Of a DNA stretch of 64,000 bases, positions 1-64,000 are shown piece after piece. The position numbers and the translations under genes were made by a program. How positions within the stretch are numbered: position 1 is the first letter of the stretch; each line of letters opens with the position of its first letter. Origin of the DNA: Acidimicrobiales bacterium (lineage in GTDB: Bacteria; Actinomycetota; Acidimicrobiia; Acidimicrobiales; Poriferisodalaceae). Under the pieces are notes generated by a model that saw only the letters and a program-made list of their open reading frames with translations, was not told where the DNA came from and made no database searches. The stretch is from the NCBI GenBank assembly GCA_009843525.1, contig VYDH01000018.1, positions 62,001 through 126,000 of the forward strand. The letters are read 5' to 3'.

Positions 1-1
1 A

Positions 2-1345
2 TTCAGCTCCACGCCGCTGGATGTCTCGACGCCGCCTCCATCGGTCGGCCAGCACACCGACGAGGTGCTCGCCGACGTGGGCGCTCCGGCGTCGGTGGCT
101 ACCTCCGAGGGCTTGGTGGCCGCTGCCGCGGCAGGTCACCGCGACCCGGCACTGCCGCTGGCAGACGTCAAGATCTTGGACTTCATGTGGGTGATGGCCG
201 GGCCGGGCTCGACGCGCGAGCTCGCTGACTGGGGCGCCACGGTGGTGCGGGTGGAATCCACCCACAAGGTGGAAGCAGCCCGCACCATCCAGCCGTTCCT
301 CAACGACGAGGCGGGTGCGGAGAACGGCGGTCTGTACCAGAACATGAACGCCAGCAAGCTCGGCATCACCATCGACATCTCCAAGCCTGAGAGCCGTGAT
401 CTCATCCTGGACCTGGTGCGCTGGGCCGACGTTGTCACCGAGTCGTTCTCGCCCCATGCGTTGGCCGACCTCAACCTGGCCTATGAGGATCTGCGAGCGG
501 TCAAGCCCGACATCATCATGGCGTCGAGCTGCCTGTTCGGCCAGAGCGGGCCGCTCTCGTCGCTGGCCGGTTTCGGCACGATGGGTGCGTCCATGTCGGG
601 CTTCTATGAGATGACTGGCTGGCCCGATCGCGATCCCGCTGGCGTGTTCGGTGCCTACACCGACTACGTGTCGCCCAAGTTCCTCAGCGCTGCTCTGCTG
701 GCCGCCTTGGACCATCGCGACCGCACCGGCGAGGGCCAGTACATCGACCTGTCGCAGGCCGAATCGTCGATGACCTTCCTGGCACCGGCAGTGCTCGACT
801 ACGACGTGAACGCGCACCTGCCCGACAAGATGGGCAACGACCATCCGGCAATGTCGCCCCATGGGGTGTTCGCATCGGCGGGTGACGACCGCTGGATTGC
901 CGTGGCCTGCGAGAACGACGACCAGTGGGCAGGTTTGTGCGGCGTCATCGGTGCCGACGACATGGCTGGTCTGGGTGTCGAGGAGCGGCGTGAACGTGCC
1001 GCCGAGATAGCAGACCGGATTACCGCGTGGACTTCGGAGCGAGACAACGTCGAAGCGCATGTCGAGCTGCAGGCCGCCGGCGTGCCGGCCCACGCCGTCG
1101 CCAACTCCGAAGTGATGACCAACGACCCGCAGCTGGCGCACCGCAACCACTTCCGCAACGTGCCGCATGGCAGCAACGGGACGATGTGGGTCGAGGGAGC
1201 GCGGTTCGCCATGTCGCGCAGCTCAGACGGCATCGATCGTGCGGGTCCGACCTATGGCGAGCACACCTTCGTGGTGCTGGAGCAGCTGCTCGGCTACGAC
1301 CAGGATCGGATCTCCGAGCTGGCCGTGGCGGGCGTGCTGGAATAG
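2..1345 (+). CDS. Family III CoA-transferase (CaiB/BaiF), C-terminal part of a tandem two-domain protein, cut by left edge
   Basis: Family III CoA-transferases move CoA between carboxylic acids through an aspartyl thioester. The frame is open from base 2. Its first residues include GQHTDEVL, which is the usual last segment of such a domain, and a complete second domain follows from about base 150. Family landmarks in that domain are RELADWGATVVRVE, NASKLGITIDI, the glycine-rich SSLAGFGTMGASMSG, the DY of YTDYVSP where the catalytic Asp is expected, and RDRTGEGQYIDL. The visible part is therefore the linker and second half of a fused double CoA-transferase; a GTG at 65 is an internal codon, not the start. 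The neighbouring oxygenase converges on it with 31 bases between them. The acyl substrate cannot be read from the sequence. Confidence 0.85.
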   Translation, partial: FSSTPLDVSTPPPSVGQHTDEVLADVGAPASVATSEGLVAAAAAGHRDPALPLADVKILDFMWVMAGPGSTRELADWGATVVRVESTHKVEAARTIQPFLNDEAGAENGGLYQNMNASKLGITIDISKPESRDLILDLVRWADVVTESFSPHALADLNLAYEDLRAVKPDIIMASSCLFGQSGPLSSLAGFGTMGASMSGFYEMTGWPDRDPAGVFGAYTDYVSPKFLSAALLAALDHRDRTGEGQYIDLSQAESSMTFLAPAVLDYDVNAHLPDKMGNDHPAMSPHGVFASAGDDRWIAVACENDDQWAGLCGVIGADDMAGLGVEERRERAAEIADRITAWTSERDNVEAHVELQAAGVPAHAVANSEVMTNDPQLAHRNHFRNVPHGSNGTMWVEGARFAMSRSSDGIDRAGPTYGEHTFVVLEQLLGYDQDRISELAVAGVLE

Positions 1346-1376
1346 TTGCCTGCGCCCTCAGTCGGGGCGCCGGCGC

Positions 1377-2405
1377 TCAGCCCTCGAACGTGCCGACCTT
1401 CTCGCCGGTGACGTTCTCGTAGTTCCGGTTCAGGAACCAGCGCTGGTAGTCGCCGTAGGTGATCGGCTCGTGGCGAGCCGGGCGTTCGTCGCTGACCGTG
1501 GTGGGCACCGGGTCGACCAGAGCGTCGTCGCGGGCTCCGTAGAAGAACGGCACTGCGTACCGGTCGCCGGCCGACAGGTTGCGCGCCCGGTGTGCGGTTG
1601 ACAGGTACACGTTGTTCGTCCAGCGCTTCAGCATGTCGCCGCTGTTGACCAGGTACGAGCCCGCCATCTGGGGCGGCGAGATCCAGTCGTAGCCGGCCGG
1701 GCGGATCTCCAGCCCCGGCACGTCGTTGGCCGGCAGGAACGTGAACACCGAGCTGTCCGTGTGCGGCGCGAGGCCCCACTCGTTGTCGTCGTAGTCCATC
1801 GGCGGGTAGTGCGACATGCGCAGCGTCACGCTGGGCTCATCGAAGTGCGGGTCGAAGTAGTCGGGGGGCAGGTCGAGCGACAGCGCCAGGATCGGCAGCA
1901 TCCGTGAGCCCAGGGCGATCAGCTGGTCGATGTAGCTCTCGCAGCTCTGTGCGAAGTCCTCGAGCGGCGGGAACTGATTCTCGGTGTGGTAGCCGTGCCG
2001 GTGACAGAAGAACGCCTCGTTCTGGTTCGGCTTGCGCACCGGCCCCGCGATGTCGGAGGCGTATGACGTGCCGCCGCCCATGCCGAGATAGCCGCCTGCC
2101 AGCTTGCCCATCGGGATCGAGTCCTTCGCCGGCTGCGGGAGCGCATGCAGGCGACGGGCCTCGTCGAACATGTGCTCGATGGTCTCGGCTGGCACACCGT
2201 GGTCGACGATGAAGAAGAAGCCCACCTCGGTGAGGGCGTCGCGCAGTTCGGTGGCGAGGGCAGCTTGGGCTGCGGCATCGGGCACCGCGTCGTTGAGCGG
2301 CGCCAGGTCCAAGACCGGGATGACGTCGGAACTGCTGTCCGCGTTCTCGCCCGGTTGCCGCTCCGGCGGCGGTGAGGTGCTGCGGTCCTGCGTCGTGAGC
2401 GCCAC
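1377..2405 (-). CDS. Isopenicillin N synthase-like 2-oxoglutarate/Fe(II) oxygenase
   Basis: Soluble non-haem iron oxygenase of the isopenicillin N synthase / plant 2OG-dioxygenase type, 342 residues. The N-terminal DIOX_N part carries VGFFFIVDHGV (residues 61-71). The iron triad is visible as H215 and D217 in APHTDSS and H272 in TAHRARN. R282 in RYAVPFF is the expected 2-oxoglutarate anchor, but the usual Arg-x-Ser motif reads Arg-Tyr-Ala. I chose the GTG at 2405 because a perfect AAGGAGG sits a few bases before it; an in-frame extension to 2558 has no ribosome site and would overlap the next gene's promoter. It is divergent from the quinone reductase across about 160 bases. The substrate is unknown. 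Confidence 0.85.
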   Translation of the reverse strand: MALTTQDRSTSPPPERQPGENADSSSDVIPVLDLAPLNDAVPDAAAQAALATELRDALTEVGFFFIVDHGVPAETIEHMFDEARRLHALPQPAKDSIPMGKLAGGYLGMGGGTSYASDIAGPVRKPNQNEAFFCHRHGYHTENQFPPLEDFAQSCESYIDQLIALGSRMLPILALSLDLPPDYFDPHFDEPSVTLRMSHYPPMDYDDNEWGLAPHTDSSVFTFLPANDVPGLEIRPAGYDWISPPQMAGSYLVNSGDMLKRWTNNVYLSTAHRARNLSAGDRYAVPFFYGARDDALVDPVPTTVSDERPARHEPITYGDYQRWFLNRNYENVTGEKVGTFEG

Positions 2406-2567
2406 GGTGCCTCCTTGCGCTCTCCCGAGCGTACGCGTGCGGCGGCTGGTGCGTCGGAGGCGCTGAGCTCCTGAACGCGCGACGGGCCGTTGGTACGGTT
2501 CTGCCGGATCGGATCGGCTGCATCGAGCCTGCCCGATCAGCGATACAAGCGACTTCAAGGGGAACCG

Positions 2568-3554
2568 ATGAGAGCGTGGCGACTGAACGAGCTGGGCTAT
2601 CCGTGGGACGTGCTGGAGCTGGGCGAGTACGACTCACCCGAACCCGGTCCGGGCCAGGCACGCATCACCGTGGAAGCCACCGATCTCAACTTCGCGGACA
2701 TCCTGCACTGCCAGGGCACGTACCAGGAACGGTGGGACCCGCCGTTCACGCCCGGGATGGGAGCTTCGGGCACGGTGGTGGCGGTCGGCCCCGAGTGCGA
2801 CTTGACAGTCGGTGACCGAGTCATCGGCTCGGGCGTCGGCAGCTGGGGCGGCTATGCCAGCGAAGCGCTCATCAGGGGTGCCACGGCACGGCATGTGCCC
2901 GACGATGTGTCGATCCCTGCCGCGTGTGCCGCCAACGTGATCTACGGCACGGCGTGGTTCTCGCTGTACCGGCGCGGGCAGATGCAGGCCGGCGAGACGG
3001 TGCTGGTGCTGGCTGCGGCTGGCGGCGTCGGCTCGGCTGCGGTGCAGATGGCCAAGGCCGCGGGCTGCACCGTGCTCGCTGCCGCAGGTGGGCCTGTGAA
3101 GGTGGAGACCTGCCGTCAGCTCGGCGCGGACATCGTCATCGACTACGACAACGACGATCTGTACCAGTCGGTGATGGACGCCACCGGGGGGCGGGGCTGC
3201 GACATCATCTACGACCCAGTCGGCGGCAAGTACTTCGACGTGGCCCGGCGGCTGGTGGCCTGGGAAGGCCGGCTTCTGGTGGTCGGATTTGCCAGCGGCA
3301 CCATCCCGCAAGCCCCAGCGAATCATCTGCTGGTGAAGAACTACTCGGTGGTCGGCGTGCACATGGGCGGCTACCGCGGCCGCAAGGACGAGGTGCTCGA
3401 CGAGTGCTACGCCGAGATCTGGCCGCAGGTGGCCAACGGCACGCTCGACCCGCTCGTCAGCCAGGAGCTGCCGCTCGACGGCCTCATCGACGGCCTGCGA
3501 GACCTGCACGAACGTCGCACGACTGGCCGCGTCCTGCTCCGTCCCGACCTGTAG
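2568..3554 (+). CDS. Zinc-free alcohol dehydrogenase-like NADPH:quinone oxidoreductase
   Basis: Medium-chain dehydrogenase/reductase of the quinone oxidoreductase class, 328 residues. The GroES-like N-terminal half contains NFADILHCQGTY and PGMGASGTV, and the Rossmann half has AAAGGVGSAAVQ (about residues 149-160) for NADPH. There is no cysteine cluster for a structural zinc, as in quinone reductases and crotonyl-type members. The start ATG follows AAGGGGAA. An in-frame upstream extension to 2490 is possible but lacks a ribosome site. The gene is convergent with the acyl-CoA ligase 38 bases downstream. The true substrate (quinone, enone or enoyl thioester) is not determined. Confidence 0.85.
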   Translation: MRAWRLNELGYPWDVLELGEYDSPEPGPGQARITVEATDLNFADILHCQGTYQERWDPPFTPGMGASGTVVAVGPECDLTVGDRVIGSGVGSWGGYASEALIRGATARHVPDDVSIPAACAANVIYGTAWFSLYRRGQMQAGETVLVLAAAGGVGSAAVQMAKAAGCTVLAAAGGPVKVETCRQLGADIVIDYDNDDLYQSVMDATGGRGCDIIYDPVGGKYFDVARRLVAWEGRLLVVGFASGTIPQAPANHLLVKNYSVVGVHMGGYRGRKDEVLDECYAEIWPQVANGTLDPLVSQELPLDGLIDGLRDLHERRTTGRVLLRPDL

Positions 3555-3555
3555 A

Positions 3556-3605
3556 CGCTCAGTCGCGGGCCGCTGTGCTCACCCGTGCCCGCTCAGTCGC
3601 GGGCC
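3556..3605. repeat. 16-bp direct repeat over the 3' end of the acyl-CoA ligase gene
   Basis: CGCTCAGTCGCGGGCC occurs at 3556-3571 and again at 3590-3605. The second copy contains the stop codon and last codons of the ligase gene on the minus strand, so the first looks like a 34-base duplication of that gene end inside the convergent spacer. Confidence 0.8.
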
Positions 3606-5293
3606 ACGATGTAACCGACTGACTCCCGGTCCCAGAGTTGCGGGGTGACGCCTGCGTCGCGGATGGCCTGCTTGCGGATCTTGCCTGATGCGGTCTTGTC
3701 GAGCTCGGTGACGAAGTGCAGGAAGCGCGGGACGCTGTGGCGGGGCATGCGCGGCACACACCAGTCCAGGAAGTGGACCGGATCGGGCGCAGGACCGCTG
3801 ACGGCGACCACGGCCAGCACCTCGTCCTCCCCTCCGGCACCCTCGACGCGCAAGCCGACAACGGCGCTCTCGATCACGCGGTCGTAGCCGTTGATGACCG
3901 TCTCCACCTCATAGCTGGAGATGTTCTCGCCTCGGCGGCGGATGCGGTCGTTCAGCCGGTCCACGAAGTGCAGGCGCCCGGCTTCGTCGAGCTTTCCCGC
4001 ATCGCCGGTGTGGAACCACAGGTTGCGCCATGCGGCCACGGTGCGTTCGGGCATGCGGTGGTAGCCCACGTTGAAGCAGAACGGCACTTTGGGGCGCACC
4101 AAGATCTCGCCGGTCTCGTTGGGCGCGATCGGCTGGTCGGTTTCGGGGTCGGCCACGATCACGTCGAAGTAGTCGACCAGCGGCCGCCCAGCGCAGCCTG
4201 ACATCACCGGGTCGTCGAAGCTGGTGTAGGCAACCATGTTGACCTCGGTCATGCCGTAGCCCTGCATGATCCGCACGCCGAACCGTTCTTCGAACGCGGC
4301 GGCCCATTCCGCCGCCACGGGCAGGGCGATGACGGCCCGGAGCAGGTGGTCGCGATCGCGGTCGGTCGCGGGGCTGCGCCAGATGAATTCGGGCATGACC
4401 CCGAGGGCGTTCGTCAGCGTGATCTGGTGCCGCCGCACGGTGTCGAGCCACTTGCCGGCGCTGAACCGCTTCTCCACGTAGACCGAGGCGCCGGCGTGCA
4501 GCGACGCAAAGACCTGCATGAACAGGCCGTTCGCATGGAACAGCGGCATGCAGCAGTAGAAGCGATCATCCGGGGTGATCTGGAGGCTGCGCGCAGTGCC
4601 GAGACCGAACAGGTAGCAGTGCGCCTGGGGCATCAGCACGCCCTTGGCCGGGCCGGTGGTGCCCGAGGTGTACATGATCGTGCAGACGTCGCTCGATTCG
4701 GCCTGCAGCACCGCTTCGGGACGCACCTCGGTGTCGAGCAGCTCTTCGATCGAGACCTCCTCGGTGCCCATGAGCACGCCGCCGGCACCGACGCCGTAAT
4801 CGCCGTCGTCGATCAGGATCGTGGCCTGAATGTCCGACTCTGACGCGGCCGTCTTGGACGCATCCAGCGAGCCCGGTTCGATGTCATCGAAGCGTTCCAG
4901 CAGCCCGTGGTCGACCGCCACGATGCGCGGCTCGGAGTTGTTGACCTGGTGCTCCAGAAAGGTGCCGCGCAGGTCGGTGTTGACAGGCACGAAGATCGCC
5001 CGCCGCTTGTGGGTGGCGATCATCAGCAGCATGAACTCGAGGCTGTTGGTGAGCAGCCCCAGCAGCCGGTCGCCCGGCCGGAGGCCGAGGTCGGCAAGCG
5101 CCGTGGCAAGTCGGTCGGTCTGGCGGTCGAGCTCGGCGAAGGTGAGCGTGCGCCCGTCCTCGAACGAGAGAAATTCGCGGTCGCCGTGAGCAGCGGCTGC
5201 TTGGTGCACGAGCGCAGGCAAGGTCCAGCCGTCGGTGTTGACCGCGCCGGAGTCTCCGATGCGGGTGTCAGTCCCCTCGTCACGGGTGCCCAT
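3593..5293 (-). CDS. Acyl-CoA synthetase, AMP-forming (CaiC-like adenylate-forming enzyme)
   Basis: ANL-superfamily ligase that activates a carboxylic acid with ATP and then forms its CoA thioester. The 566-residue protein has the P-loop YTSGTTGPAKG (208-218), A5 motif YGMTE (346-350), the LWFHTGD motif ending at 431, the hinge segment DRLNDRIRRRGENIS and the catalytic lysine K538 in TASGKIRKQ. Overall it most resembles CaiC-type carnitine/crotonobetaine ligases, which fits the CaiB-family transferases at both window edges, but the acid is not known. The start ATG at 5293 has no Shine-Dalgarno; TACGAT lies 7 bases upstream, consistent with a leaderless transcript. It is divergent from ald over 100 bases. 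Confidence 0.85.
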   Translation of the reverse strand: MGTRDEGTDTRIGDSGAVNTDGWTLPALVHQAAAAHGDREFLSFEDGRTLTFAELDRQTDRLATALADLGLRPGDRLLGLLTNSLEFMLLMIATHKRRAIFVPVNTDLRGTFLEHQVNNSEPRIVAVDHGLLERFDDIEPGSLDASKTAASESDIQATILIDDGDYGVGAGGVLMGTEEVSIEELLDTEVRPEAVLQAESSDVCTIMYTSGTTGPAKGVLMPQAHCYLFGLGTARSLQITPDDRFYCCMPLFHANGLFMQVFASLHAGASVYVEKRFSAGKWLDTVRRHQITLTNALGVMPEFIWRSPATDRDRDHLLRAVIALPVAAEWAAAFEERFGVRIMQGYGMTEVNMVAYTSFDDPVMSGCAGRPLVDYFDVIVADPETDQPIAPNETGEILVRPKVPFCFNVGYHRMPERTVAAWRNLWFHTGDAGKLDEAGRLHFVDRLNDRIRRRGENISSYEVETVINGYDRVIESAVVGLRVEGAGGEDEVLAVVAVSGPAPDPVHFLDWCVPRMPRHSVPRFLHFVTELDKTASGKIRKQAIRDAGVTPQLWDRESVGYIVARD

Positions 5294-5300
5294 CGGCGGA

Positions 5301-5306
5301 ATCGTA
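5301..5306 (-). promoter_or_regulatory. Putative -10 box for leaderless acyl-CoA ligase transcript
   Basis: TACGAT on the minus strand with a 7-base gap to the ATG at 5293. This spacing would put the first transcribed base at the start codon. Confidence 0.45.
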
Positions 5307-5393
5307 GACTTCGCCCGGGCTTGTTGGCCCGAACGGGTGCGCCCCCTCAGCGGGCGCTTGGGGGAGTTGGGCGCCTGCTTGGGAGGTGACCGC

Positions 5394-6506
5394 ATGCTGA
5401 TCGGATTGCCTCGTGAGCTCAAGGCGGGCGAGCAACGCGTCGGGCTGACACCGCACGCAGTGCGCGAGCTGGTGCTGCACGACCACCAGGTACTCGTGGA
5501 GAGCGGCGCCGGCGCGGGCATCCGTGTCTCCGATGCCGAGTATGAGGCTGCCGGTGCGCTCATCGGCAGCTGCAGCGAGGTGTGGGAGAAGTCCGAGCTG
5601 GTGGTCAAGGTCAAGGAGCCGCAGGCGTCGGAGCGCAAGATGCTCGGCGAGGGCCAGATTCTCTTCGCCTACCTGCATCTTGCTCCCGACCCCGATCAGA
5701 CATCGGATCTCGTGGACTCGGGTGCGGCCTGCGTCGCCTACGAGACGGTGACCGACTCGCGTGGCGGCCTGCCGCTGCTGGCCCCGATGTCCCGGGTGGC
5801 CGGCCGGCTCGCCGTGCAGGCCGGCGCTTGGGCTTTGGAAACGGCCCACGGGGGCATCGGCCTGCTGATCGGCGGCGTGCCGGGTGTGCCGCCAGCCCGG
5901 GTCGTGATCATCGGCGGGGGCGTGGTCGGCGAGAACGCCGCCGAGATCGCCATCGGCATGGGTGCCGATGTGCGAGTGCTCGACATTGACCCTGCTGCCC
6001 TGGATCATCTCGAGCAGCGCTTCGGCGCGTCCGTGGTCACCGTGACGTCCACCCGGACAACCGTCGAGACCGAGGTGCTGGGTGCCGATTTGGTGATCGG
6101 TGCCGTGCTGGTGACCGGCGCCCGGGCACCCAAGCTGGTGACTGCCGAGATGATCAGCCAGATGCGTCCCGGCTCGGTGGTGGTGGATGTGGCCATCGAC
6201 CAGGGCGGCTGCTTCGAGACGTCCAAGCCCACGACCCACGCCGACCCGACCTTCGTGGTCGACGACGTCGTCCACTACTGCGTTGCGAACATGCCCGGCG
6301 CCGTGCCGGTCACCTCGACCCGTGCGCTCAGCGATGCCACCCTGCCGAGGGTGCTGGCCATCGCCGAGAACGGCCTCGACGCCCTGCGCACCGATCCCCA
6401 CCTGCGAGCCGGCCTCAACGTCTACAAGGGCCACGTCACCGAGCCCCACGTAGCCGCCGCCCTCGACCTCCCCTACACCGACCCCCTCACCGCCCTCGGC
6501 TTCTGA
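5394..6506 (+). CDS. ald: Alanine dehydrogenase
   Basis: NAD-dependent L-alanine/pyruvate interconversion, 370 residues, the normal family length. The start MLIGLPRELKAGEQRVGLTP is diagnostic, with R15 for pyruvate binding, K74 in VKVKEPQ and H96 in YLHLAP at the positions of the known active site. The NAD fold shows IIGGGVVGENAAEIAIGMG. The ATG at 5394 is preceded by GGGAGG, which decides it over in-frame starts further upstream. It shares a short divergent promoter region with the acyl-CoA ligase. In actinobacteria Ald recycles alanine nitrogen and helps maintain redox balance when oxygen is limiting. Confidence 0.95.
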   Translation: MLIGLPRELKAGEQRVGLTPHAVRELVLHDHQVLVESGAGAGIRVSDAEYEAAGALIGSCSEVWEKSELVVKVKEPQASERKMLGEGQILFAYLHLAPDPDQTSDLVDSGAACVAYETVTDSRGGLPLLAPMSRVAGRLAVQAGAWALETAHGGIGLLIGGVPGVPPARVVIIGGGVVGENAAEIAIGMGADVRVLDIDPAALDHLEQRFGASVVTVTSTRTTVETEVLGADLVIGAVLVTGARAPKLVTAEMISQMRPGSVVVDVAIDQGGCFETSKPTTHADPTFVVDDVVHYCVANMPGAVPVTSTRALSDATLPRVLAIAENGLDALRTDPHLRAGLNVYKGHVTEPHVAAALDLPYTDPLTALGF

Positions 6507-6533
6507 TCGAACCCACTCGTCGAGCTGCCAGCG

Positions 6534-6959
6534 TCAGGATTCAGCCAAACGGCGGGCGCGGATGAGTTGTTCGATCTGGTTGGCGGCTTCGTCGGGTGGT
6601 TCGTGTTCCCAGATGCGTATGGGGGTCCAGCCGGCGGCCTCTAGGCGGGCGTCGGTGTCGGCGTCTCGGGCGCGGTTGCGGGCGATCTTGGTTTCCCAGT
6701 ACTCGGCGTTGCGGCGGGGTTTCGTGCCGTGTTCGGGACAGCCGTGCCAGAAGCAGCCATCCACGAAGATCGCCACCCGCAGGCGGGGGAACACCACGTC
6801 GGCTTCGCGGCGCACCTCGGGCAAGGGTCGGCGATGCACGAAGTAGCGCAAGCCGCGCCTGTGCAGCGCCGAGCGGATCAGCCGCTCCGGGCCCGTATCG
6901 CGGGACCGCTGCTTGGACATGCGCTCTGACGCGGGACCCGGCAGCGCCTTCGGCTCCAC
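6534..6959 (-). CDS. vsr: Very short patch repair (Vsr) endonuclease
   Basis: Vsr nicks DNA 5' of T:G mismatches that arise when 5-methylcytosine deaminates. The protein is 141 residues. The family landmarks align: RDTGPE near residue 20 with E25, D54 in READVVF (catalytic metal ligand), the CFWHGC zinc/aromatic motif at 70-74 with H72, NAEYWETKIARNRARD, and GWTPIRIWEHE. A GTG at 6959 and an ATG at 6920 are both possible starts; the conserved domain fits either. No Dcm-type cytosine-5 methyltransferase, which usually accompanies Vsr, is present in the window. Confidence 0.9.
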   Translation of the reverse strand: MEPKALPGPASERMSKQRSRDTGPERLIRSALHRRGLRYFVHRRPLPEVRREADVVFPRLRVAIFVDGCFWHGCPEHGTKPRRNAEYWETKIARNRARDADTDARLEAAGWTPIRIWEHEPPDEAANQIEQLIRARRLAES

Positions 6960-7116
6960 CCGGTCGGTTCTAGCAGCCGGCTACGGGTAGCTAGGAGTGC
7001 GCGGACGACGCGGTGGCACGACCACTATGAAGAGCGAAGCGTGTTGTATCGAATTCCTGCACATACGCTGCCCGCCGGCCGCGGACAGCGATCCTCAGCA
7101 GACCGGAGACTTGGAT

Positions 7117-8364
7117 ATGACTCGATCTCGACTCCGAGCGCCGCGGCGCCGCATAGCGCAATTCGCGGCGGCGATGGCGGCGGCCGTCTTGCTCGCGGCG
7201 TCATGCACCGGGGGCGACGCGGACGACGGTGCCGCTGACGGCTTTGACGGCACGGTTCGCATTGGCGCGGCGCTGAGCGAAACGGGCAGGTTCGCCGCCG
7301 AGGGCAAGGCCGTGCGCCAGGGCTACGAGACGTGGCTGCGCTGGGTGAACGAGGATCAGGGCGGGATCCGTGTCGGCGACGACAGGTACCGGGCCGAGAT
7401 CGTTTATCGCGACGACCAGTCCGACCCCGACCGGATCGGCGATCTCATCGAGCAGCTCATCGACGAGGACCAGGTCGACTTCCTGCTCGGTCCGTACTCC
7501 AGCACGCTGACCGGGCCGGCCGGTGCGGCTGCCGAGACCCATGGCGTGATCATGGTGGAAGGCAACGGCGCATCCGACGGCCTCTTCGAACGGGGCTACC
7601 GAAACCTGTTCTACGTCGGTGTCGTCGCCTCGGATTACACACGGTCGAGCATCGAGCTGCTCGCCGAGCAAGGTGCGCGCACTGCCGTGGTGGCATACGA
7701 AGACACGCCGTTCGCCACGTCGGTAGCGGAGGGAGTGCAGCGCCACCTTGAGGCCAATGGCGTCGAGGTGCTGGCGATGGAGCAATACCCGGTCGGCGTT
7801 GACAACGTCGACGAGCTCATGACCGAGCTTGCTGCACTCGAGCCCGACATCTTCGTGGGTGGCGGCCACTACGACGACGCCGTGCTGTTCCTGCGGTCGG
7901 CGCAGGAGCAGGGCTTCGCTCCCGACGCCATGCTCATCACCGTCGGTCCAGCCAACCCGCAGCTGCTTGCTGATGTCGGCAGTGGCGCCGACGGGGTGCT
8001 CGGGCCCACCCCGTGGGAGCCCGTGATGGCCTACGAGGATGAGAGTTTCGGTACGGCGAGTGCCTACGCCGACACCTACGAGAATCTGTGGGGCGAGCCG
8101 CCCATCTATCAGGCGGCCGGGTCAACCACCGCCGCGTACGCGCTGCACCGCGCCATCGAAGCTGCCGGCAGTCTCGACACCGATGCGGTGCGTGAAGCAC
8201 TACAAGATCTCGATATCGACACCTTCTACGGCCCGATCCGGTTCGACGAACGCGGCGTCAACGTGGCCAAGCCGATTGGGACGGTCCAGGTTCAAGACGG
8301 TCGCATCGTGGTAGTCGCGCCCGCCGCGGTGGCCGAGGGCGCGCTGGTGTACCCGGCCCGCTAA
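7117..8364 (+). CDS. ABC transporter substrate-binding lipoprotein (branched-chain amino acid/amide type)
   Basis: Periplasmic-binding-protein type I fold (Leu/Ile/Val-binding family), 415 residues, tethered to the membrane. The signal peptide has an Arg-rich start (TRSRLRAPRRR), an alanine-rich core and lipobox LAASC with lipidated C30. Mature landmarks are VRIGAALSETGRFAAEG, a WVNEDQGGI segment and a Ser-rich ligand region GPYSSTLTGPAG. I chose the ATG at 7117 because it begins the signal peptide directly and follows GGAG; an upstream in-frame ATG gives an implausible leader. No permease or ATPase gene is adjacent, so it is an orphan or partners with distant genes. Its 3' end overlaps the next convergent gene by four bases. 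Confidence 0.85.
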   Translation: MTRSRLRAPRRRIAQFAAAMAAAVLLAASCTGGDADDGAADGFDGTVRIGAALSETGRFAAEGKAVRQGYETWLRWVNEDQGGIRVGDDRYRAEIVYRDDQSDPDRIGDLIEQLIDEDQVDFLLGPYSSTLTGPAGAAAETHGVIMVEGNGASDGLFERGYRNLFYVGVVASDYTRSSIELLAEQGARTAVVAYEDTPFATSVAEGVQRHLEANGVEVLAMEQYPVGVDNVDELMTELAALEPDIFVGGGHYDDAVLFLRSAQEQGFAPDAMLITVGPANPQLLADVGSGADGVLGPTPWEPVMAYEDESFGTASAYADTYENLWGEPPIYQAAGSTTAAYALHRAIEAAGSLDTDAVREALQDLDIDTFYGPIRFDERGVNVAKPIGTVQVQDGRIVVVAPAAVAEGALVYPAR

Positions 8365-8930
8365 CGGCCCATCGTGAAGAACTCGTCGTTGGGCCGCATC
8401 GAAGTCAGGTGGGCCATCCGGTTCGACAGGGCGAACAGGCCGGTGATGGCACCGATGTCCCAGATGTCGTCGTCGCTGAACCCATGAGCGCGCAACTCAT
8501 CGTGATCGTTGGCTGAGACCGACCAGGGCTCGCGGCACATCTTCAGGGCGAAGTCGATCATCGCTCGCTGCCGATCGGTGAGATCGGCCTTCGCCGGGTC
8601 GATGGCCAGCTGGTCTGCCAGCAGCGGGTCCTTGGCGCGAATGCGCAGAATCGCCCCGTGTGCCACCACGCAGTAGAGGCAGCTGTTGGCTCCGCTGGTG
8701 GCCACCACGATCATCTCCCGCTCGGCTTTGCTCAGCCCGCTGGGGCCCTCCATGAGCGCGTCGTGGTACGCCATGAACGCTCGCATCTCATCGGGCCGGT
8801 GCGCCAGTGCGAGAAACACGTTGGGCACGAAGCCGGTCTTGGACTGGATGAGCTCGATCCGCTCGCGCAGGTCGTCGGGCATGTCCGCGATGTCGGGCAC
8901 CGGGAAGGTCGAGATGGCTGGCTCGGTCAT
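8361..8930 (-). CDS. Carboxymuconolactone decarboxylase / AhpD-like peroxidase-related protein
   Basis: 189-residue AhpD-fold protein of the peroxidase-related type. The redox CxxC with its histidine is present as C84-LY-C87-VVAH91, in the conserved context SGANSCLYCVVAHGA. Such proteins reduce peroxides or act as thiol relays; the physiological partner is not evident. The start ATG has no ribosome site, but TAGGCT sits 6 bases upstream, so the transcript is probably leaderless. It is divergent from a second AhpD-fold gene, with 99 bases between them. Confidence 0.85.
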   Translation of the reverse strand: MTEPAISTFPVPDIADMPDDLRERIELIQSKTGFVPNVFLALAHRPDEMRAFMAYHDALMEGPSGLSKAEREMIVVATSGANSCLYCVVAHGAILRIRAKDPLLADQLAIDPAKADLTDRQRAMIDFALKMCREPWSVSANDHDELRAHGFSDDDIWDIGAITGLFALSNRMAHLTSMRPNDEFFTMGR

Positions 8931-8936
8931 GCCCGC

Positions 8937-8942
8937 AGCCTA
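8937..8942 (-). promoter_or_regulatory. Putative -10 box for leaderless AhpD-like gene
   Basis: TAGGCT on the minus strand, 6 bases before the ATG at 8930. Confidence 0.45.
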
Positions 8943-9029
8943 GAGAGCGGTCCAGGGAGCAGTCCGGCCAGTGAACGACCGAGGCAGCTTCTCCTACATT
9001 TGCGGGACCGACGAGAGGAATGCCTGCTC

Positions 9030-9599
9030 ATGCACCTGCCACGACCGACCACGCCACGACTCGAGCCGATACCGAAGGTGGCTGAGCGGGCCCGCGAAGC
9101 CATGGAGAGCTCGTTCGCCAATGCGGTCAACGTCATCGCGACGATCGCTCACAGCCGACCCATCTCCAAGGCGTTCGGCGAATACGCCATGGCGATCCTG
9201 TACAGAGGCGATCTGTCACGCCGTGACGTGGAGATCGCCGTGCTGCGCATGGGCTGGAACTGCCAATCCGTGTACGAGTTCGGCCAGCACACGCTGATCG
9301 CCCAAGCCGAGGGCATGACCGACGAGGAGATCTACCTCGTCACCCGGCCCATTCCCGAAGGCAACTGGACGCCGGCTGAGGCGGCGCTGCTGCAGGTGGT
9401 CGACGACCTGTACTCCGACGATTGCGTCCCCGATGCCACCTGGGACGAGGCGGTTTCGCACTTCAGCGAAGCCGAGATGGTGCACCTCATCGCTGCGTCG
9501 GGGTGCTACCGGATGGTCAGCGGCCTGCTCAACAGCACCGGTGTAGAGCGAGACGAAGGCGTGCCCGGCTGGCCCACGGCATCTTCGGTTTCTGGCTGA
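9030..9599 (+). CDS. Carboxymuconolactone decarboxylase family protein
   Basis: 189-residue AhpD-fold protein. It has E68 in RDVEIAVLR, then C78-QSVYE-FGQH with Y82, E83 and H87, the pattern of non-CxxC members of the family that resemble carboxymuconolactone decarboxylases. Only one cysteine of the pair is present, so thiol peroxidase activity like that of the neighbour is not expected. The ATG at 9030 follows GAGAGGAA by about ten bases; a much longer in-frame extension upstream runs antisense through the divergent gene and is rejected. Function unknown. Confidence 0.8.
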   Translation: MHLPRPTTPRLEPIPKVAERAREAMESSFANAVNVIATIAHSRPISKAFGEYAMAILYRGDLSRRDVEIAVLRMGWNCQSVYEFGQHTLIAQAEGMTDEEIYLVTRPIPEGNWTPAEAALLQVVDDLYSDDCVPDATWDEAVSHFSEAEMVHLIAASGCYRMVSGLLNSTGVERDEGVPGWPTASSVSG

Positions 9600-9666
9600 T
9601 CGTCTGACAGGAGCCCGATCCGCAACGTGTGGCGATAGCAGCGTGCTCGACGCCGAGTAGCCGCAA

Positions 9667-10212
9667 TCAGCTGCTCGCCGGCACCTCGTTGAGCAGGCCG
9701 GTGTCGACGTCGTAGATGAAGCCGCGGACTGCGGTGTCGTGCTCGATGAACGGTGAGGCTCGCAGCGTCGCGATGGCGGCGCGCACGTCGTCGGCGGGGT
9801 CCGCGAACGAACAGATGGGCCAGCTTGGCCGGGCACCCAGGCGCTGGCCGAGGACGTTGCTGAAAGCAGCTTCGTCGAGCCCGCACATGCCGCACTTCGT
9901 GTGATGTATGACCAATATCTCCCGGGTGCCGAGCAGCTGCTGTGAGATGCACAGCGAGCGCATGACGTCGTCGGTCATCACACCGCCTGCATTGCGGATG
10001 ACGTGGGCTTCGCCGACTGTCAAACCCAGCTCTGCCAGCGGGTCCATCCGGGCATCCATGCAGGTCACGATGGCCACCTGACGGCTGGGTGACGCCGCCA
10101 TGCCGGGCGTCTTGACGGCATCTGCTACCTGTCGGTTGTGCTCGATCAGGTCGTCTGCCGCGGGGTGGAACTCGGACGACTCCGGTTCGCTGGCTTCGCT
10201 GCCTTGGCCCAT
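9667..10212 (-). CDS. Beta-carbonic anhydrase
   Basis: Zinc enzyme that interconverts CO2 and bicarbonate, 181 residues. Zinc ligands C51, H104 and C107 and the D53/R55 dyad are visible in TCMDARMDP and HHTKCGM. The protein has no signal peptide and should be cytosolic. A GAGG lies 7 bases before the ATG. A perfect 16-bp palindrome and tRNA-Lys lie just upstream. Many small beta-type enzymes of this size are dimers or tetramers; the oligomer here is not predictable. Confidence 0.9.
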   Translation of the reverse strand: MGQGSEASEPESSEFHPAADDLIEHNRQVADAVKTPGMAASPSRQVAIVTCMDARMDPLAELGLTVGEAHVIRNAGGVMTDDVMRSLCISQQLLGTREILVIHHTKCGMCGLDEAAFSNVLGQRLGARPSWPICSFADPADDVRAAIATLRASPFIEHDTAVRGFIYDVDTGLLNEVPASS

Positions 10213-10235
10213 CAGACAACCTCATCAGTGCACAT

Positions 10236-10251
10236 GCCGGAGCGCTCCGGC
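10236..10251. terminator. Perfect 16-bp palindrome after tRNA-Lys, probable terminator hairpin
   Basis: GCCGGAGCGCTCCGGC is a perfect inverted repeat, flanked further out by CACA (10231-10234) and TGTG (10257-10260), which also pair. It lies 10 bases past the 3' end of tRNA-Lys and 24 bases before the carbonic anhydrase start. There is no T run. It could alternatively be an operator or leader hairpin for the carbonic anhydrase. Confidence 0.5.
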
Positions 10252-10261
10252 GAGCCTGTGG

Positions 10262-10335
10262 TACGCCCCCTGGGACTTGAACCCAGAACCTGCGGATTAA
10301 GAGTCCGTTGCTCTGCCAAATTGAGCTAGAGGCGC
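10262..10335 (-). tRNA. tRNA-Lys(CTT)
   Basis: Full cloverleaf on the minus strand. The acceptor is GCGCCTC/GGGGCGT with two wobble pairs, the D arm is GCTC/GAGC, the anticodon loop is CTCTTAA (anticodon CTT), and the T arm is CTGGG TTCAAGT CCCAG. CCA is not encoded. Confidence 0.95.
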
Positions 10336-10391
10336 ATGGTGCCCCGCAAGGCTAACGACACCTCCCGACACAAGCGGTCGGTGAGCGGCGG

Positions 10392-10466
10392 GCGGATCGA
10401 GGGGATTCGAACCCCCGGCCTCCAGTGCCACAAACTGGCGCTCTAACCAACTGAGCTACGACCCGC
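10392..10466 (-). tRNA. tRNA-His(GTG)
   Basis: Minus-strand cloverleaf with anticodon loop TTGTGGC (anticodon GTG) in stem CCAGT/ACTGG and T loop TTCGAAT. The eight-pair acceptor includes the histidine-specific extra G(-1) opposite C73, which confirms the identity. CCA is not encoded. It is followed on the same strand by tRNA-Lys after 56 bases, so the two may be co-transcribed. Confidence 0.95.
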
Positions 10467-10560
10467 ACGGGGTGGTCAAGGATGCCACGGGTGACGTGGC
10501 CTCGCTACCGGATTTCAGGTGTCTGGCACCTGTCTTCTGCCGGGAGCTGTGCCGACCGCG

Positions 10561-10566
10561 TACCGT
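10561..10566 (+). promoter_or_regulatory. Putative -10 box for the selenoprotein gene
   Basis: TACCGT, 6 bases before the GTG at 10573. An AGGAG sits too close to that GTG to act as a ribosome site, so a leaderless start is the better reading. Confidence 0.4.
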
Positions 10567-10572
10567 AGGAGC

Positions 10573-11592
10573 GTGAGCACTCAGACCGTCGCTGCCCGCC
10601 AGCCACCTGTTGAGTACATCCCGCGAATCACGGCCCAGTACATCGGCCTGGGTTATGGCGAGTACCGCTGGGTGCACAGCGAGACGCCGTCGCCGTGGAC
10701 ACCGCTGACCAAGCCGATCTCGGAGTGCCGCGTCGGACTCATCGCCACCGGCGGCGTCTATGCCGTGGGCCAGACGGCGTTCCATTACCGCGACGACACG
10801 ACGTACCGGGCCATCCCCACCGACGTGGACACGTCCGACCTGCGGGCGACACACTTCGCCTACGACCTGACCGATGCTCGCTCCGACATCAACTGCGTAT
10901 TCCCCATCGAGGCCCTGCGTGCCCTGCGAGACAGCGGCGAGATCGGCGAGCTGGGCCCGAACGCCTACACCCTGATGGGGGGCATCTACAGCACCCGGCG
11001 CGTTCGCGAGGAGCTGATCCCGGAGCTGGCCAAGCGCTGCGTGGCCGATGAGCTCGACGTGGTGCTGCTCGTGCCGGTGTGACCTGTCTGCCATCAGACC
11101 GGGGGTCTGATCGCGAGGTCCATTGAGGCCGAAGGAATCCCGACGCTGTCGATGTCGAGCGCACGCGACATCACCCGGGCGGCCTGGCCGCCTCGATCCG
11201 TCTATCTGGACTATCCGCTGGGCCACACCTCGGGCAAGCCGCACGAGCCGGAGCTCAACCAGCAGATCCTGCGCGACACGCTGGCCGCCTTCGAGAACTT
11301 GCGCGTGCCGGGTTCCATGGCGCACCTGCCGTACCGCTGGTCGGACTCGGACCGCTGGAAGGACCGGGTGTTCGCCCCGTCCACGAAGGCCGAGGAATTG
11401 CCCGAGTGCGCCGTGCCGACCGGAGACGGATCGGCCGAGGCGAGCGCCGAGCCAAGCGGTAACGGCGGTTACGAGGACGACCGTGTCGAGCGCCACCCGA
11501 CGCCGCAATACCAGTCTGAAGACGACGCAGCAGCGGCTCGCGCCAGCCACGACGGCGAAGAATGCCTCGTCTGCGCGGGCATCGACTACTGA
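10573..11592 (+). CDS. Selenoprotein of the glycine/sarcosine/betaine/D-proline reductase B family (in-frame UGA = Sec)
   Basis: The gene is read as 339 residues with selenocysteine at codon 170 (TGA at 11080-11082). The N-terminal half ends ...VVLLVPV, and the same frame continues directly after the TGA with PVCHQTGG and a conserved C-terminal half (GLIARSIEAEGIPTLSMSSA, then LDYPLGHTSGKP). UxxC followed by HQT is the redox motif expected for the reductase B family (GrdB/PrdB); homologues with Cys at the U position are common by general knowledge. A perfect 8-bp hairpin starts 10 bases after the TGA, as in bacterial SECIS elements. Partners GrdA/PrdA and the selA, selB, selC and selD genes are not in the window. 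The substrate is unknown. The GTG at 10573 is the likely start. Confidence 0.85.
11093..11111 (+). promoter_or_regulatory. Candidate bacterial SECIS element
   Basis: ATCAGACC and GGTCTGAT form a perfect 8-bp stem with loop GGG. The loop lies 19 to 21 bases after the UGA at 11080-11082, within the spacing known for bacterial SECIS elements, whose loops typically present unpaired G. The hairpin is inside the coding sequence, as expected for SelB-dependent recoding. Confidence 0.75.
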
Positions 11593-11643
11593 GTCGATCG
11601 ACCGGTCACTCGATCGAGCGTTGACTGAATTGTCGGGCCGCCG

Positions 11644-12594
11644 ATGACTGAAGCGTCCGACGGAGCCCCGGAGCGCCGCGCCTCGGTTGGCGCCAAGTCA
11701 CCCGGGAGCGGGGGCGACTACGACCCCGAAGCCGTGCCTGTGCGTGATGCGGCCACCGTGATGATCCTGTCCGACGAGAACGATCCCCATGTGCTGATGC
11801 TGAAGCGCAACTCCAGGTCGATCTTCGTGGGTGACATGTGGGTGTATCCTGGCGGCGCCGTCGATCCCGAAGATGCCACCCAGATCGCTGACGAGACGGT
11901 GTCGGGCCTGACCGATGACGATGCTTCGTTTCAGATCGGCATCGAGCGGGGCGGCATCGCCTTCTGGGTTGCAGCGCTGCGGGAGACCTTCGAGGAAGCG
12001 GGCATCCTGCTGGCCCATCACGACCACCCGGTCGGTGTGGACGATCCCCGGGACCTGCCCTCGGGCATCATCGATCTTTCGCCGCCGGATGTGGCCGAGC
12101 GGTTCTCGCAGTACCGGGACGAGGTCAATGCCGGCGAGCGCGACTTCATCGAGACGGTGCGCAGTGAAGACCTGCTGCTCGACGGCGACAACGTCTATTT
12201 CATCGGCCGCTGGGTGACACCGCTGGGTTCCCCTCGCCGCTACGACACGCGGTTCTTCCTCACCGCCATGCCTGACGGCCAAGTGCCGCTGCCCGATCAC
12301 GACGAGGCGGTCGAGCACCAGTGGGTTCGCCCTGCGGATGCCATCCGGCGCAACGAGACCGGCGACATGGTGATGATGACGCCGACGATCGGCATGCTGC
12401 ATCGACTCGCCAGATTCGGAACGGTGGCCGACGCGGTCGCTGCCGCCGGCAGGGGCACGCCTGACGACGACGAGCACGTGCGGATCCGTTACGACAACGA
12501 GGGGCCGCACCGGATCGCCTTCCCGGCTGACCCGGACTATCTGGAATCCGACGGCAGCACCGAGGTGGGCATCCTGCGCTGGCCGCTGGGCTAG
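11644..12594 (+). CDS. Nudix hydrolase with interrupted Nudix box (NUDT19-like)
   Basis: 316-residue Nudix protein. The glycine part YPGGAVDPED (68-77) is separated by about 30 residues from AALRETFEEAGIL (110-122), which carries the R-E..EE catalytic core. A split box of this kind is typical of NUDT19-like enzymes, several of which hydrolyse CoA or acyl-CoA diphosphates; that substrate is inference here. The first 30 residues are low-complexity. It lies 51 bases downstream of the selenoprotein on the same strand and could be co-transcribed. Confidence 0.8.
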   Translation: MTEASDGAPERRASVGAKSPGSGGDYDPEAVPVRDAATVMILSDENDPHVLMLKRNSRSIFVGDMWVYPGGAVDPEDATQIADETVSGLTDDDASFQIGIERGGIAFWVAALRETFEEAGILLAHHDHPVGVDDPRDLPSGIIDLSPPDVAERFSQYRDEVNAGERDFIETVRSEDLLLDGDNVYFIGRWVTPLGSPRRYDTRFFLTAMPDGQVPLPDHDEAVEHQWVRPADAIRRNETGDMVMMTPTIGMLHRLARFGTVADAVAAAGRGTPDDDEHVRIRYDNEGPHRIAFPADPDYLESDGSTEVGILRWPLG

Positions 12595-12611
12595 CGCGCC
12601 ATTCCGGTTAT

Positions 12612-12639
12612 CGGGCTCCGACAACCTGTGTCAGGCCCG
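12612..12639. terminator. Weak hairpin between convergent genes
   Basis: CGGGC (12612-12616) pairs with GCCCG (12635-12639), and inner GACA (12620-12623) pairs with TGTC (12629-12632). It lies between the convergent Nudix and cupin genes and could serve both directions. No T run follows. Confidence 0.35.
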
Positions 12640-12643
12640 TCTG

Positions 12644-13117
12644 TCAATTCGCGAGTTCGCGGTCCTGCTCGATGAAGGACTCGATGGTGTTCTCCGCCAG
12701 GACGCTGTGGTCGGCGTCGAGCACCTCGAACATGCGCCCGGCGGGTTCGTGCATGGAGAACAGCACCAGTGAGCCCTCGGGGCCGCCGCGCTCCATGTGG
12801 ACATCGCCGCCTGGGCCGCTGCAGTAGGTACCGGCCGGCCGGACATCGTGGTGCACTTCGTTGCCGTCGTCGTCGATGTCGATGACGTGATGCTCTCCCT
12901 CGAGCACCAGCGAGGTGGTCGTCGCCACGTGGCGGTGGAAGTGGCAGTAGGCATCCGGTGCCCAGCGAATCAGAAGGTCGAGCCGTCCGGCATCCTCCTG
13001 GTGGCCGAGCACTGCGATGTCGTAGTCGATCGGGTAGTCGAACCGCGGACTGCCCTCATAGTGGATCCACTGGAGTTCGTTAGTGTCGAAGCGGAAACCA
13101 AGATCCTTCTCGGTCAC
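12644..13117 (-). CDS. Cupin-domain protein (ChrR-like)
   Basis: 157-residue small beta-barrel protein. The metal-binding cupin motif is visible as H59, H61 and H63 in CHFHRHVATTTSLVLEGEH, with E74 nearby, and H107 in GGDVHMERGG in the second motif. It resembles ChrR-type or acetylacetone-dioxygenase-like cupins, but no catalytic role can be assigned. The start GTG follows GGGAG by about eight bases. No functional partner is adjacent. Confidence 0.75.
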   Translation of the reverse strand: MTEKDLGFRFDTNELQWIHYEGSPRFDYPIDYDIAVLGHQEDAGRLDLLIRWAPDAYCHFHRHVATTTSLVLEGEHHVIDIDDDGNEVHHDVRPAGTYCSGPGGDVHMERGGPEGSLVLFSMHEPAGRMFEVLDADHSVLAENTIESFIEQDRELAN

Positions 13118-13253
13118 GTTCGGTCTCCCTTCAGCGTCGAGGCCATCTGACGGCCGGTCTCAGAAATGTACCGAGCAGGCCATCGCCGTGCCGCTGATCC
13201 CTTGGACCAGCGCCGGATGGATGGCAGGATGGCTCAAGGTCTCCGTGGCCCAT

Positions 13254-13327
13254 GCCCCCGTGGCGCAACTGGACAGCGCAGCGGGCTTCTATCCCGCCGG
13301 TTGCAGGTTCGAGTCCTGCCGGGGGCG
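13254..13327 (+). tRNA. tRNA-Arg(TCT)
   Basis: Cloverleaf with a perfect acceptor GCCCCCG/CGGGGGC, D arm GCGC/GCGC, anticodon stem GCGGG/CCCGC with loop CTTCTAT (anticodon TCT), and T arm GCAGG TTCGAGT CCTGC. CCA is not encoded. Confidence 0.95.
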
Positions 13328-13368
13328 CATATCGGAGTTCCGTCCTGCAGTCAGTCGTGTCGGGGCCG

Positions 13369-14391
13369 TCACCGATTGCTGTAGGGCCGGAGCAGTCCAG
13401 TAGCGGCGGGTTGGGGCTTCCCTGATCGCTTGCGAGCCTTTCGTTCCTCTTTGAGGGCCTTCTTGTTGGTGAACGCCTTCTCTAGGCCGGTGCCTTCGAA
13501 CTCACCCGGTACTTCGCCAGTCGTGACGTAGAGGTACAGCGCCATCTTGAAGATGCCGACAATCGCCGACATGGCCACGATCACGGCAAGCAGCCATGCC
13601 ACGCCAATGCCTATGCCGATCACGAGCGCCACCGGGCTTCCCAACCCGGCGAGCACGATGAGGAATACGAGGAACAGACCTGGCAAGAGGAGGAGGAAGC
13701 CGATGAGCTCGAAGCCCACTTGCGCGATCAGGCTCTTGCCCCATGTCTTGCGGAATAGCGCGAATGAGCGCTTGCATGAAGCGATCGGGCCGGATTCTTC
13801 TACCACCAGCACCGGGACGACGAGGTAGGTGACGAGGTACCAAATCGACTCGAGCACAAGTGCCACGATTGCGGCCCCGAAGGCGGCGAACTGGCCGACT
13901 ACGGGAATGTGGCGGCCAGCCTGTTCCATGTGGCGGAAGAACCTCGGGAGCCGGTACAGCAACTCGAAGATGAATCCAACGAGCCCTGCGAGGATGGCCC
14001 ACGGCACGATGACGTGGAGCCGGGCTCTGGCAGCAGACATGCAGCCTTCGAAGGTCGGTGTTCTGCCCTCGAACCGCTCCCAGGCGCCATAGGTCAGCGC
14101 AGAGGTGAAGAAGATCGACGCGAAGGTGCACAGCAGAACGGCAACCAGGAGCCCGATCCACAGCAGGGGCTCGATCACCCACACCCCGGGATCGTCAACC
14201 GTATTGAAGCTGAGTCCGTCGGTAGCGATCCATACCGTTACCCATGTGGCGACGCCGATGATCAACGCGGCGGCCAGCGACAGTGCCGGGAAGGCCATGA
14301 GGAACCTGTCGCGTTTCAGAACTCCGTAGGAAGCCGAGGCCAAGTCTCTTGTTCGCCTCCACGTGCTCCTCAGCTCCCTGAAGATGGCCAT
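13369..14391 (-). CDS. Polytopic membrane protein, DUF6159-like
   Basis: 340-residue integral membrane protein with a short cytosolic start (AIFRELRSTWRRTRDLASAS) and about six hydrophobic spans, including LIIGVATWVTVWIA, LLWIGLLVAVLLC and VALVIGIGIGVAWLLAVIVA. The tail is highly charged (KKALKEERKARKRSGK). The domain pattern, with CKRSFALFRKTWG between spans, fits the DUF6159 family; function is unknown. The ATG at 14391 has no ribosome site but TAGGGT lies 7 bases upstream. It is divergent from folE. Confidence 0.75.
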   Translation of the reverse strand: MAIFRELRSTWRRTRDLASASYGVLKRDRFLMAFPALSLAAALIIGVATWVTVWIATDGLSFNTVDDPGVWVIEPLLWIGLLVAVLLCTFASIFFTSALTYGAWERFEGRTPTFEGCMSAARARLHVIVPWAILAGLVGFIFELLYRLPRFFRHMEQAGRHIPVVGQFAAFGAAIVALVLESIWYLVTYLVVPVLVVEESGPIASCKRSFALFRKTWGKSLIAQVGFELIGFLLLLPGLFLVFLIVLAGLGSPVALVIGIGIGVAWLLAVIVAMSAIVGIFKMALYLYVTTGEVPGEFEGTGLEKAFTNKKALKEERKARKRSGKPQPAATGLLRPYSNR

Positions 14392-14398
14392 AAAGCTG

Positions 14399-14404
14399 AC
14401 CCTA
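14399..14404 (-). promoter_or_regulatory. Putative -10 box for leaderless DUF6159 gene
   Basis: TAGGGT on the minus strand, 7 bases before the ATG at 14391. Confidence 0.45.
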
Positions 14405-14463
14405 ACAGTGACCCTCGGACGACCTGCGACGCAAATCACGATGGTGTCACCGGCGAACGCAGG

Positions 14464-14469
14464 TAGGTT
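14464..14469 (+). promoter_or_regulatory. Putative -10 box for leaderless folE
   Basis: TAGGTT, 6 bases before the ATG at 14476, with no Shine-Dalgarno between them. Confidence 0.5.
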
Positions 14470-14475
14470 CAGCGG

Positions 14476-15144
14476 ATGCCGCACGGCTCACTTTCTGACG
14501 CTGGCGATGCTCTGACCGGCCCCGATGCCGCAGAGCCGTCGTCGATTGCTGACACCAATGGCGCCGTCACCGATCAGCAGGTGGACACCGACCGCATCGA
14601 GAAGGCGGTGAGGGAGATCCTGCTGGCGATCGGCGAGGATCCTGACCGTGACGGGCTGCAGAAGACGCCCAAGCGAGTGGCCCGCATGTATGCCGAAGTG
14701 TTCGCCGGGCTGCAGGAGGACCCCGAGCACCACCTGAAAGTGCAGTTCGAGACCGGACATGACGAGATGGTCATGGTGCGGGACATCCCGTTCTATTCGA
14801 TGTGCGAGCACCACCTGATGCCGTTCGTGGGTCGGGCGCATGTCGCCTACATCCCCGGTGAGCGGGGCATGATCACCGGGTTGTCGAAACTGGCGCGACT
14901 GGTAGAGGCCTACGCCCGCCGTCCCCAGGTGCAGGAACGCCTCACCACCCAGGTCGCCGACAAGCTGATGGAGGTGCTCGAGCCCAGGGGCACCCTCGTG
15001 GTCGTGGAGGCCGAGCACCAGTGCATGTCGATGCGGGGGGTGCAGAAGCCCGGCTCGCTCACCATCACCTCGGCGGTGCGCGGCCAGTTCCGCAACACGG
15101 CTACCCGTGCGGAGGCGATGCACCTCATCGGCGTCGGCCGCTAG
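14476..15144 (+). CDS. folE: GTP cyclohydrolase I
   Basis: First step of tetrahydrofolate (and other pterin) synthesis: GTP to 7,8-dihydroneopterin triphosphate. The 222-residue protein has the zinc site in MCEHHLMP (C110, H113) and HQCMSMRG (C183), and the GTP-binding [21 protein letters not shown]. The first 38 residues are a variable tail. In many actinobacteria folE sits with ftsH or other folate genes; here it stands alone, with folC 17 kb away. The start is leaderless-type. Confidence 0.95.
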
Positions 15145-15266
15145 CGATTCGCGGCTCGCCGTGCTGGTGGTGAACTGCGCGCCCGAGCGCTGCCGAGCAC
15201 AGCCTTGGTGGGTCACGCCGAGATGAGTCACGTCGACCCGAGCAGCACGCTGGCCTGGACGCGTTC

Positions 15267-18059
15267 ATGAGCACGAGTGCGGACGCTCTAGCGGGCCCGC
15301 CCGAGCTGGGGCGCAGCGTGCTGGTGCGGCCCGGCGATCCGGTGCCGTCGGTGTGGGCCGGCTGTGAGCGTCTGCAGGTCAGCGCTGACGGTTTCAGCGC
15401 AGAGGTAGGCCGTCGTCTGCGTGACGCATGGCTGCAGCGGACCCGCCTGGTCATCGAACTCGACGGCGATCTACCCGACCCGTCGCCGGTCTGGCATGCA
15501 CCGTGGTGGGAACTGAAACCGGGCTCGACGCTGCGATCTGAGGTGCTGACGCACTTGCTCACCGCCAATGCCGTGGATGCCCGAGGCCCCGGCCGGGCGC
15601 GCTTCGCGCCCGTCGAGACGGCGTTGCGGCTCGGCGCCGCACGAGCTGTCAGGCCGCGTGCGCGAGACATGCGCACAGGCGAGTTGGATGGACGCAACCT
15701 GTCTTCGCCCGACCTGGTTGCGGGTTCTGCAATAGACGACGGTCCGGGCGCGGGAGACGTGATCACCGATGCGGGGCCGGTGTGGTGTGACGGCGGACCG
15801 CTCGGCGCCTTCGATGCCGGCCCGATCGAACTCGCTTTGCCGGTCGTGCCCGCTGCGAATCTGGCCGTCGGCAGCCTGACGGGAGTCCGGTATCCAAGTC
15901 CGCAGGCGAACCTCGCGCCCGACCAGCACGCAGCGGTCGGTCACCTCGGGGGAGCGGCCTGCATCGTGGCGCCCGCGGGCTCGGGCAAGACGCGCGTGCT
16001 CACCGAGCGCGCCCGCTACTTGGTACGCGATGTCGGGATTGCGGCGGGCGCCGTGTGTCTCGTGGCATTCAACGTGCGTGCCCGGCGCGAGATGCAGGAG
16101 CGCACTTCGGATCTTCCTGGCATTGAAGTTCGCACCCTGAACAGCTTGGCGCTCGCCATTTGCAACGGCACGGGACCCTTCGCGCGCCCATCCCAGCATG
16201 GTCGCGTCGACGTGATCGACGAGATGGGGGTGCGTAGCCGCCTTGACGGCCTGATCAAGCGTCGCCGGCGCGCGATGACCGACCAGCTCGCGCCCTGGCT
16301 CGAGGCACTCGGCGTTTCCCGGCTGGGCTTGCGCGATCCCGCTCAGGTGGAGCGCGATTTCCAGCCCGATGTGCCCGACTTTGCAACCGTCGCGCCGCGA
16401 TTCGTCGAGGATCTGTCGGCGGACGGCGTGGTCGATTTCGACCAGCAGGTCATCCGGGCAATCGAGATCCTCCTGGCCGACCCGGCAGCCCGTGCCGCCG
16501 CACGCCGAGTCTGCGGTGTGATGCTCGTGGACGAGTTCCAGGACCTGACCCCGGCCCACCTGCTGATGATCCGGCTGTTGGCGGGCCCCCGAGCCGATGT
16601 CTTCGCAGTCGGCGACGACGACCAGACCATCTACGGCTACGCAGGCGCATCGCCTCAGTGGCTCATCGACTTCGACACGTACTTCCCCGGAGCGGCGCGC
16701 CATCACTTGAACGTGAACTACCGCTGCCCGCCGCCTGTGATCGACGCTGCCAGCAACCTGCTGTCGCACAACCAGCGACGCATCGACAAGCAGATCAGTG
16801 CGCCCCCTTCGGACAGCGACGTGCGGAGCGCGCGGGCACCCGTTGTCAAGGCCGGGCCGGAAACCGCTGCTGCGCTTCGAGAGACAGTGGCGGCTCTGGT
16901 TGACGACGGCGTCCCTCCCCGCGATATTGCGGTGCTGACGCGGGTCAATAGCACGCTGCTCGTGCCGCAGATCGTGCTGGGCGACATGGGCATGGCGGCT
17001 GACGCGCCACTGGGCAGCGGATTTCTCGAACGCACGGGCGTCGCGGGTGCGTTGGCGTGGCTCAAGCTGGCCGTGGCGTCCCGGCACGCACTGCCAAGCG
17101 GTGCGCTGTCGGATGCGGCCCGCCGGCCGCCACGCGGACTCTCACCCCGAGTCATCGAGTGGATCGGCGAGCAGCGCAGCGTCGGTGCGGTGCGTGCGCT
17201 GGCGGGCCGTCTCAGCGACGATCGCGCCGCAGCAAAGATCGACGAGTTCGCCGAAGACATCGACATGCTGCGTCAGCGCACGGCGAATGAGCGGCTCACC
17301 ACGCAGAACGTGCTCGAAGCCGTGCGAGACGAATTGGGGCTCGGCAGCAGCCTCGACACCCGGCTGGATGCGTCTCGGCGCTCGGTGGATCGCTCTGCGC
17401 ACGGCGATGATCTGCGAGCTCTCATCTCGGTGGCACATCTGCACCCCGACCCGGCCGGTTTCGCCGGATGGCTGGCAGGCCGGCTTGACGGCGGGAGTGG
17501 CACGGGCGGCGATCGTGTCCGGCTGGCAACGGTGCACCGGGTGAAGGGTCTCGAATGGCCGCACGTCATCATCTATGAGGCTTCGGCGGGCCTGATGCCG
17601 CACCGCCTCGCTCACGACGTCGAGGAAGAGCGCCGGGTCTTTCACGTCGCGCTGACGCGCTGCTCTGAGTCAGTGACCTTGGTGTGCGACGACCCCGCCT
17701 CGCCGTTCCTGGCCGAACTCGGTGAACGCGCCCCGCCGATGCCCGCTGTGTCGGAGGGCGTGCAAGCTCCAACACTCGCCGTGGGGCATGACCGTCCGGC
17801 CGAGTCGAATCGTCAGAAGCCCGAGCCTCCGACTGATCCCCAAGGCGCGGCGGTGTTTGAGGCGTTGCGCGAGTGGAGGCGGGAACGCAGCCAGGCCGAC
17901 GGCGTGCCTGCCTTCGTCGTGTTTCACGACTCGACCTTGATCGAGATAGCTCATCGCCGTCCGGCAGTGCGAGCCGAGCTGCTGCTTGTACCCGGCATCG
18001 GGCCGACAAAGCTGGAGCGCTACGGCGACGATGTCGTCGCCCTGTTGGCCCGCTTCTAG
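15267..18059 (+). CDS. UvrD/Rep-family ATP-dependent DNA helicase with C-terminal HRDC domain (UvrD2-like)
   Basis: 930-residue superfamily 1A helicase. Motif I is APAGSGKT at 235-242; motif II MLVDEFQD, motif III GDDDQTIYGYAGA, motif IV-type NYRCPPPV and motif V TVHRVKGLEWPHVIIYE follow in order. The last 60 residues (EALREWRRERSQADGVPAFVVF...VPGIGPTKLERYGDDVV) are an HRDC domain, as in mycobacterial UvrD2. The first 215 residues match no domain I recognise and make the protein much longer than UvrD2. The start GTG or ATG region has no clear ribosome site, so the N-terminus may be shorter. It overlaps the convergent Nudix gene by four bases. Confidence 0.85.
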   Translation: MSTSADALAGPPELGRSVLVRPGDPVPSVWAGCERLQVSADGFSAEVGRRLRDAWLQRTRLVIELDGDLPDPSPVWHAPWWELKPGSTLRSEVLTHLLTANAVDARGPGRARFAPVETALRLGAARAVRPRARDMRTGELDGRNLSSPDLVAGSAIDDGPGAGDVITDAGPVWCDGGPLGAFDAGPIELALPVVPAANLAVGSLTGVRYPSPQANLAPDQHAAVGHLGGAACIVAPAGSGKTRVLTERARYLVRDVGIAAGAVCLVAFNVRARREMQERTSDLPGIEVRTLNSLALAICNGTGPFARPSQHGRVDVIDEMGVRSRLDGLIKRRRRAMTDQLAPWLEALGVSRLGLRDPAQVERDFQPDVPDFATVAPRFVEDLSADGVVDFDQQVIRAIEILLADPAARAAARRVCGVMLVDEFQDLTPAHLLMIRLLAGPRADVFAVGDDDQTIYGYAGASPQWLIDFDTYFPGAARHHLNVNYRCPPPVIDAASNLLSHNQRRIDKQISAPPSDSDVRSARAPVVKAGPETAAALRETVAALVDDGVPPRDIAVLTRVNSTLLVPQIVLGDMGMAADAPLGSGFLERTGVAGALAWLKLAVASRHALPSGALSDAARRPPRGLSPRVIEWIGEQRSVGAVRALAGRLSDDRAAAKIDEFAEDIDMLRQRTANERLTTQNVLEAVRDELGLGSSLDTRLDASRRSVDRSAHGDDLRALISVAHLHPDPAGFAGWLAGRLDGGSGTGGDRVRLATVHRVKGLEWPHVIIYEASAGLMPHRLAHDVEEERRVFHVALTRCSESVTLVCDDPASPFLAELGERAPPMPAVSEGVQAPTLAVGHDRPAESNRQKPEPPTDPQGAAVFEALREWRRERSQADGVPAFVVFHDSTLIEIAHRRPAVRAELLLVPGIGPTKLERYGDDVVALLARF

Positions 18060-18718
18060 ACCGCGAGGGGACCCTGGCCGGCGAGGAATCGCTGGGCCAT
18101 CACCATCAGCACTACCCAGTATTCGGCGCCGGGCACGAAGTCGTCGAGGGTCACGTCGAGCATGACCTCGCGGGCGTCGGCATGACCGGCCGACGAGATG
18201 CCATGCACAGCGAGCGACGGAGCCCCGCCGAACAGCGCCAGCAGGTCGGCAATCGGTACATCGAGCACCGCATCGACTTCGTCGCGGGCCAGCACGTAGT
18301 CAGCCAGCGGGCGGTCATCGCGCAGCAGGTACACGCTGGTCAGCTCGCAGTTCAATCTGCCCTCGCCGCTGTCATCGGCCAGCCTGCGAACGCCGAGCGG
18401 CACGAGGTCGGTGCTGGCGGGGGACAGGCCGAGCTCTTCTTCGAGCTCCCGCACCCCATCGAGCGGTGTCTCGCCGGCGGCGAGATGCCCGGCCGCACTG
18501 ACGTCGATCAGCCCTGCAAAAGCCGCCTTGGCGCGAGAACGCTGCTGCAGCACTGCGGTCGGCACACCGTCACGCAGCGTCACGATCTGGCAGTGGAAGA
18601 CGCGGTGCCACTCACCTCGTTCGTGCACCTCGTCCCGCGGGGCGGTGCGCACGTAGCGGCCCACCTCATCGACGACATCGAGGTGTTCGACACCTGGCGC
18701 GCTGTCAGTCACCGCCAC
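18056..18718 (-). CDS. Nudix hydrolase, isopentenyl-diphosphate isomerase-like fold
   Basis: 220-residue Nudix protein. It opens with LDVVDEVGRYVRTAPRDEVHERGEWHR, a leader typical of IDI-like Nudix enzymes, and carries a good box: GHLAAGETPLDGVRELEEELGL. The GTG at 18718 is preferred because GCGGGA precedes it and the domain begins soon after; an in-frame GTG at 18763 is an alternative. The substrate is unknown. IDI-specific catalytic cysteine is not evident, so isomerase activity is not claimed. Confidence 0.75.
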   Translation of the reverse strand: MAVTDSAPGVEHLDVVDEVGRYVRTAPRDEVHERGEWHRVFHCQIVTLRDGVPTAVLQQRSRAKAAFAGLIDVSAAGHLAAGETPLDGVRELEEELGLSPASTDLVPLGVRRLADDSGEGRLNCELTSVYLLRDDRPLADYVLARDEVDAVLDVPIADLLALFGGAPSLAVHGISSAGHADAREVMLDVTLDDFVPGAEYWVVLMVMAQRFLAGQGPLAV

Positions 18719-18789
18719 ATTGTTCCCGCTGGCGCGGCCGGCAGTGTGCAATCCCGCAGGCACGAGGCCTGCGGCGGAACGTGAAGCTG

Positions 18790-19632
18790 CTACAGCAGCG
18801 CCGTGTACTTGTCGAGGATCGGCAGCACCGTGTCGGCGTCGGCCGGCGGGAGCCCGAGCACCACGCGGGTGCAGCCCGACTCCGCCAAGCTCTCCAGGAT
18901 CTCCGGCTTGGGGGGCGTGCCGAACTGGCCGAATTCGATCTCATCGGGGTCGCGGCCGGCCTCTATCGCGGACTCGCGGATCTGCTTCATCGGCACGTCG
19001 AAGTCGTAGCGACCTGAGATGGGCATCCAGCCATCGCAGAACTCGACGATGTCGGCGATGGTCTTCGGTCCGGCGGCACCGCCGAGGATGACCTTCGGGC
19101 CGCCTTCCTGCACCGGCTTCGGCCACGCCCACGACGAGTCGAAGTTCACCCAATCGCCGTGGAACTCGGCCTCGTCATTGGTCCACAGCTCGCGCACCGC
19201 CAGCATCATCTCGCGGGTGATCGCGCGCCGGTCGGTGTACTTCACGCCGTGGTTCCGCAACTCTTCCTTGTTCCAGCCGTAGCCGATGCCCAGGATGAAC
19301 CGGCCGTTCGAGATCCGGTCCACTGTGGCGGCTTCCTTGGCCAGCCAGATCGGGTCGCGCTGCGCCACGAGCGTGATGCCGGTGCCGAGCATGATGTTCT
19401 CGGTGACCGCTGCGGCGGCGCCCAGCGACACGAACTGATCGTGAGTGCGCCAGTACTCCTCGGGCAGCGGCGGCGCGCCCTCGTTGCCGCCCCAAGGCGT
19501 TTCGCGGCTCGTGGGAATGTGGCTGTGCTCGGGGAACCACAGCGACTCAAAGCCCCGTTCTTCAACAGCCTTCGCCAACTCGACGGGCCCGATGGCCTTG
19601 TCGGTGGGGAACATCATTACGCCGATCTTCAC
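18790..19632 (-). CDS. LLM class F420-dependent oxidoreductase
   Basis: 280-residue luciferase-like monooxygenase-family protein of the F420-dependent TIM-barrel type common in actinobacteria. It shows MKIGVMMFPTD, WFPEHSHIPTS, the FILGIGYGWNKEE segment, and GGAAGPKTIADIVEFCDGWMP. The start is a GTG at 19632 with a strong AGGAGGA seven bases before it; a longer frame to 19821 has no signal. It is divergent from the ferredoxin gene over 233 bases. The substrate is unknown. Confidence 0.85.
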   Translation of the reverse strand: MKIGVMMFPTDKAIGPVELAKAVEERGFESLWFPEHSHIPTSRETPWGGNEGAPPLPEEYWRTHDQFVSLGAAAAVTENIMLGTGITLVAQRDPIWLAKEAATVDRISNGRFILGIGYGWNKEELRNHGVKYTDRRAITREMMLAVRELWTNDEAEFHGDWVNFDSSWAWPKPVQEGGPKVILGGAAGPKTIADIVEFCDGWMPISGRYDFDVPMKQIRESAIEAGRDPDEIEFGQFGTPPKPEILESLAESGCTRVVLGLPPADADTVLPILDKYTALL

Positions 19633-19865
19633 AGTGGTCCTCCTGGTAGGTGGGGCAGCGCTTGCGCATTGGCCGGTCGCGGCCGCCGCTGAGAGTAACG
19701 GGCAGGAGTCGCCGCTGCCCGACTGCTGGGAGGTGCAGGCGCGGGCCGGAGCGGTGCCGTTCCTGCGGCGACGTGGCGTAGCGTTGCGCTGACGCATCGG
19801 GAGCAAGCGTTCGGCTCGCAAGAATGGGAGCCGGCAGCTGGGATGCCTGACGAGCTGGAGGCACA

Positions 19866-20057
19866 GTGAAGATCACCATCGACGTCGACAAGTGCATCGG
19901 CAGCGGTTCGTGCGAGATGATCGCTCCGGGCATCTTCGAGGTGGGCAACGACGGTCTCGTACAGCTCCTCGAAGACAGCCCGAGCGCCGAGCACCACGGC
20001 GCGGTGCGGACGGCGGCCGCAAGCTGCCCAACTCAGGTCATCGCTGTCGACGACTGA
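19866..20057 (+). CDS. [3Fe-4S] ferredoxin
   Basis: 63-residue electron carrier with three cysteines only (C10, C16, C54-P), in C-x5-C ... C-P spacing. That is the [3Fe-4S] type that in actinobacteria usually feeds cytochrome P450s. No P450 or ferredoxin reductase gene lies in the window. The GTG start follows GGAGG. A nine-codon reading frame from the ATG at 19843 ends across the GTG (GTGA overlap) and may couple translation. Confidence 0.9.
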   Translation: MKITIDVDKCIGSGSCEMIAPGIFEVGNDGLVQLLEDSPSAEHHGAVRTAAASCPTQVIAVDD

Positions 20058-20133
20058 GCCCAGCCGGCCCGGGCCACTCGACAACCCGCCGGTACGCTCG
20101 GAATCGAGGGCTGGGCGGTCAGCTCTTCAGACT

Positions 20134-20207
20134 CGGGAAGTGGCGCAGCCTGGTAGCGCACCTGCTTTGGGAGCAGGGGGTCGTGGGTTCAAATCCCGCC
20201 TTCCCGA
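20134..20207 (+). tRNA. tRNA-Pro(TGG)
   Basis: Cloverleaf with acceptor CGGGAAG/CTTCCCG, D arm GCGC/GCGC, anticodon stem CCTGC/GCAGG with loop TTTGGGA (anticodon TGG), and T arm GTGGG TTCAAAT CCCGC. CCA is not encoded. Confidence 0.95.
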
Positions 20208-20216
20208 CTGCCTCGT

Positions 20217-20245
20217 GCGAGCGAGCAAGCTTCGCCCTCGCTCGC
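20217..20245 (+). terminator. Strong hairpin after tRNA-Pro
   Basis: GCGAGCGAG (20217-20225) and CTCGCTCGC (20237-20245) form a perfect 9-bp stem ten bases past the tRNA. No T run follows. It also lies upstream of the phosphatase gene. Confidence 0.5.
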
Positions 20246-20280
20246 AGCTACAGAAGTCAGCGACGATCGAGGAAGTAGCG

Positions 20281-20850
20281 GTGGACACGAGCAATCGAGA
20301 CAGCCGACCGCCCTTGCCGATCAACACCTACTGGGTTGTTCCCGGCCGGTTCGCGGCGGGTGAGTATCCCGGTGCGCTGAACCGGAGTGAAGCTGCCTAC
20401 AAGTTGAGAATGCTGCTGAACGCGGGAGTCGGCCGATTCATCGACTTGACCGAGTCCAACGAGGGTTTGCTGCCGTATGCCGGAACAGGTGCTGACGAGG
20501 CCAGGCAGCTCGGTACGGCGTTCGAGCATGTTCGCCATTCCGTTGTCGACTTGCACGTGCCGGAGAGCCCTCTCAAGACGGCGGCGATCCTCGATGACAT
20601 TGACGGAGCGATGGCTGACGGCAAGACCGTCTATGTGCATTGCTGGGGCGGTGTCGGCCGAACGGGCACGGTGGTCGGCTGCTGGCTAGTGCGTCATGGC
20701 AGGACCGGAGACGAGGCACTGGACCAGATTGCGAAATGGTGGGAAGGCATGGAAAAGCGCTACCGCACGCCACGTTCACCGGAAATGCCGGGCCAGCGCG
20801 AATACGTGCGCAATTGGAGCGAACCCGGCTCGGATACGCCGCGTGGGTGA
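20281..20850 (+). CDS. Dual-specificity / tyrosine phosphatase-like protein
   Basis: 189-residue cysteine phosphatase. The signature loop is HC121WGGVGR127TG, with the CX5R catalytic pair, preceded by YVH; D90 in VVDLHVPES is a candidate general acid. The fold suits phosphotyrosine, phosphoserine or other phosphomonoesters; the substrate is not known. The GTG at 20281 has GAGGAAG upstream; in-frame frames reaching back into tRNA-Pro are not real. Its last eight bases overlap the start of the ADP-ribosylglycohydrolase remnant, so the two are translationally coupled. Phosphatases of this type are often paired with that family. Confidence 0.8.
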
Positions 20851-21226
20851 GGTCGCCACGCGGGACCGCTTCCGGGGCTGCCTGCTAGGTCTGGCAGCGG
20901 GCGATGCACTGGGCACCACGCTGGAGTTCAAACCGCCGGGCTCGTTCGAGCCCATGGACGACATGGTCGGCGGCGGACCGTTCGGCCTCCAGCCTGGTCA
21001 ATGGACCGACGACACCTCGATGGCACTGTGCCTGGCCACGAGCCTGCTGGAGTGCAACGGGTTTGATCCCACCGACACCACTGGCGCTATCTATGGCCAG
21101 ATCGCTGGTGCCTACTACGGAGCCGAGGCGATCCCAGCATCATGGCGAGACAAACTCGCGATGGCAGATGAGATCATCTCGCTGGCTGATCGCCTGCACG
21201 ACCACGCTGCCTCTTCAGCCGGCTGA
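20843..21226 (+). pseudogene. ADP-ribosylglycohydrolase (DraG-like) with large internal in-frame deletion
   Basis: Intact members of this family are about 300 residues and remove ADP-ribose from proteins or DNA. This frame has 127. The start is normal ([24 protein letters not shown] with the first metal-binding T55-D56-D57) and runs to CNGFDPTD, the point where family members continue into DQM-RY. It then jumps directly to [15 protein letters not shown], which belongs near the family C-terminus (DADTTGA), and finishes normally. About 170 residues of helical core are missing, without a frameshift. It is either a remnant or a miniature protein. The GTG start overlaps the phosphatase gene by eight bases. 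Confidence 0.75.
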
Positions 21227-21249
21227 GGCCGGGTCGGGGGGTCCGGTCC

Positions 21250-22485
21250 TCATGGCGGTGGGGCTCGGGATGCTGTTTCGGGGTCGCCCGCTGGTTCGTC
21301 CGGGGGTTGCAGCCGGAATCGGCCAGGGCGAGTGCGGTGGGGTTCGACGGTGAAGCCGTCTTGGTGAATCTTCTCGTGACAGCCGTGGCAGACGAGCACG
21401 AGGTTGGCGTAGTCGGTCGGACCGCCGCGGTGCCAGAAGTCGATGTGGTGCGATCGGCAGTGGTCGGGGTGAGTCCCGCAGCCGATGCAGCCTTCGTCGC
21501 GCAACGCCAAGGCCATGCGTTGGAGTTCGGTGGCGGTGCGGCGGCTGCGGCCCATGCGCAGGTCGCCGGTGGCGTCATCGAAGATGGCGGGCAGGATCTG
21601 CGCGTCGACGGCGATGCGGGCGATCTCGCTGATAGGGATCGGAGTGCCGTCGGCGAATCGGGTGTCGGCGAGCCGGTGGTTCACCATGTCGTAATCGGCG
21701 AACACCAGCAGCGAGGTGCCCGTAGGCCGTTGCGCGTCGGGCTCGCAGATGAGCTTGGCGATCGCGTCAGCGGTGCGTTGAACCGGCGTGGGCCGCGACT
21801 CGGGGTCCTCGTGGTGGTACAGCTGCCGCTCTGTCGCGGCAATCACCGACGCCAGCCGGGCGCCGGTGACCGGGTCGAACTGGCCGTTGATGACCACCAT
21901 GCCGTTGTCGCGGCTGGTGAACACCCGCGCCGAACGCTGTTGGCGCTGCCGCTCCAGCAGCGACGCGCCATCGTTACGGCTCACCTCGGCCACATGACGC
22001 GCAACAGTGCGCCGGAACTCGTCGTGGCCCTCGTGCTGGGCTCGCTCGGCCAGAAACACGTCGTCGACAGGGGCGTCGCCAGCGGCACGCGCGATCAGCT
22101 GCGCGTGGCCCGCAGGAACCCGGCCGTCCGCGAGCGCCTCACGTGTCGCATCCAATTCACCCATAGCGACAGCCGCCTTGACGTCGCTGCGCACAGCCCG
22201 CCCAGACACCGACAGAGTCTCCTTCGCGGTGTGCTCGGCATTGGCATTGCCGCGGCGGCGAGCGAGCTCGCCCAGCACGTCAGCCTTCATTGCCGCCAGC
22301 CGGGACTCAGCCCGCCCGATCTCGCCCAACCGCGAACGCAGCCCCGCATCGCAAAGACCCGACACGTCCACCCCGTCGACACGCACCACGACAGCCGGGG
22401 TGATTGCCGCTCGCCAACCGCTGTCGTGTGGGCCTTCGCCGGAACTGCTGTCCCCGCCGGTTGATCTGCCACCGTGTCTGAACAT
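21250..22485 (-). CDS. DUF222 / 13E12-repeat family HNH endonuclease
   Basis: 411-residue protein typical of actinobacterial accessory regions. The long helical DUF222 part (RLAAMKADVLGELARRRGNA to DDATGDLRMGRSRR) is followed by a C-terminal HNH nuclease: C-x2-C in GCIGCG, SHHIDFWHRGGPTDYANLVLVC, and CHEKIHQDGF. The family is often repeated within genomes and sometimes mobile; its target is unknown. The ATG at 22485 is chosen because TACGTT lies 7 bases upstream (leaderless type); a GTG at 22518 is an alternative. Confidence 0.85.
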   Translation of the reverse strand: MFRHGGRSTGGDSSSGEGPHDSGWRAAITPAVVVRVDGVDVSGLCDAGLRSRLGEIGRAESRLAAMKADVLGELARRRGNANAEHTAKETLSVSGRAVRSDVKAAVAMGELDATREALADGRVPAGHAQLIARAAGDAPVDDVFLAERAQHEGHDEFRRTVARHVAEVSRNDGASLLERQRQQRSARVFTSRDNGMVVINGQFDPVTGARLASVIAATERQLYHHEDPESRPTPVQRTADAIAKLICEPDAQRPTGTSLLVFADYDMVNHRLADTRFADGTPIPISEIARIAVDAQILPAIFDDATGDLRMGRSRRTATELQRMALALRDEGCIGCGTHPDHCRSHHIDFWHRGGPTDYANLVLVCHGCHEKIHQDGFTVEPHRTRPGRFRLQPPDEPAGDPETASRAPPP

Positions 22486-22492
22486 CGATACA

Positions 22493-22498
22493 AACGTA
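22493..22498 (-). promoter_or_regulatory. Putative -10 box for leaderless DUF222 HNH gene
   Basis: TACGTT on the minus strand, 7 bases before the ATG at 22485. Confidence 0.4.
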
Positions 22499-22618
22499 TG
22501 TGGGGGCTGTGACACCAATGACCTGCCCGCGCCGTCAAGCCGCCCACTTCGTCAGCCCGAATCGCCTCAAGGCGGTCATGCCACCTCCAGTACGGTGCGG
22601 GCCCGAATGGAGGCGGGG

Positions 22619-23347
22619 ATGTCCACGCGAGGAACGGCACCCAACTCGACGGGCGATGAAGCTGCGAGTTCGTGTCCGAGATGTGGTTCTGCGATGGTGC
22701 TGCGGACCGCTAAGCGGGGCGAGAATGCCGGGAACCAGTTCTGGGGCTGTTCGACGTTCCCCAAGTGCCGCGCCATCGTGGTGGCCGAAGCACCCGCGAC
22801 CGCGGTGGTGCCGGCCGCTGCCGAGGCGATCCAGGCATGTCCATTCAGCAGTCCGCCGCCGGCACCGCAGAAGGGGCTGCTGCGCAAAGCTGCCGCGGCA
22901 ATAGACGGCGTCTGGCGTTGGAGCCTCGAAGCGGACGAACCTGACGCGAGGGACCGCTGGAAGCCCAAGCATCGAAAGCAGGTGCTCGACTACCTGCACA
23001 CCCGCGACGGTGAACGCTGCGGGCTGTGCGGCGGCAAGATGAAGCTCAAGGGTGCGCAGGTAGAGCATGTGGTGCCAAAACGATTCGCAGTGTTCGAACT
23101 CACCGCCGACGGCGAAGCGCGCCAAGGGACGTACTACACAAGCGTGCTGCACGGCATGGAGAACCTCCAAGCCGCCCACCCGAGGTGCAACAAGTACAAG
23201 GGCAACACACCCGACATCCGCAGATGGCGACACCCGAGCATGCCCCGACTCGTCGTCGCTAAGGCCAACGATGACCGGGTGCTCGTGCTGCCGCCAGCGA
23301 CAGCTTGTAGGCACGACATCGCCACCCACGACGACTACGCGGTCTAG
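22619..23347 (+). CDS. HNH endonuclease with N-terminal topoisomerase-type zinc finger
   Basis: 242-residue protein. The N-terminus has a C4 zinc ribbon (C19, C22, C44, C50 in CPRCGSAMVLR...GCSTFPKC) as in the C-terminal repeats of topoisomerase I and in restriction-like proteins. After a variable linker comes an HNH domain: CGLCGGKMKLKGAQVEHVVPKR, then ENLQAAHPRCNKYKGN. The ATG at 22619 follows GGAGGCGGGG; an ATG at 22607 is in the same frame. It is divergent from the DUF222 nuclease. A DNA-modifying or defence role is plausible but not shown. Confidence 0.75.
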   Translation: MSTRGTAPNSTGDEAASSCPRCGSAMVLRTAKRGENAGNQFWGCSTFPKCRAIVVAEAPATAVVPAAAEAIQACPFSSPPPAPQKGLLRKAAAAIDGVWRWSLEADEPDARDRWKPKHRKQVLDYLHTRDGERCGLCGGKMKLKGAQVEHVVPKRFAVFELTADGEARQGTYYTSVLHGMENLQAAHPRCNKYKGNTPDIRRWRHPSMPRLVVAKANDDRVLVLPPATACRHDIATHDDYAV

Positions 23348-23449
23348 CCCGTCTAAGACCTCGTCCTCGCAGGCTCGAACTGTCGCGTCATGCGCAGCGG
23401 GGGTCTCGGCGAGCCGCGCAGTGTGGAGAAGAACGGGCCGGTATCGGGC

Positions 23450-24946
<1,497 letters not shown>

Positions 24947-25083
24947 GGGAGTCCTCCTTGCCGGCAGCGCTCAGTATTGGGCGAGCGTGCTGAATGTCCA
25001 TCTCCAATAAGCCCTGATTTTCGCAGCCTTGCAGGGTGAGCGGGAACGCTTGGCCGGCGGTATCGCGGTCAGCGGGCCGTGGC

Positions 25084-25089
25084 TAGAGT
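25084..25089 (+). promoter_or_regulatory. Putative -10 box for VOC-SDR operon
   Basis: TAGAGT, 8 bases before the ATG at 25098, with no ribosome site between. Confidence 0.35.
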
Positions 25090-25097
25090 CCGCGCCC

Positions 25098-25622
25098 ATG
25101 AGTGATGTGAATCCCATCCCTGCAGACCGGCCATTCGTCGTGCCCTACATGACCATCGGGGCTCGCACCGACGGATCGCCGGGCGGCGCTGCCGACGCCA
25201 TCGAGTGGTACGCGGCAGCCTTCGGCGCCCAGGAGACCAACCGCCAGATGGCGCCGGGAGGCAACAAGGTGATGCACGCCGAGTTGGTGCTCGGCGACGG
25301 CTTGCTATTCCTAGCTGACGACTTCCCCGAGTGGGGCGGTGAAGCATCTGCGCCTTCCGCGCTGAGTGGCTCGACCGTCACGCTGCACCGTTATGTCGCC
25401 GACTGTGACGCGACTATCGAGAAGGCGGTGACGATGGGCGCGGAAGTGCTCATGCCGCCCGAGGACATGTTCTGGGGAGACCGCTTCGGCAGCATTCGCG
25501 ACCCATTCGGGCATAAGTGGTCTATAGCGACCCATATGCGAGATGTGAGCCCAGAGGACATGGAAGCCGCAGCAGCGGCGATGTTCGCCGAGGGACCGGA
25601 CCAAGAACAATCAGGGGGTTGA
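25098..25622 (+). CDS. VOC (glyoxalase/bleomycin resistance) family protein, PhnB-like
   Basis: 174-residue vicinal-oxygen-chelate protein. It shows PYMTIGARTD, AIEWYAAAFGAQE, VMHAELVLGDGLLFLADD and the final DRFGSIRDPFGHKWSIATH, the usual PhnB-like framework. The reaction is unknown. The SDR gene follows after three bases, so they form one operon. The start appears leaderless. Confidence 0.8.
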   Translation: MSDVNPIPADRPFVVPYMTIGARTDGSPGGAADAIEWYAAAFGAQETNRQMAPGGNKVMHAELVLGDGLLFLADDFPEWGGEASAPSALSGSTVTLHRYVADCDATIEKAVTMGAEVLMPPEDMFWGDRFGSIRDPFGHKWSIATHMRDVSPEDMEAAAAAMFAEGPDQEQSGG

Positions 25623-25625
25623 GCT

Positions 25626-26579
25626 ATGGCAGTAACTGATCTTGCGGGACGCATCGCCGTGGTGACCGGCGGCGGGACTGGCATGGGCCGTGAGCTGGTT
25701 CGCCAGCTCGCCGCTGCCGGGTGCCATGTCGCTGCGTGCGACCTGAATGCCGAAGAACTGGCACGAACCGCCGAGTTGGCGACCGGCGGCTCAAGCGGTG
25801 TGCGCATCACCACGCACGATTGCGATGTGACGGACGCCGACGCGGTTGCGGCATTCGCCGCCGAAGTGGCAGCGTCGCACGACACCGACCACATCAACCT
25901 GCTGTTCAACAACGCTGGCGTCGGCGGCGGCGGCAGCTTCGTCATCGACGACCAACGCGCCGCCTGGGACACGACCTTCGCAGTGTGCTGGAACGGCGTG
26001 CTCAATTGCGCTCGCGCCTTCATGGACATGCTCGTGCGCTCAGACGCGGGGGCGATGGTCAATACCAGCAGCATCAACGGCTTTTGGGCGACCGTCGGTC
26101 CCGGCGCGCCGCACACGTCGTACTGCGCAGCCAAGTTCGCCGTGAAGGGCTTCACGGAGGCACTGATGCAAGACCTCGAGATTCACGCTCCCCACGTCAG
26201 CGCTCACGTGGTGATGCCCGGGCACATCGGCACCTCGATTGCGCTCAACAGCTTCTCCGTCCATGGCGTCGACGTGCCCCTCATCCGCAAGAACATGGCA
26301 GCTCGCGGGGTCGACCTCGATGCGTTCAGCGACGAGGACGTCGAAGCACTGGTCAGGGACCGCAACACCCGATTCCGCGACGATGCGCCCACCTCAGCGG
26401 CGCAGGCGGCCGAAATCATCCTGTCGGACGTGCTGGTGGGCCGGTGGCGGATCCTGGTCGGCGATGACGCCTACCGGATTGATGAGCGAGTGCGAGCCGA
26501 TCCGGAATCGGCATATACGCCGGAGTTCTTCGAGGTATTCCGTGACGAAGGCCACCTGCAGGCCTTTCCGCCCCGCTAG
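25626..26579 (+). CDS. Short-chain dehydrogenase/reductase
   Basis: 317-residue classical SDR. The cofactor motif is TGGGTGMG at 14-21, followed by NNAGVGGGG, the catalytic SS of NTSSINGFW, and YCAAK with the active-site Tyr and Lys. The C-terminal 100 residues are longer than the minimal SDR. The D at CDLNAEEL after the second strand favours NAD(H). It lies three bases behind the VOC gene and 68 bases before the DmdA-like gene. The substrate is unknown. Confidence 0.85.
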   Translation: MAVTDLAGRIAVVTGGGTGMGRELVRQLAAAGCHVAACDLNAEELARTAELATGGSSGVRITTHDCDVTDADAVAAFAAEVAASHDTDHINLLFNNAGVGGGGSFVIDDQRAAWDTTFAVCWNGVLNCARAFMDMLVRSDAGAMVNTSSINGFWATVGPGAPHTSYCAAKFAVKGFTEALMQDLEIHAPHVSAHVVMPGHIGTSIALNSFSVHGVDVPLIRKNMAARGVDLDAFSDEDVEALVRDRNTRFRDDAPTSAAQAAEIILSDVLVGRWRILVGDDAYRIDERVRADPESAYTPEFFEVFRDEGHLQAFPPR

Positions 26580-26624
26580 GCGGCCCCGCCTGTCCTGCGC
26601 ACGGAGCAGCAACTGTCCGATGAA

Positions 26625-26634
26625 CCTGATCAGG
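26625..26634. repeat. Palindrome and direct repeats at the DmdA-like start
   Basis: CCTGATCAGG is a perfect 10-bp palindrome. GATCAGGTG occurs at 26628-26636 and again at 26642-26650, where it overlaps the GTG start at 26648. It may be an operator; the phase of 14 bases between copies is short for a dimer on one helix face. Confidence 0.35.
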
Positions 26635-26647
26635 TGAAGCCGATCAG

Positions 26648-27817
26648 GTGGAGTTGATCGTCGGTCCCCGGACCAGAGTCACGCCGTTCACCGACCGCGC
26701 CGTAGCGGCGGGCATGACGAAGGCGATGGTGTACAACCACACCGTCCTGCCGATCGGCACCGACGATCCCTCGGCGGAGTACCGGGCGCTCACCCAGGCG
26801 GCGGCGATCTGGGACGTGGGCTGCGAGCGGCAGGTGCAGATCACGGGGGCGGATGCCCACCGCTTGGTCACCTACCTCTGTGCCCGCGACTTGCGCGACC
26901 TGCCGGTAGGCGTGGCCCGCTATGCGCCGATGTGCGATCACGACGGCCGCTTGGTGAACGACCCGATGGCGCTGCGCATTGACGAGACGACGTTCTGGCT
27001 CTCGATTGCCGACAGCGACGTGTTGCTGTGGGCACGAGCCGTCGCGGGCGAAGGCGGGTACGACGTCGAAGTGACCGAGCCCGATGTCTGGCCGCTGGCG
27101 ATTCAAGGCCCCCGTGCCGCCGATGTGGTCGCCGCCGCTCTGGGGGAGTGGGTGCGTGACATCGGCTTCTTTCGGTTTGTCCAGTGTGTTCACCCCGCCG
27201 CCGGCGCACTCGAGAGCCAACCGGCAGAGGGCATCCCCATGGTGGTGTGCCGTTCGGGCTGGTCGGGCCAGGGCGGGTTCGAGCTCTTCTTGATGGACAG
27301 CACCAAGGGCGAGCAGCTCTGGGACCTGCTGTGGGAGGCAGGCCAGCCCTTCGGGTTGGGGGTCGGCGCGCCGAACAATCCCGAGCGCATCGAGAGCTTC
27401 CTGCTGTCCTTCGGCGGCGACACCGATCCCGAGACCGACCCCGACGAGGCCGGTATCGGTCGCTTCGTCAGCCTGAGCGGTGACGACGATGGCCCGGAAG
27501 CCTCGACCAGTCACGACTTCATTGGCAAGGCGGCGCTGCGCGCCCGGCGGGCATCGGGAAGCCAGCGGCGTCTCGTCGGGCTGGTGATCGACGGCGACGC
27601 GCCGTCGCCCCTGCGGTCGCCCCGCGCGGTTCAGAGCCCCGACGGCCACCCGGTCGGCACGCTGCGAGCCCTCGCACGATCCCCGCGCTTCGACGCCAAC
27701 ATCGGCCTAGCCCTACTAGACCCTCCCTGGTTCGAGCCCGGCACGGACCTCCAGGTCCATCTCGACGGCACCAACCAAACCGCCACTACAACGCCGCTGC
27801 CATTCAAACTCGACTAG
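26648..27817 (+). CDS. dmdA: GcvT-fold methyltransferase of the DMSP demethylase (DmdA) family
   Basis: 389-residue folate-binding protein of the aminomethyltransferase fold. It follows DmdA rather than GcvT in detail: TRVTPFTDRAV at the start, VYNHTVLP, WDVGCERQVQI, VNDPMALRIDE, WLSIADSDVLLWAR, DVWPLAIQGP, RSGWSGQGGFELF, GAPNNPERIES and a final LPF. DmdA moves a methyl group from dimethylsulfoniopropionate to tetrahydrofolate, giving methylmercaptopropionate. This comparison rests on remembered family sequence, so a related methylated substrate is possible. dmdB, dmdC and dmdD are not adjacent. The GTG start is weak but keeps the conserved N-terminus. Confidence 0.65.
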   Translation: MELIVGPRTRVTPFTDRAVAAGMTKAMVYNHTVLPIGTDDPSAEYRALTQAAAIWDVGCERQVQITGADAHRLVTYLCARDLRDLPVGVARYAPMCDHDGRLVNDPMALRIDETTFWLSIADSDVLLWARAVAGEGGYDVEVTEPDVWPLAIQGPRAADVVAAALGEWVRDIGFFRFVQCVHPAAGALESQPAEGIPMVVCRSGWSGQGGFELFLMDSTKGEQLWDLLWEAGQPFGLGVGAPNNPERIESFLLSFGGDTDPETDPDEAGIGRFVSLSGDDDGPEASTSHDFIGKAALRARRASGSQRRLVGLVIDGDAPSPLRSPRAVQSPDGHPVGTLRALARSPRFDANIGLALLDPPWFEPGTDLQVHLDGTNQTATTTPLPFKLD

Positions 27818-27848
27818 CCGCACCGCGCCGCTACCCTCGGCGCCCCGC

Positions 27849-27923
<75 letters not shown>

Positions 27924-27924
27924 G

Positions 27925-28617
27925 CTAGGCGGCGCGGATTGGACCGTCTTCGAGCACCTGGCGATTCGCGATCACCTCGTCGATGATCCCGTACTCCTTG
28001 GCTGCGTCGGCGTCCATGATGAAGTCACGCTCCGTATCGGTGTGGATGCGCTCAAGATCTTGGCCGGTGTGGTGCGCAATGATCCGTTCGAGCCGCTCAC
28101 GCATGCGGTCGATCTCCCGGGCCGCCAGCTCGATGTCGGTCGCCTGACCCATGGCCTGCCCGTAGGGCTGGTGCAGCAGCACCCGCGCATTGGGCAGTGC
28201 CATCCGCTTGCCTGGAGTGCCCGCGGCCAGCAGCACTGCCGCCGCCGAGGCCGCCTGACCCAGGCAGATCGTCGTGATGTCGTTGCGGATGTACTGGCTG
28301 GTGTCGTAGATGGCGAACAGCGAGCTGATATCGCCGCCCGGCGAGTTGATGTAGATGTTGATGTCCTTGTCGGGGTTCTCCGACTCGAGATGGATCATCT
28401 GTGCGCACACCAAGTTGGCGACGACGTCGTCAATGGGCGTGCCCAGGAAGATGATGTTCTCCTTGAGCAGCCGGGAATACAGGTCGTACGCGCGCTCGCC
28501 TCGATTGGTCTGCTCCACGACGGTGGGCACCAGGTAGTTGGTGGCGCGGTACCGCTCGATGCTGTGGTCCCCCTGAGGACGAGCGTCATGCGAACTTGCG
28601 GAGAACTCGGCTGTCAC
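27925..28617 (-). CDS. clpP: ATP-dependent Clp protease proteolytic subunit
   Basis: Serine peptidase that forms the chamber degrading proteins unfolded by ClpX or ClpC. The 230-residue protein has the triad S124 (GQAASAAA), H149 (LLHQPYG) and D198 (TERDFIMD), the handle region [26 protein letters not shown], and a propeptide-like N-terminal 25 residues. Its GTG overlaps the stop of tig by four bases (GTGA), so they are translationally coupled. Only one clpP is seen, whereas actinobacteria often have clpP1-clpP2. Confidence 0.95.
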
Positions 28618-30173
28618 GGTGTGTCCCCTCTGTCGTCAGAGTCTGTGTCGTCAAGATTGTCGTCGGTGTCGTCGGCGCCCCCGGCATCGTCAGCCGTGGG
28701 CAGTTCGAGCGCCGAACGCTCGATGGTGTCGCCGTCCGGTCCGATGAGTGTGGCGGCTTCTATGGCCCATTGCAGCGCCTTGCTCTTGCAGATCGCCGAG
28801 GTCAGCTGTGCCAGCCCATCGGTCTCGGCAATGACCTCGCGCAGCTCGGCGGCGCTGCGGCCGTCGGTCGCCGCCATGCGCTCTAGCTCTCCGTCGATGT
28901 CATCGTCGTCGGCTTCCAGCGCTTCGGACGCTGCCACGGCGCGAAGTGCCAAGTCCAAACGGACGCCGCGTTCAGCATCGTCTCGCAGCTCCCCGATGAA
29001 CGACGCCGGCTCCTGACCGGTTGCCTCCAACCACTCCTCGATCGTCATGTTTCGCTGCTGCAGCCCGCTGCCCAGCTCTTGCATGCGATCCGCGATCGCC
29101 CCGCTGATCATGGCGTCGGGAACTGGTCCCTCCACGAGGTCCGCAATCTGTTTCTGCGCCTCATCCCGCAGCACCATGTTGGCCTGCATGATGCGGCCGA
29201 AGCTCAGTTGGCGGGTGGTGGCTTCGCGCAATTCGGCAACGCTGTCGTGCTCGGTGTTCTCATCCACCCAGTCGTCGGTGAGTTCGGGCAGCACCAGCTC
29301 CGACACCGTGTTGACAGTGATCTCGAAGTCGATCTCCATCTCTGGCTGAACCGGATGCGGCGCGCTGAACGACAAGTCGGCGCCGGCCTCGCAGCCGGTC
29401 AGATGCTCGTCGACCTCGGGAACGATGCCGCCGCTGCCGACCTCGTAGAGATAGTCCTGCGCCGCGAGCCCGGGAAGCGGTTCCCCCGCCACCGATCCCT
29501 CGATGTCGATCGTGACGCGATCGCCTTGCGCAGCGGCACGATCCACCTCGGCGATATCGGCGAACTGGCGGCGCGTCTCGTCAATGCGGGCGTCTATCTC
29601 CTCGTCGGTCGGCACTGGGTTGGGAATCTCGATCTGCAGGCCTTCGTAGCCCGAGACGGACACCGCCGGCCGGACCTCGACGGTCGCTTCGAACGCCACC
29701 GGCCCGTCGCTGCCGTCGAGGGTCAGCTCCAGCTCGGGCTGGTTCACCACGTCGACGTGGTTGTCACGCACCGCCTCTGCGTAGTAGCGGGGGACCGCTT
29801 CTTCGAGCGCCTGAGCACGGCCGATCTCAGATCCGAAGTGCGACTCCAGCACGCGACGCGGTGCACGGCCCGGACGGAAACCGGGAATGCGCACTTCGCG
29901 AGCAAGCTTGCGGAAGGCGGCCTCGATGTCGGTGTCGAATGTCTCGGCGTCAACCTCGACGGTCAGCTTGACGCGAGGTCCGATGAACCTCTCGCTCGTG
30001 GCCTCGCTCTCGCCTGGGCTGTCCTCGCCGTCCGAGACGTCGGCATTCTCGGCGATTGGGCTCCCGGCGTCGTCGCCCGCCGATACGTCGTCGGGCTGGG
30101 ACGGATCGGGTTGAGTAACTGGCGCAGGCCCGATGAAATCCGCTGGATCGAGCGGCGTCAGCGTCGTCTTCAC
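28614..30173 (-). CDS. tig: Trigger factor
   Basis: Ribosome-associated chaperone and peptidyl-prolyl isomerase. The ribosome-docking loop GFRPGRAP is at 98-105, then the PPIase-like segment [12 protein letters not shown] and the C-terminal helical arms. The family normally places that loop near residue 45, so this protein has about 55 extra acidic, low-complexity residues in front; no alternative start lies between. The C-terminus is also acidic ([12 protein letters not shown]). A TAGGCT lies nine bases before the GTG start. It forms an operon with clpP and diverges from clpX. Confidence 0.9.
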
Positions 30174-30334
30174 GAAGCGCGGAGCCTACCGGCGCGCTGG
30201 CGGAGCCCCGTTCGGCGGCAGGCGCAACCCCTCGTTGCGACGTGTCGTGCCGCCGTTGCAGCGGCCCAACGCATCACGTGTTGTCGCGCATGCTGTGCCA
30301 TCCTTGGCGGACGACTGGGGTGCACGCCCCGGTG

Positions 30335-30350
30335 TTGCACAGCTGTGCAA
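30335..30350. promoter_or_regulatory. Perfect 16-bp palindrome upstream of clpX (candidate operator)
   Basis: TTGCACAGCTGTGCAA is perfectly self-complementary and lies 36 bases before the clpX start, in the only spacer shared by tig and clpX. It does not match the LexA or HspR consensus that I know. A dimeric regulator or an mRNA hairpin is possible. Confidence 0.5.
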
Positions 30351-30386
30351 GAGTCGGCAAGCTCATTCGCAGGAGGGAGGTGCAGC

Positions 30387-31652
30387 GTGGCGAAGTTCGG
30401 CGAGGGCGGCGAACTGCTCAAGTGCTCGTTCTGCGGCAAGTCCCAGAAGCAGGTGCGCAAGCTCATCGCGGGTCCGGGCGTCTATATCTGCGACGAGTGC
30501 ATCGACCTGTGCAACGAGATCATCGACGACGAGATCGAGACGACGACCGAGACGCCATTCGAGGCGGTGCCCAAGCCCCGCGAGATTTTCGCGTTCCTCG
30601 ACGACTACATCATCGATCAGGACAGGACCAAGACGATTCTCTCGGTGGCTGTCTATAACCACTACAAGCGCATGCGCCTTGAGCCCTCCGGCCCGGGCGC
30701 CGCCGAAGACGTCGAGATCGCCAAGTCGAACATCCTGCTGATCGGCCCCACCGGCTGCGGCAAGACGATGATGGCGCAGACGCTGGCGCGCATGCTCAAC
30801 GTGCCGTTCGCCATCGCCGATGCCACGGCGCTCACCGAGGCCGGTTACGTGGGTGAAGACGTCGAGAACATCTTGCTGAAGCTGTTGCAGGCAGCGGACT
30901 TCGACGTGAAGCGCGCGGAAACCGGGATCGTCTATATCGACGAGATCGACAAGATCGCACGCAAGGCCGAGAACGCATCGATTACCCGGGATGTCTCGGG
31001 CGAGGGCGTCCAGCAAGCGCTGCTCAAGATCCTGGAGGGCACCGTGGCATCGGTGCCCCCGCAGGGTGGCCGCAAGCACCCGCACCAGGAGTTCTTGCAG
31101 ATCGACACCAGCAACGTGCTGTTCATCTGCGGGGGAGCGTTCGACGGGCTCGAGCGCCTCATCGCCGACCGTGTCGGCGAGCGCGGCGTCGGCTTCGGTG
31201 CGACGCTGCGCAACGCTACAGACAGCTCTGCGCTCGACATACTGCCGGACGTGCTGCCCGAAGACCTGCGGCACTTCGGCCTGATACCCGAGTTCATCGG
31301 CAGGCTCCCGGTGGTGGGCGTCGTCGATCCGCTGGGTCCCGACGCATTGCGACGCATCCTCACCGAGCCGAAGAATGCGCTGGTCCGCCAGTACCGCCGG
31401 ATGTTCGAACTCGACGATGTTGAGCTCGAGTTCACCTCCGATGCACTCGAGGCAATCGTGGATCAGGCGATGCTGCGCAACACCGGCGCCAGGGGACTTC
31501 GAGCGATACTCGAAGAAGTCCTGCTGGGGTTGATGTACGACCTGCCGAGCCGTGACGACGTGGCTCGCTGCATCGTCGACCGGAATGTGGTGCTGGACAA
31601 GGTGAACCCGACGCTGGTGCCCCGTTCGACCGTGACGCGCCGCGCATCTTGA
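30387..31652 (+). CDS. clpX: ATP-dependent Clp protease ATP-binding subunit ClpX
   Basis: AAA+ unfoldase of 421 residues that feeds substrates to ClpP. The N-terminal zinc finger uses C13, C16, C35 and C38; Walker A is GPTGCGKT at 120-127, Walker [12 protein letters not shown], with the RKHPHQEF pore region and the sensor [11 protein letters not shown]. The GTG start has a strong AGGAGGGAGG upstream. Most actinobacteria have clpX downstream of clpP on the same strand; here it faces away from tig-clpP and leads folC. Confidence 0.95.
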
Positions 31653-33073
31653 ACCCGGGGCCGCGAGACACTGGGCCGCCAGCATCAGCAGCTGGCCCGC
31701 TACGCGACTACGAGGCCGCTGTCGACTGGTTGGATTCCCACATCGACCTCGAGCGTCTGCTCGGCAGCCCCGAGGCGACGCCGCCCACGCTGGACCGCAT
31801 GTGGACGCTCATGGGTGTCCTGGGCGACCCGCAGGACAGCGTGCCGGCGATTCACATCACCGGAACCAACGGCAAGGGCAGCACAGCACGGCTGGCCGTA
31901 GCACTGCTCGGGGCGTGCGGCCTCGCTGCGGGCAGCTACACCTCGCCGCACATCAATCGTGTCAACGACAGGATCGCAGTGGCCAACGAGCCGCTCGACG
32001 ACGACTCGTTCACAATGGCGATCAGCGAGGTCGCCGTCTTCGAGCCGATGGTGATCGAGCGCTGTGGCGAACGGCCGAACTACTTCGAGGTGATGGCCGC
32101 GGCCGCGTACAACTGGTTTGCCTCCGCGGCCCATGTCAACGTGATCGAGGTGGGCATGGGCGGGCGCTGGGATGCGACCAACGTGGTGGACGCCGCGGTG
32201 GCGGTCATTACCAATGTGGGTGCCGACCATCTCGAGATCATCGGGCCCACGCTGGCAGACGTGGCCCAGGAGAAGGCAGGGATCATCTCCGCCGGGGCGA
32301 CCGTCGTCTGCGGCGAGACGGCTCCCGAGCTCACCGACATCGTGGCCGCCGCAGCCACACAGGCAGATGCCGAGTTGTGGCGGAACGGCGTTGACTGGGA
32401 CGTTCTGGACCGTCGGCTGGCAGTCGGCGGCCAGCTCGTGACCGTTCGCACCCCCTTCGGCGAGCACGCCGACCTCTTCGTGCCACTCCATGGCGCCCAC
32501 CAGGCAACGAATGTCGCCACCGCCATCGCCTCGGTGGAGGCCTTCTTCGGTCGCCTTCTCGACGACGACGTCATAGCGGCTGCGCTGGACGGCATCTCGT
32601 TGCCAGCCCGCTTCGAGATCGTCGCCCGGCAGCCGACGGTGGTTATCGATGGGGCGCACAATCCCGCCGGTGCCGTCGCATTGCGCGACACGCTGGCGGA
32701 GTCGCTCCTGGTCGATTCGGACGGGGCCGACAGCGCCAGGGTGCTGGTCATCGGGGCGAACCGGCCGCACGATCCCGCCGCATTCTGCGAAGCACTCGGC
32801 CTCGGCCAGTTCGACGCAGTGGTAGCCACCGCAGCCCACTGGCCCCGTGCACTGCCGCCTGCGGAGATAGCAGCGGCCGTCGAGACTGTTCTGGGTGCTG
32901 ACAGGCAGACCACAGGCCGCTGGCGCCCGCCCGAGATCATCAACACGGCCACTGTTTCGGAAGCTGTGCAAGCCGCCTGTGAACGGGCCGGTTCCGACGG
33001 GATCGTGGTGGTGAGCGGCTCACTGTACGTTGCCGCTGAAGCGCGGCGACTTCTGGGGGTTGACCCGCATTAG
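31649..33073 (+). CDS. folC: Folylpolyglutamate synthase / dihydrofolate synthase
   Basis: Adds glutamate to dihydropteroate and folates. The 474-residue Mur-ligase-like protein has the ATP loop GTNGKGST at 72-79, [14 protein letters not shown], the [10 protein letters not shown] metal region, EKAGII and [10 protein letters not shown]. The TTG start overlaps the clpX stop by four bases (TTGA), so translation is coupled. In many genomes valS sits between clpX and folC; it is absent here. Confidence 0.95.
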
Positions 33074-33135
33074 CCTCGGACGCGCAGCCGACGGCGCATC
33101 GCGCCAAGACGCGAGCCAGGCCGAGGGAGACAGCG

Positions 33136-33624
33136 ATGCGGCAAACGCTGGTGATCTGTAAGCCCGACGCTGTCGAGCGCGGCCTCGTCGGCGAGATACT
33201 GAGCAGGTTCGAGCGCAAGGGGCTCGCTATCGCGGCCTTGGAGCACGGGGTCATCGAGCGCGACACGGCCGAGCAGCACTACGCCGAACACGCTGGCAAG
33301 AGCTTCTACGCGCCGCTGCTGGAGTTCATCACGCGCTCGCCGTCGGTGGTCATGGTGCTCGAGGGTCCCGCCGACGCAGGCGACGACGTGTTCGCCGTGG
33401 TGCGCACCCTCATGGGTGCCACCAATCCCGCCACGGCGGCGCCCGGCACGATCCGGGGCGACTATGGACTGTCCCCGACCGAGAATCTCGTGCACGGCTC
33501 CGACAGCGATGCCTCCGCCCAGCGGGAGATCGGCCTGTTCTTCCCGTCGCTCGCCCAAGCAAGTAACACAGCGCACAATGGCGCAGCCGAGAGCGCTGCG
33601 TCGATCAGTGAGGTGAGCGGCTGA
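33136..33624 (+). CDS. ndk: Nucleoside diphosphate kinase
   Basis: Exchanges the terminal phosphate among nucleoside triphosphates. The phospho-histidine is H120 in NLVHGSDS. The 162 residues include an unusual tail of about 25 residues after the catalytic region ([16 protein letters not shown]). GGGAGA precedes the ATG. Its TGA and the mreB ATG share one base (TGATG). Confidence 0.95.
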
Positions 33625-34682
33625 TGGCGTCGAACGGGTCATCCCGGCCGCGCCGGCGCGGATCGGTCTTCGGCGGCCGGGACATTGCGGTCGATCTCGG
33701 AACTGCGAACACGATCGTCTTCGTCCGCGGCAGGGGAATCGTGCTCAATGAGCCTTCGGTGGTCGCTGTCGACTCCATGACCGGCAACTCGCTGGCGGTC
33801 GGCCTCGAAGCCAAGCGGATGATCGGTCGCACACCCGGCAACATCACCGCGATCAGCCCTCTCAAGGACGGCGTGATCGCCGACTTTGACATCTGCGAGA
33901 AGATGCTCCGGCATTTCATCAACGAGGTCAGCCAGACGCGCTGGCCCAAGCCGCGCATGGTGATCTGCGTGCCATCGGGGATCACTGGGGTGGAGCAGCG
34001 CGCGGTGCAAGAAGCGGCCGAATACGCGGGCGCCCGCCGCGCCTACATCATCGAGGAACCGATGGCCGCGGCGATCGGCGCCGGGCTGCCCGTGCAATCG
34101 GCGCAGGGAAGCATGATTGTCGACATCGGCGGCGGCACTACGGAAGTGGCCGTGATTTCGCTCGGCGGCATCGTGACGGCCCGCTCGGCTCGCATCGGCG
34201 GCAACATGATCGACGCGTCGATCAGCGCTCACGTCAAGAAGGAGCACGGTCTGGTTGTGGGCGAGCGCACCGCAGAGGAGATCAAGCTCGCATTGGGGTC
34301 GGCCTGGCCGCTGCAGCAGGAGATCTACGCCGAGGTCCGCGGCCGCGACATGGTCAGCGGGCTGCCTGAGTCGGTCAGCGTCGACAGCCAGGAGATACGC
34401 GAGGCGATCGCGGGGCCGGTCAGCGCCATTGTCGATTCGGTAAAGGCGACGCTCGATGACACGGCGCCAGAGTTGGCAGCCGATGTCATGGACTACGGCA
34501 TCACGCTCGCTGGCGGCGGGGCGATGCTGCGCGGACTGCCGGATCGACTGCGCTCGGAGACAGGCGTTGCAGTCCACATCGCGGAGGACCCGCTGTTTGC
34601 CGTCGTGCGGGGTTCAGGCCAGACGCTCGAAGAATTCGACGTGCTCCACGGAGTGCTGTACTCCTCCACCGAGGGGCGCTGA
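33624..34682 (+). CDS. mreB: Rod shape-determining protein MreB
   Basis: Bacterial actin that guides lateral wall synthesis, 352 residues. It has the phosphate-1 motif AVDLGTANTIVF, VPSGITGVEQRAV, the phosphate-2 DIGGGTTEVAV and the adenosine motif TLAGGGAMLRGL. It leads a full elongasome set (mreC, mreD, mrdA, rodA), which indicates a rod-shaped cell with dispersed elongation, unlike the polar-growing mycobacteria. Confidence 0.97.
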   Translation: MASNGSSRPRRRGSVFGGRDIAVDLGTANTIVFVRGRGIVLNEPSVVAVDSMTGNSLAVGLEAKRMIGRTPGNITAISPLKDGVIADFDICEKMLRHFINEVSQTRWPKPRMVICVPSGITGVEQRAVQEAAEYAGARRAYIIEEPMAAAIGAGLPVQSAQGSMIVDIGGGTTEVAVISLGGIVTARSARIGGNMIDASISAHVKKEHGLVVGERTAEEIKLALGSAWPLQQEIYAEVRGRDMVSGLPESVSVDSQEIREAIAGPVSAIVDSVKATLDDTAPELAADVMDYGITLAGGGAMLRGLPDRLRSETGVAVHIAEDPLFAVVRGSGQTLEEFDVLHGVLYSSTEGR

Positions 34683-34693
34683 CGCCCCCGGCC

Positions 34694-35605
34694 GTGGCCC
34701 GCCGCGCCGGCATTCGGAGACGCACCTGGCTCCGCTTGGCCCTGCTCGTCGTGACGGCCATTGCATTGCTCACGCTCGACGCGCGCGGTTCGGGCGGTGT
34801 GCTGGACACCGCCCGCGGCGCGACCTTGGATCTTCTGGGACCGGTGCGGACGTTTGGCGACTGGGTGGCCGAACCGTTTCGCAACGCGTGGCGCGGGATC
34901 GTCAGCTACGACGACTTGGAGGCTGAGAACGCGCAGCTGCGCGGCGAGCTGGCTGAAGCCGAGGCATCGGTGCTGCGAGTCGGCGAGTTAGAACGGGATC
35001 GCCAAGAGTTGCTTGCGCTGGTGGGCGCGCGCGACGCTGCCCCGGCAATTCCCCGTGTCACGGCGCGGGTCATCGACGCACCGGTGTCCAACTTTGAACG
35101 CACGATCGAGCTTGCGAAGGGTCGGCGCGACGGCATCCGGGAGGGCATGCCAGTAGAGAGCGGCGACGGACTGGTCGGGCGGGTGGTGCAGGCCAGCACC
35201 ACACGTTCGCGCGTCGAGCTGCTGACCGATCCGAATTTCGACGCCGGCGTGCGCATCGTCCGGTCCGGGGACGACGGCTTGGCTTCGGGACGGGGGCCGG
35301 GCCGCGACCTCGAAGTGAGCTATATCGAGCTCGAGACCGTCGTCATCCCCGGCGAGACCGTGGTGACGAGCGGCTTTGCGGGCAGCACGTTCCCCCCAGG
35401 GCTGCTGGTGGGCACGGTCACCGATGTCGAGCCGGACGCTGTGCGGGGTGCGCAACGGGTCACCGTGCACCCCGCTGCGGACCTGGAGCGGCTTCGGTGG
35501 GTACAGGTACTGCTCTACGAGCCCAACGTCCCCGAGCCGGTGATCGTGGATCGCGAACCCACGGACAGCCCAGCCGATGCTGGCGCAGCAGGCGGCCAGT
35601 CATGA
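34694..35605 (+). CDS. mreC: Rod shape-determining protein MreC
   Basis: Extracytoplasmic scaffold of the elongasome, 303 residues. One transmembrane helix near the N-terminus (LRLALLVVTAIALLTL), then a coiled coil (LEAENAQLRGELAEAEASVLRVGELERDR shortened here to its core heptads) and the beta-rich MreC core (IELAKGRRDGIREGMPV, GLVGRVV, FPPGLLVGTV). The tail is variable. The GTG start is 11 bases after mreB. Confidence 0.9.
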   Translation: MARRAGIRRRTWLRLALLVVTAIALLTLDARGSGGVLDTARGATLDLLGPVRTFGDWVAEPFRNAWRGIVSYDDLEAENAQLRGELAEAEASVLRVGELERDRQELLALVGARDAAPAIPRVTARVIDAPVSNFERTIELAKGRRDGIREGMPVESGDGLVGRVVQASTTRSRVELLTDPNFDAGVRIVRSGDDGLASGRGPGRDLEVSYIELETVVIPGETVVTSGFAGSTFPPGLLVGTVTDVEPDAVRGAQRVTVHPAADLERLRWVQVLLYEPNVPEPVIVDREPTDSPADAGAAGGQS

Positions 35606-35632
35606 GGGGCGCCCGATGACGGGGCGAAGGCG

Positions 35633-36169
35633 ATGATGGCGGGCGCCGGGCCGCTGGCCCGGTCAACGCTGGTGTTGGCCGTTGCCGTCGTCGTTCACGT
35701 GGGCTTGCTGGCACACATCACCCCGGCGGGAGTCATCGTCGATCCACTGGTCTTGCTGGCCGTCGCGGGCGGCATGATGGGCGGCCGCAGCGCAGGGGCG
35801 ACCTTCGGCGGGGGCTGCGGCCTCGCGGCCGATCTCATCCTTCATACGCCGTTCGGCATGTCGCTGCTCGTGCTGACGCTGGTGGGGTATCTGTCGGGTG
35901 CCATCACCGAGCAGATCCCCTCGGCCGGCAGGCTCGCTCGTGCCGCGATCGCGTCATTGCTGGCAGCGGGCGGGATCGGCCTCTTCGCCGGCGCCGGTTG
36001 GCTGATGGATCTTGTCTACGTGACGGAGGCACCGCTTGTCCGCATCGCCATCGTGACCGGCGCTGCGTCCCTGCTGACCAATCCGCTGCTCGAGCGAGCG
36101 ACTCGCTGGGCCCTCATCATCCGTCCGCGCATGACCGCTAGTCCAGAAAGCACGGCGCGCGGTGGATGA
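35633..36169 (+). CDS. mreD: Rod shape-determining protein MreD
   Basis: 178-residue integral membrane protein with about five spans (LVLAVAVVVHVGLLAHI, DPLVLLAVAGGMMGG, LLVLTLVGYLSGAI and two more). It has the GxxxGLxxDL-type segment GGGCGLAADLIL common in MreD. It stabilises MreC and links to MreB. The ATG at 35633 or 35636 could be used. Its end overlaps mrdA by eight bases. Confidence 0.85.
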   Translation: MMAGAGPLARSTLVLAVAVVVHVGLLAHITPAGVIVDPLVLLAVAGGMMGGRSAGATFGGGCGLAADLILHTPFGMSLLVLTLVGYLSGAITEQIPSAGRLARAAIASLLAAGGIGLFAGAGWLMDLVYVTEAPLVRIAIVTGAASLLTNPLLERATRWALIIRPRMTASPESTARGG

Positions 36170-38453
36170 GCGGGTCCGCCGGCGGATGGCCTTCATCGGC
36201 ATCGTGATAGTGGGACTGTTCGGAGCGCTGTTCACCCGACTGTGGTACCTGCAGGTACTCGAGACGGAGCAGTTCGCGGCGGCTGCGGAGTCGAATCAGG
36301 TCCGCATCATCATCACGCCGCCGACGCGCGGCCGCATCCTCGACCGCCATGGCGTGGTGCTCGCAGACAACGTCCGCACCGGCGTGGTGACCTATGACCA
36401 CTCGAGATACAGCGAGCAGCACACCGAAGCCGTGCTGACCGAACTGGCTGACCTGCTCGATGTGCCCGCCGCGCGGCTCAGCCAGGGTTTTGCCGACCAG
36501 CGCACCCACCCGCTGGCCCCGAAGGTGGTCGCGACGGGTCTCGACGAAGACGGCCTGCTGAGGGTGGCCGAGCGCTCGATTGCCGGCGTGGAGGCCCGGT
36601 GGGACTGGGTGCGGGTATACCCGCAGAACGAGGTGGGCGCGCACATCGTCGGTTACGTCGGGGCGATGTCGGAGCGCCAGCATCGCGAGCTGATCGACGA
36701 CGGCTACCTGCCGTACGAGCGGGTCGGCAGGGCTGGCATCGAGGGTCTCTTCGAAGCGGAGCTCCATGGCGAACCGGGACGCACCAAGCTTGAGGTTGAC
36801 CGTCAGGACCGCGTGCAGCGGATATTGGCCGATGTCCCCCCCGAACCGGGACACGACATCGTGCTCTCCATCGACGTCGAATTGCAGGCCGCCGCCGAGT
36901 CATACCTGCGGCAGGGACTGATCTCAGCGCGCAAGACAGTGAGCGAGGACTCCGGCTTCTTCTACCCGGCGCTCACCGGGGCTGCCGTCGTGATGGACGT
37001 GCGCAACGGTGACGTGCTGGCGATGGTGTCGCACCCGACCTACGACCCCACGTGGATGGTCGAGGGACTGTCGTTGGCGGAGTACCGGTCGGTATTCGAG
37101 AATCCCTACGCCCCCGGCGCGCTCAACAACCTCGCCGTGCAAGGCACCTACTCGCCCGGGTCGGTGTTCAAACCGGTGACGGCGCTCGCCGGTTTGGACG
37201 CGGGACTCATCTCGCCGCGGGCGGCCTTCCATGACGTGGGCTACTACAGGATCCCCGATGCGCGTGGCTGCACCGGCCGCTGCACGTTCTTCAATGCCGA
37301 TAGAGCTGCCCTCGGCACCTTGGACCTCTCCGGGGCATTGACCCGATCGAGCGACGCCTACTTCTACAAGGTGTCCGACGACCTCTTCTGGATCGATGGC
37401 CCTGAGCAGTGGGCAATTCAGGACATGGCCCGCTCGCTCGGTTTCGGATCCCCGACCGGCGTGCAGCTGCCGTTCGAGAAATCGGGCCGGGTGCCCGACG
37501 GCGACGTCAAGCAGACCCTCTTCGAGTTGAGCCCCGAGGCCTACAACCCCTACGACGAACCAGCGCGATGGTTCCCGGGCGACAACATCAACACCGGCAT
37601 CGGCCAGGGGCTTGTCGCCGTGACACCGATGCAGCTCGCCAACGCCTACGCCACGATGGCCAACGGCGGGACGCTCTTCTCGCCGAACATCGTCGAAGCG
37701 GTGGTCTCGCGGCGCGCCGAGTCGTTCGGCGAGCCGGTACTGACCTTCGAACCCCGGGTGCTCGATGTGGTGGACTTCCCTGGAGGGAGTGCTGTCGTGC
37801 GGGAAGGGTTGAGCAACGTCACGAATTCCCGGTTGCGAGGCACCGCCGCGAAGGCGTTTGAGGGCTATGACCACGCGGGCTACCCGGTGTCGGGCAAGAC
37901 CGGCACGGCCCAGGCGCAGGGCTTGAACGCCGTGCTGCGGCGCAAGAAGGAGGACACGGCGGTGTTCGTTGCGTGGGCGCCGTCGCACGATCCTCGCTAT
38001 GCCGTGGCTGTGGTCATGGAAGAGGCCGGCTACGGCGGCGAGGCGGCAGCGCCCGTGGCTCGGCGGATCCTCGAGGCAGTGAGGGCCTACGAGCAGCGCT
38101 GGCCCGAGCCCCAGATTGCGTTCTCGCCGCCTCAGCCCGAGTGCCCCGAGGTGCCAGAGGCGCTGCGAGGTGATCCGGCATTCCTGGGCTACGTGCCCGA
38201 AGGTTGCCCGTGGGGCATCCAGCTGCCGCGGGCGAACACGCCGTCGGATGCGGACGGTGACGGCATCCCCGATGTGGACCAGATCGAGGGCGCCCTTCCG
38301 GCCAACGCCCAGCGCCGCAGGGAGGCACTGCGGCGCAATCAGACACGCCGCAGGGAGGCACTGCGGCGCAATCAGACACGCCGCAGGGAGGCACAGCGGC
38401 GCAATCAGACACGCCGCAGGGGGGCACTGATCAGGGCTGGGGCTGGGTCGTGA
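36162..38453 (+). CDS. mrdA: Peptidoglycan D,D-transpeptidase PBP2
   Basis: Class B penicillin-binding protein that crosslinks peptidoglycan with RodA, 763 residues. One N-terminal membrane helix, then the dimerisation domain (RGRILDRHGVVLADN) and transpeptidase with S334-x-x-K337 (GSVFKP), S396-S-D398 and K579-T-G. After about residue 650 is a tail not found in typical PBP2: a Pro-rich piece, an EF-hand-like D696-x-D-x-D700 calcium-type loop, and an Arg-rich 11-residue repeat. The tail should lie outside the membrane. Its stop overlaps the rodA GTG (GTGA). Confidence 0.92.
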   Translation: MDERVRRRMAFIGIVIVGLFGALFTRLWYLQVLETEQFAAAAESNQVRIIITPPTRGRILDRHGVVLADNVRTGVVTYDHSRYSEQHTEAVLTELADLLDVPAARLSQGFADQRTHPLAPKVVATGLDEDGLLRVAERSIAGVEARWDWVRVYPQNEVGAHIVGYVGAMSERQHRELIDDGYLPYERVGRAGIEGLFEAELHGEPGRTKLEVDRQDRVQRILADVPPEPGHDIVLSIDVELQAAAESYLRQGLISARKTVSEDSGFFYPALTGAAVVMDVRNGDVLAMVSHPTYDPTWMVEGLSLAEYRSVFENPYAPGALNNLAVQGTYSPGSVFKPVTALAGLDAGLISPRAAFHDVGYYRIPDARGCTGRCTFFNADRAALGTLDLSGALTRSSDAYFYKVSDDLFWIDGPEQWAIQDMARSLGFGSPTGVQLPFEKSGRVPDGDVKQTLFELSPEAYNPYDEPARWFPGDNINTGIGQGLVAVTPMQLANAYATMANGGTLFSPNIVEAVVSRRAESFGEPVLTFEPRVLDVVDFPGGSAVVREGLSNVTNSRLRGTAAKAFEGYDHAGYPVSGKTGTAQAQGLNAVLRRKKEDTAVFVAWAPSHDPRYAVAVVMEEAGYGGEAAAPVARRILEAVRAYEQRWPEPQIAFSPPQPECPEVPEALRGDPAFLGYVPEGCPWGIQLPRANTPSDADGDGIPDVDQIEGALPANAQRRREALRRNQTRRREALRRNQTRRREAQRRNQTRRRGALIRAGAGS
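38313..38429 (+). repeat. 33-bp tandem repeat in the mrdA 3' end
   Basis: Three full units begin at 38313, 38346 and 38379, and a partial fourth at 38412. Each encodes RRREALRRNQT, with one L-to-Q change in the third. The units are nearly identical at DNA level, so the copy number may vary between strains. Confidence 0.9.
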
Positions 38454-39619
38454 TCGCACGGCTGCTGAATCGTTCCCAGACACGGCGCGAGCTGCAGTCG
38501 CCAGCGTGGTTCGCCGACTACTCATTGGCGCTGGCTGCGATAGCGATAGCGCTGCTCGGCGTCGCGATGAACTACTCCTCCACATGGCGAAGCCTGTCCT
38601 TCGAAGGCGGCGACCCGTGGACCGTGGCGCGACGCCAAGCGATCTTCGTGGGTGTCGGCATCGTGGTGATGATCATCGCCGCCGTCGTCGACTACCGGGT
38701 GCTGCGTTTCTACGCGACGCCTGCCTACCTGTTGGCGCTCGGAGCACTGGGTGGGCTGTTGTTCTGGGGGCCCGAGATTCGCAATGCGCGGTCGTGGTTC
38801 GTGCTGCCGGGCGTCGGCTTCCAGGTGCAGCCCTCCGAGTTCGCGAAGCTCGTCGTGATCGTGTCGCTGGCGGCGTTCGTCGCCAGCCACGAGGGATACC
38901 TGCGCTTCGACACGCTGTTCAACGCGGGCCTGCTGCTGGTAGTGCCCATGAGCCTGATCTACCTGCAGCCCGACCTCGGCACGATGCTGGTCTTCGTAGC
39001 CGTCGCCATGGGCATGCTGCTGGTCGCAGGGGCGCAGCTGCGCCACATCGTGGTCATTTCGCTCACCGGAATCCTGGCGCTCGTGCTCGTGTTCAGCATC
39101 GACGCGTTCCAAGGCCCCCGCTTGCTCAATGAGACGCAGCGAAACCGCTTGACGGCGTTCTTGGATCAGGACTTCGAGCCCCTGGAAGCCTCGTACAACC
39201 TGCGTCAGAGCCAGATCGCCATCGGTGCGGGCGGCATCTGGGGCCAAGGCTGGAAGCAAGGCACCCAAACCAACCTGGACTTGGTTCCCGAGCAGCACAA
39301 CGACTTCATCTTCACGGCGCTGGGAGAGGAATTCGGCCTCGTCGGCGGCACGCTCCTGCTCGCGCTGTATGCCTATATGTCCGTGCGCATATGGCAGATC
39401 GCTCGCGTCGCCAGCGACCCGTTCGGACGATTACTCACCGTCGGCATCCTCTCCATGCTGCTGTTCCAGGTGTTTCAGAACATCGGCATGACCATCGGCA
39501 TCATGCCCATCACCGGAATCCCGTTACCGCTCATGAGCCACGGCGGCTCTGGCACGGTCACCGCCTTCGCCGCAGTAGGCATCGTCATCAGCGTCGGAGC
39601 GCGGCGCTTCACCCTCTAG
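38450..39619 (+). CDS. rodA: Lipid II glycosyltransferase RodA
   Basis: SEDS-family peptidoglycan polymerase, 389 residues, about ten membrane spans. Family hallmarks are ARSWFVLPG, QPSEFAKL, YLQPDLGTML, GWKQGTQTNLDLVPEQHNDFIF and the final GIPLPLMSHGGSG. It partners the PBP2 encoded just upstream through a GTGA overlap. Confidence 0.95.
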   Translation: MIARLLNRSQTRRELQSPAWFADYSLALAAIAIALLGVAMNYSSTWRSLSFEGGDPWTVARRQAIFVGVGIVVMIIAAVVDYRVLRFYATPAYLLALGALGGLLFWGPEIRNARSWFVLPGVGFQVQPSEFAKLVVIVSLAAFVASHEGYLRFDTLFNAGLLLVVPMSLIYLQPDLGTMLVFVAVAMGMLLVAGAQLRHIVVISLTGILALVLVFSIDAFQGPRLLNETQRNRLTAFLDQDFEPLEASYNLRQSQIAIGAGGIWGQGWKQGTQTNLDLVPEQHNDFIFTALGEEFGLVGGTLLLALYAYMSVRIWQIARVASDPFGRLLTVGILSMLLFQVFQNIGMTIGIMPITGIPLPLMSHGGSGTVTAFAAVGIVISVGARRFTL

Positions 39620-39697
39620 GCACAGCCTCGCTTCCTGCCGCCGGCGCAGCGGGCACACGCTGGATAATCCACGAGGGCCGGTAGCGTTGAGGTTGCA

Positions 39698-41710
39698 ATG
39701 ACAACGCTGTGGCCCCGGCTCGAGCCTTTGCTGCCACGTGTCTCCAAGCCGGCGAGGTACATCGGCTGCGAGGACGGGATGCAACGACCGACCGTCGGCC
39801 CGCACCTCACGTCGTGGCTGCTGGCCTATCCCGACACGTACGAGATCGGCTTGCCGAACCAGGGCTTGCAGATCCTCTATGAGCTGCTGAACGAGCGCCC
39901 GGACGCCAGCGCCGAACGCACCTACGCGCCGTGGATCGACCTGGAAGCCGAGATGCGAGCCGCGGGGCTGCCGCTGTTCTCGGTGGACACGCACCGGGCG
40001 GCAGGCGACTTCGACATCATCGCTTTCAACCTCTCGGCTGAGCTCGTGTACACCAACGTGCTCAACTGCATCGATCTGGCGGGGTTGGACGTGCGTGCAG
40101 CCCGGCGCAACGATGACGACCCGCTCATCGGTGCCGGCGGTCATTGCGCCTACAACCCCGAGCCCCTGGCGGACTTCGTGGACTTCTTCGTAATCGGCGA
40201 TGGCGAGGAGGTGGTCGCCGAGATCACTGAAGCCGTCGGTGCCTGGAAGCGAACCGGCAAGCGGCCGGGCACGCGCGCCACGATCCTGCGAGACCTCGCC
40301 GGCATCGAGGGTGTGTATGTGCCGGCGATGTACGACATTGCCTATGACGGGCCGGCACTCGCCGCCGTCACACCGAAGTACCCGGACGTGCCAGCGCTGG
40401 TCGCCAAGCGCACAGTGGCCGATCTTGCCGAGTGGCCGTATCCGCGGCGGCAGCTCGTGCCGGTGACCGAGGTCGTCCATGACCGGCTCTCGGTCGAGGT
40501 GTTCCGGGGATGCACCCGGGGCTGCCGCTTCTGCCAGGCGGGAATGATCACCCGCCCGGTTCGTGAGCGCCCCGCTGCCCAGGTCCGCGAGATGGTGACT
40601 TCAGGCCTCGAGCGCAGCGGCTACGACGAAGTCAGCCTGATGTCGCTGTCGACTGCCGATTACAGCGGGATCGCCGAGCTCGTGCGCGACACGGTCACCG
40701 CCGGCGGCGCCGGCGGCAACACCACAGGCGGCACAGGCGGCGCTGACGCCAACCGGATCAGCGTTTCGCTGCCGAGCATGCGTGTCGACGCCTTCACCGT
40801 CGACGTGGCGGCCCAGGTGTCACGCGCCCGTCGCACGGGGCTCACCTTTGCCCCGGAGGCAGGGTCGTGGCGGCTGCGCCAGATCATCAACAAGCTCATC
40901 ACCGAGGAAGACCTGTACGGGGCGGTGCGCTCGGCCTACAGCCAGGGCTGGCACCGCATGAAGCTGTACTTCCTCACGGGCCTGCCGTCGGAGATGGACC
41001 CCGACACAGAGGCAATCGCCCACTTGGCCGATGCCTGCACCCGGATCGGGCAGGAGTACACCAAGCGTGCATCGGTGACGGTGTCGCTGGGGGGCTTCGT
41101 GCCCAAACCGCATACGCCGTTCCAGTGGTTCGGGCAGAACCCGCCCGAAGAGCTGGCGCGAAAGGTGCGGCTGGTGCGCTCGGCGCTGGGTCGCAACCGG
41201 CGGGTGCAGCTGAAGTGGCACGACCCGGCCGCTTCGACGGCGGAGGGCATCGCCAGCCGAGGTGATCGCCGCGTCGGGGCGGTCATCGAATACGTCTGGC
41301 GCAAGGGCGGCACGTTCCAGGAGTGGAGCGAGCGCTTCGACTTGAGCTTGTGGGAAGAGGCCATGGCAGCGTGCGGCCTCAGCCTCGACTGGTACGTGTA
41401 CCGCCATCGCGGCGAGCACGAGGTGCTGCCCTGGGACCACATCGGCGCCGGGCTGCACCGCGACTTTCTCTGGCACGACTGGCAGGACGCCCTGGCTGGG
41501 CATGGCCTGCCTGACTGCCGATGGACCCCGTGCTACGACTGCGGGGCCTGTACTGAATATGGGATCGAGCACATGGTTGCGTCCCCCGTCGCCCCCAATG
41601 GCGGCAGTCAGGGGACGGGACAGGATCTCGCGACCGGCCATCTCGTGCCGGTTGAGCTGCGCCCTCGCCAGTTGGCGGGCGCAGGAGCACCGAGCGGGGG
41701 CGGCGCATGA
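39698..41710 (+). CDS. B12-binding domain / radical SAM protein, TIGR03960-like
   Basis: 670-residue radical SAM protein of the family found beside rne-rplU-rpmA-obg. The N-terminal half is a cobalamin-binding-like domain; the cluster cysteines are C272, C276 and C279 in FRGCTRGCRFCQAG. Then follow FAPEAGSWRLRQIINK, KLYFLTGLPSE and a C-terminal zinc-like CYDCGACTEYG. The function is unknown; a tRNA or ribosome modification role is suspected from location. A run of Gly/Ala (AGGAGGNTTGGTGG) is inserted after the radical SAM core. The start has a TAGCGT ten bases upstream. Confidence 0.85.
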   Translation: MTTLWPRLEPLLPRVSKPARYIGCEDGMQRPTVGPHLTSWLLAYPDTYEIGLPNQGLQILYELLNERPDASAERTYAPWIDLEAEMRAAGLPLFSVDTHRAAGDFDIIAFNLSAELVYTNVLNCIDLAGLDVRAARRNDDDPLIGAGGHCAYNPEPLADFVDFFVIGDGEEVVAEITEAVGAWKRTGKRPGTRATILRDLAGIEGVYVPAMYDIAYDGPALAAVTPKYPDVPALVAKRTVADLAEWPYPRRQLVPVTEVVHDRLSVEVFRGCTRGCRFCQAGMITRPVRERPAAQVREMVTSGLERSGYDEVSLMSLSTADYSGIAELVRDTVTAGGAGGNTTGGTGGADANRISVSLPSMRVDAFTVDVAAQVSRARRTGLTFAPEAGSWRLRQIINKLITEEDLYGAVRSAYSQGWHRMKLYFLTGLPSEMDPDTEAIAHLADACTRIGQEYTKRASVTVSLGGFVPKPHTPFQWFGQNPPEELARKVRLVRSALGRNRRVQLKWHDPAASTAEGIASRGDRRVGAVIEYVWRKGGTFQEWSERFDLSLWEEAMAACGLSLDWYVYRHRGEHEVLPWDHIGAGLHRDFLWHDWQDALAGHGLPDCRWTPCYDCGACTEYGIEHMVASPVAPNGGSQGTGQDLATGHLVPVELRPRQLAGAGAPSGGGA

Positions 41711-41771
41711 TGCGCTGGGCCACCGCACCGGTGCCGAGCTGCAGTGCCGCTCCCACCCTCGTGGGTGGGAG

Positions 41772-42596
41772 ATGTCGTTGAAGCTGCGCGTCCGCTTTTC
41801 CAAGGTCGGCAAGATCCGGTTCATAGGTCACCGCGACGTGGCGCGCGTCACCGAGCGCGCCGTGCGCAAAGTTGGGCTGCCGGTGGCCTACAGCCAGGGC
41901 TTCTCGCCTCGGATGAAGCTGAGCTTCGGGCTGGCGCTGCCCACCGGGTACGAGTCGGAAGCCGAGTTCGTGGAGTTGCCGCTCGTTGCAGACGCGGTGC
42001 GCGACGGGGGAGCTGCAGAACCAGGTGCCAGGCATGCAGCGGGTCCTGTGATTGTCTGCCGGAGCGGAACTCATGCACCCTGCGAGCACGGGCTGCAGTC
42101 GGCTGGTCCGGGCTACTGCACCGTTGCCGAGGCGCTCAGCGAGGCGCTGCCGGTGGGCATGGAGGTGTCCGCTGCGACGTTGGTCGACGGGCGCGGCCCG
42201 TCGCTGCAAGCGGCGGTTCACTCGTGCGGTTGGCAGTTCGAGATCGTTGGGCTCGATGCATCCGCAGCGGCGAAAGCGGTTGCAGACTTCCTTGCCGCCG
42301 GTACCGTCGTAACTGAACGGGTGCACAAAGGCGAGACCGTGAGTTCGGATATCCGGCCCAGCGTTGAGGTGCTGCAGGTGGTCGGATGCTCGGATCGAGG
42401 GGCGGTGCTGAACGCCGAGCTGTCAGCTACGCCCCGGGTGGTGCGCCCCAGCGAACTGGTGCCAGCGCTTGCGCCGGCACACGAGATGGGCATAGCCCGG
42501 AGAACACATCAATGGACGAGTGGCGCCGCAGGACGAGCCGAACCGGCCGTGCCTGCCGTGTGCGCCCAGAAGAACAAGGAACCCATCAGTGGATGA
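41772..42596 (+). CDS. Radical-SAM-associated DUF2344 protein, TIGR03936-like
   Basis: 274-residue partner of the preceding gene in many bacteria. The characteristic start is LKLRVRFSKVGKIRFIGHRD, with AYSQGFSPRMKLSFGLALPTG. The middle contains an unusual Gly/Ala/Cys-rich insertion after FVELPLVADAV, and the C-terminal tail is variable. The ATG at 41772 is chosen by homology; the GGGAG before it is too close to act as a ribosome site. The stop overlaps rne by eight bases. Confidence 0.8.
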   Translation: MSLKLRVRFSKVGKIRFIGHRDVARVTERAVRKVGLPVAYSQGFSPRMKLSFGLALPTGYESEAEFVELPLVADAVRDGGAAEPGARHAAGPVIVCRSGTHAPCEHGLQSAGPGYCTVAEALSEALPVGMEVSAATLVDGRGPSLQAAVHSCGWQFEIVGLDASAAAKAVADFLAAGTVVTERVHKGETVSSDIRPSVEVLQVVGCSDRGAVLNAELSATPRVVRPSELVPALAPAHEMGIARRTHQWTSGAAGRAEPAVPAVCAQKNKEPISG

Positions 42597-44421
42597 ATCA
42601 ACACTGAACGACACAACACCTGCCGTGCGTAAACGACGACTGGTCGTGCCCGCCACGCAGAACGAAAACACCGAGGACAAACCAGAGCCCAAGGCAAAAT
42701 CCAAGCCCAAGCCCAAGGCGAAGTCGGAGCCGAAGGCCAAGCCCAAAGCAAGTTCCGGGCCCAAGCCGAAGTCGAAGGCCGATCCCCCGCAAGCCGAGCC
42801 CGAATCTGCGAAACCACCGGTCCCGCCGGTGCCGCCGCCGGCCCGCAAGCCCCAGATCGGAGACAGCCGCCCGGCGCCCGCTCAGCAGGCACCCGATGGC
42901 GATGGTGCCGGCGGTCGCCGCCGTCGCAGGCGGGGCGGCCGCGGCCGCGGCGGCCGCGGCCGATCCAGCGAGACCGCGACGGCCACCACGGAAACTCGCA
43001 ATGGCGCCCACGCCCCGGTCGAGGCCATCCTGGCCGACCAGCGGCCGCTTGAGCTCGACGATGAGCAGCTCACCGAGCGCCGCGGCAAGTACCGCAACGG
43101 CAAGCCGCTGGGCCGGTACCGGATGTGTGTTCATGTCTCCGAGGGAGCGACGCACATCTCCGTACTCGAAGGCCGATCACTGATCGAGTACTACGTGAGC
43201 CGTCCTTCCGACGACATCTCCGAAATCTACGGCAACCTCTACCTCGGTCGGGTGCGGCGTGTGCTTCCGGGCATGGAAGCGGCGTTCGTCGACATCGGCA
43301 CGCCCAAGCAGGCGGTGCTCTACCGGGGCGATCTGACCGTTGCATCCGACGAGAGCGATGACGACGGCGGATCGGAACGCAAGCGGGCCGGCGGGCGGCG
43401 AGGGCGTTCAGTGTCAGGGCCGGCGATCGGCGAGCTGATCAAGAACGGCCAGACGATCATGTGCCAGGTCATCAAGAACCCGATCGGCCACAAGGGTGCC
43501 CGCCTGACTACCGAGGTGTCGCTGCCGGGCCGTTTCGTGGTGCTCATTCCGAACAGCAGCGTGATGGGCATCTCGCGTCGCCTGCCCAGCCGCGAGCGGC
43601 GCCGTCTGCGCAGCCTGCTGGCCAAGGAGATCCCGGATGGCTTCGGTGTCATCCTGCGGACGGCTGCCGAGAACGTCACCGCGGCCGAGATCCGCCGCGA
43701 CATCGAACGGCTCACACAGCAGTGGACCAAGATCTCCGAACTGGCGGAACGCTCCGATGCGCCTGTGCTGCTGTTCCGGGAGCCCGAGTTGGCCGTGCGC
43801 ATCATCCGCGAGCAGTTCACCGCGGACTTCCGTGAAGTGGTGATCGATGACCCGGCGCTGTTCGAACAGGTCAAGGGCTACATGGAGGCGGTGGCAGCGC
43901 CGCTGGTGGACCGCATCCGGTACTACGACCCGGTCGCTGAACGGCTGCCGCTGTTCGAGCGGGTGCGCGTGGCTGAGCAGGTGCGCAAGGCCACCGATCG
44001 TAAGGTTTGGCTGCCATCGGGCGGGTCGCTCATCATCGAGCACACCGAAGCGTTGACGGTGATCGACGTCAACACAGGGCGCAACGTGGGCAAGTCCAGC
44101 CTGAACGAAACGCTGTTCCAGAACAACCTGGAGGCCGCTACCGAGATTGCGAAGCAACTGCGGCTGCGGGACATCGGCGGGATCATCATCATCGACTTCG
44201 TGGACATGGACGACAAGCAACAGCGGGACAAGCTCATGTCGACGTTGAACGAGGCGCTGGCTCGCGACAAGACCCGTACGGCCACCGAACCGATTTCGGA
44301 CATGGGCATTGTGCAGATGACCCGGATGCGCACCGGTGAGGGGTTGCTGGAGTCGATGTCGGACCCGTGCGAAGCGTGCGACGGACGCGGCATCCAGCTG
44401 CGCGAGTCTCTGTTTGCTTGA
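42589..44421 (+). CDS. rne: Ribonuclease E/G
   Basis: Endoribonuclease that starts mRNA decay and processes rRNA and tRNA precursors, 610 residues. An N-terminal low-complexity region of about 130 residues is Lys/Pro repeats (KSKPKPKAKSEPKAKP) and an RGG-like arginine block. The catalytic part follows: S1 domain (GRVRRVLPGMEAAFVDIG), the RNase H-like core, the metal aspartates in VIDVNTGR and IIDFVDMD, and the zinc link CEACDGRG. The GTG at 42589 has AAGGA eight bases before. It is the E/G form without the C-terminal scaffold of E. coli RNase E. Confidence 0.92.
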   Translation: MDESTLNDTTPAVRKRRLVVPATQNENTEDKPEPKAKSKPKPKAKSEPKAKPKASSGPKPKSKADPPQAEPESAKPPVPPVPPPARKPQIGDSRPAPAQQAPDGDGAGGRRRRRRGGRGRGGRGRSSETATATTETRNGAHAPVEAILADQRPLELDDEQLTERRGKYRNGKPLGRYRMCVHVSEGATHISVLEGRSLIEYYVSRPSDDISEIYGNLYLGRVRRVLPGMEAAFVDIGTPKQAVLYRGDLTVASDESDDDGGSERKRAGGRRGRSVSGPAIGELIKNGQTIMCQVIKNPIGHKGARLTTEVSLPGRFVVLIPNSSVMGISRRLPSRERRRLRSLLAKEIPDGFGVILRTAAENVTAAEIRRDIERLTQQWTKISELAERSDAPVLLFREPELAVRIIREQFTADFREVVIDDPALFEQVKGYMEAVAAPLVDRIRYYDPVAERLPLFERVRVAEQVRKATDRKVWLPSGGSLIIEHTEALTVIDVNTGRNVGKSSLNETLFQNNLEAATEIAKQLRLRDIGGIIIIDFVDMDDKQQRDKLMSTLNEALARDKTRTATEPISDMGIVQMTRMRTGEGLLESMSDPCEACDGRGIQLRESLFA

Positions 44422-44479
44422 TTCCGGGCTGCTTGATTCTGGGCCGCAAATCCACTCGCCGATCCAGTGGCCTCATCGG

Positions 44480-44485
44480 TATCCT
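44480..44485 (+). promoter_or_regulatory. Putative -10 box for rplU-rpmA
   Basis: TATCCT, 9 bases before the rplU ATG at 44495, without a ribosome site. Confidence 0.35.
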
Positions 44486-44494
44486 CTCCAACCG

Positions 44495-44806
44495 ATGTAC
44501 GCAGTCATCGCTACCGGCGGCAAGCAGCGCCGCGTCGAGGCCGGCCAGCGGCTCGACATTGAGCTGCTCGCGGTTCCGCCCGGCGAAGAGGTCACCTTCA
44601 CGCCGGTGCTGGTGGTGAATGACGGTGCCGTGCTGGCGACGCCCGACGAGCTGGTCGGCGCCTCGGTGACCGGCCGGGTGGTCGGCGAGGTCAAGGGGCC
44701 CAAGATCGACGGCTTCACCTACAAGAACGCCACGACCAACCGGCGCAGGTGGGGGCACCGGCAGCGCTACAGCACGGTCGAGATCACCCACATCGCAACC
44801 GCCTAG
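44495..44806 (+). CDS. rplU: 50S ribosomal protein L21
   Basis: 103-residue L21 with the usual start [11 protein letters not shown] and end [21 protein letters not shown]. It binds 23S rRNA near L20. It forms the standard rplU-rpmA-obg block. The start ATG lacks a clear Shine-Dalgarno. Confidence 0.95.
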
Positions 44807-44868
44807 AGGCATCGCGGCAGGCACGCGAGAGCGGACACAACTCGAGACCGGACAAGAGGGACAGCACC

Positions 44869-45120
44869 ATGTCGAAGACCAAGGGCGGAGGCTCCACTCG
44901 CAACGGCCGAGACTCCGTGGCAAAGCGCCTGGGCGTGAAGGTCTATTCGGGGCAGACCATCGACGCCGGCGGCATCATCGTGCGCCAGCGGGGCACCAAG
45001 TTCCATCCCGGCCGGAACGTGGGCCGCGGCAAGGACGACACCCTGTTCGCGACAGCTCCCGGCGTGGTGCGTTTTGGCTTCCGCCGCGGGCGCCGGCTCG
45101 TCGACGTCGTGCCGTCGTAG
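44869..45120 (+). CDS. rpmA: 50S ribosomal protein L27
   Basis: 83-residue L27. It shows the conserved start [15 protein letters not shown] and [14 protein letters not shown]. The N-terminus reaches the peptidyl-transferase centre. AAGAGGG precedes the ATG. No cleavable N-terminal extension of the Firmicute type is present. Confidence 0.97.
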
Positions 45121-45297
45121 TTCTCCAGTACTTCGTCCCGAGACCTGAAAGCGTCTGTGAGGGCGCCAAGAGGCTGAGCCGAATGGCGAAGCCGTGGCCC
45201 GAGCGGCCCGTGAGCCCGTATCGAATGAAACTGGGAACATGAGCGGGAAACAAACAGGCTCCTCGGCAGGATGGTTCGCCAGTCCGCGCACCCTCTC

Positions 45298-46554
45298 ATG
45301 AGCGACTTTGTCGACGAGTGCCAGCTGCACGCGAAGGGTGGTGACGGCGGGGCGGGCTGTGTGTCGTTCCGCCGTGAGTCTCACGTGCCGCGCGGCGGAC
45401 CCGATGGCGGCGACGGTGGGCACGGCGGCGATGTGTGGGTGGTGGCCGACCGCAACGTGGCATCGCTGCTGGCGTTCCGCGACTTCCCGTTCCGGCGTGC
45501 TACCGACGGCGGCCACGGCCAAGGGCGCAAACGGCATGGCCGCAACGGTGTCGACGAGCTGGTGCGCGTGCCCGAGGGCACCATCGTGCGCGACCGTGAC
45601 GGAGCGGTCTTGGCCGACCTGGTGCATGAAGGCGATCGCTGGCTGGCGGCGCAGGGCGGGCGCGGCGGTCGGGGCAATGTCCGCTTCGCTTCGAACCGAA
45701 TGCGCGCGCCCCATTTCGCCGAGCAGTCCGAGCCCGGCGAGGAGCGCTGGCTCGGCCTCGAGCTGAAGCTGATGGCAGATGTCGCACTGGTGGGGTTCCC
45801 GAACGCAGGCAAGAGCACCTTCATCAGCGCCGTGTCGGCAGCGCGGCCGAAGGTCGCTTCGTACCCCTTCACGACGCTCACGCCCAGCCTCGGAGTAGTG
45901 CGGCTCGACGACGGCTCGGGAATCGACGCCGACAGCTTCGAGATGGTGATTGCTGATGTGCCTGGGCTGATCGAGGGCGCCGCGCAGGGCAAGGGCCTCG
46001 GACACCAGTTCCTGCGCCATGTCGAGCGAGCCCGGGTGCTGCTGATCATGGCCGATCTGGCCGAAGTCGCAGATCGTGATCCCCATGAACAGGTGGATGT
46101 GCTGCTCGGTGAACTCGAGCTTCACGACCCCGCGCTCGCAGCGCGGCGCCGGCTGGTAGTGGGCACCAAGGCCGACGTGGCCCGCCTCGCCTGGGATGGG
46201 CCGCGGCTCAGCGCCGTGACCGGCGAAGGCGTGGCGCCGGTGCTGGGTCGGTTACGTGATCTGGTGTCCGAAGCCAGGCAAGCCGACGAGGCTCCTGCCC
46301 AATACGTCGTGCACCGCCCCGAACCCACGGGCGTCACGGTGCTGCGCCTCGCAGACGGCGTCTTCGAGATTGAGGGCCGTCAAGCCCGCCGCGCCGTTGC
46401 TCTGTCGGATCTCACCGATCCCGCTGCGCTGGCATGGGCGGAGCGGCGCTTGGAGAAGCTTGGCGTGTCACGGGCCTTGGCTCGCAACGGCGCCCAGTCG
46501 GGTGACTTGGTGCGCATCGGCGAATTCGAATTCACGTACGAGCCAGATACATGA
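45298..46554 (+). CDS. obg: GTPase Obg
   Basis: Ribosome-assembly and stress GTPase, 418 residues. The N-terminal glycine-rich Obg fold runs from SDFVDECQLHAKGGDGG to RGGRGNVRFASN, the G1 loop is GFPNAGKST, with the DVPGLIEGA switch and GTKAD, and the OCT domain closes the protein. The ATG at 45298 suits the family start; an in-frame start at 45271 adds nine residues. The 177-base spacer before it has no gene I can support. Confidence 0.93.
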   Translation: MSDFVDECQLHAKGGDGGAGCVSFRRESHVPRGGPDGGDGGHGGDVWVVADRNVASLLAFRDFPFRRATDGGHGQGRKRHGRNGVDELVRVPEGTIVRDRDGAVLADLVHEGDRWLAAQGGRGGRGNVRFASNRMRAPHFAEQSEPGEERWLGLELKLMADVALVGFPNAGKSTFISAVSAARPKVASYPFTTLTPSLGVVRLDDGSGIDADSFEMVIADVPGLIEGAAQGKGLGHQFLRHVERARVLLIMADLAEVADRDPHEQVDVLLGELELHDPALAARRRLVVGTKADVARLAWDGPRLSAVTGEGVAPVLGRLRDLVSEARQADEAPAQYVVHRPEPTGVTVLRLADGVFEIEGRQARRAVALSDLTDPAALAWAERRLEKLGVSRALARNGAQSGDLVRIGEFEFTYEPDT

Positions 46555-46600
46555 CTCAGATGACTGCGTTGAGAACCAGAAGACGGCAGGATTGACGTCG

Positions 46601-47695
46601 ATGCCTGCCTCACTGCGGCTGATTGCCAAGATCGGGACGTCGTCCATCACCACGTCGGACGGGCGCGTCGATCTTGATGCCGTAGCGAAGCTGGCGTCGG
46701 ATGTGGCGGTCGTGCGCGCAGCCGGTCACGAAGTGATCGTGGTCACCTCCGGTGCGATCACCGCAGGCGTGCAGCGATTGGAGGTCGAGCGGCCAACCGA
46801 GCCGGAACGGCTTCAGGCGTTGTCAGCCGTCGGCCAGATCGACCTCATGGCCTCCTATCGGGAGCTGTTTGCCGCCGAGGGGATGGTGGTCGGCCAGGTG
46901 CTCATCGCCCCGCACGACTTCCGCGATCGCGATCAGTACCTGCACGCCCGAGCCACGTTCCATCACCTGCTCGATCTCGGAGTCGTGCCGGTCGTCAACG
47001 AGAACGACGCAATCGCCGACGATGCCATCCGCTATGGCGACAACGATCGTATTGCCGCCCTCGTCGCCAACCTGGTGCGTGCCGATGTACTGATCCTGCT
47101 GACCGACATGCCAGGTGTCCTCACTGCCGATCCGAATATCGACCCGGAAGCCTCGCTCATCTCGGAGATCTTGGAGGTGAGTCCGTCGCTGCAGGCCGCG
47201 GCGGGTTCTGCCAATGCGGTCGGCAGCGGCGGCATGGCCTCAAAGCTGGCAGCGGCCCGGATGGCTTCGTGGAGCGGCGTGCGCACGGTGATCGCCTCCG
47301 CCCGCCGCCCCGACGTGGTCGCCGACGCTGCAGCGGCCCGGCCGGGTGTCGGCACCACCGTGCCGGCACGAGATGCACGAGTCTCTGCTCGCAAGCTCTG
47401 GATCGGCTTTGCCGTCGCTGCGAGAGGATCGGTGACTGTCGACAACGGCGCCCGTCGCGCCGTGTCGGCCGGCGGAAAGTCGCTGCTCGCAGCCGGCGTC
47501 GTCGGGCACGAGGGCTCCTTCGCGGCCGGCGAAGCCGTTGACATCATCGACCCGCAAGGGGAGACCTTCGCCAAGGGCCTCGCGGCCATTGACGCTGAGG
47601 GCCTGCGAGCCACCGCGGGCCTGCGCAGCGACCAATTGCCCGAAGGCTTGCACCCACTGGTCGTGCACCGCGACGATCTCGTCGTTCTGGGGTGA
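46601..47695 (+). CDS. proB: Glutamate 5-kinase
   Basis: First step of proline synthesis: phosphorylates glutamate. 364 residues. The kinase domain has LRLIAKIGTSSI, VVTSGAITAG, VPVVNENDAIADDAI and GSGGMASKLAAARMA; the last 90 residues (KLWIGFAVAARGSVTVDNGA onward) are a PUA domain. The ATG at 46601 is used; a TTG three codons earlier is possible. It precedes proA after 77 bases. Confidence 0.95.
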   Translation: MPASLRLIAKIGTSSITTSDGRVDLDAVAKLASDVAVVRAAGHEVIVVTSGAITAGVQRLEVERPTEPERLQALSAVGQIDLMASYRELFAAEGMVVGQVLIAPHDFRDRDQYLHARATFHHLLDLGVVPVVNENDAIADDAIRYGDNDRIAALVANLVRADVLILLTDMPGVLTADPNIDPEASLISEILEVSPSLQAAAGSANAVGSGGMASKLAAARMASWSGVRTVIASARRPDVVADAAAARPGVGTTVPARDARVSARKLWIGFAVAARGSVTVDNGARRAVSAGGKSLLAAGVVGHEGSFAAGEAVDIIDPQGETFAKGLAAIDAEGLRATAGLRSDQLPEGLHPLVVHRDDLVVLG

Positions 47696-47726
47696 TACCG
47701 GGTGACGCCACTAGCCTGCGATAACA

Positions 47727-47780
47727 ATGGGTGACGCAAGGGGAAGCTCAGCCAATCCGCGCATCCTCGTAGGTGCCTGA
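47727..47780 (+). other. Possible 17-residue leader ORF overlapping proA start
   Basis: An ATG frame of 17 codons plus stop, MGDARGSSANPRILVGA, begins 9 bases after TAGCCT and ends five bases inside proA. It might couple translation to proA. Only one proline codon is present, so classic attenuation is unlikely. A chance frame is possible. Confidence 0.25.
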
Positions 47781-49038
47781 CGTGGAAATGCCCGCTGTCC
47801 TGCCAATGACAGTGCTCGGCGAGCGCGCCAAGGCCGCGGCGACCGTCCTGGCGCAAGCACCCGGTGCGGTACGAGACGAGGCCCTGCTGTCGGCCGCAGA
47901 TCTGCTGCAAGAGGCAAGCGACAGCGTGCTCGCGGCCAACCGCGACGACGTGGCCAACGCCGAAGCTGCCGGCACCTCGGCGACGCTCATCGACCGTCTG
48001 CGGCTTGACCCTGGCCGCATCTCGGCCATGGCGGCAGGCCTGCGCAACGTAGCGGCCCTCGCTGACCCAGTCGGCCAGGTGGTCGACGGGTGGGTGCGCC
48101 CGAACGGCCTGGCAGTGGAGCGGGTGCGGGTGCCGCTCGGCGTGGTGGCGATCATCTACGAGAGCCGGCCCAACGTCACCTCAGACGCTTTCGGTCTGTG
48201 CCTGAAGTCGGGCAACACAGCCTTCCTGCGGGGCTCCGGGGCTGCGCTGAACTCCAACATGGCGATCGCCGAAGCGCTGCGCGAAGGCTTGGTCAAAGCG
48301 GGCTTGCCCGCAGACGCGCTTGTGCTGGTCACCGATACGCGCCACAGCGCCGCCACCGAGTTCATGCGGTTGCGCGACCACATCGACTGTCTTATCCCCC
48401 GGGGTGGCCCGGCACTCATTGCCTCGGTGCTCGCCAATGCCACCGTGCCCTATGTCCTCGACGGCGACGGCAATTGCCACGTGTACGTCGACACGGCGGC
48501 AGATCTGGACATGGCAGCCAACATCGTCGCCAACGCGAAGCTCAGCCGCCCCTCGGTGTGCAACGCTGCGGAGTCACTCCTAGTCCACCGCGACGTGGCT
48601 GACGCGTTCCTGCCCCGCATCGTGGGCGACTTGGACGGCGTGGAGCTTGTGGGCGACGCGGCTGCGCAGGCCATCTCACCCCAGATCGGCCCTGCCAGCC
48701 CAGACGACTTCGCGACAGAGTTCCTGGCGCTCAAGATGAGCGTTGCGGTCGTCGATGACCTCGACACTGCCATCGACCACGTCAATCAGCATGGCACGGG
48801 CCACAGCGAAGCCATCGTGACCGGTGATCTGGCCGCCGCCCAGGAATTCACCCGCCGGGTGGATGCCGCTGCCGTGCTTGTCAACGCCTCGACCCGCTTC
48901 GTGGACGGCGAGGAATTCGGCTTCGGCGCAGAGATCGGAATCAGCACCCAAAAGCTGCATGCCCGCGGCCCCATGGGCCTTGAACAGCTCACGACCACCA
49001 AGTTCGTGGTGACCGGAACGGGTCACACGCGGGGATAG
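47773..49038 (+). CDS. proA: Glutamate-5-semialdehyde dehydrogenase
   Basis: Second proline step, NADPH reduction of glutamyl phosphate. 421 residues. The catalytic cysteine is C263 in RPSVCNAAES; IIYESRPNVTSD, LKSGNTAFLRGSG and FGFGAEIGISTQKLHARGPMG are family signatures. The GTG at 47773 starts within a possible leader frame; ATG at 47788 is an alternative. Confidence 0.95.
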   Translation: MPDVEMPAVLPMTVLGERAKAAATVLAQAPGAVRDEALLSAADLLQEASDSVLAANRDDVANAEAAGTSATLIDRLRLDPGRISAMAAGLRNVAALADPVGQVVDGWVRPNGLAVERVRVPLGVVAIIYESRPNVTSDAFGLCLKSGNTAFLRGSGAALNSNMAIAEALREGLVKAGLPADALVLVTDTRHSAATEFMRLRDHIDCLIPRGGPALIASVLANATVPYVLDGDGNCHVYVDTAADLDMAANIVANAKLSRPSVCNAAESLLVHRDVADAFLPRIVGDLDGVELVGDAAAQAISPQIGPASPDDFATEFLALKMSVAVVDDLDTAIDHVNQHGTGHSEAIVTGDLAAAQEFTRRVDAAAVLVNASTRFVDGEEFGFGAEIGISTQKLHARGPMGLEQLTTTKFVVTGTGHTRG

Positions 49039-49150
49039 CCGTGCCGAAAGGTGGCCGCGGCTGCCACACTGTCTGACCGGTCCAGTTGCCCGGCGACGCA
49101 GTGCCGATGGCCCGGCACCCACTCTGACACCCACAGGGGAGACACCCAGA

Positions 49151-50032
49151 ATGAACGAGACAATGTTCGGAGACCTCTCGGGTGTCCGTGAAGGCTTGGC
49201 GAAAGTCGAATACCTCGCCGACGACGGCATCGCCAGCGTGGTTTTCCTGGCCGAGCGTCTCGGCAAGCCAGTCCTCATCGAAGGACCGGCAGGCACTGGC
49301 AAGACAGAACTGGCCAAGTCGGTGGCAGCGATGAGCGGCGCTCGCCTCATTCGCCTCCAGTGCTATGAGGGGCTCGACGAGGCCAAGGCGCTGTATGAGT
49401 GGAACTACAAGAAGCAGCTCTTGCGCATCCAGGCCGACCGGGGCGTCGACGCCGAACACGAGGACTGGGTGGAGTTGCAGGACGACATCTTCCAGGACGA
49501 GTTCTTGCTCACCCGACCGCTGCTCGAAGCCATCAGCGCCGAAGACAAGGTGGTTCTCCTGATCGACGAGGTGGACCGGGTCGAGATCGAGACCGAGGCG
49601 CTGCTGCTCGAGATCCTGTCGGACTACCAGGTTTCGATTCCCGAGCTCGGCACGATCATGGCCAGCCAGATCCCGTTGGTGTTCCTGACGTCGAACAACA
49701 CCCGTGAGCTGTCCGAGGCACTCAAGCGGCGTTGCCTGTTCCTGCACATCGACTATCCGGACCTTGAACGCGAGAAGCAGATCGTCCTCACCAAGGTCGC
49801 CGGCATCAGCGAGAACTTGGCCGAGCAGATCGCACGCGTCGTGCGTTCCATCCGGCAGCTCGAGCTGAAGAAGGCGCCGTCGGTGTCGGAAACCTTGGAC
49901 TGGGCCCGCACTTTGGTACTGCTGGGCATCGAGAACATCGATGTCGAGCAGGCAAAGGAGACGCTCCACATCCTGCTCAAGTATCAGTCTGATATCGAAA
50001 AGGCCGCCAAAGAGCTGACGGTCGAGGCCTAG
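49151..50032 (+). CDS. MoxR-family AAA+ ATPase
   Basis: 293-residue AAA+ protein with Walker A GPAGTGKT at 45-52, Walker B VVLLIDEVDR, and sensor-1 FLTSNNTRELS. It belongs to the CoxD-like MoxR branch. These act as chaperones for metalloenzymes or protein complexes together with a von Willebrand partner, which follows after 32 bases. AGGGGAGA precedes the ATG. No carbon monoxide dehydrogenase or other client is adjacent. Confidence 0.88.
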   Translation: MNETMFGDLSGVREGLAKVEYLADDGIASVVFLAERLGKPVLIEGPAGTGKTELAKSVAAMSGARLIRLQCYEGLDEAKALYEWNYKKQLLRIQADRGVDAEHEDWVELQDDIFQDEFLLTRPLLEAISAEDKVVLLIDEVDRVEIETEALLLEILSDYQVSIPELGTIMASQIPLVFLTSNNTRELSEALKRRCLFLHIDYPDLEREKQIVLTKVAGISENLAEQIARVVRSIRQLELKKAPSVSETLDWARTLVLLGIENIDVEQAKETLHILLKYQSDIEKAAKELTVEA

Positions 50033-50064
50033 CCGCGGCAGGAGACGGGAGACAGGGGTCAGCC

Positions 50065-51501
50065 ATGCTGGATCTGCTCAGCGGCTTCGTCGGGGAGCTG
50101 CGCAACGCCGGCCTCCCGGTCTCGTTGACGGAGAACCTCGACGCCATGGAGGCTGTCAAGCACATTCCCATCGAAGACCGCGACGCATTCAAGTACGCGC
50201 TTGCGGCCACGCTCGTCAAGAACGAGCAGCACTGGCGAGCATTCGAGACGGTCTTCGAGGTGTATTTCTCGTTGCGCGGGCCGGAGTACAACGTCGGCGA
50301 CGAGGAAGGCAACGGGGAGTTCGATCCCGACAATCTCGAAGAGTGGATGTCCCAGCAGATGCAGGGCATGGGCGGCCGCGGCGGCGGCCAGGACATGTCG
50401 CCCGAAGAGATTGCCGAGATGCTCTTCCGGGCGCTGCTGAACGCCGACGAGGCGATGATGGCCGCCATGGCCCGGGCTGCAGTGACGCAGTTCGCGGGCA
50501 TGGAACCGGGTCGACCTGTCGGCGGCACCTACTACCTGTACCGCACACTGCGCAACCTCGATCTGGACGGGATGCTGGATCGGCTGATCGAGGAATCCTC
50601 GCAGCGCTACGACGGTGAGATGACGCCGCTCGCGGAACGGCTTGAACGCGAGGAATTCGAGAACCGCATCGAGCAGCTCAAGCGCGAGATCGAAGCCGAG
50701 ATCCGGCGTCGACTCGTGGCCGACCGGGGTGTCGAGGCCATGGCCAAGACGTTGCGCAAGCCGCTTCCCGAAGATGTCGACTTCATGCACGCCAGCCGTG
50801 AAGAGATGGCGAACATCCGCAAGGCCATCCAACCCCTGACCCGCAAGCTGGCCGCTCGACTGGCGCGCAAGCGCAAGCACAAGCGGCGTGGCCCGCTCGA
50901 CTTCCGGGCCACAGTGCGGCGTTCGCTCAGCTATGGCGGCGTGCCCGCGGAGCCGCGCTTCCGCCACCCCCGGCCGAACAAGCCCGAGCTCATCGTGGTC
51001 GCTGACATCTCGGGCTCTGTGGCGGCGTTTGCCAGGTTCACGCTGCACTTGGTGTATGCGCTGCAGAACCAGTTCTCCAAAGTGCGCTCGTTCGTCTTCA
51101 TCGACGGCATCGACGAGGTCACCCACATGTTCCAGAACGAGGAGGACATCACCAACGCGGTGCACCGGGTGAACACCGAAGCCGATGTCGTCTGGGTCGA
51201 CGGCCATTCCGACTACGGACATGCCTTCGGCGTGTTCTGGGAGAACTTTGGCAAAGACGTCAACGCCAAGTCGACGATGATGTTCCTAGGCGATGCCCGC
51301 AACAACTACCACTCGACGAATGCGTGGGTGCTCAAGGAGTGCCAGAAGCGGGCCCGTTCGGTGTTCTGGTTGAACCCCGAACCTCGGTCGTACTGGGACA
51401 CCGGCGACTCGGTGATCACCGAGTACTCGACCTATACCGACGGCGTGTTCGAGTGCCGCAACCTGCGCCAGCTCGAGGGCTTCGTCGACAACCTCGCCTA
51501 G
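50065..51501 (+). CDS. VWA domain protein (CoxE-like)
   Basis: 478-residue partner of the MoxR ATPase. The N-terminal 300 residues are helical and acidic then strongly basic (RKLAARLARKRKHKRRGP). The C-terminal VWA domain has the metal site D314-I-S-G-S318 and WVDGHSDYGHAF. The CoxE family is cytosolic. The gene ends 9 bases from the convergent DAHP synthase. Confidence 0.85.
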   Translation: MLDLLSGFVGELRNAGLPVSLTENLDAMEAVKHIPIEDRDAFKYALAATLVKNEQHWRAFETVFEVYFSLRGPEYNVGDEEGNGEFDPDNLEEWMSQQMQGMGGRGGGQDMSPEEIAEMLFRALLNADEAMMAAMARAAVTQFAGMEPGRPVGGTYYLYRTLRNLDLDGMLDRLIEESSQRYDGEMTPLAERLEREEFENRIEQLKREIEAEIRRRLVADRGVEAMAKTLRKPLPEDVDFMHASREEMANIRKAIQPLTRKLAARLARKRKHKRRGPLDFRATVRRSLSYGGVPAEPRFRHPRPNKPELIVVADISGSVAAFARFTLHLVYALQNQFSKVRSFVFIDGIDEVTHMFQNEEDITNAVHRVNTEADVVWVDGHSDYGHAFGVFWENFGKDVNAKSTMMFLGDARNNYHSTNAWVLKECQKRARSVFWLNPEPRSYWDTGDSVITEYSTYTDGVFECRNLRQLEGFVDNLA

Positions 51502-51510
51502 CTGGGGGGC

Positions 51511-52941
51511 TTAGCCGGCGCCGTTTCTGGCCGACGCGAGCAGGTCGGAGGCCAGGAAGGCCAAGTCGAGTGACTGGCGGCCGTTGAGGCGCGGGTCGCA
51601 CATGGTTTCGTAGCGGTCGCCGAGCTGGTGCTGAGCCAGTTCGTCGCTGCCGCCGATGCACTCGGTGACCGCATCGCCGGTGATCTCGAGATGAATGCCT
51701 CCGGGCCAGGTGCCAGCGGCAGCGTGAGCGGCAAAATACTGGCGGATCTCAGCCAGGATGGCGTCGAAATGGCGGGTCTTGACCCCGTCTTCGGTGCTGA
51801 AGGTATTGCCGTGCATGGGGTCGCACTGCCATACCACCGGGTGGCCGGCGTCGGTGACCGCTCGCAGGATGGGTTGGAAGCACTCCACCACGTTGCCGGC
51901 TCCCATACGGCTGATCAGGGTCAGCCGCCCGGGGATCCGGTTCGGGTTCAGCGTTTCGCACAGTGCCAGCGCCTCGTGGGGTGTGGCGGTGGGGCCCAGC
52001 TTCGCCCCGATCGGATTGTGTACCCCCCGCAAGAACTCCACGTGGGCCCCATCGAGCTCGCGAGTGCGCTCACCGACCCACAGCATGTGCGCCGAGCAGT
52101 CATACCAATCGCCGGTGATGCTGTCGGTACGGGTCAGCGCTTCTTCGTAGCCCAGCAGCAGCGCCTCGTGGCTGGTGTAGAGCTCCACTTGCCGCATGGC
52201 GCTGTCGTCGGTGTCGAGCCCGCAGGCGTTCATGAACCGCAGGGCCGCATCGATGCCGCTGGCCAGCACCTCGTAGCGCTGGCCAGCCGGGCTGGAGGCC
52301 ACGAACTCCTGATTCCAGTCGTGCACCTGCCGCAGGTCGGCGTAGCCGCCCCGTGTGAACGCCCGCAGCAGGTTGAGCGTTGCCGCCGATGTGCTGTATG
52401 CGTGCAGCAGACGGGACGGGTCGGGAGTGCGGGCTTCAGGTTCGAACGCGATGTCGTTGACGATGTGGCCGCGGAAGATGGGCAGCGTCTGGCCGTCGCG
52501 GGTCTCGGTGGCCGCGCTGCGCGGCTTGGCGAACTGACCAGCGATCCGACCCACCTTCACGATGGGCAGCCCGGCGGAGTATTGCATCACCACGGCCATC
52601 TGCAGGATCACCTTGAGGCGGTCGCGGATCTGATCTGCGGTCGAAAGCTCGAACGACTCAGCGCAATCGCCGGCTTGCAGTACAAAAGCCTTGCCGGCGC
52701 AGACGTGCCCGAGCAGCTCGGTCAGCCGCCTGGCCTCGCCTGCAAAGACCAGCGGCGGACGCCGGCGCAACTCGGCCAGCGATGCTGCCAGCGCGTCAGC
52801 GTCGGGCCATTCGGGCTGCTGACCGGCGGACCGGTCGGCCCATGAGCCGGGATGCCAATCCGCAGCGTGCTCGGGAGATCCGGCGGGGCTGGGCGCGCCG
52901 GATGATGAGGCTGCGTCGTCAGACAGCGTCTGCGTCGGCAT
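51511..52941 (-). CDS. aroG: 3-deoxy-7-phosphoheptulonate synthase, class II
   Basis: First step of aromatic amino acid synthesis, condensing PEP with erythrose 4-phosphate. The 476-residue protein is the plant/mycobacterial class II type: RRRPPLVFAGEARRLTELL, AFVLQAGDCAESF, KVGRIAGQFAKPRS, the YTSHEALLLGYE region, SRMGAGNV and CDPMHGNT. The first 45 residues are a variable tail. The ATG lies inside the end of the sigma factor gene (23-base overlap), so the pair is one operon with the sigma factor first. Confidence 0.93.
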   Translation of the reverse strand: MPTQTLSDDAASSSGAPSPAGSPEHAADWHPGSWADRSAGQQPEWPDADALAASLAELRRRPPLVFAGEARRLTELLGHVCAGKAFVLQAGDCAESFELSTADQIRDRLKVILQMAVVMQYSAGLPIVKVGRIAGQFAKPRSAATETRDGQTLPIFRGHIVNDIAFEPEARTPDPSRLLHAYSTSAATLNLLRAFTRGGYADLRQVHDWNQEFVASSPAGQRYEVLASGIDAALRFMNACGLDTDDSAMRQVELYTSHEALLLGYEEALTRTDSITGDWYDCSAHMLWVGERTRELDGAHVEFLRGVHNPIGAKLGPTATPHEALALCETLNPNRIPGRLTLISRMGAGNVVECFQPILRAVTDAGHPVVWQCDPMHGNTFSTEDGVKTRHFDAILAEIRQYFAAHAAAGTWPGGIHLEITGDAVTECIGGSDELAQHQLGDRYETMCDPRLNGRQSLDLAFLASDLLASARNGAG

Positions 52942-53785
52942 CGATGTCTACGAACTCGCCGTCGGCGGCGAGGCTCTGCAGCTCATCGACGGCGCGCTTG
53001 ACCAGGCGGCGTGCCGCCTCGGCCGTTACACCCAGCTCTTCGCCGATCTCGCGGTAGCTGCGCTGCTCGCCGTCGATGAGGCCGTTGCGCCGCTTGACGG
53101 CGTACTGGGCTCGCGGGTCGAGGCGGCCGAGCATGGAGTGCACCATGGTCTTGCGGGCCGACTCGATGGCGTAGTGCTCCGGACCTGGCGCATCGTCGCC
53201 GATCAGGTCGATGAGCGCGCTGTCGCCGTCGTCGCCGACGGTCTTGTCGAGCGAGGTGGGCGTGCTGATCCGCTGCAGCCATGCGTTCTCGTCGTCGAGC
53301 GAGTCGCTGTCGCCGCCGTTGTGCCGCAGCGCGGCCCGCAGCGTGGCAGAGCGGTCCGAAGGCAGCCGGATGAGGCTGCCCTTCTGATCGAGCGCGCGCC
53401 CGATCGACTGACGGATCCAGAACGTGGCGTAGGTGGAGAACTTGAAGCCGCGCCGCCAGTCGAACTTCTCGACCGCATGCTCGAGGCCGAGGTTGCCTTC
53501 CTGGATCAGGTCGAGCAGTTCCAGCGTGGGAGGCAGCGGGTAGCGGCGTGCGATCGACACGACCAGGCGGAGGTTCGCCCGGATGAAGCGGTCGCGTGCC
53601 GCCGCAGCGGTCTGCACGGCCTTGCGCAGTTCGCGCCGCTCGGCCACCGACAGCTCCTCGTCGCTGTCGAGGCGCGTCCTGGCATCGCGTCCTGCCTCGA
53701 TCTGCTGGGAGAGCATCCGCTCGTCTTCTGCGGTGAGCAGTGCCACTGCACCGATCTCGTTCAGGTACTGGCCAACTGAATCCAT
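52919..53785 (-). CDS. RNA polymerase sigma-70 factor (group 2/SigA-like)
   Basis: 288-residue sigma factor with region 1.2 at the very start (DSVGQYLNEIGAVALLTAEDE), region 2 (NLRLVVSIARRY, DLIQEGNLGLEHAVEKFDWRRGFKFSTYATFWIRQSIGRAL), region 3 and a region 4 helix-turn-helix (SYREIGEELGVTAEAARRLVKRAV). It has no long region 1.1, so it is probably an alternative SigA-like factor rather than the housekeeping one. GGAG precedes the ATG. The leader upstream is unusually rich in hairpins. aroG follows in the same operon. Confidence 0.88.
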   Translation of the reverse strand: MDSVGQYLNEIGAVALLTAEDERMLSQQIEAGRDARTRLDSDEELSVAERRELRKAVQTAAAARDRFIRANLRLVVSIARRYPLPPTLELLDLIQEGNLGLEHAVEKFDWRRGFKFSTYATFWIRQSIGRALDQKGSLIRLPSDRSATLRAALRHNGGDSDSLDDENAWLQRISTPTSLDKTVGDDGDSALIDLIGDDAPGPEHYAIESARKTMVHSMLGRLDPRAQYAVKRRNGLIDGEQRSYREIGEELGVTAEAARRLVKRAVDELQSLAADGEFVDIDADADAV

Positions 53786-54139
53786 GACATTCGCTCCAAC
53801 CGGCAGGGGGCAGCCGGTTCTTCGTCTTCGCTTGCATGCCGCCCTGGCATGCCACCCGGTGGGGGGCACCGGGTATGTTCCGCCTTCGCAGGACTGGGGC
53901 AGCCCCAACTCAGGCGTGGCACCGACGTGCTGACGGCACCGGTCTTGCTTGTACGCCCGCAGGCGATGCCAGGTCCGAGAAGCCGGACCTTGCGCAGCAC
54001 TGCTTTGGGCGGACAATCAAAAATAGCACATGGCGCACGACGCGCGCAAACAGCCGCCACCGGGGGCGCCCCGATCAATGCAGTGGTACCCCGGTGTGCG
54101 CTGCAGAACTGATGTGTGGCGTGACTCTACACTGCTGCG
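53786..54139 (-). promoter_or_regulatory. Hairpin-rich intergenic leader of the sigma factor gene
   Basis: 354 bases without a gene. Perfect inverted repeats lie at 53798-53804/53813-53819 (AACCGGC, 13 bases before the ATG), 53834-53840/53846-53852 (GCATGCC), 53854-53861/53867-53874 (ACCCGGTG), 53895-53899/53903-53907 (TGGGG), 53971-53977/53984-53990 (AGGTCCG) and 54061-54065/54069-54073 (CGGGG). An AT-rich stretch near 54014-54025 could hold the promoter. This looks like a structured 5' leader; no known riboswitch is recognised. Confidence 0.55.
54128..54133 (+). promoter_or_regulatory. Putative -10 box for leaderless nadD
   Basis: TACACT, 6 bases before the GTG at 54140, with no ribosome site. 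Confidence 0.45.
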
Positions 54140-54733
54140 GTGCCGCCGCGACAAGCGATCTTCGGGGGCACGTTCGACCCGCCCCACGCCGGTCACGTTG
54201 CCGCTGCGGTCTGTGCGCGAGAGCAGCTCGGCATCGACCTGCTCCACATCGTGGTCGCGAACGATCCGTGGCAGAAGTCAGCCGAGCGGGTCGTCACCCT
54301 CCCCCACCACCGGCTCGCCATGGCCCGGCTGGCCTTTCGCGACGTCGCTGGCACGGCCGTGAGCGATCTGGAGATCCGGCGAGGCGGGCCGACCTACACC
54401 ATCGACACCGTCGCGCAGCTAGCGCAGCCCGGCGCTGAGACGGTGCTGGTGATCGGCCCCGCCGCAGCGAGCGGCGTGACGACGTGGCACCGGGCCGCCG
54501 AGCTCGCTGAGCGTGTGACGCTAGCGGTCCTGCAATCACGAGGCGAGCAGCCCATCCAAGTCGACGGTTGGCGCACCGAGACCGTGCGGATGGAACCTGT
54601 CGACGTGTCAGCAACGTCGGTGCGCCAATTGCTCGCCCAAAGCGCTGGGCGGGAGGCCCCGCCCGAGGCAGCCCAGCTCGTGCCGCCCGCCGTCATGAGC
54701 TACATCGTCGAGCACAGGCTCTATTCTCCGTGA
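54140..54733 (+). CDS. nadD: Nicotinate-nucleotide adenylyltransferase
   Basis: Makes nicotinate adenine dinucleotide in NAD synthesis. 197 residues. The nucleotidyltransferase motif GGTFDPPHAGH is at 9-19, and VSATSVRQLL stands for the ISST-R motif. The start is leaderless-type. In most actinobacteria it follows proA closely; here five kilobases separate them. Its stop overlaps the rsfS GTG (GTGA). Confidence 0.93.
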   Translation: MPPRQAIFGGTFDPPHAGHVAAAVCAREQLGIDLLHIVVANDPWQKSAERVVTLPHHRLAMARLAFRDVAGTAVSDLEIRRGGPTYTIDTVAQLAQPGAETVLVIGPAAASGVTTWHRAAELAERVTLAVLQSRGEQPIQVDGWRTETVRMEPVDVSATSVRQLLAQSAGREAPPEAAQLVPPAVMSYIVEHRLYSP

Positions 54734-55155
54734 ACGTGGCATCGGTTCGGCAGGCGTCCCCGGTCTCTTCCGGGGTGCACGCCCTCCAGCCGAGCCCGAC
54801 CGACACAGGCGCCGAAGTGCCGCCGCTGGTGCAAGCCGCCGTGGACGGAGCAGCGGAGATGTCGGCCGAGCGCATCGTGGCGCTCGACGTGGGCGACGTG
54901 CTCGCCATCACCGATTGGTTCATCATCGCGAGCGCCCCCAACGCACGGCGCGTGCGACGCATTGCCGAGCTGATGGAAGCGCACGTGAAGGCGGCTGGCG
55001 GTCCCGGGCCCCTCCGCACCGAGGGACTCGACGAGGCGCACTGGGTGCTGCTCGACTTCGGCGAGTTCGTGGCGCATATCTTCCACGAGCCCAGCCGCGA
55101 GTACTACGACCTCGAGCGGCTGTGGTCGGACGTGCCTCGCCGCGAATTCGGCTGA
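54730..55155 (+). CDS. rsfS: Ribosome silencing factor RsfS
   Basis: Binds L14 and blocks subunit joining during starvation. 141 residues. It has the family core VALDVGDVLAITDWFIIASA, then WVLLDFGEFVAHIFHEPSREYYDLERLW. The first 30 residues are a variable tail. It is translationally coupled to nadD by a GTGA overlap. Confidence 0.92.
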   Translation: MNVASVRQASPVSSGVHALQPSPTDTGAEVPPLVQAAVDGAAEMSAERIVALDVGDVLAITDWFIIASAPNARRVRRIAELMEAHVKAAGGPGPLRTEGLDEAHWVLLDFGEFVAHIFHEPSREYYDLERLWSDVPRREFG

Positions 55156-55177
55156 TCGACGGGCTGAGCCGACCGGA

Positions 55178-56392
55178 TCAGGGGACGATCTCCGCCGTTC
55201 CTGCCCGGGCCAGCGAGATCCAGGTGCGTCCGGGCGTCAGCGGCACGATGAGGGCATTGTCGGAGCGGAACACCGTGACGTCGAGCTCCGACAAGCGCTC
55301 CCAGGTGCCCCGCACCAGCATGCCGTCGCTGAAGATCCATGCTTCTCCACCGCCGGTCAGCACCGGCTCCGGGGTGGCAGCATCGGCTGGGCTCTGGCGA
55401 TACCGCACGAACTGCACGATGACGTTCTCGGGCGCAATCCGCACGCCGTCGAAATCAGTGTGGTCGTTGCCGTTCTGCGTGCGAGCCCAGCCGCCGGCGG
55501 CTGCGTCCCAGCGGTATGACGCCTTGATCTGCCCGTAGTCGACATCCACACCGCTGACCGCCGTGCCCCGCGCCAGCGGCTCGCCTTGGGCACGGAACCG
55601 GAAGTACTTCGGGGGTGTCCTGCCTTCGGCTGCACCCGATGCATAGATACGAGCGGTGTCGGTAATGAGATTGTGAGGGGCGTTCTTCTCTGGCGAGCGT
55701 TCGAACACGCCCTTGGCGATGGCCGCCCCGTCGATGATGGCGATGGCGTCGACCCTGCGGAGGGCTCGCGCGGTGTAATCGTTGGCTCCCGAGTTCACGA
55801 AGATGGGCCGGTTGAGGTTCGACAGCAGTGCAAAGTCGCCGGTGCGAGCCGAGCGGACAGGACCGACCACGTCGGCATCGGTGGAATGGAAGATCGCTGC
55901 GAATCGCGTGAGCCGGGCCTCGACGAGTTCCTCGTAGACGACGTCGGCATGGTTGAGACCCCACTGCGGCAAGGCTCGGGGGTGGTTGTCGATCTTCACG
56001 ACTGCGGCGGGCCGCAACATCTCGGTGGGCGTCGGCAAGCCGGTGAAAGGCGCTGTGAACTGCGGCGCAGCGGTCGTGGTGGCAGTAGCCGGCTCGCTGA
56101 CGGCAACCGAGGTGACCGGCGCTGCTGTCGTCGGCGGAGTCGTTCCAACCGTCGGTGCGGCGGTGGTGGGCGGTGTGACGGTCGTCGCCGGCGTGGCTGC
56201 CGGTGCGGGTTCGACCTCGGTCGTCTCCGGCGGCACCGTGATGGACGAGCACGCTGCCAGCAGCATCAGTGCGACGAGCCAAGTCGCCCAGCTCAGCAGT
56301 CGACGCGTTCTGCCCGCAGAGGCACCGGTGCGGCGGCACGCCCCGATCGCGCCGTGGCGGCCTTCGTCGAATGGTTCGCGGACGTGCTCCAA
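55178..56392 (-). CDS. DUF3048 lipoprotein (YerB-like)
   Basis: Predicted exported lipoprotein. The lipobox LLAAC is preceded by a hydrophobic stretch WLVALMLLAA and an Arg-rich segment, then a Thr/Pro/Ala-rich stalk (TTTAAPQFT and similar). The DUF3048 core has AAVVKIDNHPRALPQWGLNHADVVYEEL, FVNSGANDYT, and the C-terminal ENVIVQFVRY. Function unknown. A TTG at 56392 is chosen because AAGGAG precedes it by seven bases; an ATG at 56410 is in frame. The signal peptide n-region is long in either case. Confidence 0.78.
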   Translation of the reverse strand: MEHVREPFDEGRHGAIGACRRTGASAGRTRRLLSWATWLVALMLLAACSSITVPPETTEVEPAPAATPATTVTPPTTAAPTVGTTPPTTAAPVTSVAVSEPATATTTAAPQFTAPFTGLPTPTEMLRPAAVVKIDNHPRALPQWGLNHADVVYEELVEARLTRFAAIFHSTDADVVGPVRSARTGDFALLSNLNRPIFVNSGANDYTARALRRVDAIAIIDGAAIAKGVFERSPEKNAPHNLITDTARIYASGAAEGRTPPKYFRFRAQGEPLARGTAVSGVDVDYGQIKASYRWDAAAGGWARTQNGNDHTDFDGVRIAPENVIVQFVRYRQSPADAATPEPVLTGGGEAWIFSDGMLVRGTWERLSELDVTVFRSDNALIVPLTPGRTWISLARAGTAEIVP

Positions 56393-56491
56393 AGGTCTGC
56401 TCCTTGACATGTGCAGCAGGGCCACCGCGGCCATCCGACCGAATATTCACCATACCGGTCGCCTGTCGCGGGAGGGTGGCACACTGCCCAC

Positions 56492-57499
56492 ATGACGACG
56501 CTCGTCTCCGGTGGCGCCGGATACATCGGGAGCCACACGGTGGCTGCTCTGCATGCGGCCGGGCGAGATGTCGTCGTACTGGATGATTTCTCCAACGCCC
56601 GGCCCGGCACGGTTGGAGAGCTGCGAGAGCTGACGACGCCGGATTTGGCAGTCGTTGAAGGCGATGCGGCGGATCGCACCGCAGTCCGTCAGCTCTGCGA
56701 CGAACACGACTTCGATTCGATCGTGCACTTCGCGGCGCACAAGAGCGTTCCGGAGTCGTTTGCCGATCCGCTGCGGTACTACCGGAACAACCTTCTCTCA
56801 ACGTTGTGCTTGGCGGAGATCGCTGTGGAGCGCGGCATTGATCGCTTCGTCTTCAGCTCGTCGGCAGTGGTGTACGGAACGCCCGAGCAATTGCCGGTCA
56901 GCGAGGACACACTGCCTGCACCCCAGAGCCCGTACGGCACCACCAAGCTGATGTGCGAGCACATCCTCGCCGACGCCGCGGCATCCTCCGCCATGCAGGC
57001 CGTCGTCTTGCGCTACTTCAACCCGGTCGGCGCGCACCCCTCGGGACGCATCGGGGAGCAGCCGATCACCGCTGGCCAGAATCTCGTACCAGCGGTCATG
57101 CAAGTGGCGCTGGGCGCCCTCAGCCGGTTGCAGATCTTCGGCAATGACTACGACACTCGCGACGGCACAGCCGTGCGCGACTTCGTCCACGTGACGGACT
57201 TGGCTGAAGGGCATGTGGCAGCGCTCAACGCCGACCTCGGCACCCGCCGCAGCCGTGTGTTCAATCTCGGCACCGGGGCAGGCACCACGGTGCGCGAGTT
57301 GGTGGCGGCGGTCGAGGCCGTCACGGGTCGGCCGGTCCCCTGCGAGATCGTGGGCCGCCGGCCCGGCGACATCGCCGAGTCGTGGGCCGACTGCAGTCGC
57401 GCCGAAGCTGAGCTCGGCTGGAGCGCGCAACGAGACCTGGGCCAGATGCTCGCCGATCACTGGCGGTTTGCGAGTTCCTCTGCCGAGATCAGCGTGTAG
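56492..57499 (+). CDS. galE: UDP-glucose 4-epimerase
   Basis: NAD-dependent epimerase for UDP-galactose, 335 residues. Landmarks are GGAGYIGSH at 7-15, VVVLDDFSN, HFAAHKSVPES, the catalytic SSAVVYG and SPYGTTK, and RYFNPVGAHPSGRIGE. It likely supplies galactose-type sugars to the glycan genes nearby. CACACT lies six bases before the ATG. Its 3' end overlaps the convergent transferase gene by 43 bases. Confidence 0.92.
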   Translation: MTTLVSGGAGYIGSHTVAALHAAGRDVVVLDDFSNARPGTVGELRELTTPDLAVVEGDAADRTAVRQLCDEHDFDSIVHFAAHKSVPESFADPLRYYRNNLLSTLCLAEIAVERGIDRFVFSSSAVVYGTPEQLPVSEDTLPAPQSPYGTTKLMCEHILADAAASSAMQAVVLRYFNPVGAHPSGRIGEQPITAGQNLVPAVMQVALGALSRLQIFGNDYDTRDGTAVRDFVHVTDLAEGHVAALNADLGTRRSRVFNLGTGAGTTVRELVAAVEAVTGRPVPCEIVGRRPGDIAESWADCSRAEAELGWSAQRDLGQMLADHWRFASSSAEISV

Positions 57500-59055
57500 T
57501 CCTCACCGGCGGCCAGCGGCGCGGCCATCGATTCGGGAGGCACGAAGGAGGGCACCCGATCGTTGCGCACGAGGATCACGTCGGTGGCAGCGACCTGGCC
57601 GAGGACGGAGTCGTCGAGCATCCACACCGGCAGGTCGAGGTAGTACGAGATCCAACGCGGCGTCCAGATGCCCGAGGTGAACCACACCAATTCCGCTTCG
57701 CCGACTCGTGGATCATCTTGTGCCTGTTCCAGAACAGCTCCGGCATCGGCGGGCCTGTCGAGATAGAAATCCCGTGTCGAGCCCGTCACCACGAAGGCCA
57801 GCGTCACCAGCGTCACTGCCGCTGCGGCTGCTCCCAGCGGCGCTCGGAGCCTTGCCGCGGGGCCCTGCAGCAATCGACGGATCGCGTCGGCGAGGGCCGC
57901 GATGCCGATGGATGTGGGAGCCACCCACGGGAAGTTCCACAGGCGATGGATCCACGCGCCCTGCTGCAGCGCGAACGTCAGAGACATGGCCACGGCGAGC
58001 GTCACCACGACCGGTCCGCGGGTTCGACGATCGATGAGTCCTGCGATGAGCGCGGGGAGGAACAACAGGCGCAGCCACCACGATGTCAGCAGCTCGTGAC
58101 CTGCGAAGGTCCACTGTCGCTGGAGGAATTCGCCGAAGGTGAACTGAGCCTGCTCGGCTGCGGTCGAGACGTCGTTGCCCGTCCGGAACGCGACTCTCTC
58201 GCTGAGCTCCGAGATGTCGGTTGCGTTCAGCAGCCAACCGGCGGTCAGCAGTCCTCCTAGCAGGGCGCCGGCCGTCACTGCAGTCAATGCCGGTGACCAT
58301 CCCCGGCGCAGCCACCCGGCCATGCTTGGGGTTGACTCGTCGACGGCGCCGGCGTCGCTTTGGGAACGTCGCCGGTGCAGCGTGCCCCAGAACAGCCACG
58401 GCAGCAGCAGGCCTAGCGACGCAATGGCGATCCACGAGTGCATCGCCGTGAGGGCAGCCAGCGCGCCGGCGCCCACGAGCGCCCATCGAGGTGGCCGTTC
58501 GACCTGGCGCAGCCAGGCGACGGCCGCGGTGAGCGCCAGCAGCATCGAGAAGCTGATGCCCATGCGGGCGTACACGTAGAAGAAGCCCGTGCTCACCATC
58601 ACCAGCAGTGCGAGCAGCGTCGGCCCCCAGCCCATGCCCACGACGCGCAGCAGCGCGGCCATGAATGCCACAGTGGCGGCACCGAGCAGGAAATCGGTGA
58701 TGCGCACCGCCTGGGGGCTGTCGCCCAGGGCGCCCACCGAGACGATGGTGAGGAACTGCTTCAGCGGCGGGTGATGCGCGTAGGTGACTGCCTCGGGGGG
58801 CGGCTCGGCCCTGGGCGGCACCTCGAATTCGGCCCTGATGAACGGGTCAGTCCGGGCACCCAAGCTGGAATCGAGCGGCCCGAGGTCCCAGAAGTTGCGT
58901 GCCTGGATGCCCGCGCGGCCGAAGATCCGGCCGTCGTCGCTGTTGCCGAGCGGCAGGCTGAGGTCGGGCGCCCACAGCAGCAGCACGCCGACGCAGATGA
59001 GGGCCACGGCGGTCCAGCCCGAACGCAGCCGAGCGAAACGTCGTGGAGTGCGCAT
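57457..59055 (-). CDS. GT39-type membrane glycosyltransferase (PMT_2-like)
   Basis: 532-residue multi-span protein of the ArnT/PMT superfamily. After a first helix (ALICVGVLLLWAPDL) come the acidic loop with FEVPPRAE and YAHHPPLKQFL, the HHPPL signature of this family, and about ten further hydrophobic spans. Such enzymes use polyprenyl-phosphate sugars to glycosylate lipids or proteins outside the membrane. The C-terminal 110 residues are an outer domain. The ATG at 59055 is used; the acceptor is unknown. Confidence 0.78.
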   Translation of the reverse strand: MRTPRRFARLRSGWTAVALICVGVLLLWAPDLSLPLGNSDDGRIFGRAGIQARNFWDLGPLDSSLGARTDPFIRAEFEVPPRAEPPPEAVTYAHHPPLKQFLTIVSVGALGDSPQAVRITDFLLGAATVAFMAALLRVVGMGWGPTLLALLVMVSTGFFYVYARMGISFSMLLALTAAVAWLRQVERPPRWALVGAGALAALTAMHSWIAIASLGLLLPWLFWGTLHRRRSQSDAGAVDESTPSMAGWLRRGWSPALTAVTAGALLGGLLTAGWLLNATDISELSERVAFRTGNDVSTAAEQAQFTFGEFLQRQWTFAGHELLTSWWLRLLFLPALIAGLIDRRTRGPVVVTLAVAMSLTFALQQGAWIHRLWNFPWVAPTSIGIAALADAIRRLLQGPAARLRAPLGAAAAAVTLVTLAFVVTGSTRDFYLDRPADAGAVLEQAQDDPRVGEAELVWFTSGIWTPRWISYYLDLPVWMLDDSVLGQVAATDVILVRNDRVPSFVPPESMAAPLAAGEDYTLISAEELANRQ

Positions 59056-59136
59056 GAAGGATCCGTCGTTTCCGATCGCCCGATTCTGATCGCTGCGATG
59101 CTGATCGCCGCACCCATCGTCGGGAGGGGCGCAGCG

Positions 59137-59142
59137 TAGTAT
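59137..59142 (+). promoter_or_regulatory. Putative -10 box for leaderless sugar transferase
   Basis: TAGTAT, 7 bases before the ATG at 59150. Confidence 0.5.
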
Positions 59143-59149
59143 CGGCCCG

Positions 59150-60550
59150 ATGGTGGTCCAGGAGCGGCATCGACTGCCGGACACCACACCGAACATCGCC
59201 GAACCGGCTGAGCCGACCGGCGAAGCCTCGACCTCGTCCATGGTGCCGCCCGGCCGGCGAGGGTTCCGGTTCCTGTACGTCGTCGACGCCGTGACGTTGT
59301 TCGCCTTGATGGTGGCTATCACCGTGGTGCGCTTCGGGTTCGACTGGCCGACGTACCCACGGACGCACTATCTGATCGGTTTCGGAGTCGCCACCTTCTT
59401 GCACATGACCGTCTACTACTTCGGCGGACTGTACGAATTCGAGCAACGCCTGGGGCATCGGCCATGGCTGCCGCGCGCCATGCTGCTGACGTTCATGGCG
59501 GCGGGCGGCGACGCCACGGTCACGTTGCTGACAGGCCGCTACCTGATGCCCCGGGGCAACCTGGTGGTGCTCGCCGTGGCGGGAGCGGTGCTGATCTCGT
59601 TCAACCGCTGGGGCGCACGTCGCGTGCGCCTGCTGCGGTTCGGCAAGCCCCGGATGCTGCTGGTGGGTTCGGCTGCCGACATCGAGTCTGCTAGCGAGCA
59701 CCTCGCTGATGCCGAGGCCGACGCAGTGGTTGCGGGCAGCCTGACCGACCCGGCGCTGATCATCGGTGAAGCAGATCGCCTCGAAGTCACCGAACTGCTG
59801 CTTCTTTCGGGCGAGCCGTTGGAGACCATCTATCCCGAGCCACTCGGCGAGTTGGAGCTGCGCAATGTCGGCGTCTTCCGGCGGATCACGCCGGCGGACA
59901 CATTGCTCGGCCTGCAGCGCAGTCGCCAGATCGGGGGCATGCCGTTCGTGGCACTGCGAACCCATGCGCTGCCGGTATGTCGCCTGCGCTTCAAGCGGCT
60001 GTTGGATCTGGCGTACTTGGTGCTGCTCGCCCCGTTTGCGCTGCCGCTCACAGTCGCCGTGGCCATCTACGTCAGGATCGTGGGTGGCAACGGCGTGCTG
60101 TACCGGCAGGAACGTGTGGGGCGCGGCGGGGTGCCATTCGTGCTGCTGAAGTTCCGAACGATGGCGCGTGATGCCGAGACCAACGGTCCGGTGCTTGCTG
60201 CCTCGAACGATCCTCGAGTGATGAGCGGCATGGGTTGGCTGCGCCGCACCCGGCTTGACGAGCTGCCGCAGCTGTGGAACGTGCTGACCGGCACGATGTC
60301 GTTGGTGGGGCCCAGGCCCGAGCGGCCGCAGTTCGTCGCCCGGCTCGAGCGCGAGATCGCTGGGTACGGGAGGCGCCACGACGTGCCGCCCGGCATCACT
60401 GGACTAGCGCAGACCCAAGGCCACTACCAGACCGATCCCGGCTACAAGCTCGGTCACGACCTGCAGTACGTCGTCAACTGGTCGCCGGTGCTCGATTGGG
60501 AGATCATGGCGAAGAGCCTCGTCGTGATGGCTCGTCGCAACGCCCGGTGA
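59150..60550 (+). CDS. Undecaprenyl-phosphate sugar phosphotransferase (WcaJ/WbaP-like)
   Basis: Starts exopolysaccharide or O-antigen repeat units by adding a sugar phosphate to undecaprenyl phosphate. 466 residues. The N-terminus has about four membrane spans, then a nucleotide-binding-like domain (RMLLVGSAADIESA), a further span, and the catalytic bacterial sugar transferase domain: GRGGVPFVLLKFRTM, DELPQLWNVLTGTMSLVGPRPE and GITGLAQTQG. It is followed by an ExoA-like transferase in GTGA overlap. Confidence 0.9.
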   Translation: MVVQERHRLPDTTPNIAEPAEPTGEASTSSMVPPGRRGFRFLYVVDAVTLFALMVAITVVRFGFDWPTYPRTHYLIGFGVATFLHMTVYYFGGLYEFEQRLGHRPWLPRAMLLTFMAAGGDATVTLLTGRYLMPRGNLVVLAVAGAVLISFNRWGARRVRLLRFGKPRMLLVGSAADIESASEHLADAEADAVVAGSLTDPALIIGEADRLEVTELLLLSGEPLETIYPEPLGELELRNVGVFRRITPADTLLGLQRSRQIGGMPFVALRTHALPVCRLRFKRLLDLAYLVLLAPFALPLTVAVAIYVRIVGGNGVLYRQERVGRGGVPFVLLKFRTMARDAETNGPVLAASNDPRVMSGMGWLRRTRLDELPQLWNVLTGTMSLVGPRPERPQFVARLEREIAGYGRRHDVPPGITGLAQTQGHYQTDPGYKLGHDLQYVVNWSPVLDWEIMAKSLVVMARRNAR

Positions 60551-61587
60551 GCAGCAACGGGGACCTGGCCGTCGTCTCGGTGGTGATTCCGGCGCGCAAC
60601 TGCGCCGCCGAACTGCCCGCATGCCTGGACGCGGTGAGCGCGCAGACCTACCAGGGGCCGATGGAGGTGATTGTGGCGACGGCCCCCAGCACGGATGACA
60701 CCGAGGCGGTGGCGCAGCGCCGGGCGCGCACGGCGGACTCAAACGCCCGGTCGGAGCGGCCCATCCGAGTGGTCTCGAACCCGGCGGGCACTACGTCGTC
60801 GGGTCTCAACCTGGCGGTCAGTGCCGCCGGCGGCGAGATCATCGTGCGAGTCGACGCCCAGGCCAGACTCCCAGCCGACTATGTGGAGCGAGCCGTCGCA
60901 ACGCTGCAGCGCACTGGCGCGGCGAATGTCGGCGGCGCGCAGCGGCCGGTGGGCCAGGGTGACTTGAGCCGGGTGATTGCCGCAGCACTGTCGTCGCCAT
61001 TCGGGGGCGGTCCAGCCGCCTTCCGGCACAGGAGCGATGAAGGACCCGTCGACACGGTGTACCTGGGTGTGTTCGATGCTGCCGCGCTCGCTTCCGTGGG
61101 CGGCTTCGACGAGTCGTTGGTGCGGAACCAGGACTACGAGCTGAATTGGCGCCTGCGCGAGCAGGGTCACGTGGTGTGGCTGGACCCGAGCTTGGTAGTG
61201 GAGTACCAGCCCCGGTCGACCTGGGCCGCGCTGGCGCGCCAGTACTTCGAGTACGGCGCTTGGAAACGTGTGGTAGTCAGCCGCCATCCGCGCTCGATGC
61301 GGCTGCGGCATCTCGCAGCGCCTGCGCTGGTCGTTGGCTTGGCGGTGTCTGCATTCGAGCTGGCGCGTGGTCGCCGGCGCGGCGGGATCGTGCCGGCCGT
61401 CTATCTCGCTTCGTGCACGGTGGCCGCGGCCCGGCTGCGTCAACGCCTTCCCTCGGCCGGCGGTCGCTTGCGGGCGGTGTGGGCCTTCGCCGTGATGCAC
61501 CTGTCGTGGGGCACGGGTTTCCTGATCGGCCGCCGCCGCAACGGGCGCATGCGGCCGACGGATCAGGCAACCGACCGCGAGATGTGA
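60547..61587 (+). CDS. Family 2 glycosyltransferase, ExoA-like
   Basis: 346-residue GT2 protein. The donor-binding motifs are VVSVVIPARNCAAELPACL, IIVRVDAQARLP in place of DxD, FDESLVRNQDYELNWRLR as the acceptor base region, and one or two C-terminal membrane spans. Most similar in layout to ExoA of succinoglycan synthesis. It is translationally coupled to the sugar transferase and acts in the same pathway by inference. Confidence 0.85.
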   Translation: MSSNGDLAVVSVVIPARNCAAELPACLDAVSAQTYQGPMEVIVATAPSTDDTEAVAQRRARTADSNARSERPIRVVSNPAGTTSSGLNLAVSAAGGEIIVRVDAQARLPADYVERAVATLQRTGAANVGGAQRPVGQGDLSRVIAAALSSPFGGGPAAFRHRSDEGPVDTVYLGVFDAAALASVGGFDESLVRNQDYELNWRLREQGHVVWLDPSLVVEYQPRSTWAALARQYFEYGAWKRVVVSRHPRSMRLRHLAAPALVVGLAVSAFELARGRRRGGIVPAVYLASCTVAAARLRQRLPSAGGRLRAVWAFAVMHLSWGTGFLIGRRRNGRMRPTDQATDREM

Positions 61588-61646
61588 TGCACAACCGGCC
61601 ATGCCGGTCTACAGGGCAACCTCAGCTCCGGTTCGGCGTCACTCAG

Positions 61647-61652
61647 TACGCT
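61647..61652 (+). promoter_or_regulatory. Putative -10 box for leaderless deacylase
   Basis: TACGCT, 7 bases before the ATG at 61660. Confidence 0.45.
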
Positions 61653-61659
61653 CGCACAC

Positions 61660-63375
61660 ATGGCTGATGTCGTGATCCGCAACGGGACTGTCGTTGACGG
61701 GAGCGGCGGCCCGCCACGTACAGCCGATATCGCCATCGACAACGGGCTGATCGCCGAGGTCGGCGAGGTGACCGGCCGGCGTCGCCGCGAGATCGACGCC
61801 GAAGGGCACCTCGTGCTCCCTGGCTGGGTGGACATACACACCCACTACGACGGGCAGGCCACTTGGGATCCCGAGATGACGCCGTCGTCGTGGCACGGGG
61901 TGACCACAGCGATCTTCGGCAATTGCGGCGTCGGCTTCGCACCGGTGCAGCCGGGCACCGAGGACTACCTCATCAACTTGATGGAGGGAGTGGAGGACAT
62001 CCCCGGCACGGTGCTCGCGGAGGGCATCGATTTCTGTTGGACCAGCTACCCGGAGTATCTCGATGCGCTCGCAGCGACGCCCCGGGTGATGGATGTCGGC
62101 AGCCAACTGCCCCACGGAGCACTGCGGTTCTTCGTGATGGGCGAGCGCGGCGCCGATCATGCCGAGGTGCCGACAGCTGAAGAACTCGAACGGATCACCG
62201 ACTTGGTCACCGAGGCGCTCGAAGCAGGGGCGCTTGGGTTCACTACCAGCCGCACCACCAAGCACAAGGCGGCGGACGGTCGGCTGACGCCGTCGCTGTC
62301 GGCGGGGGATCCCGAGCTGGCCGCGGTGGCGCGGGCGATGCGGCAGGCCGGCGCCGGAGTGCTGCAGGTGAATTCCGACTTCGGGCCCGGCGAGTTCGAA
62401 ACCCTTCGCGCAGCCGCCGAGCTGTCCGGCCGCCCGTTGTCAGTGCTGCTGCTGCAGGTCGACAATGCACCGGAGCTCTGGCGCGAAACCCTCGATCACA
62501 TCCGTGCCGCCAACGCTGCGGGCATTGCCGCGAATGGGCAGGTCGGCTGCCGACCCATCAGCGTCATGCTCGGACTCGACGTGTCGGTGAATCCCTTCGG
62601 CAATCACCCGGCCTACCGGCAGATCGCCCATCTGCCCACGCCGCAGCGAGCCGCCCGCATGCGCGACGACGAGAGCCTGCGTCGGGCGCTGGTTGAAGAC
62701 CGGCCGGCGGACGGGTTCAGCAAGTGGATGGACTACGCGCTCACGCGTGCGTTCGAGCTCGGCGACGTGCCCGACTACGAGCCCGATCCCCGTGCCTCGG
62801 TGGCAGCCCGCGCTGCAGACCTGGGCGTCAGCCCGTGGGAGCTGGCATTGGACCTGCTCTCGGACGGTGATGGCGACGCCCTGCTCCTGTATCCCTTCGA
62901 GAACTACACCGGCGGCAGCCTGGATGTGATCCGCGAGATGTTGGCCGATCCGCACACCATCTGCGGCATCGGCGACGCGGGAGCGCACGTCGGCACCATC
63001 TGCGATGCGTCCTACCCGACGTACCTGCTGACCCACTGGGCTCGGGACCGCAGCCGCGGCGACGGCCTGCCGCTCGAGTTCCTGGTGCACAAGCAGACCC
63101 GCGCCAACGCGCTCGCATATGGGCTGGCCGACCGCGGTCTGGTCGCGCCGGGCTACCGCGCTGACCTCAACGTGGTCGACTTCGAAGCCCTCGGCGTGGG
63201 GCGCCCGCAGCTGGTCTACGACCTGCCGAGCGGCGGCAAACGCCTGATCCAGCGGTCGACGGGATACCGGCACACGTTCGTGGCGGGTGTCGAGGTGTCC
63301 GCGGACGGCCAGTTCACGGGTGCCCGCCCAGGCACGCTCGTGCGCGGCTCGGTGGCGGACCCGGCGAATCAGTGA
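61660..63375 (+). CDS. N-acyl-D-amino-acid deacylase family amidohydrolase
   Basis: 571-residue metal-dependent amidohydrolase. The metal histidines H60 and H62 are in DIHTHYDGQ, C89 follows in FGNCGVGFAP, and GDAGAHVG carries the C-terminal Asp. The N-terminal small beta domain is MADVVIRNGTVVDGSG. The family hydrolyses N-acyl-D-amino acids, but many actinobacterial members are of unknown substrate. It is followed after four bases by a CoA-transferase, so the pair may be one operon. Confidence 0.85.
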   Translation: MADVVIRNGTVVDGSGGPPRTADIAIDNGLIAEVGEVTGRRRREIDAEGHLVLPGWVDIHTHYDGQATWDPEMTPSSWHGVTTAIFGNCGVGFAPVQPGTEDYLINLMEGVEDIPGTVLAEGIDFCWTSYPEYLDALAATPRVMDVGSQLPHGALRFFVMGERGADHAEVPTAEELERITDLVTEALEAGALGFTTSRTTKHKAADGRLTPSLSAGDPELAAVARAMRQAGAGVLQVNSDFGPGEFETLRAAAELSGRPLSVLLLQVDNAPELWRETLDHIRAANAAGIAANGQVGCRPISVMLGLDVSVNPFGNHPAYRQIAHLPTPQRAARMRDDESLRRALVEDRPADGFSKWMDYALTRAFELGDVPDYEPDPRASVAARAADLGVSPWELALDLLSDGDGDALLLYPFENYTGGSLDVIREMLADPHTICGIGDAGAHVGTICDASYPTYLLTHWARDRSRGDGLPLEFLVHKQTRANALAYGLADRGLVAPGYRADLNVVDFEALGVGRPQLVYDLPSGGKRLIQRSTGYRHTFVAGVEVSADGQFTGARPGTLVRGSVADPANQ

Positions 63376-63379
63376 GCCA

Positions 63380-64000
63380 GTGACGGCTTTGCCATCGCCG
63401 GAGGCCACCGGAGGCTCCGAGCTGCCGCTGGCCGGCATCACCGTGCTCGATCTGACCATTGCCCGCGCCGGGCCAACGGCCGTGCGGCAGCTCGCGGACT
63501 GGGGTGCCGACGTCATCCGGGTGGATGCGCCCACCGACGGATTCGAGGAAGGCCGGGAAGCTTCGCCGGATCACCTCAATATCCATCGCAACAAGCGCTC
63601 GCTGGTCATCGACTTGAAGAACCCGTCAGGTCGTGAGCTGCTCCACCGTCTCGTCCGCTCGGCCGATGTGCTGATTGAGAACCTGCGGCCCACGGTCAAG
63701 TACCGGCTCGGATTCGACTGGGAGACGCTGCACGACGTGAACCCTGCCCTTGTGATGGGCTCCATCTCGGGGTTCGGCCAGGACGGCCCGTACGCCACCC
63801 GGGGCGGCGTGGATCAGATTGCCCAAGGCCTCGGCGGGATGATGGCGGTCACGGGCCTGCCCGGCCACGGCCCCGTGCGGGCTGGCGTGGCGATCAGCGA
63901 CGTGACTGCTGGCCTTCAGCTCGCGATCGGTGTGCTCGTGGCGCTCATCGAGCGGTCCCGCACCGGTGAGGGTCGCTGGGTGCACACCTCGCTGCTCGAG
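63380..64000 (+). CDS. Family III CoA-transferase (CaiB/BaiF), cut by right edge
   Basis: The first 207 codons are present. Landmarks are AGPTAVRQLADWGADVIRVD, NKRSLVIDLKNPSG, FGQDGPYATRGG and D174 in ISDVTAGLQ, aligned with the catalytic aspartate, then ERSRTGEGRWVHTSLLE. The GTG at 63380 lies four bases after the deacylase stop. Its first residues resemble the second domain of the protein at the left edge, so it may be single or double. Confidence 0.9.
   Translation, partial: MTALPSPEATGGSELPLAGITVLDLTIARAGPTAVRQLADWGADVIRVDAPTDGFEEGREASPDHLNIHRNKRSLVIDLKNPSGRELLHRLVRSADVLIENLRPTVKYRLGFDWETLHDVNPALVMGSISGFGQDGPYATRGGVDQIAQGLGGMMAVTGLPGHGPVRAGVAISDVTAGLQLAIGVLVALIERSRTGEGRWVHTSLLE

Follow-up and report, generated by a model that had tools for sequence, protein, structure and literature searches.

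Selenoproteins named after proline reductase PrdB have been known from ocean surveys since 2005 and are among the selenoproteins encountered most frequently in such surveys. In the available text of the Sargasso Sea survey of 2005, 42 genes for UxxC selenoproteins carry the PrdB name (PMC1088965), and the corresponding part of the 2008 GOS survey gives 235 Sec and 110 Cys sequences for PrdB (PMC2398784). D-proline reductase is still listed, as TIGR04483, in the portion available of a 2026 review (PMC13188914). A further described system is the fluoroacetate reductase FarB/FarE of Synergistota. There, according to the accessible part of the report, the Sec of a GrdB-like selenoprotein is proposed to attack the C-F bond, which provides a precedent for a non-amino-acid substrate (PMC10838667). 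The protein described here is a variant of the PrdB-named ocean selenoproteins. It is likened to the Sargasso Sea and GOS proteins by a UxxC motif, the pfam07355 type and the surface-ocean microbes concerned, and the survey descriptions suggest that the ocean PrdB set probably includes its clade. The survey proteins differ in having been named by similarity, and a missing PrdA, a UPxC motif or a CxxC tail is not discussed in the available text of either survey (PMC1088965, PMC2398784). FarB/FarE differs in that it comes from an anaerobe and in that FarB has a pyruvoyl-type partner, FarE (PMC10838667). In the literature searched, as far as the available text of those papers extends, no description of a PrdA-less clade or of the CxxC tail was met.

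The window, the 64,000-nucleotide stretch of DNA analyzed here, is part of one contig (C10) of a draft genome of 3.34 Mb that is 93.79% complete in 43 contigs. Its nearest public relatives are Acidimicrobiia MAGs, and Candidatus Poriferisodalis, a genus of Acidimicrobiales, is the name carried by several protein clusters that match closely. The PrdB-like selenoprotein gene lies at 10573-11592 on the + strand, as do all window features given below unless marked otherwise, and encodes 339 residues from a GTG start, with a predicted Sec at position 170. An alternative in-frame GTG start is located at 10519. The sequence-only reading had described a single frame interrupted solely by a TGA at 11080-11082 and continuing with PVCHQTGG, and the reading frame bears this out; the terminal stop of the frame is also a TGA. 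Frame reading and alignment place the predicted Sec170 and Cys173 in a U-P-V-C active-site motif (11080-11091). Other window neighbors are a carbonic anhydrase-like gene (9667-10212, - strand), tRNA-Lys and tRNA-His (10259-10465, - strand) and GTP cyclohydrolase I (14476-15144, + strand). Two more PrdB-like genes, each with one TGA, occur in the same genome (L010 on contig C24 and L011 on contig C18), and L011 has a gene for a PhyH-type dioxygenase on its upstream side.

Conservation, alignment and dN/dS were used to assess the predicted Sec170 codon. A TGA occupies the site in all 33 of the nearest public loci (L022-L054). For the 10 nearest sequences, mean dN/dS was 0.076 in the part preceding the TGA and 0.135 in the part following it, and the final 17 codons gave 0.066. 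Of the 61 related genomes, 43 gave a match, mostly with a single internal TGA. Homologues of ∼41-53% identity have CPVCHQ at the TGA position, and Cys stands at the site in 29 long-form rows of the alignment. The draft genome contains a tRNA-Sec (anticodon TCA) together with selA, selB and selD, over curated cut-offs. Both the Cys homologues spanning the TGA and the Sec genes presupposed by the claim of recoding are therefore present. The SelD of this genome (L021, contig C5) has an in-frame TGA of its own, reads GUACK and is apparently a selenoprotein itself. Five long-form homologues (P0004, P0010, P0015, P0016 and P0017) have Thr at the Sec position and keep the second Cys. A paralogous clade (L055, L061, L062, L064, L066 and L068) reads UPLDHQ, with Sec kept and Asp in place of the second Cys, and L155 is a Cys version of it, CPLDHQ. 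Given these Thr and Asp substitutions, the U-C pair is not universal.

The hairpin that had been described within the gene, a perfect 8-bp stem with a GGG loop beginning ten bases past the TGA, was found as stated (ATCAGACC-GGG-GGTCTGAT, 11093-11111). Folding of one sequence only predicted a longer hairpin in which a lower stem encloses the 8-bp stem (11081-11120). The fold had an energy of -20.4 kcal/mol (z = -2.45), and 4 of 200 shuffles were equally good. Across 44 distinct Sec sequences, 94.0% of cells were paired compared with a shuffled mean of 89.6, cells changed on both sides numbered 16 compared with 4.6, and none of 500 shuffles reached either value. The covariation score of 0.147 exceeded both the shuffled mean (0.065) and the best slid version (0.110), and again 0 of 500 shuffles scored as high. 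Two weaker measures were less clear: 76 of 500 shuffles reached the 3 pairs with change on both sides, and 21 of 500 reached the 6 further pair types. In L064 and L068, Gln CAG and Leu CTG are replaced by CAA and TTG, synonymous on both sides and with pairing kept. In five gammaproteobacterial sequences, Thr ACC and Gly GGT have become Ser TCC and GGA, the Gly change being synonymous. The stem is broken at pair 19-27 in L049 and L051, at the loop-closing pair 21-25 in 11 sequences and at pair 15-31 in 8. An Rfam search of the window at gathering scores listed tRNAs as its sole entries. The covariation supports the in-gene SECIS-like hairpin well and, together with the Sec genes, the conserved TGA and the dN/dS values, argues strongly that TGA 11080-11082 is a predicted Sec codon inside one gene, as the sequence-only reading had claimed.

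The further assignment to the "reductase B family" held at the level of the superfamily and failed for PrdB and GrdB proper. The Pfam profile GRDB (PF07355) matched residues 44-167 with 30.5 bits, over its gathering cut-off of 22. By contrast, none of the curated NCBIfam models for glycine, sarcosine, betaine and proline reductase B reached its cut-off with the window protein. The top model, PrdB TIGR04483, gave 168.6 bits with a cut-off of 300, and TIGR01918 and TIGR01917 gave 49.1 bits (cut-off 65.45) and 47 bits (cut-off 602.2), respectively. The positive control, a genuine PrdB encoded beside prdA on a Terrisporobacter plasmid (L147), scored 424.7 bits. The active site is UPVC in the window protein and UGTC in four PrdB and two GrdB rows. 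Most of the 53 PrdB-like rows have UPxC or CPxC, the exceptions being L070 (UYIC), L081 (UWLC) and the rows L071 and L079, which have neither motif. The 59-row tree placed all 53 PrdB-like rows together, split from PrdB and GrdB by a branch with support of 98/97. Membership of PrdB or GrdB was rejected on these scores, motif and clade and on the failure to find PF09338 described below. The window protein nevertheless shares with PrdB (TIGR04483) a homologous catalytic domain, Sec in UxxC and a hairpin past the UGA; apart from score and motif, it differs in its N- and C-terminal extensions, in its CxxC tail and in that no PrdA-type partner was found. With GrdB/GrdF/GrdH (TIGR01917/TIGR01918), it shares the GRDB domain over cut-off and Sec-x-x-Cys, but the match is confined to the C-terminal part of the models at 47-51 bits, under every cut-off, and no GrdE-type partner was found.

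The pyruvoyl partner was sought with the profile PF09338, which covers both PrdA and GrdE. The partner subunits had been noted as absent nearby, and this result could be extended: no part of the draft genome yielded PF09338, although this absence is not absolute given a genome 93.79% complete in 43 contigs. The same search was positive in other genomes, including 2 of 61 related genomes and 1 of 25 picked from the loci. It found nothing in 42 of the 43 related genomes having a relative of the window protein, and the sole exception (G045) has only a weak PrdB-like match. Across 395 genomes of the class Acidimicrobiia, 133 had a PrdB-profile match (none over cut-off), 24 had PF09338 and 23 had both, leaving PF09338 missing from 110 of the 133; since the PrdB profile also catches GrdB, genuine GrdB/GrdE pairs probably account for part of the 23. 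In all three annotated regions with a genuine prdB, prdA was adjacent. Given that no gene for a partner subunit was found in the draft genome, the protein likely works alone.

AlphaFold2 predicted a confident body for the window protein (mean pLDDT 88.0, pTM 0.87), and structure searches returned no close solved structure. Residues 279-297 (11407-11463) form a linker predicted to be disordered (pLDDT < 50). Residues 311-320 are predicted to be ordered (pLDDT 96) and include the segment PQYQSEDD (residues 311-318, 11503-11526), which in the alignment is common to most long-form Cys homologues. The protein ends in ECLVCAGIDY, and conservation and dN/dS draw attention to Cys331-x-x-Cys334 of this CLVCAGIDY tail (11563-11574), the proposed dithiol arm. 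The last nine residues (331-339) are predicted less surely, with a pLDDT of 60. In the gammaproteobacterial homologue L048, the entire C-terminus, including the CxxC, is predicted to be ordered (blocks at 91, 96 and 92; tail pLDDT of 91-96 over residues 281-310).

In a tree of 85 rows, the C-terminal CxxC was present in 34 of 36 long-form Sec rows and in none of the 29 long-form Cys and 5 Thr rows (0 of 34 Cys/Thr proteins); the outgroup rows (13 Cys and 2 Sec) also had none. With five loci added, two with the tail (L123 and L124) and three without (L125, L150 and L151), the long-form Sec total came to 36 of 41. The five tail-less proteins (L052, L054, L125, L150 and L151) imply that Sec does not depend on the arm. 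C-terminal halves with the tail numbered 113 among the best 120 of 174 matches, a figure that may favor tailed matches because the query contained the tail; the other 7 looked shortened or frame-shifted by eye. Two changes suffice to explain the tail label on the tree, and three independent pairs give no significance, so that the association of Sec with the tail is not an independent statistical result. A strict rule that Sec goes with the tail was rejected on the same pairs and the five exceptions. The Cys and Thr rows are nested inside the tailed Sec rows (59-row tree, 100/98), a position suggesting a single, joint loss of Sec and tail.

Directly downstream of the selenoprotein gene is a gene for a NUDIX protein (11644-12594), which is kept in 19 loci of the lineage, the window included. 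The NUDIX ATG overlaps the selenoprotein stop in all ten of the loci L031-L040 (TGATG or TAATG), so that NUDIX translation may depend on selenium there; the window has no such overlap. Seven loci out of 81 searched, all in a related Cys-type clade, have a glutaredoxin gene directly downstream, namely L056 (6762-7121), L058, L059, L060, L063, L065 and L082, and a CoA-transferase family III gene stood behind the glutaredoxin where looked at, including L056. The PrdB-like gene copy of L082 has an internal TAA. Forty-one further loci yielded glutaredoxin at L135 (the L056 place again), at L136/L158 (one place) and at L154, a Sec form; at most 3 of 10 distinct further Cys-type places had it, and the rest had none. 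Given that the glutaredoxin clade includes the Sec form L154, glutaredoxin does not simply replace the arm, and the idea that it does so in trans in Cys forms was rejected on this locus and on the Cys-type places lacking it. Of the 21 loci in a related short-form clade that have a peroxiredoxin neighbor, 18 carry a UGA in the TPVU motif of the peroxiredoxin, which lies just upstream; at these 18 loci (L086 and 17 others), two predicted selenoproteins, the short-form PrdB-like protein and the peroxiredoxin, thus stand side by side. The neighbors of the long form include acyl-CoA enzymes, CoA-linked enzymes and hydrolases, and the 15 listed loci included no peroxiredoxin. Alpha/beta hydrolases appear repeatedly: a gene for one follows both the paralogue L010 and L052, and P0048 contains one as a fusion.

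A stand-alone selenol-thiol reductase fits these data. The more specific proposal is that this predicted Sec protein related to PrdB, for which no PrdA/GrdE-type partner gene was found, acts alone as a thiol-dependent reductase, with the Cys331-x-x-Cys334 arm serving to recharge its Sec170-Cys173 pair, a proposal we regard as evenly poised. The sequences themselves show a constrained frame, a hairpin that covaries, Sec genes in the genome, homologues with Cys, a clade apart from PrdB and GrdB, a failure to find the partner and a conserved tail; the substrate, the arm function and the reaction steps are what we infer. Here, the selenolate of Sec170 would attack a small electrophile, which may be an activated organic acid or an acyl-CoA-linked compound, and Cys173 and Sec170 would then form a selenenylsulfide. 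The C-terminal dithiol would swing in to reduce this bond and could itself be re-reduced by thioredoxin or a glutaredoxin. The glutaredoxin and peroxiredoxin genes seen beside relatives in other clades count in favor of the proposal as redox partners there. The proposed arm may be likened to the C-terminal CxxC tail of ribonucleotide reductase and to the C-terminal redox tail of thioredoxin reductase. An arm is the simplest way to account for a conserved CxxC at the end of a partnerless Sec enzyme, although we consider the chances that it is correct to be roughly balanced.

Several other explanations bear on this proposal. Gene callers in public databases split such genes at the TGA into halves, as would be expected were the TGA a true stop between separate genes or within a decayed gene; we attach a negligible probability to this explanation, which was rejected on the conserved TGA and low dN/dS on both sides and has the Cys homologues, covarying hairpin and Sec genes against it. 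It is also highly improbable that the protein belongs as a subunit to an ordinary reductase of the D-proline or glycine type, with a pyruvoyl partner that either escaped the search or has diverged strongly. Superfamily membership and the incomplete genome would allow for this, but PF09338 was detected by the same search elsewhere and not in this genome or in 42 of 43 relatives, true prdB lies beside prdA in the three annotated regions, and the UPVC motif, separate clade and sub-threshold score all point away from such an enzyme.

A CxxC motif can also ligate metal. The tail could thus be non-catalytic, binding a metal such as zinc or holding a partner protein, and its clade-specific distribution, with very few gains or losses, and its predicted ordered packing on the body in L048, as for a structural element, are consistent with this. 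There are, however, just two tail cysteines and no further conserved pair, and the tail is missing from every long-form Cys/Thr protein, such that a non-catalytic role appears unlikely. Somewhat less doubtful is an enzyme that handles mainly peroxides or disulfides, a detoxifying thiol-selenol oxidoreductase, rather than one that reduces organic C-X bonds. The 2005 survey, in its available text, gives UxxC as a frequent thiol-redox motif (PMC1088965), and the related short-form clade has its UGA-containing peroxiredoxin upstream. That clade is, however, only distantly related (about 35% identity), and the long form, with no peroxiredoxin in the 15 listed loci, has acyl-CoA enzymes, CoA-linked enzymes and hydrolases among its neighbors.

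For the family as a whole, the stand-alone reductase leads to a broader reading that we advance tentatively and at less than even confidence: that many ocean and soil selenoproteins, classed as "PrdB" over the past twenty years, are not proline reductases and belong to a widespread, PrdA-less stand-alone clade, in whose long form a dithiol arm would re-reduce the selenium and in which selenium would set NUDIX translation where stop and start overlap. A practical warning is that automatic annotation splits genes for PrdB-like selenoproteins at the TGA. To our knowledge, the sole PrdB reaction described requires a pyruvoyl partner, and yet this lineage apparently has none. Separating the PrdA-less clade from true PrdB would make it testable what non-Stickland bacteria reduce with these proteins and whether a built-in Cys pair serves as the reductant.
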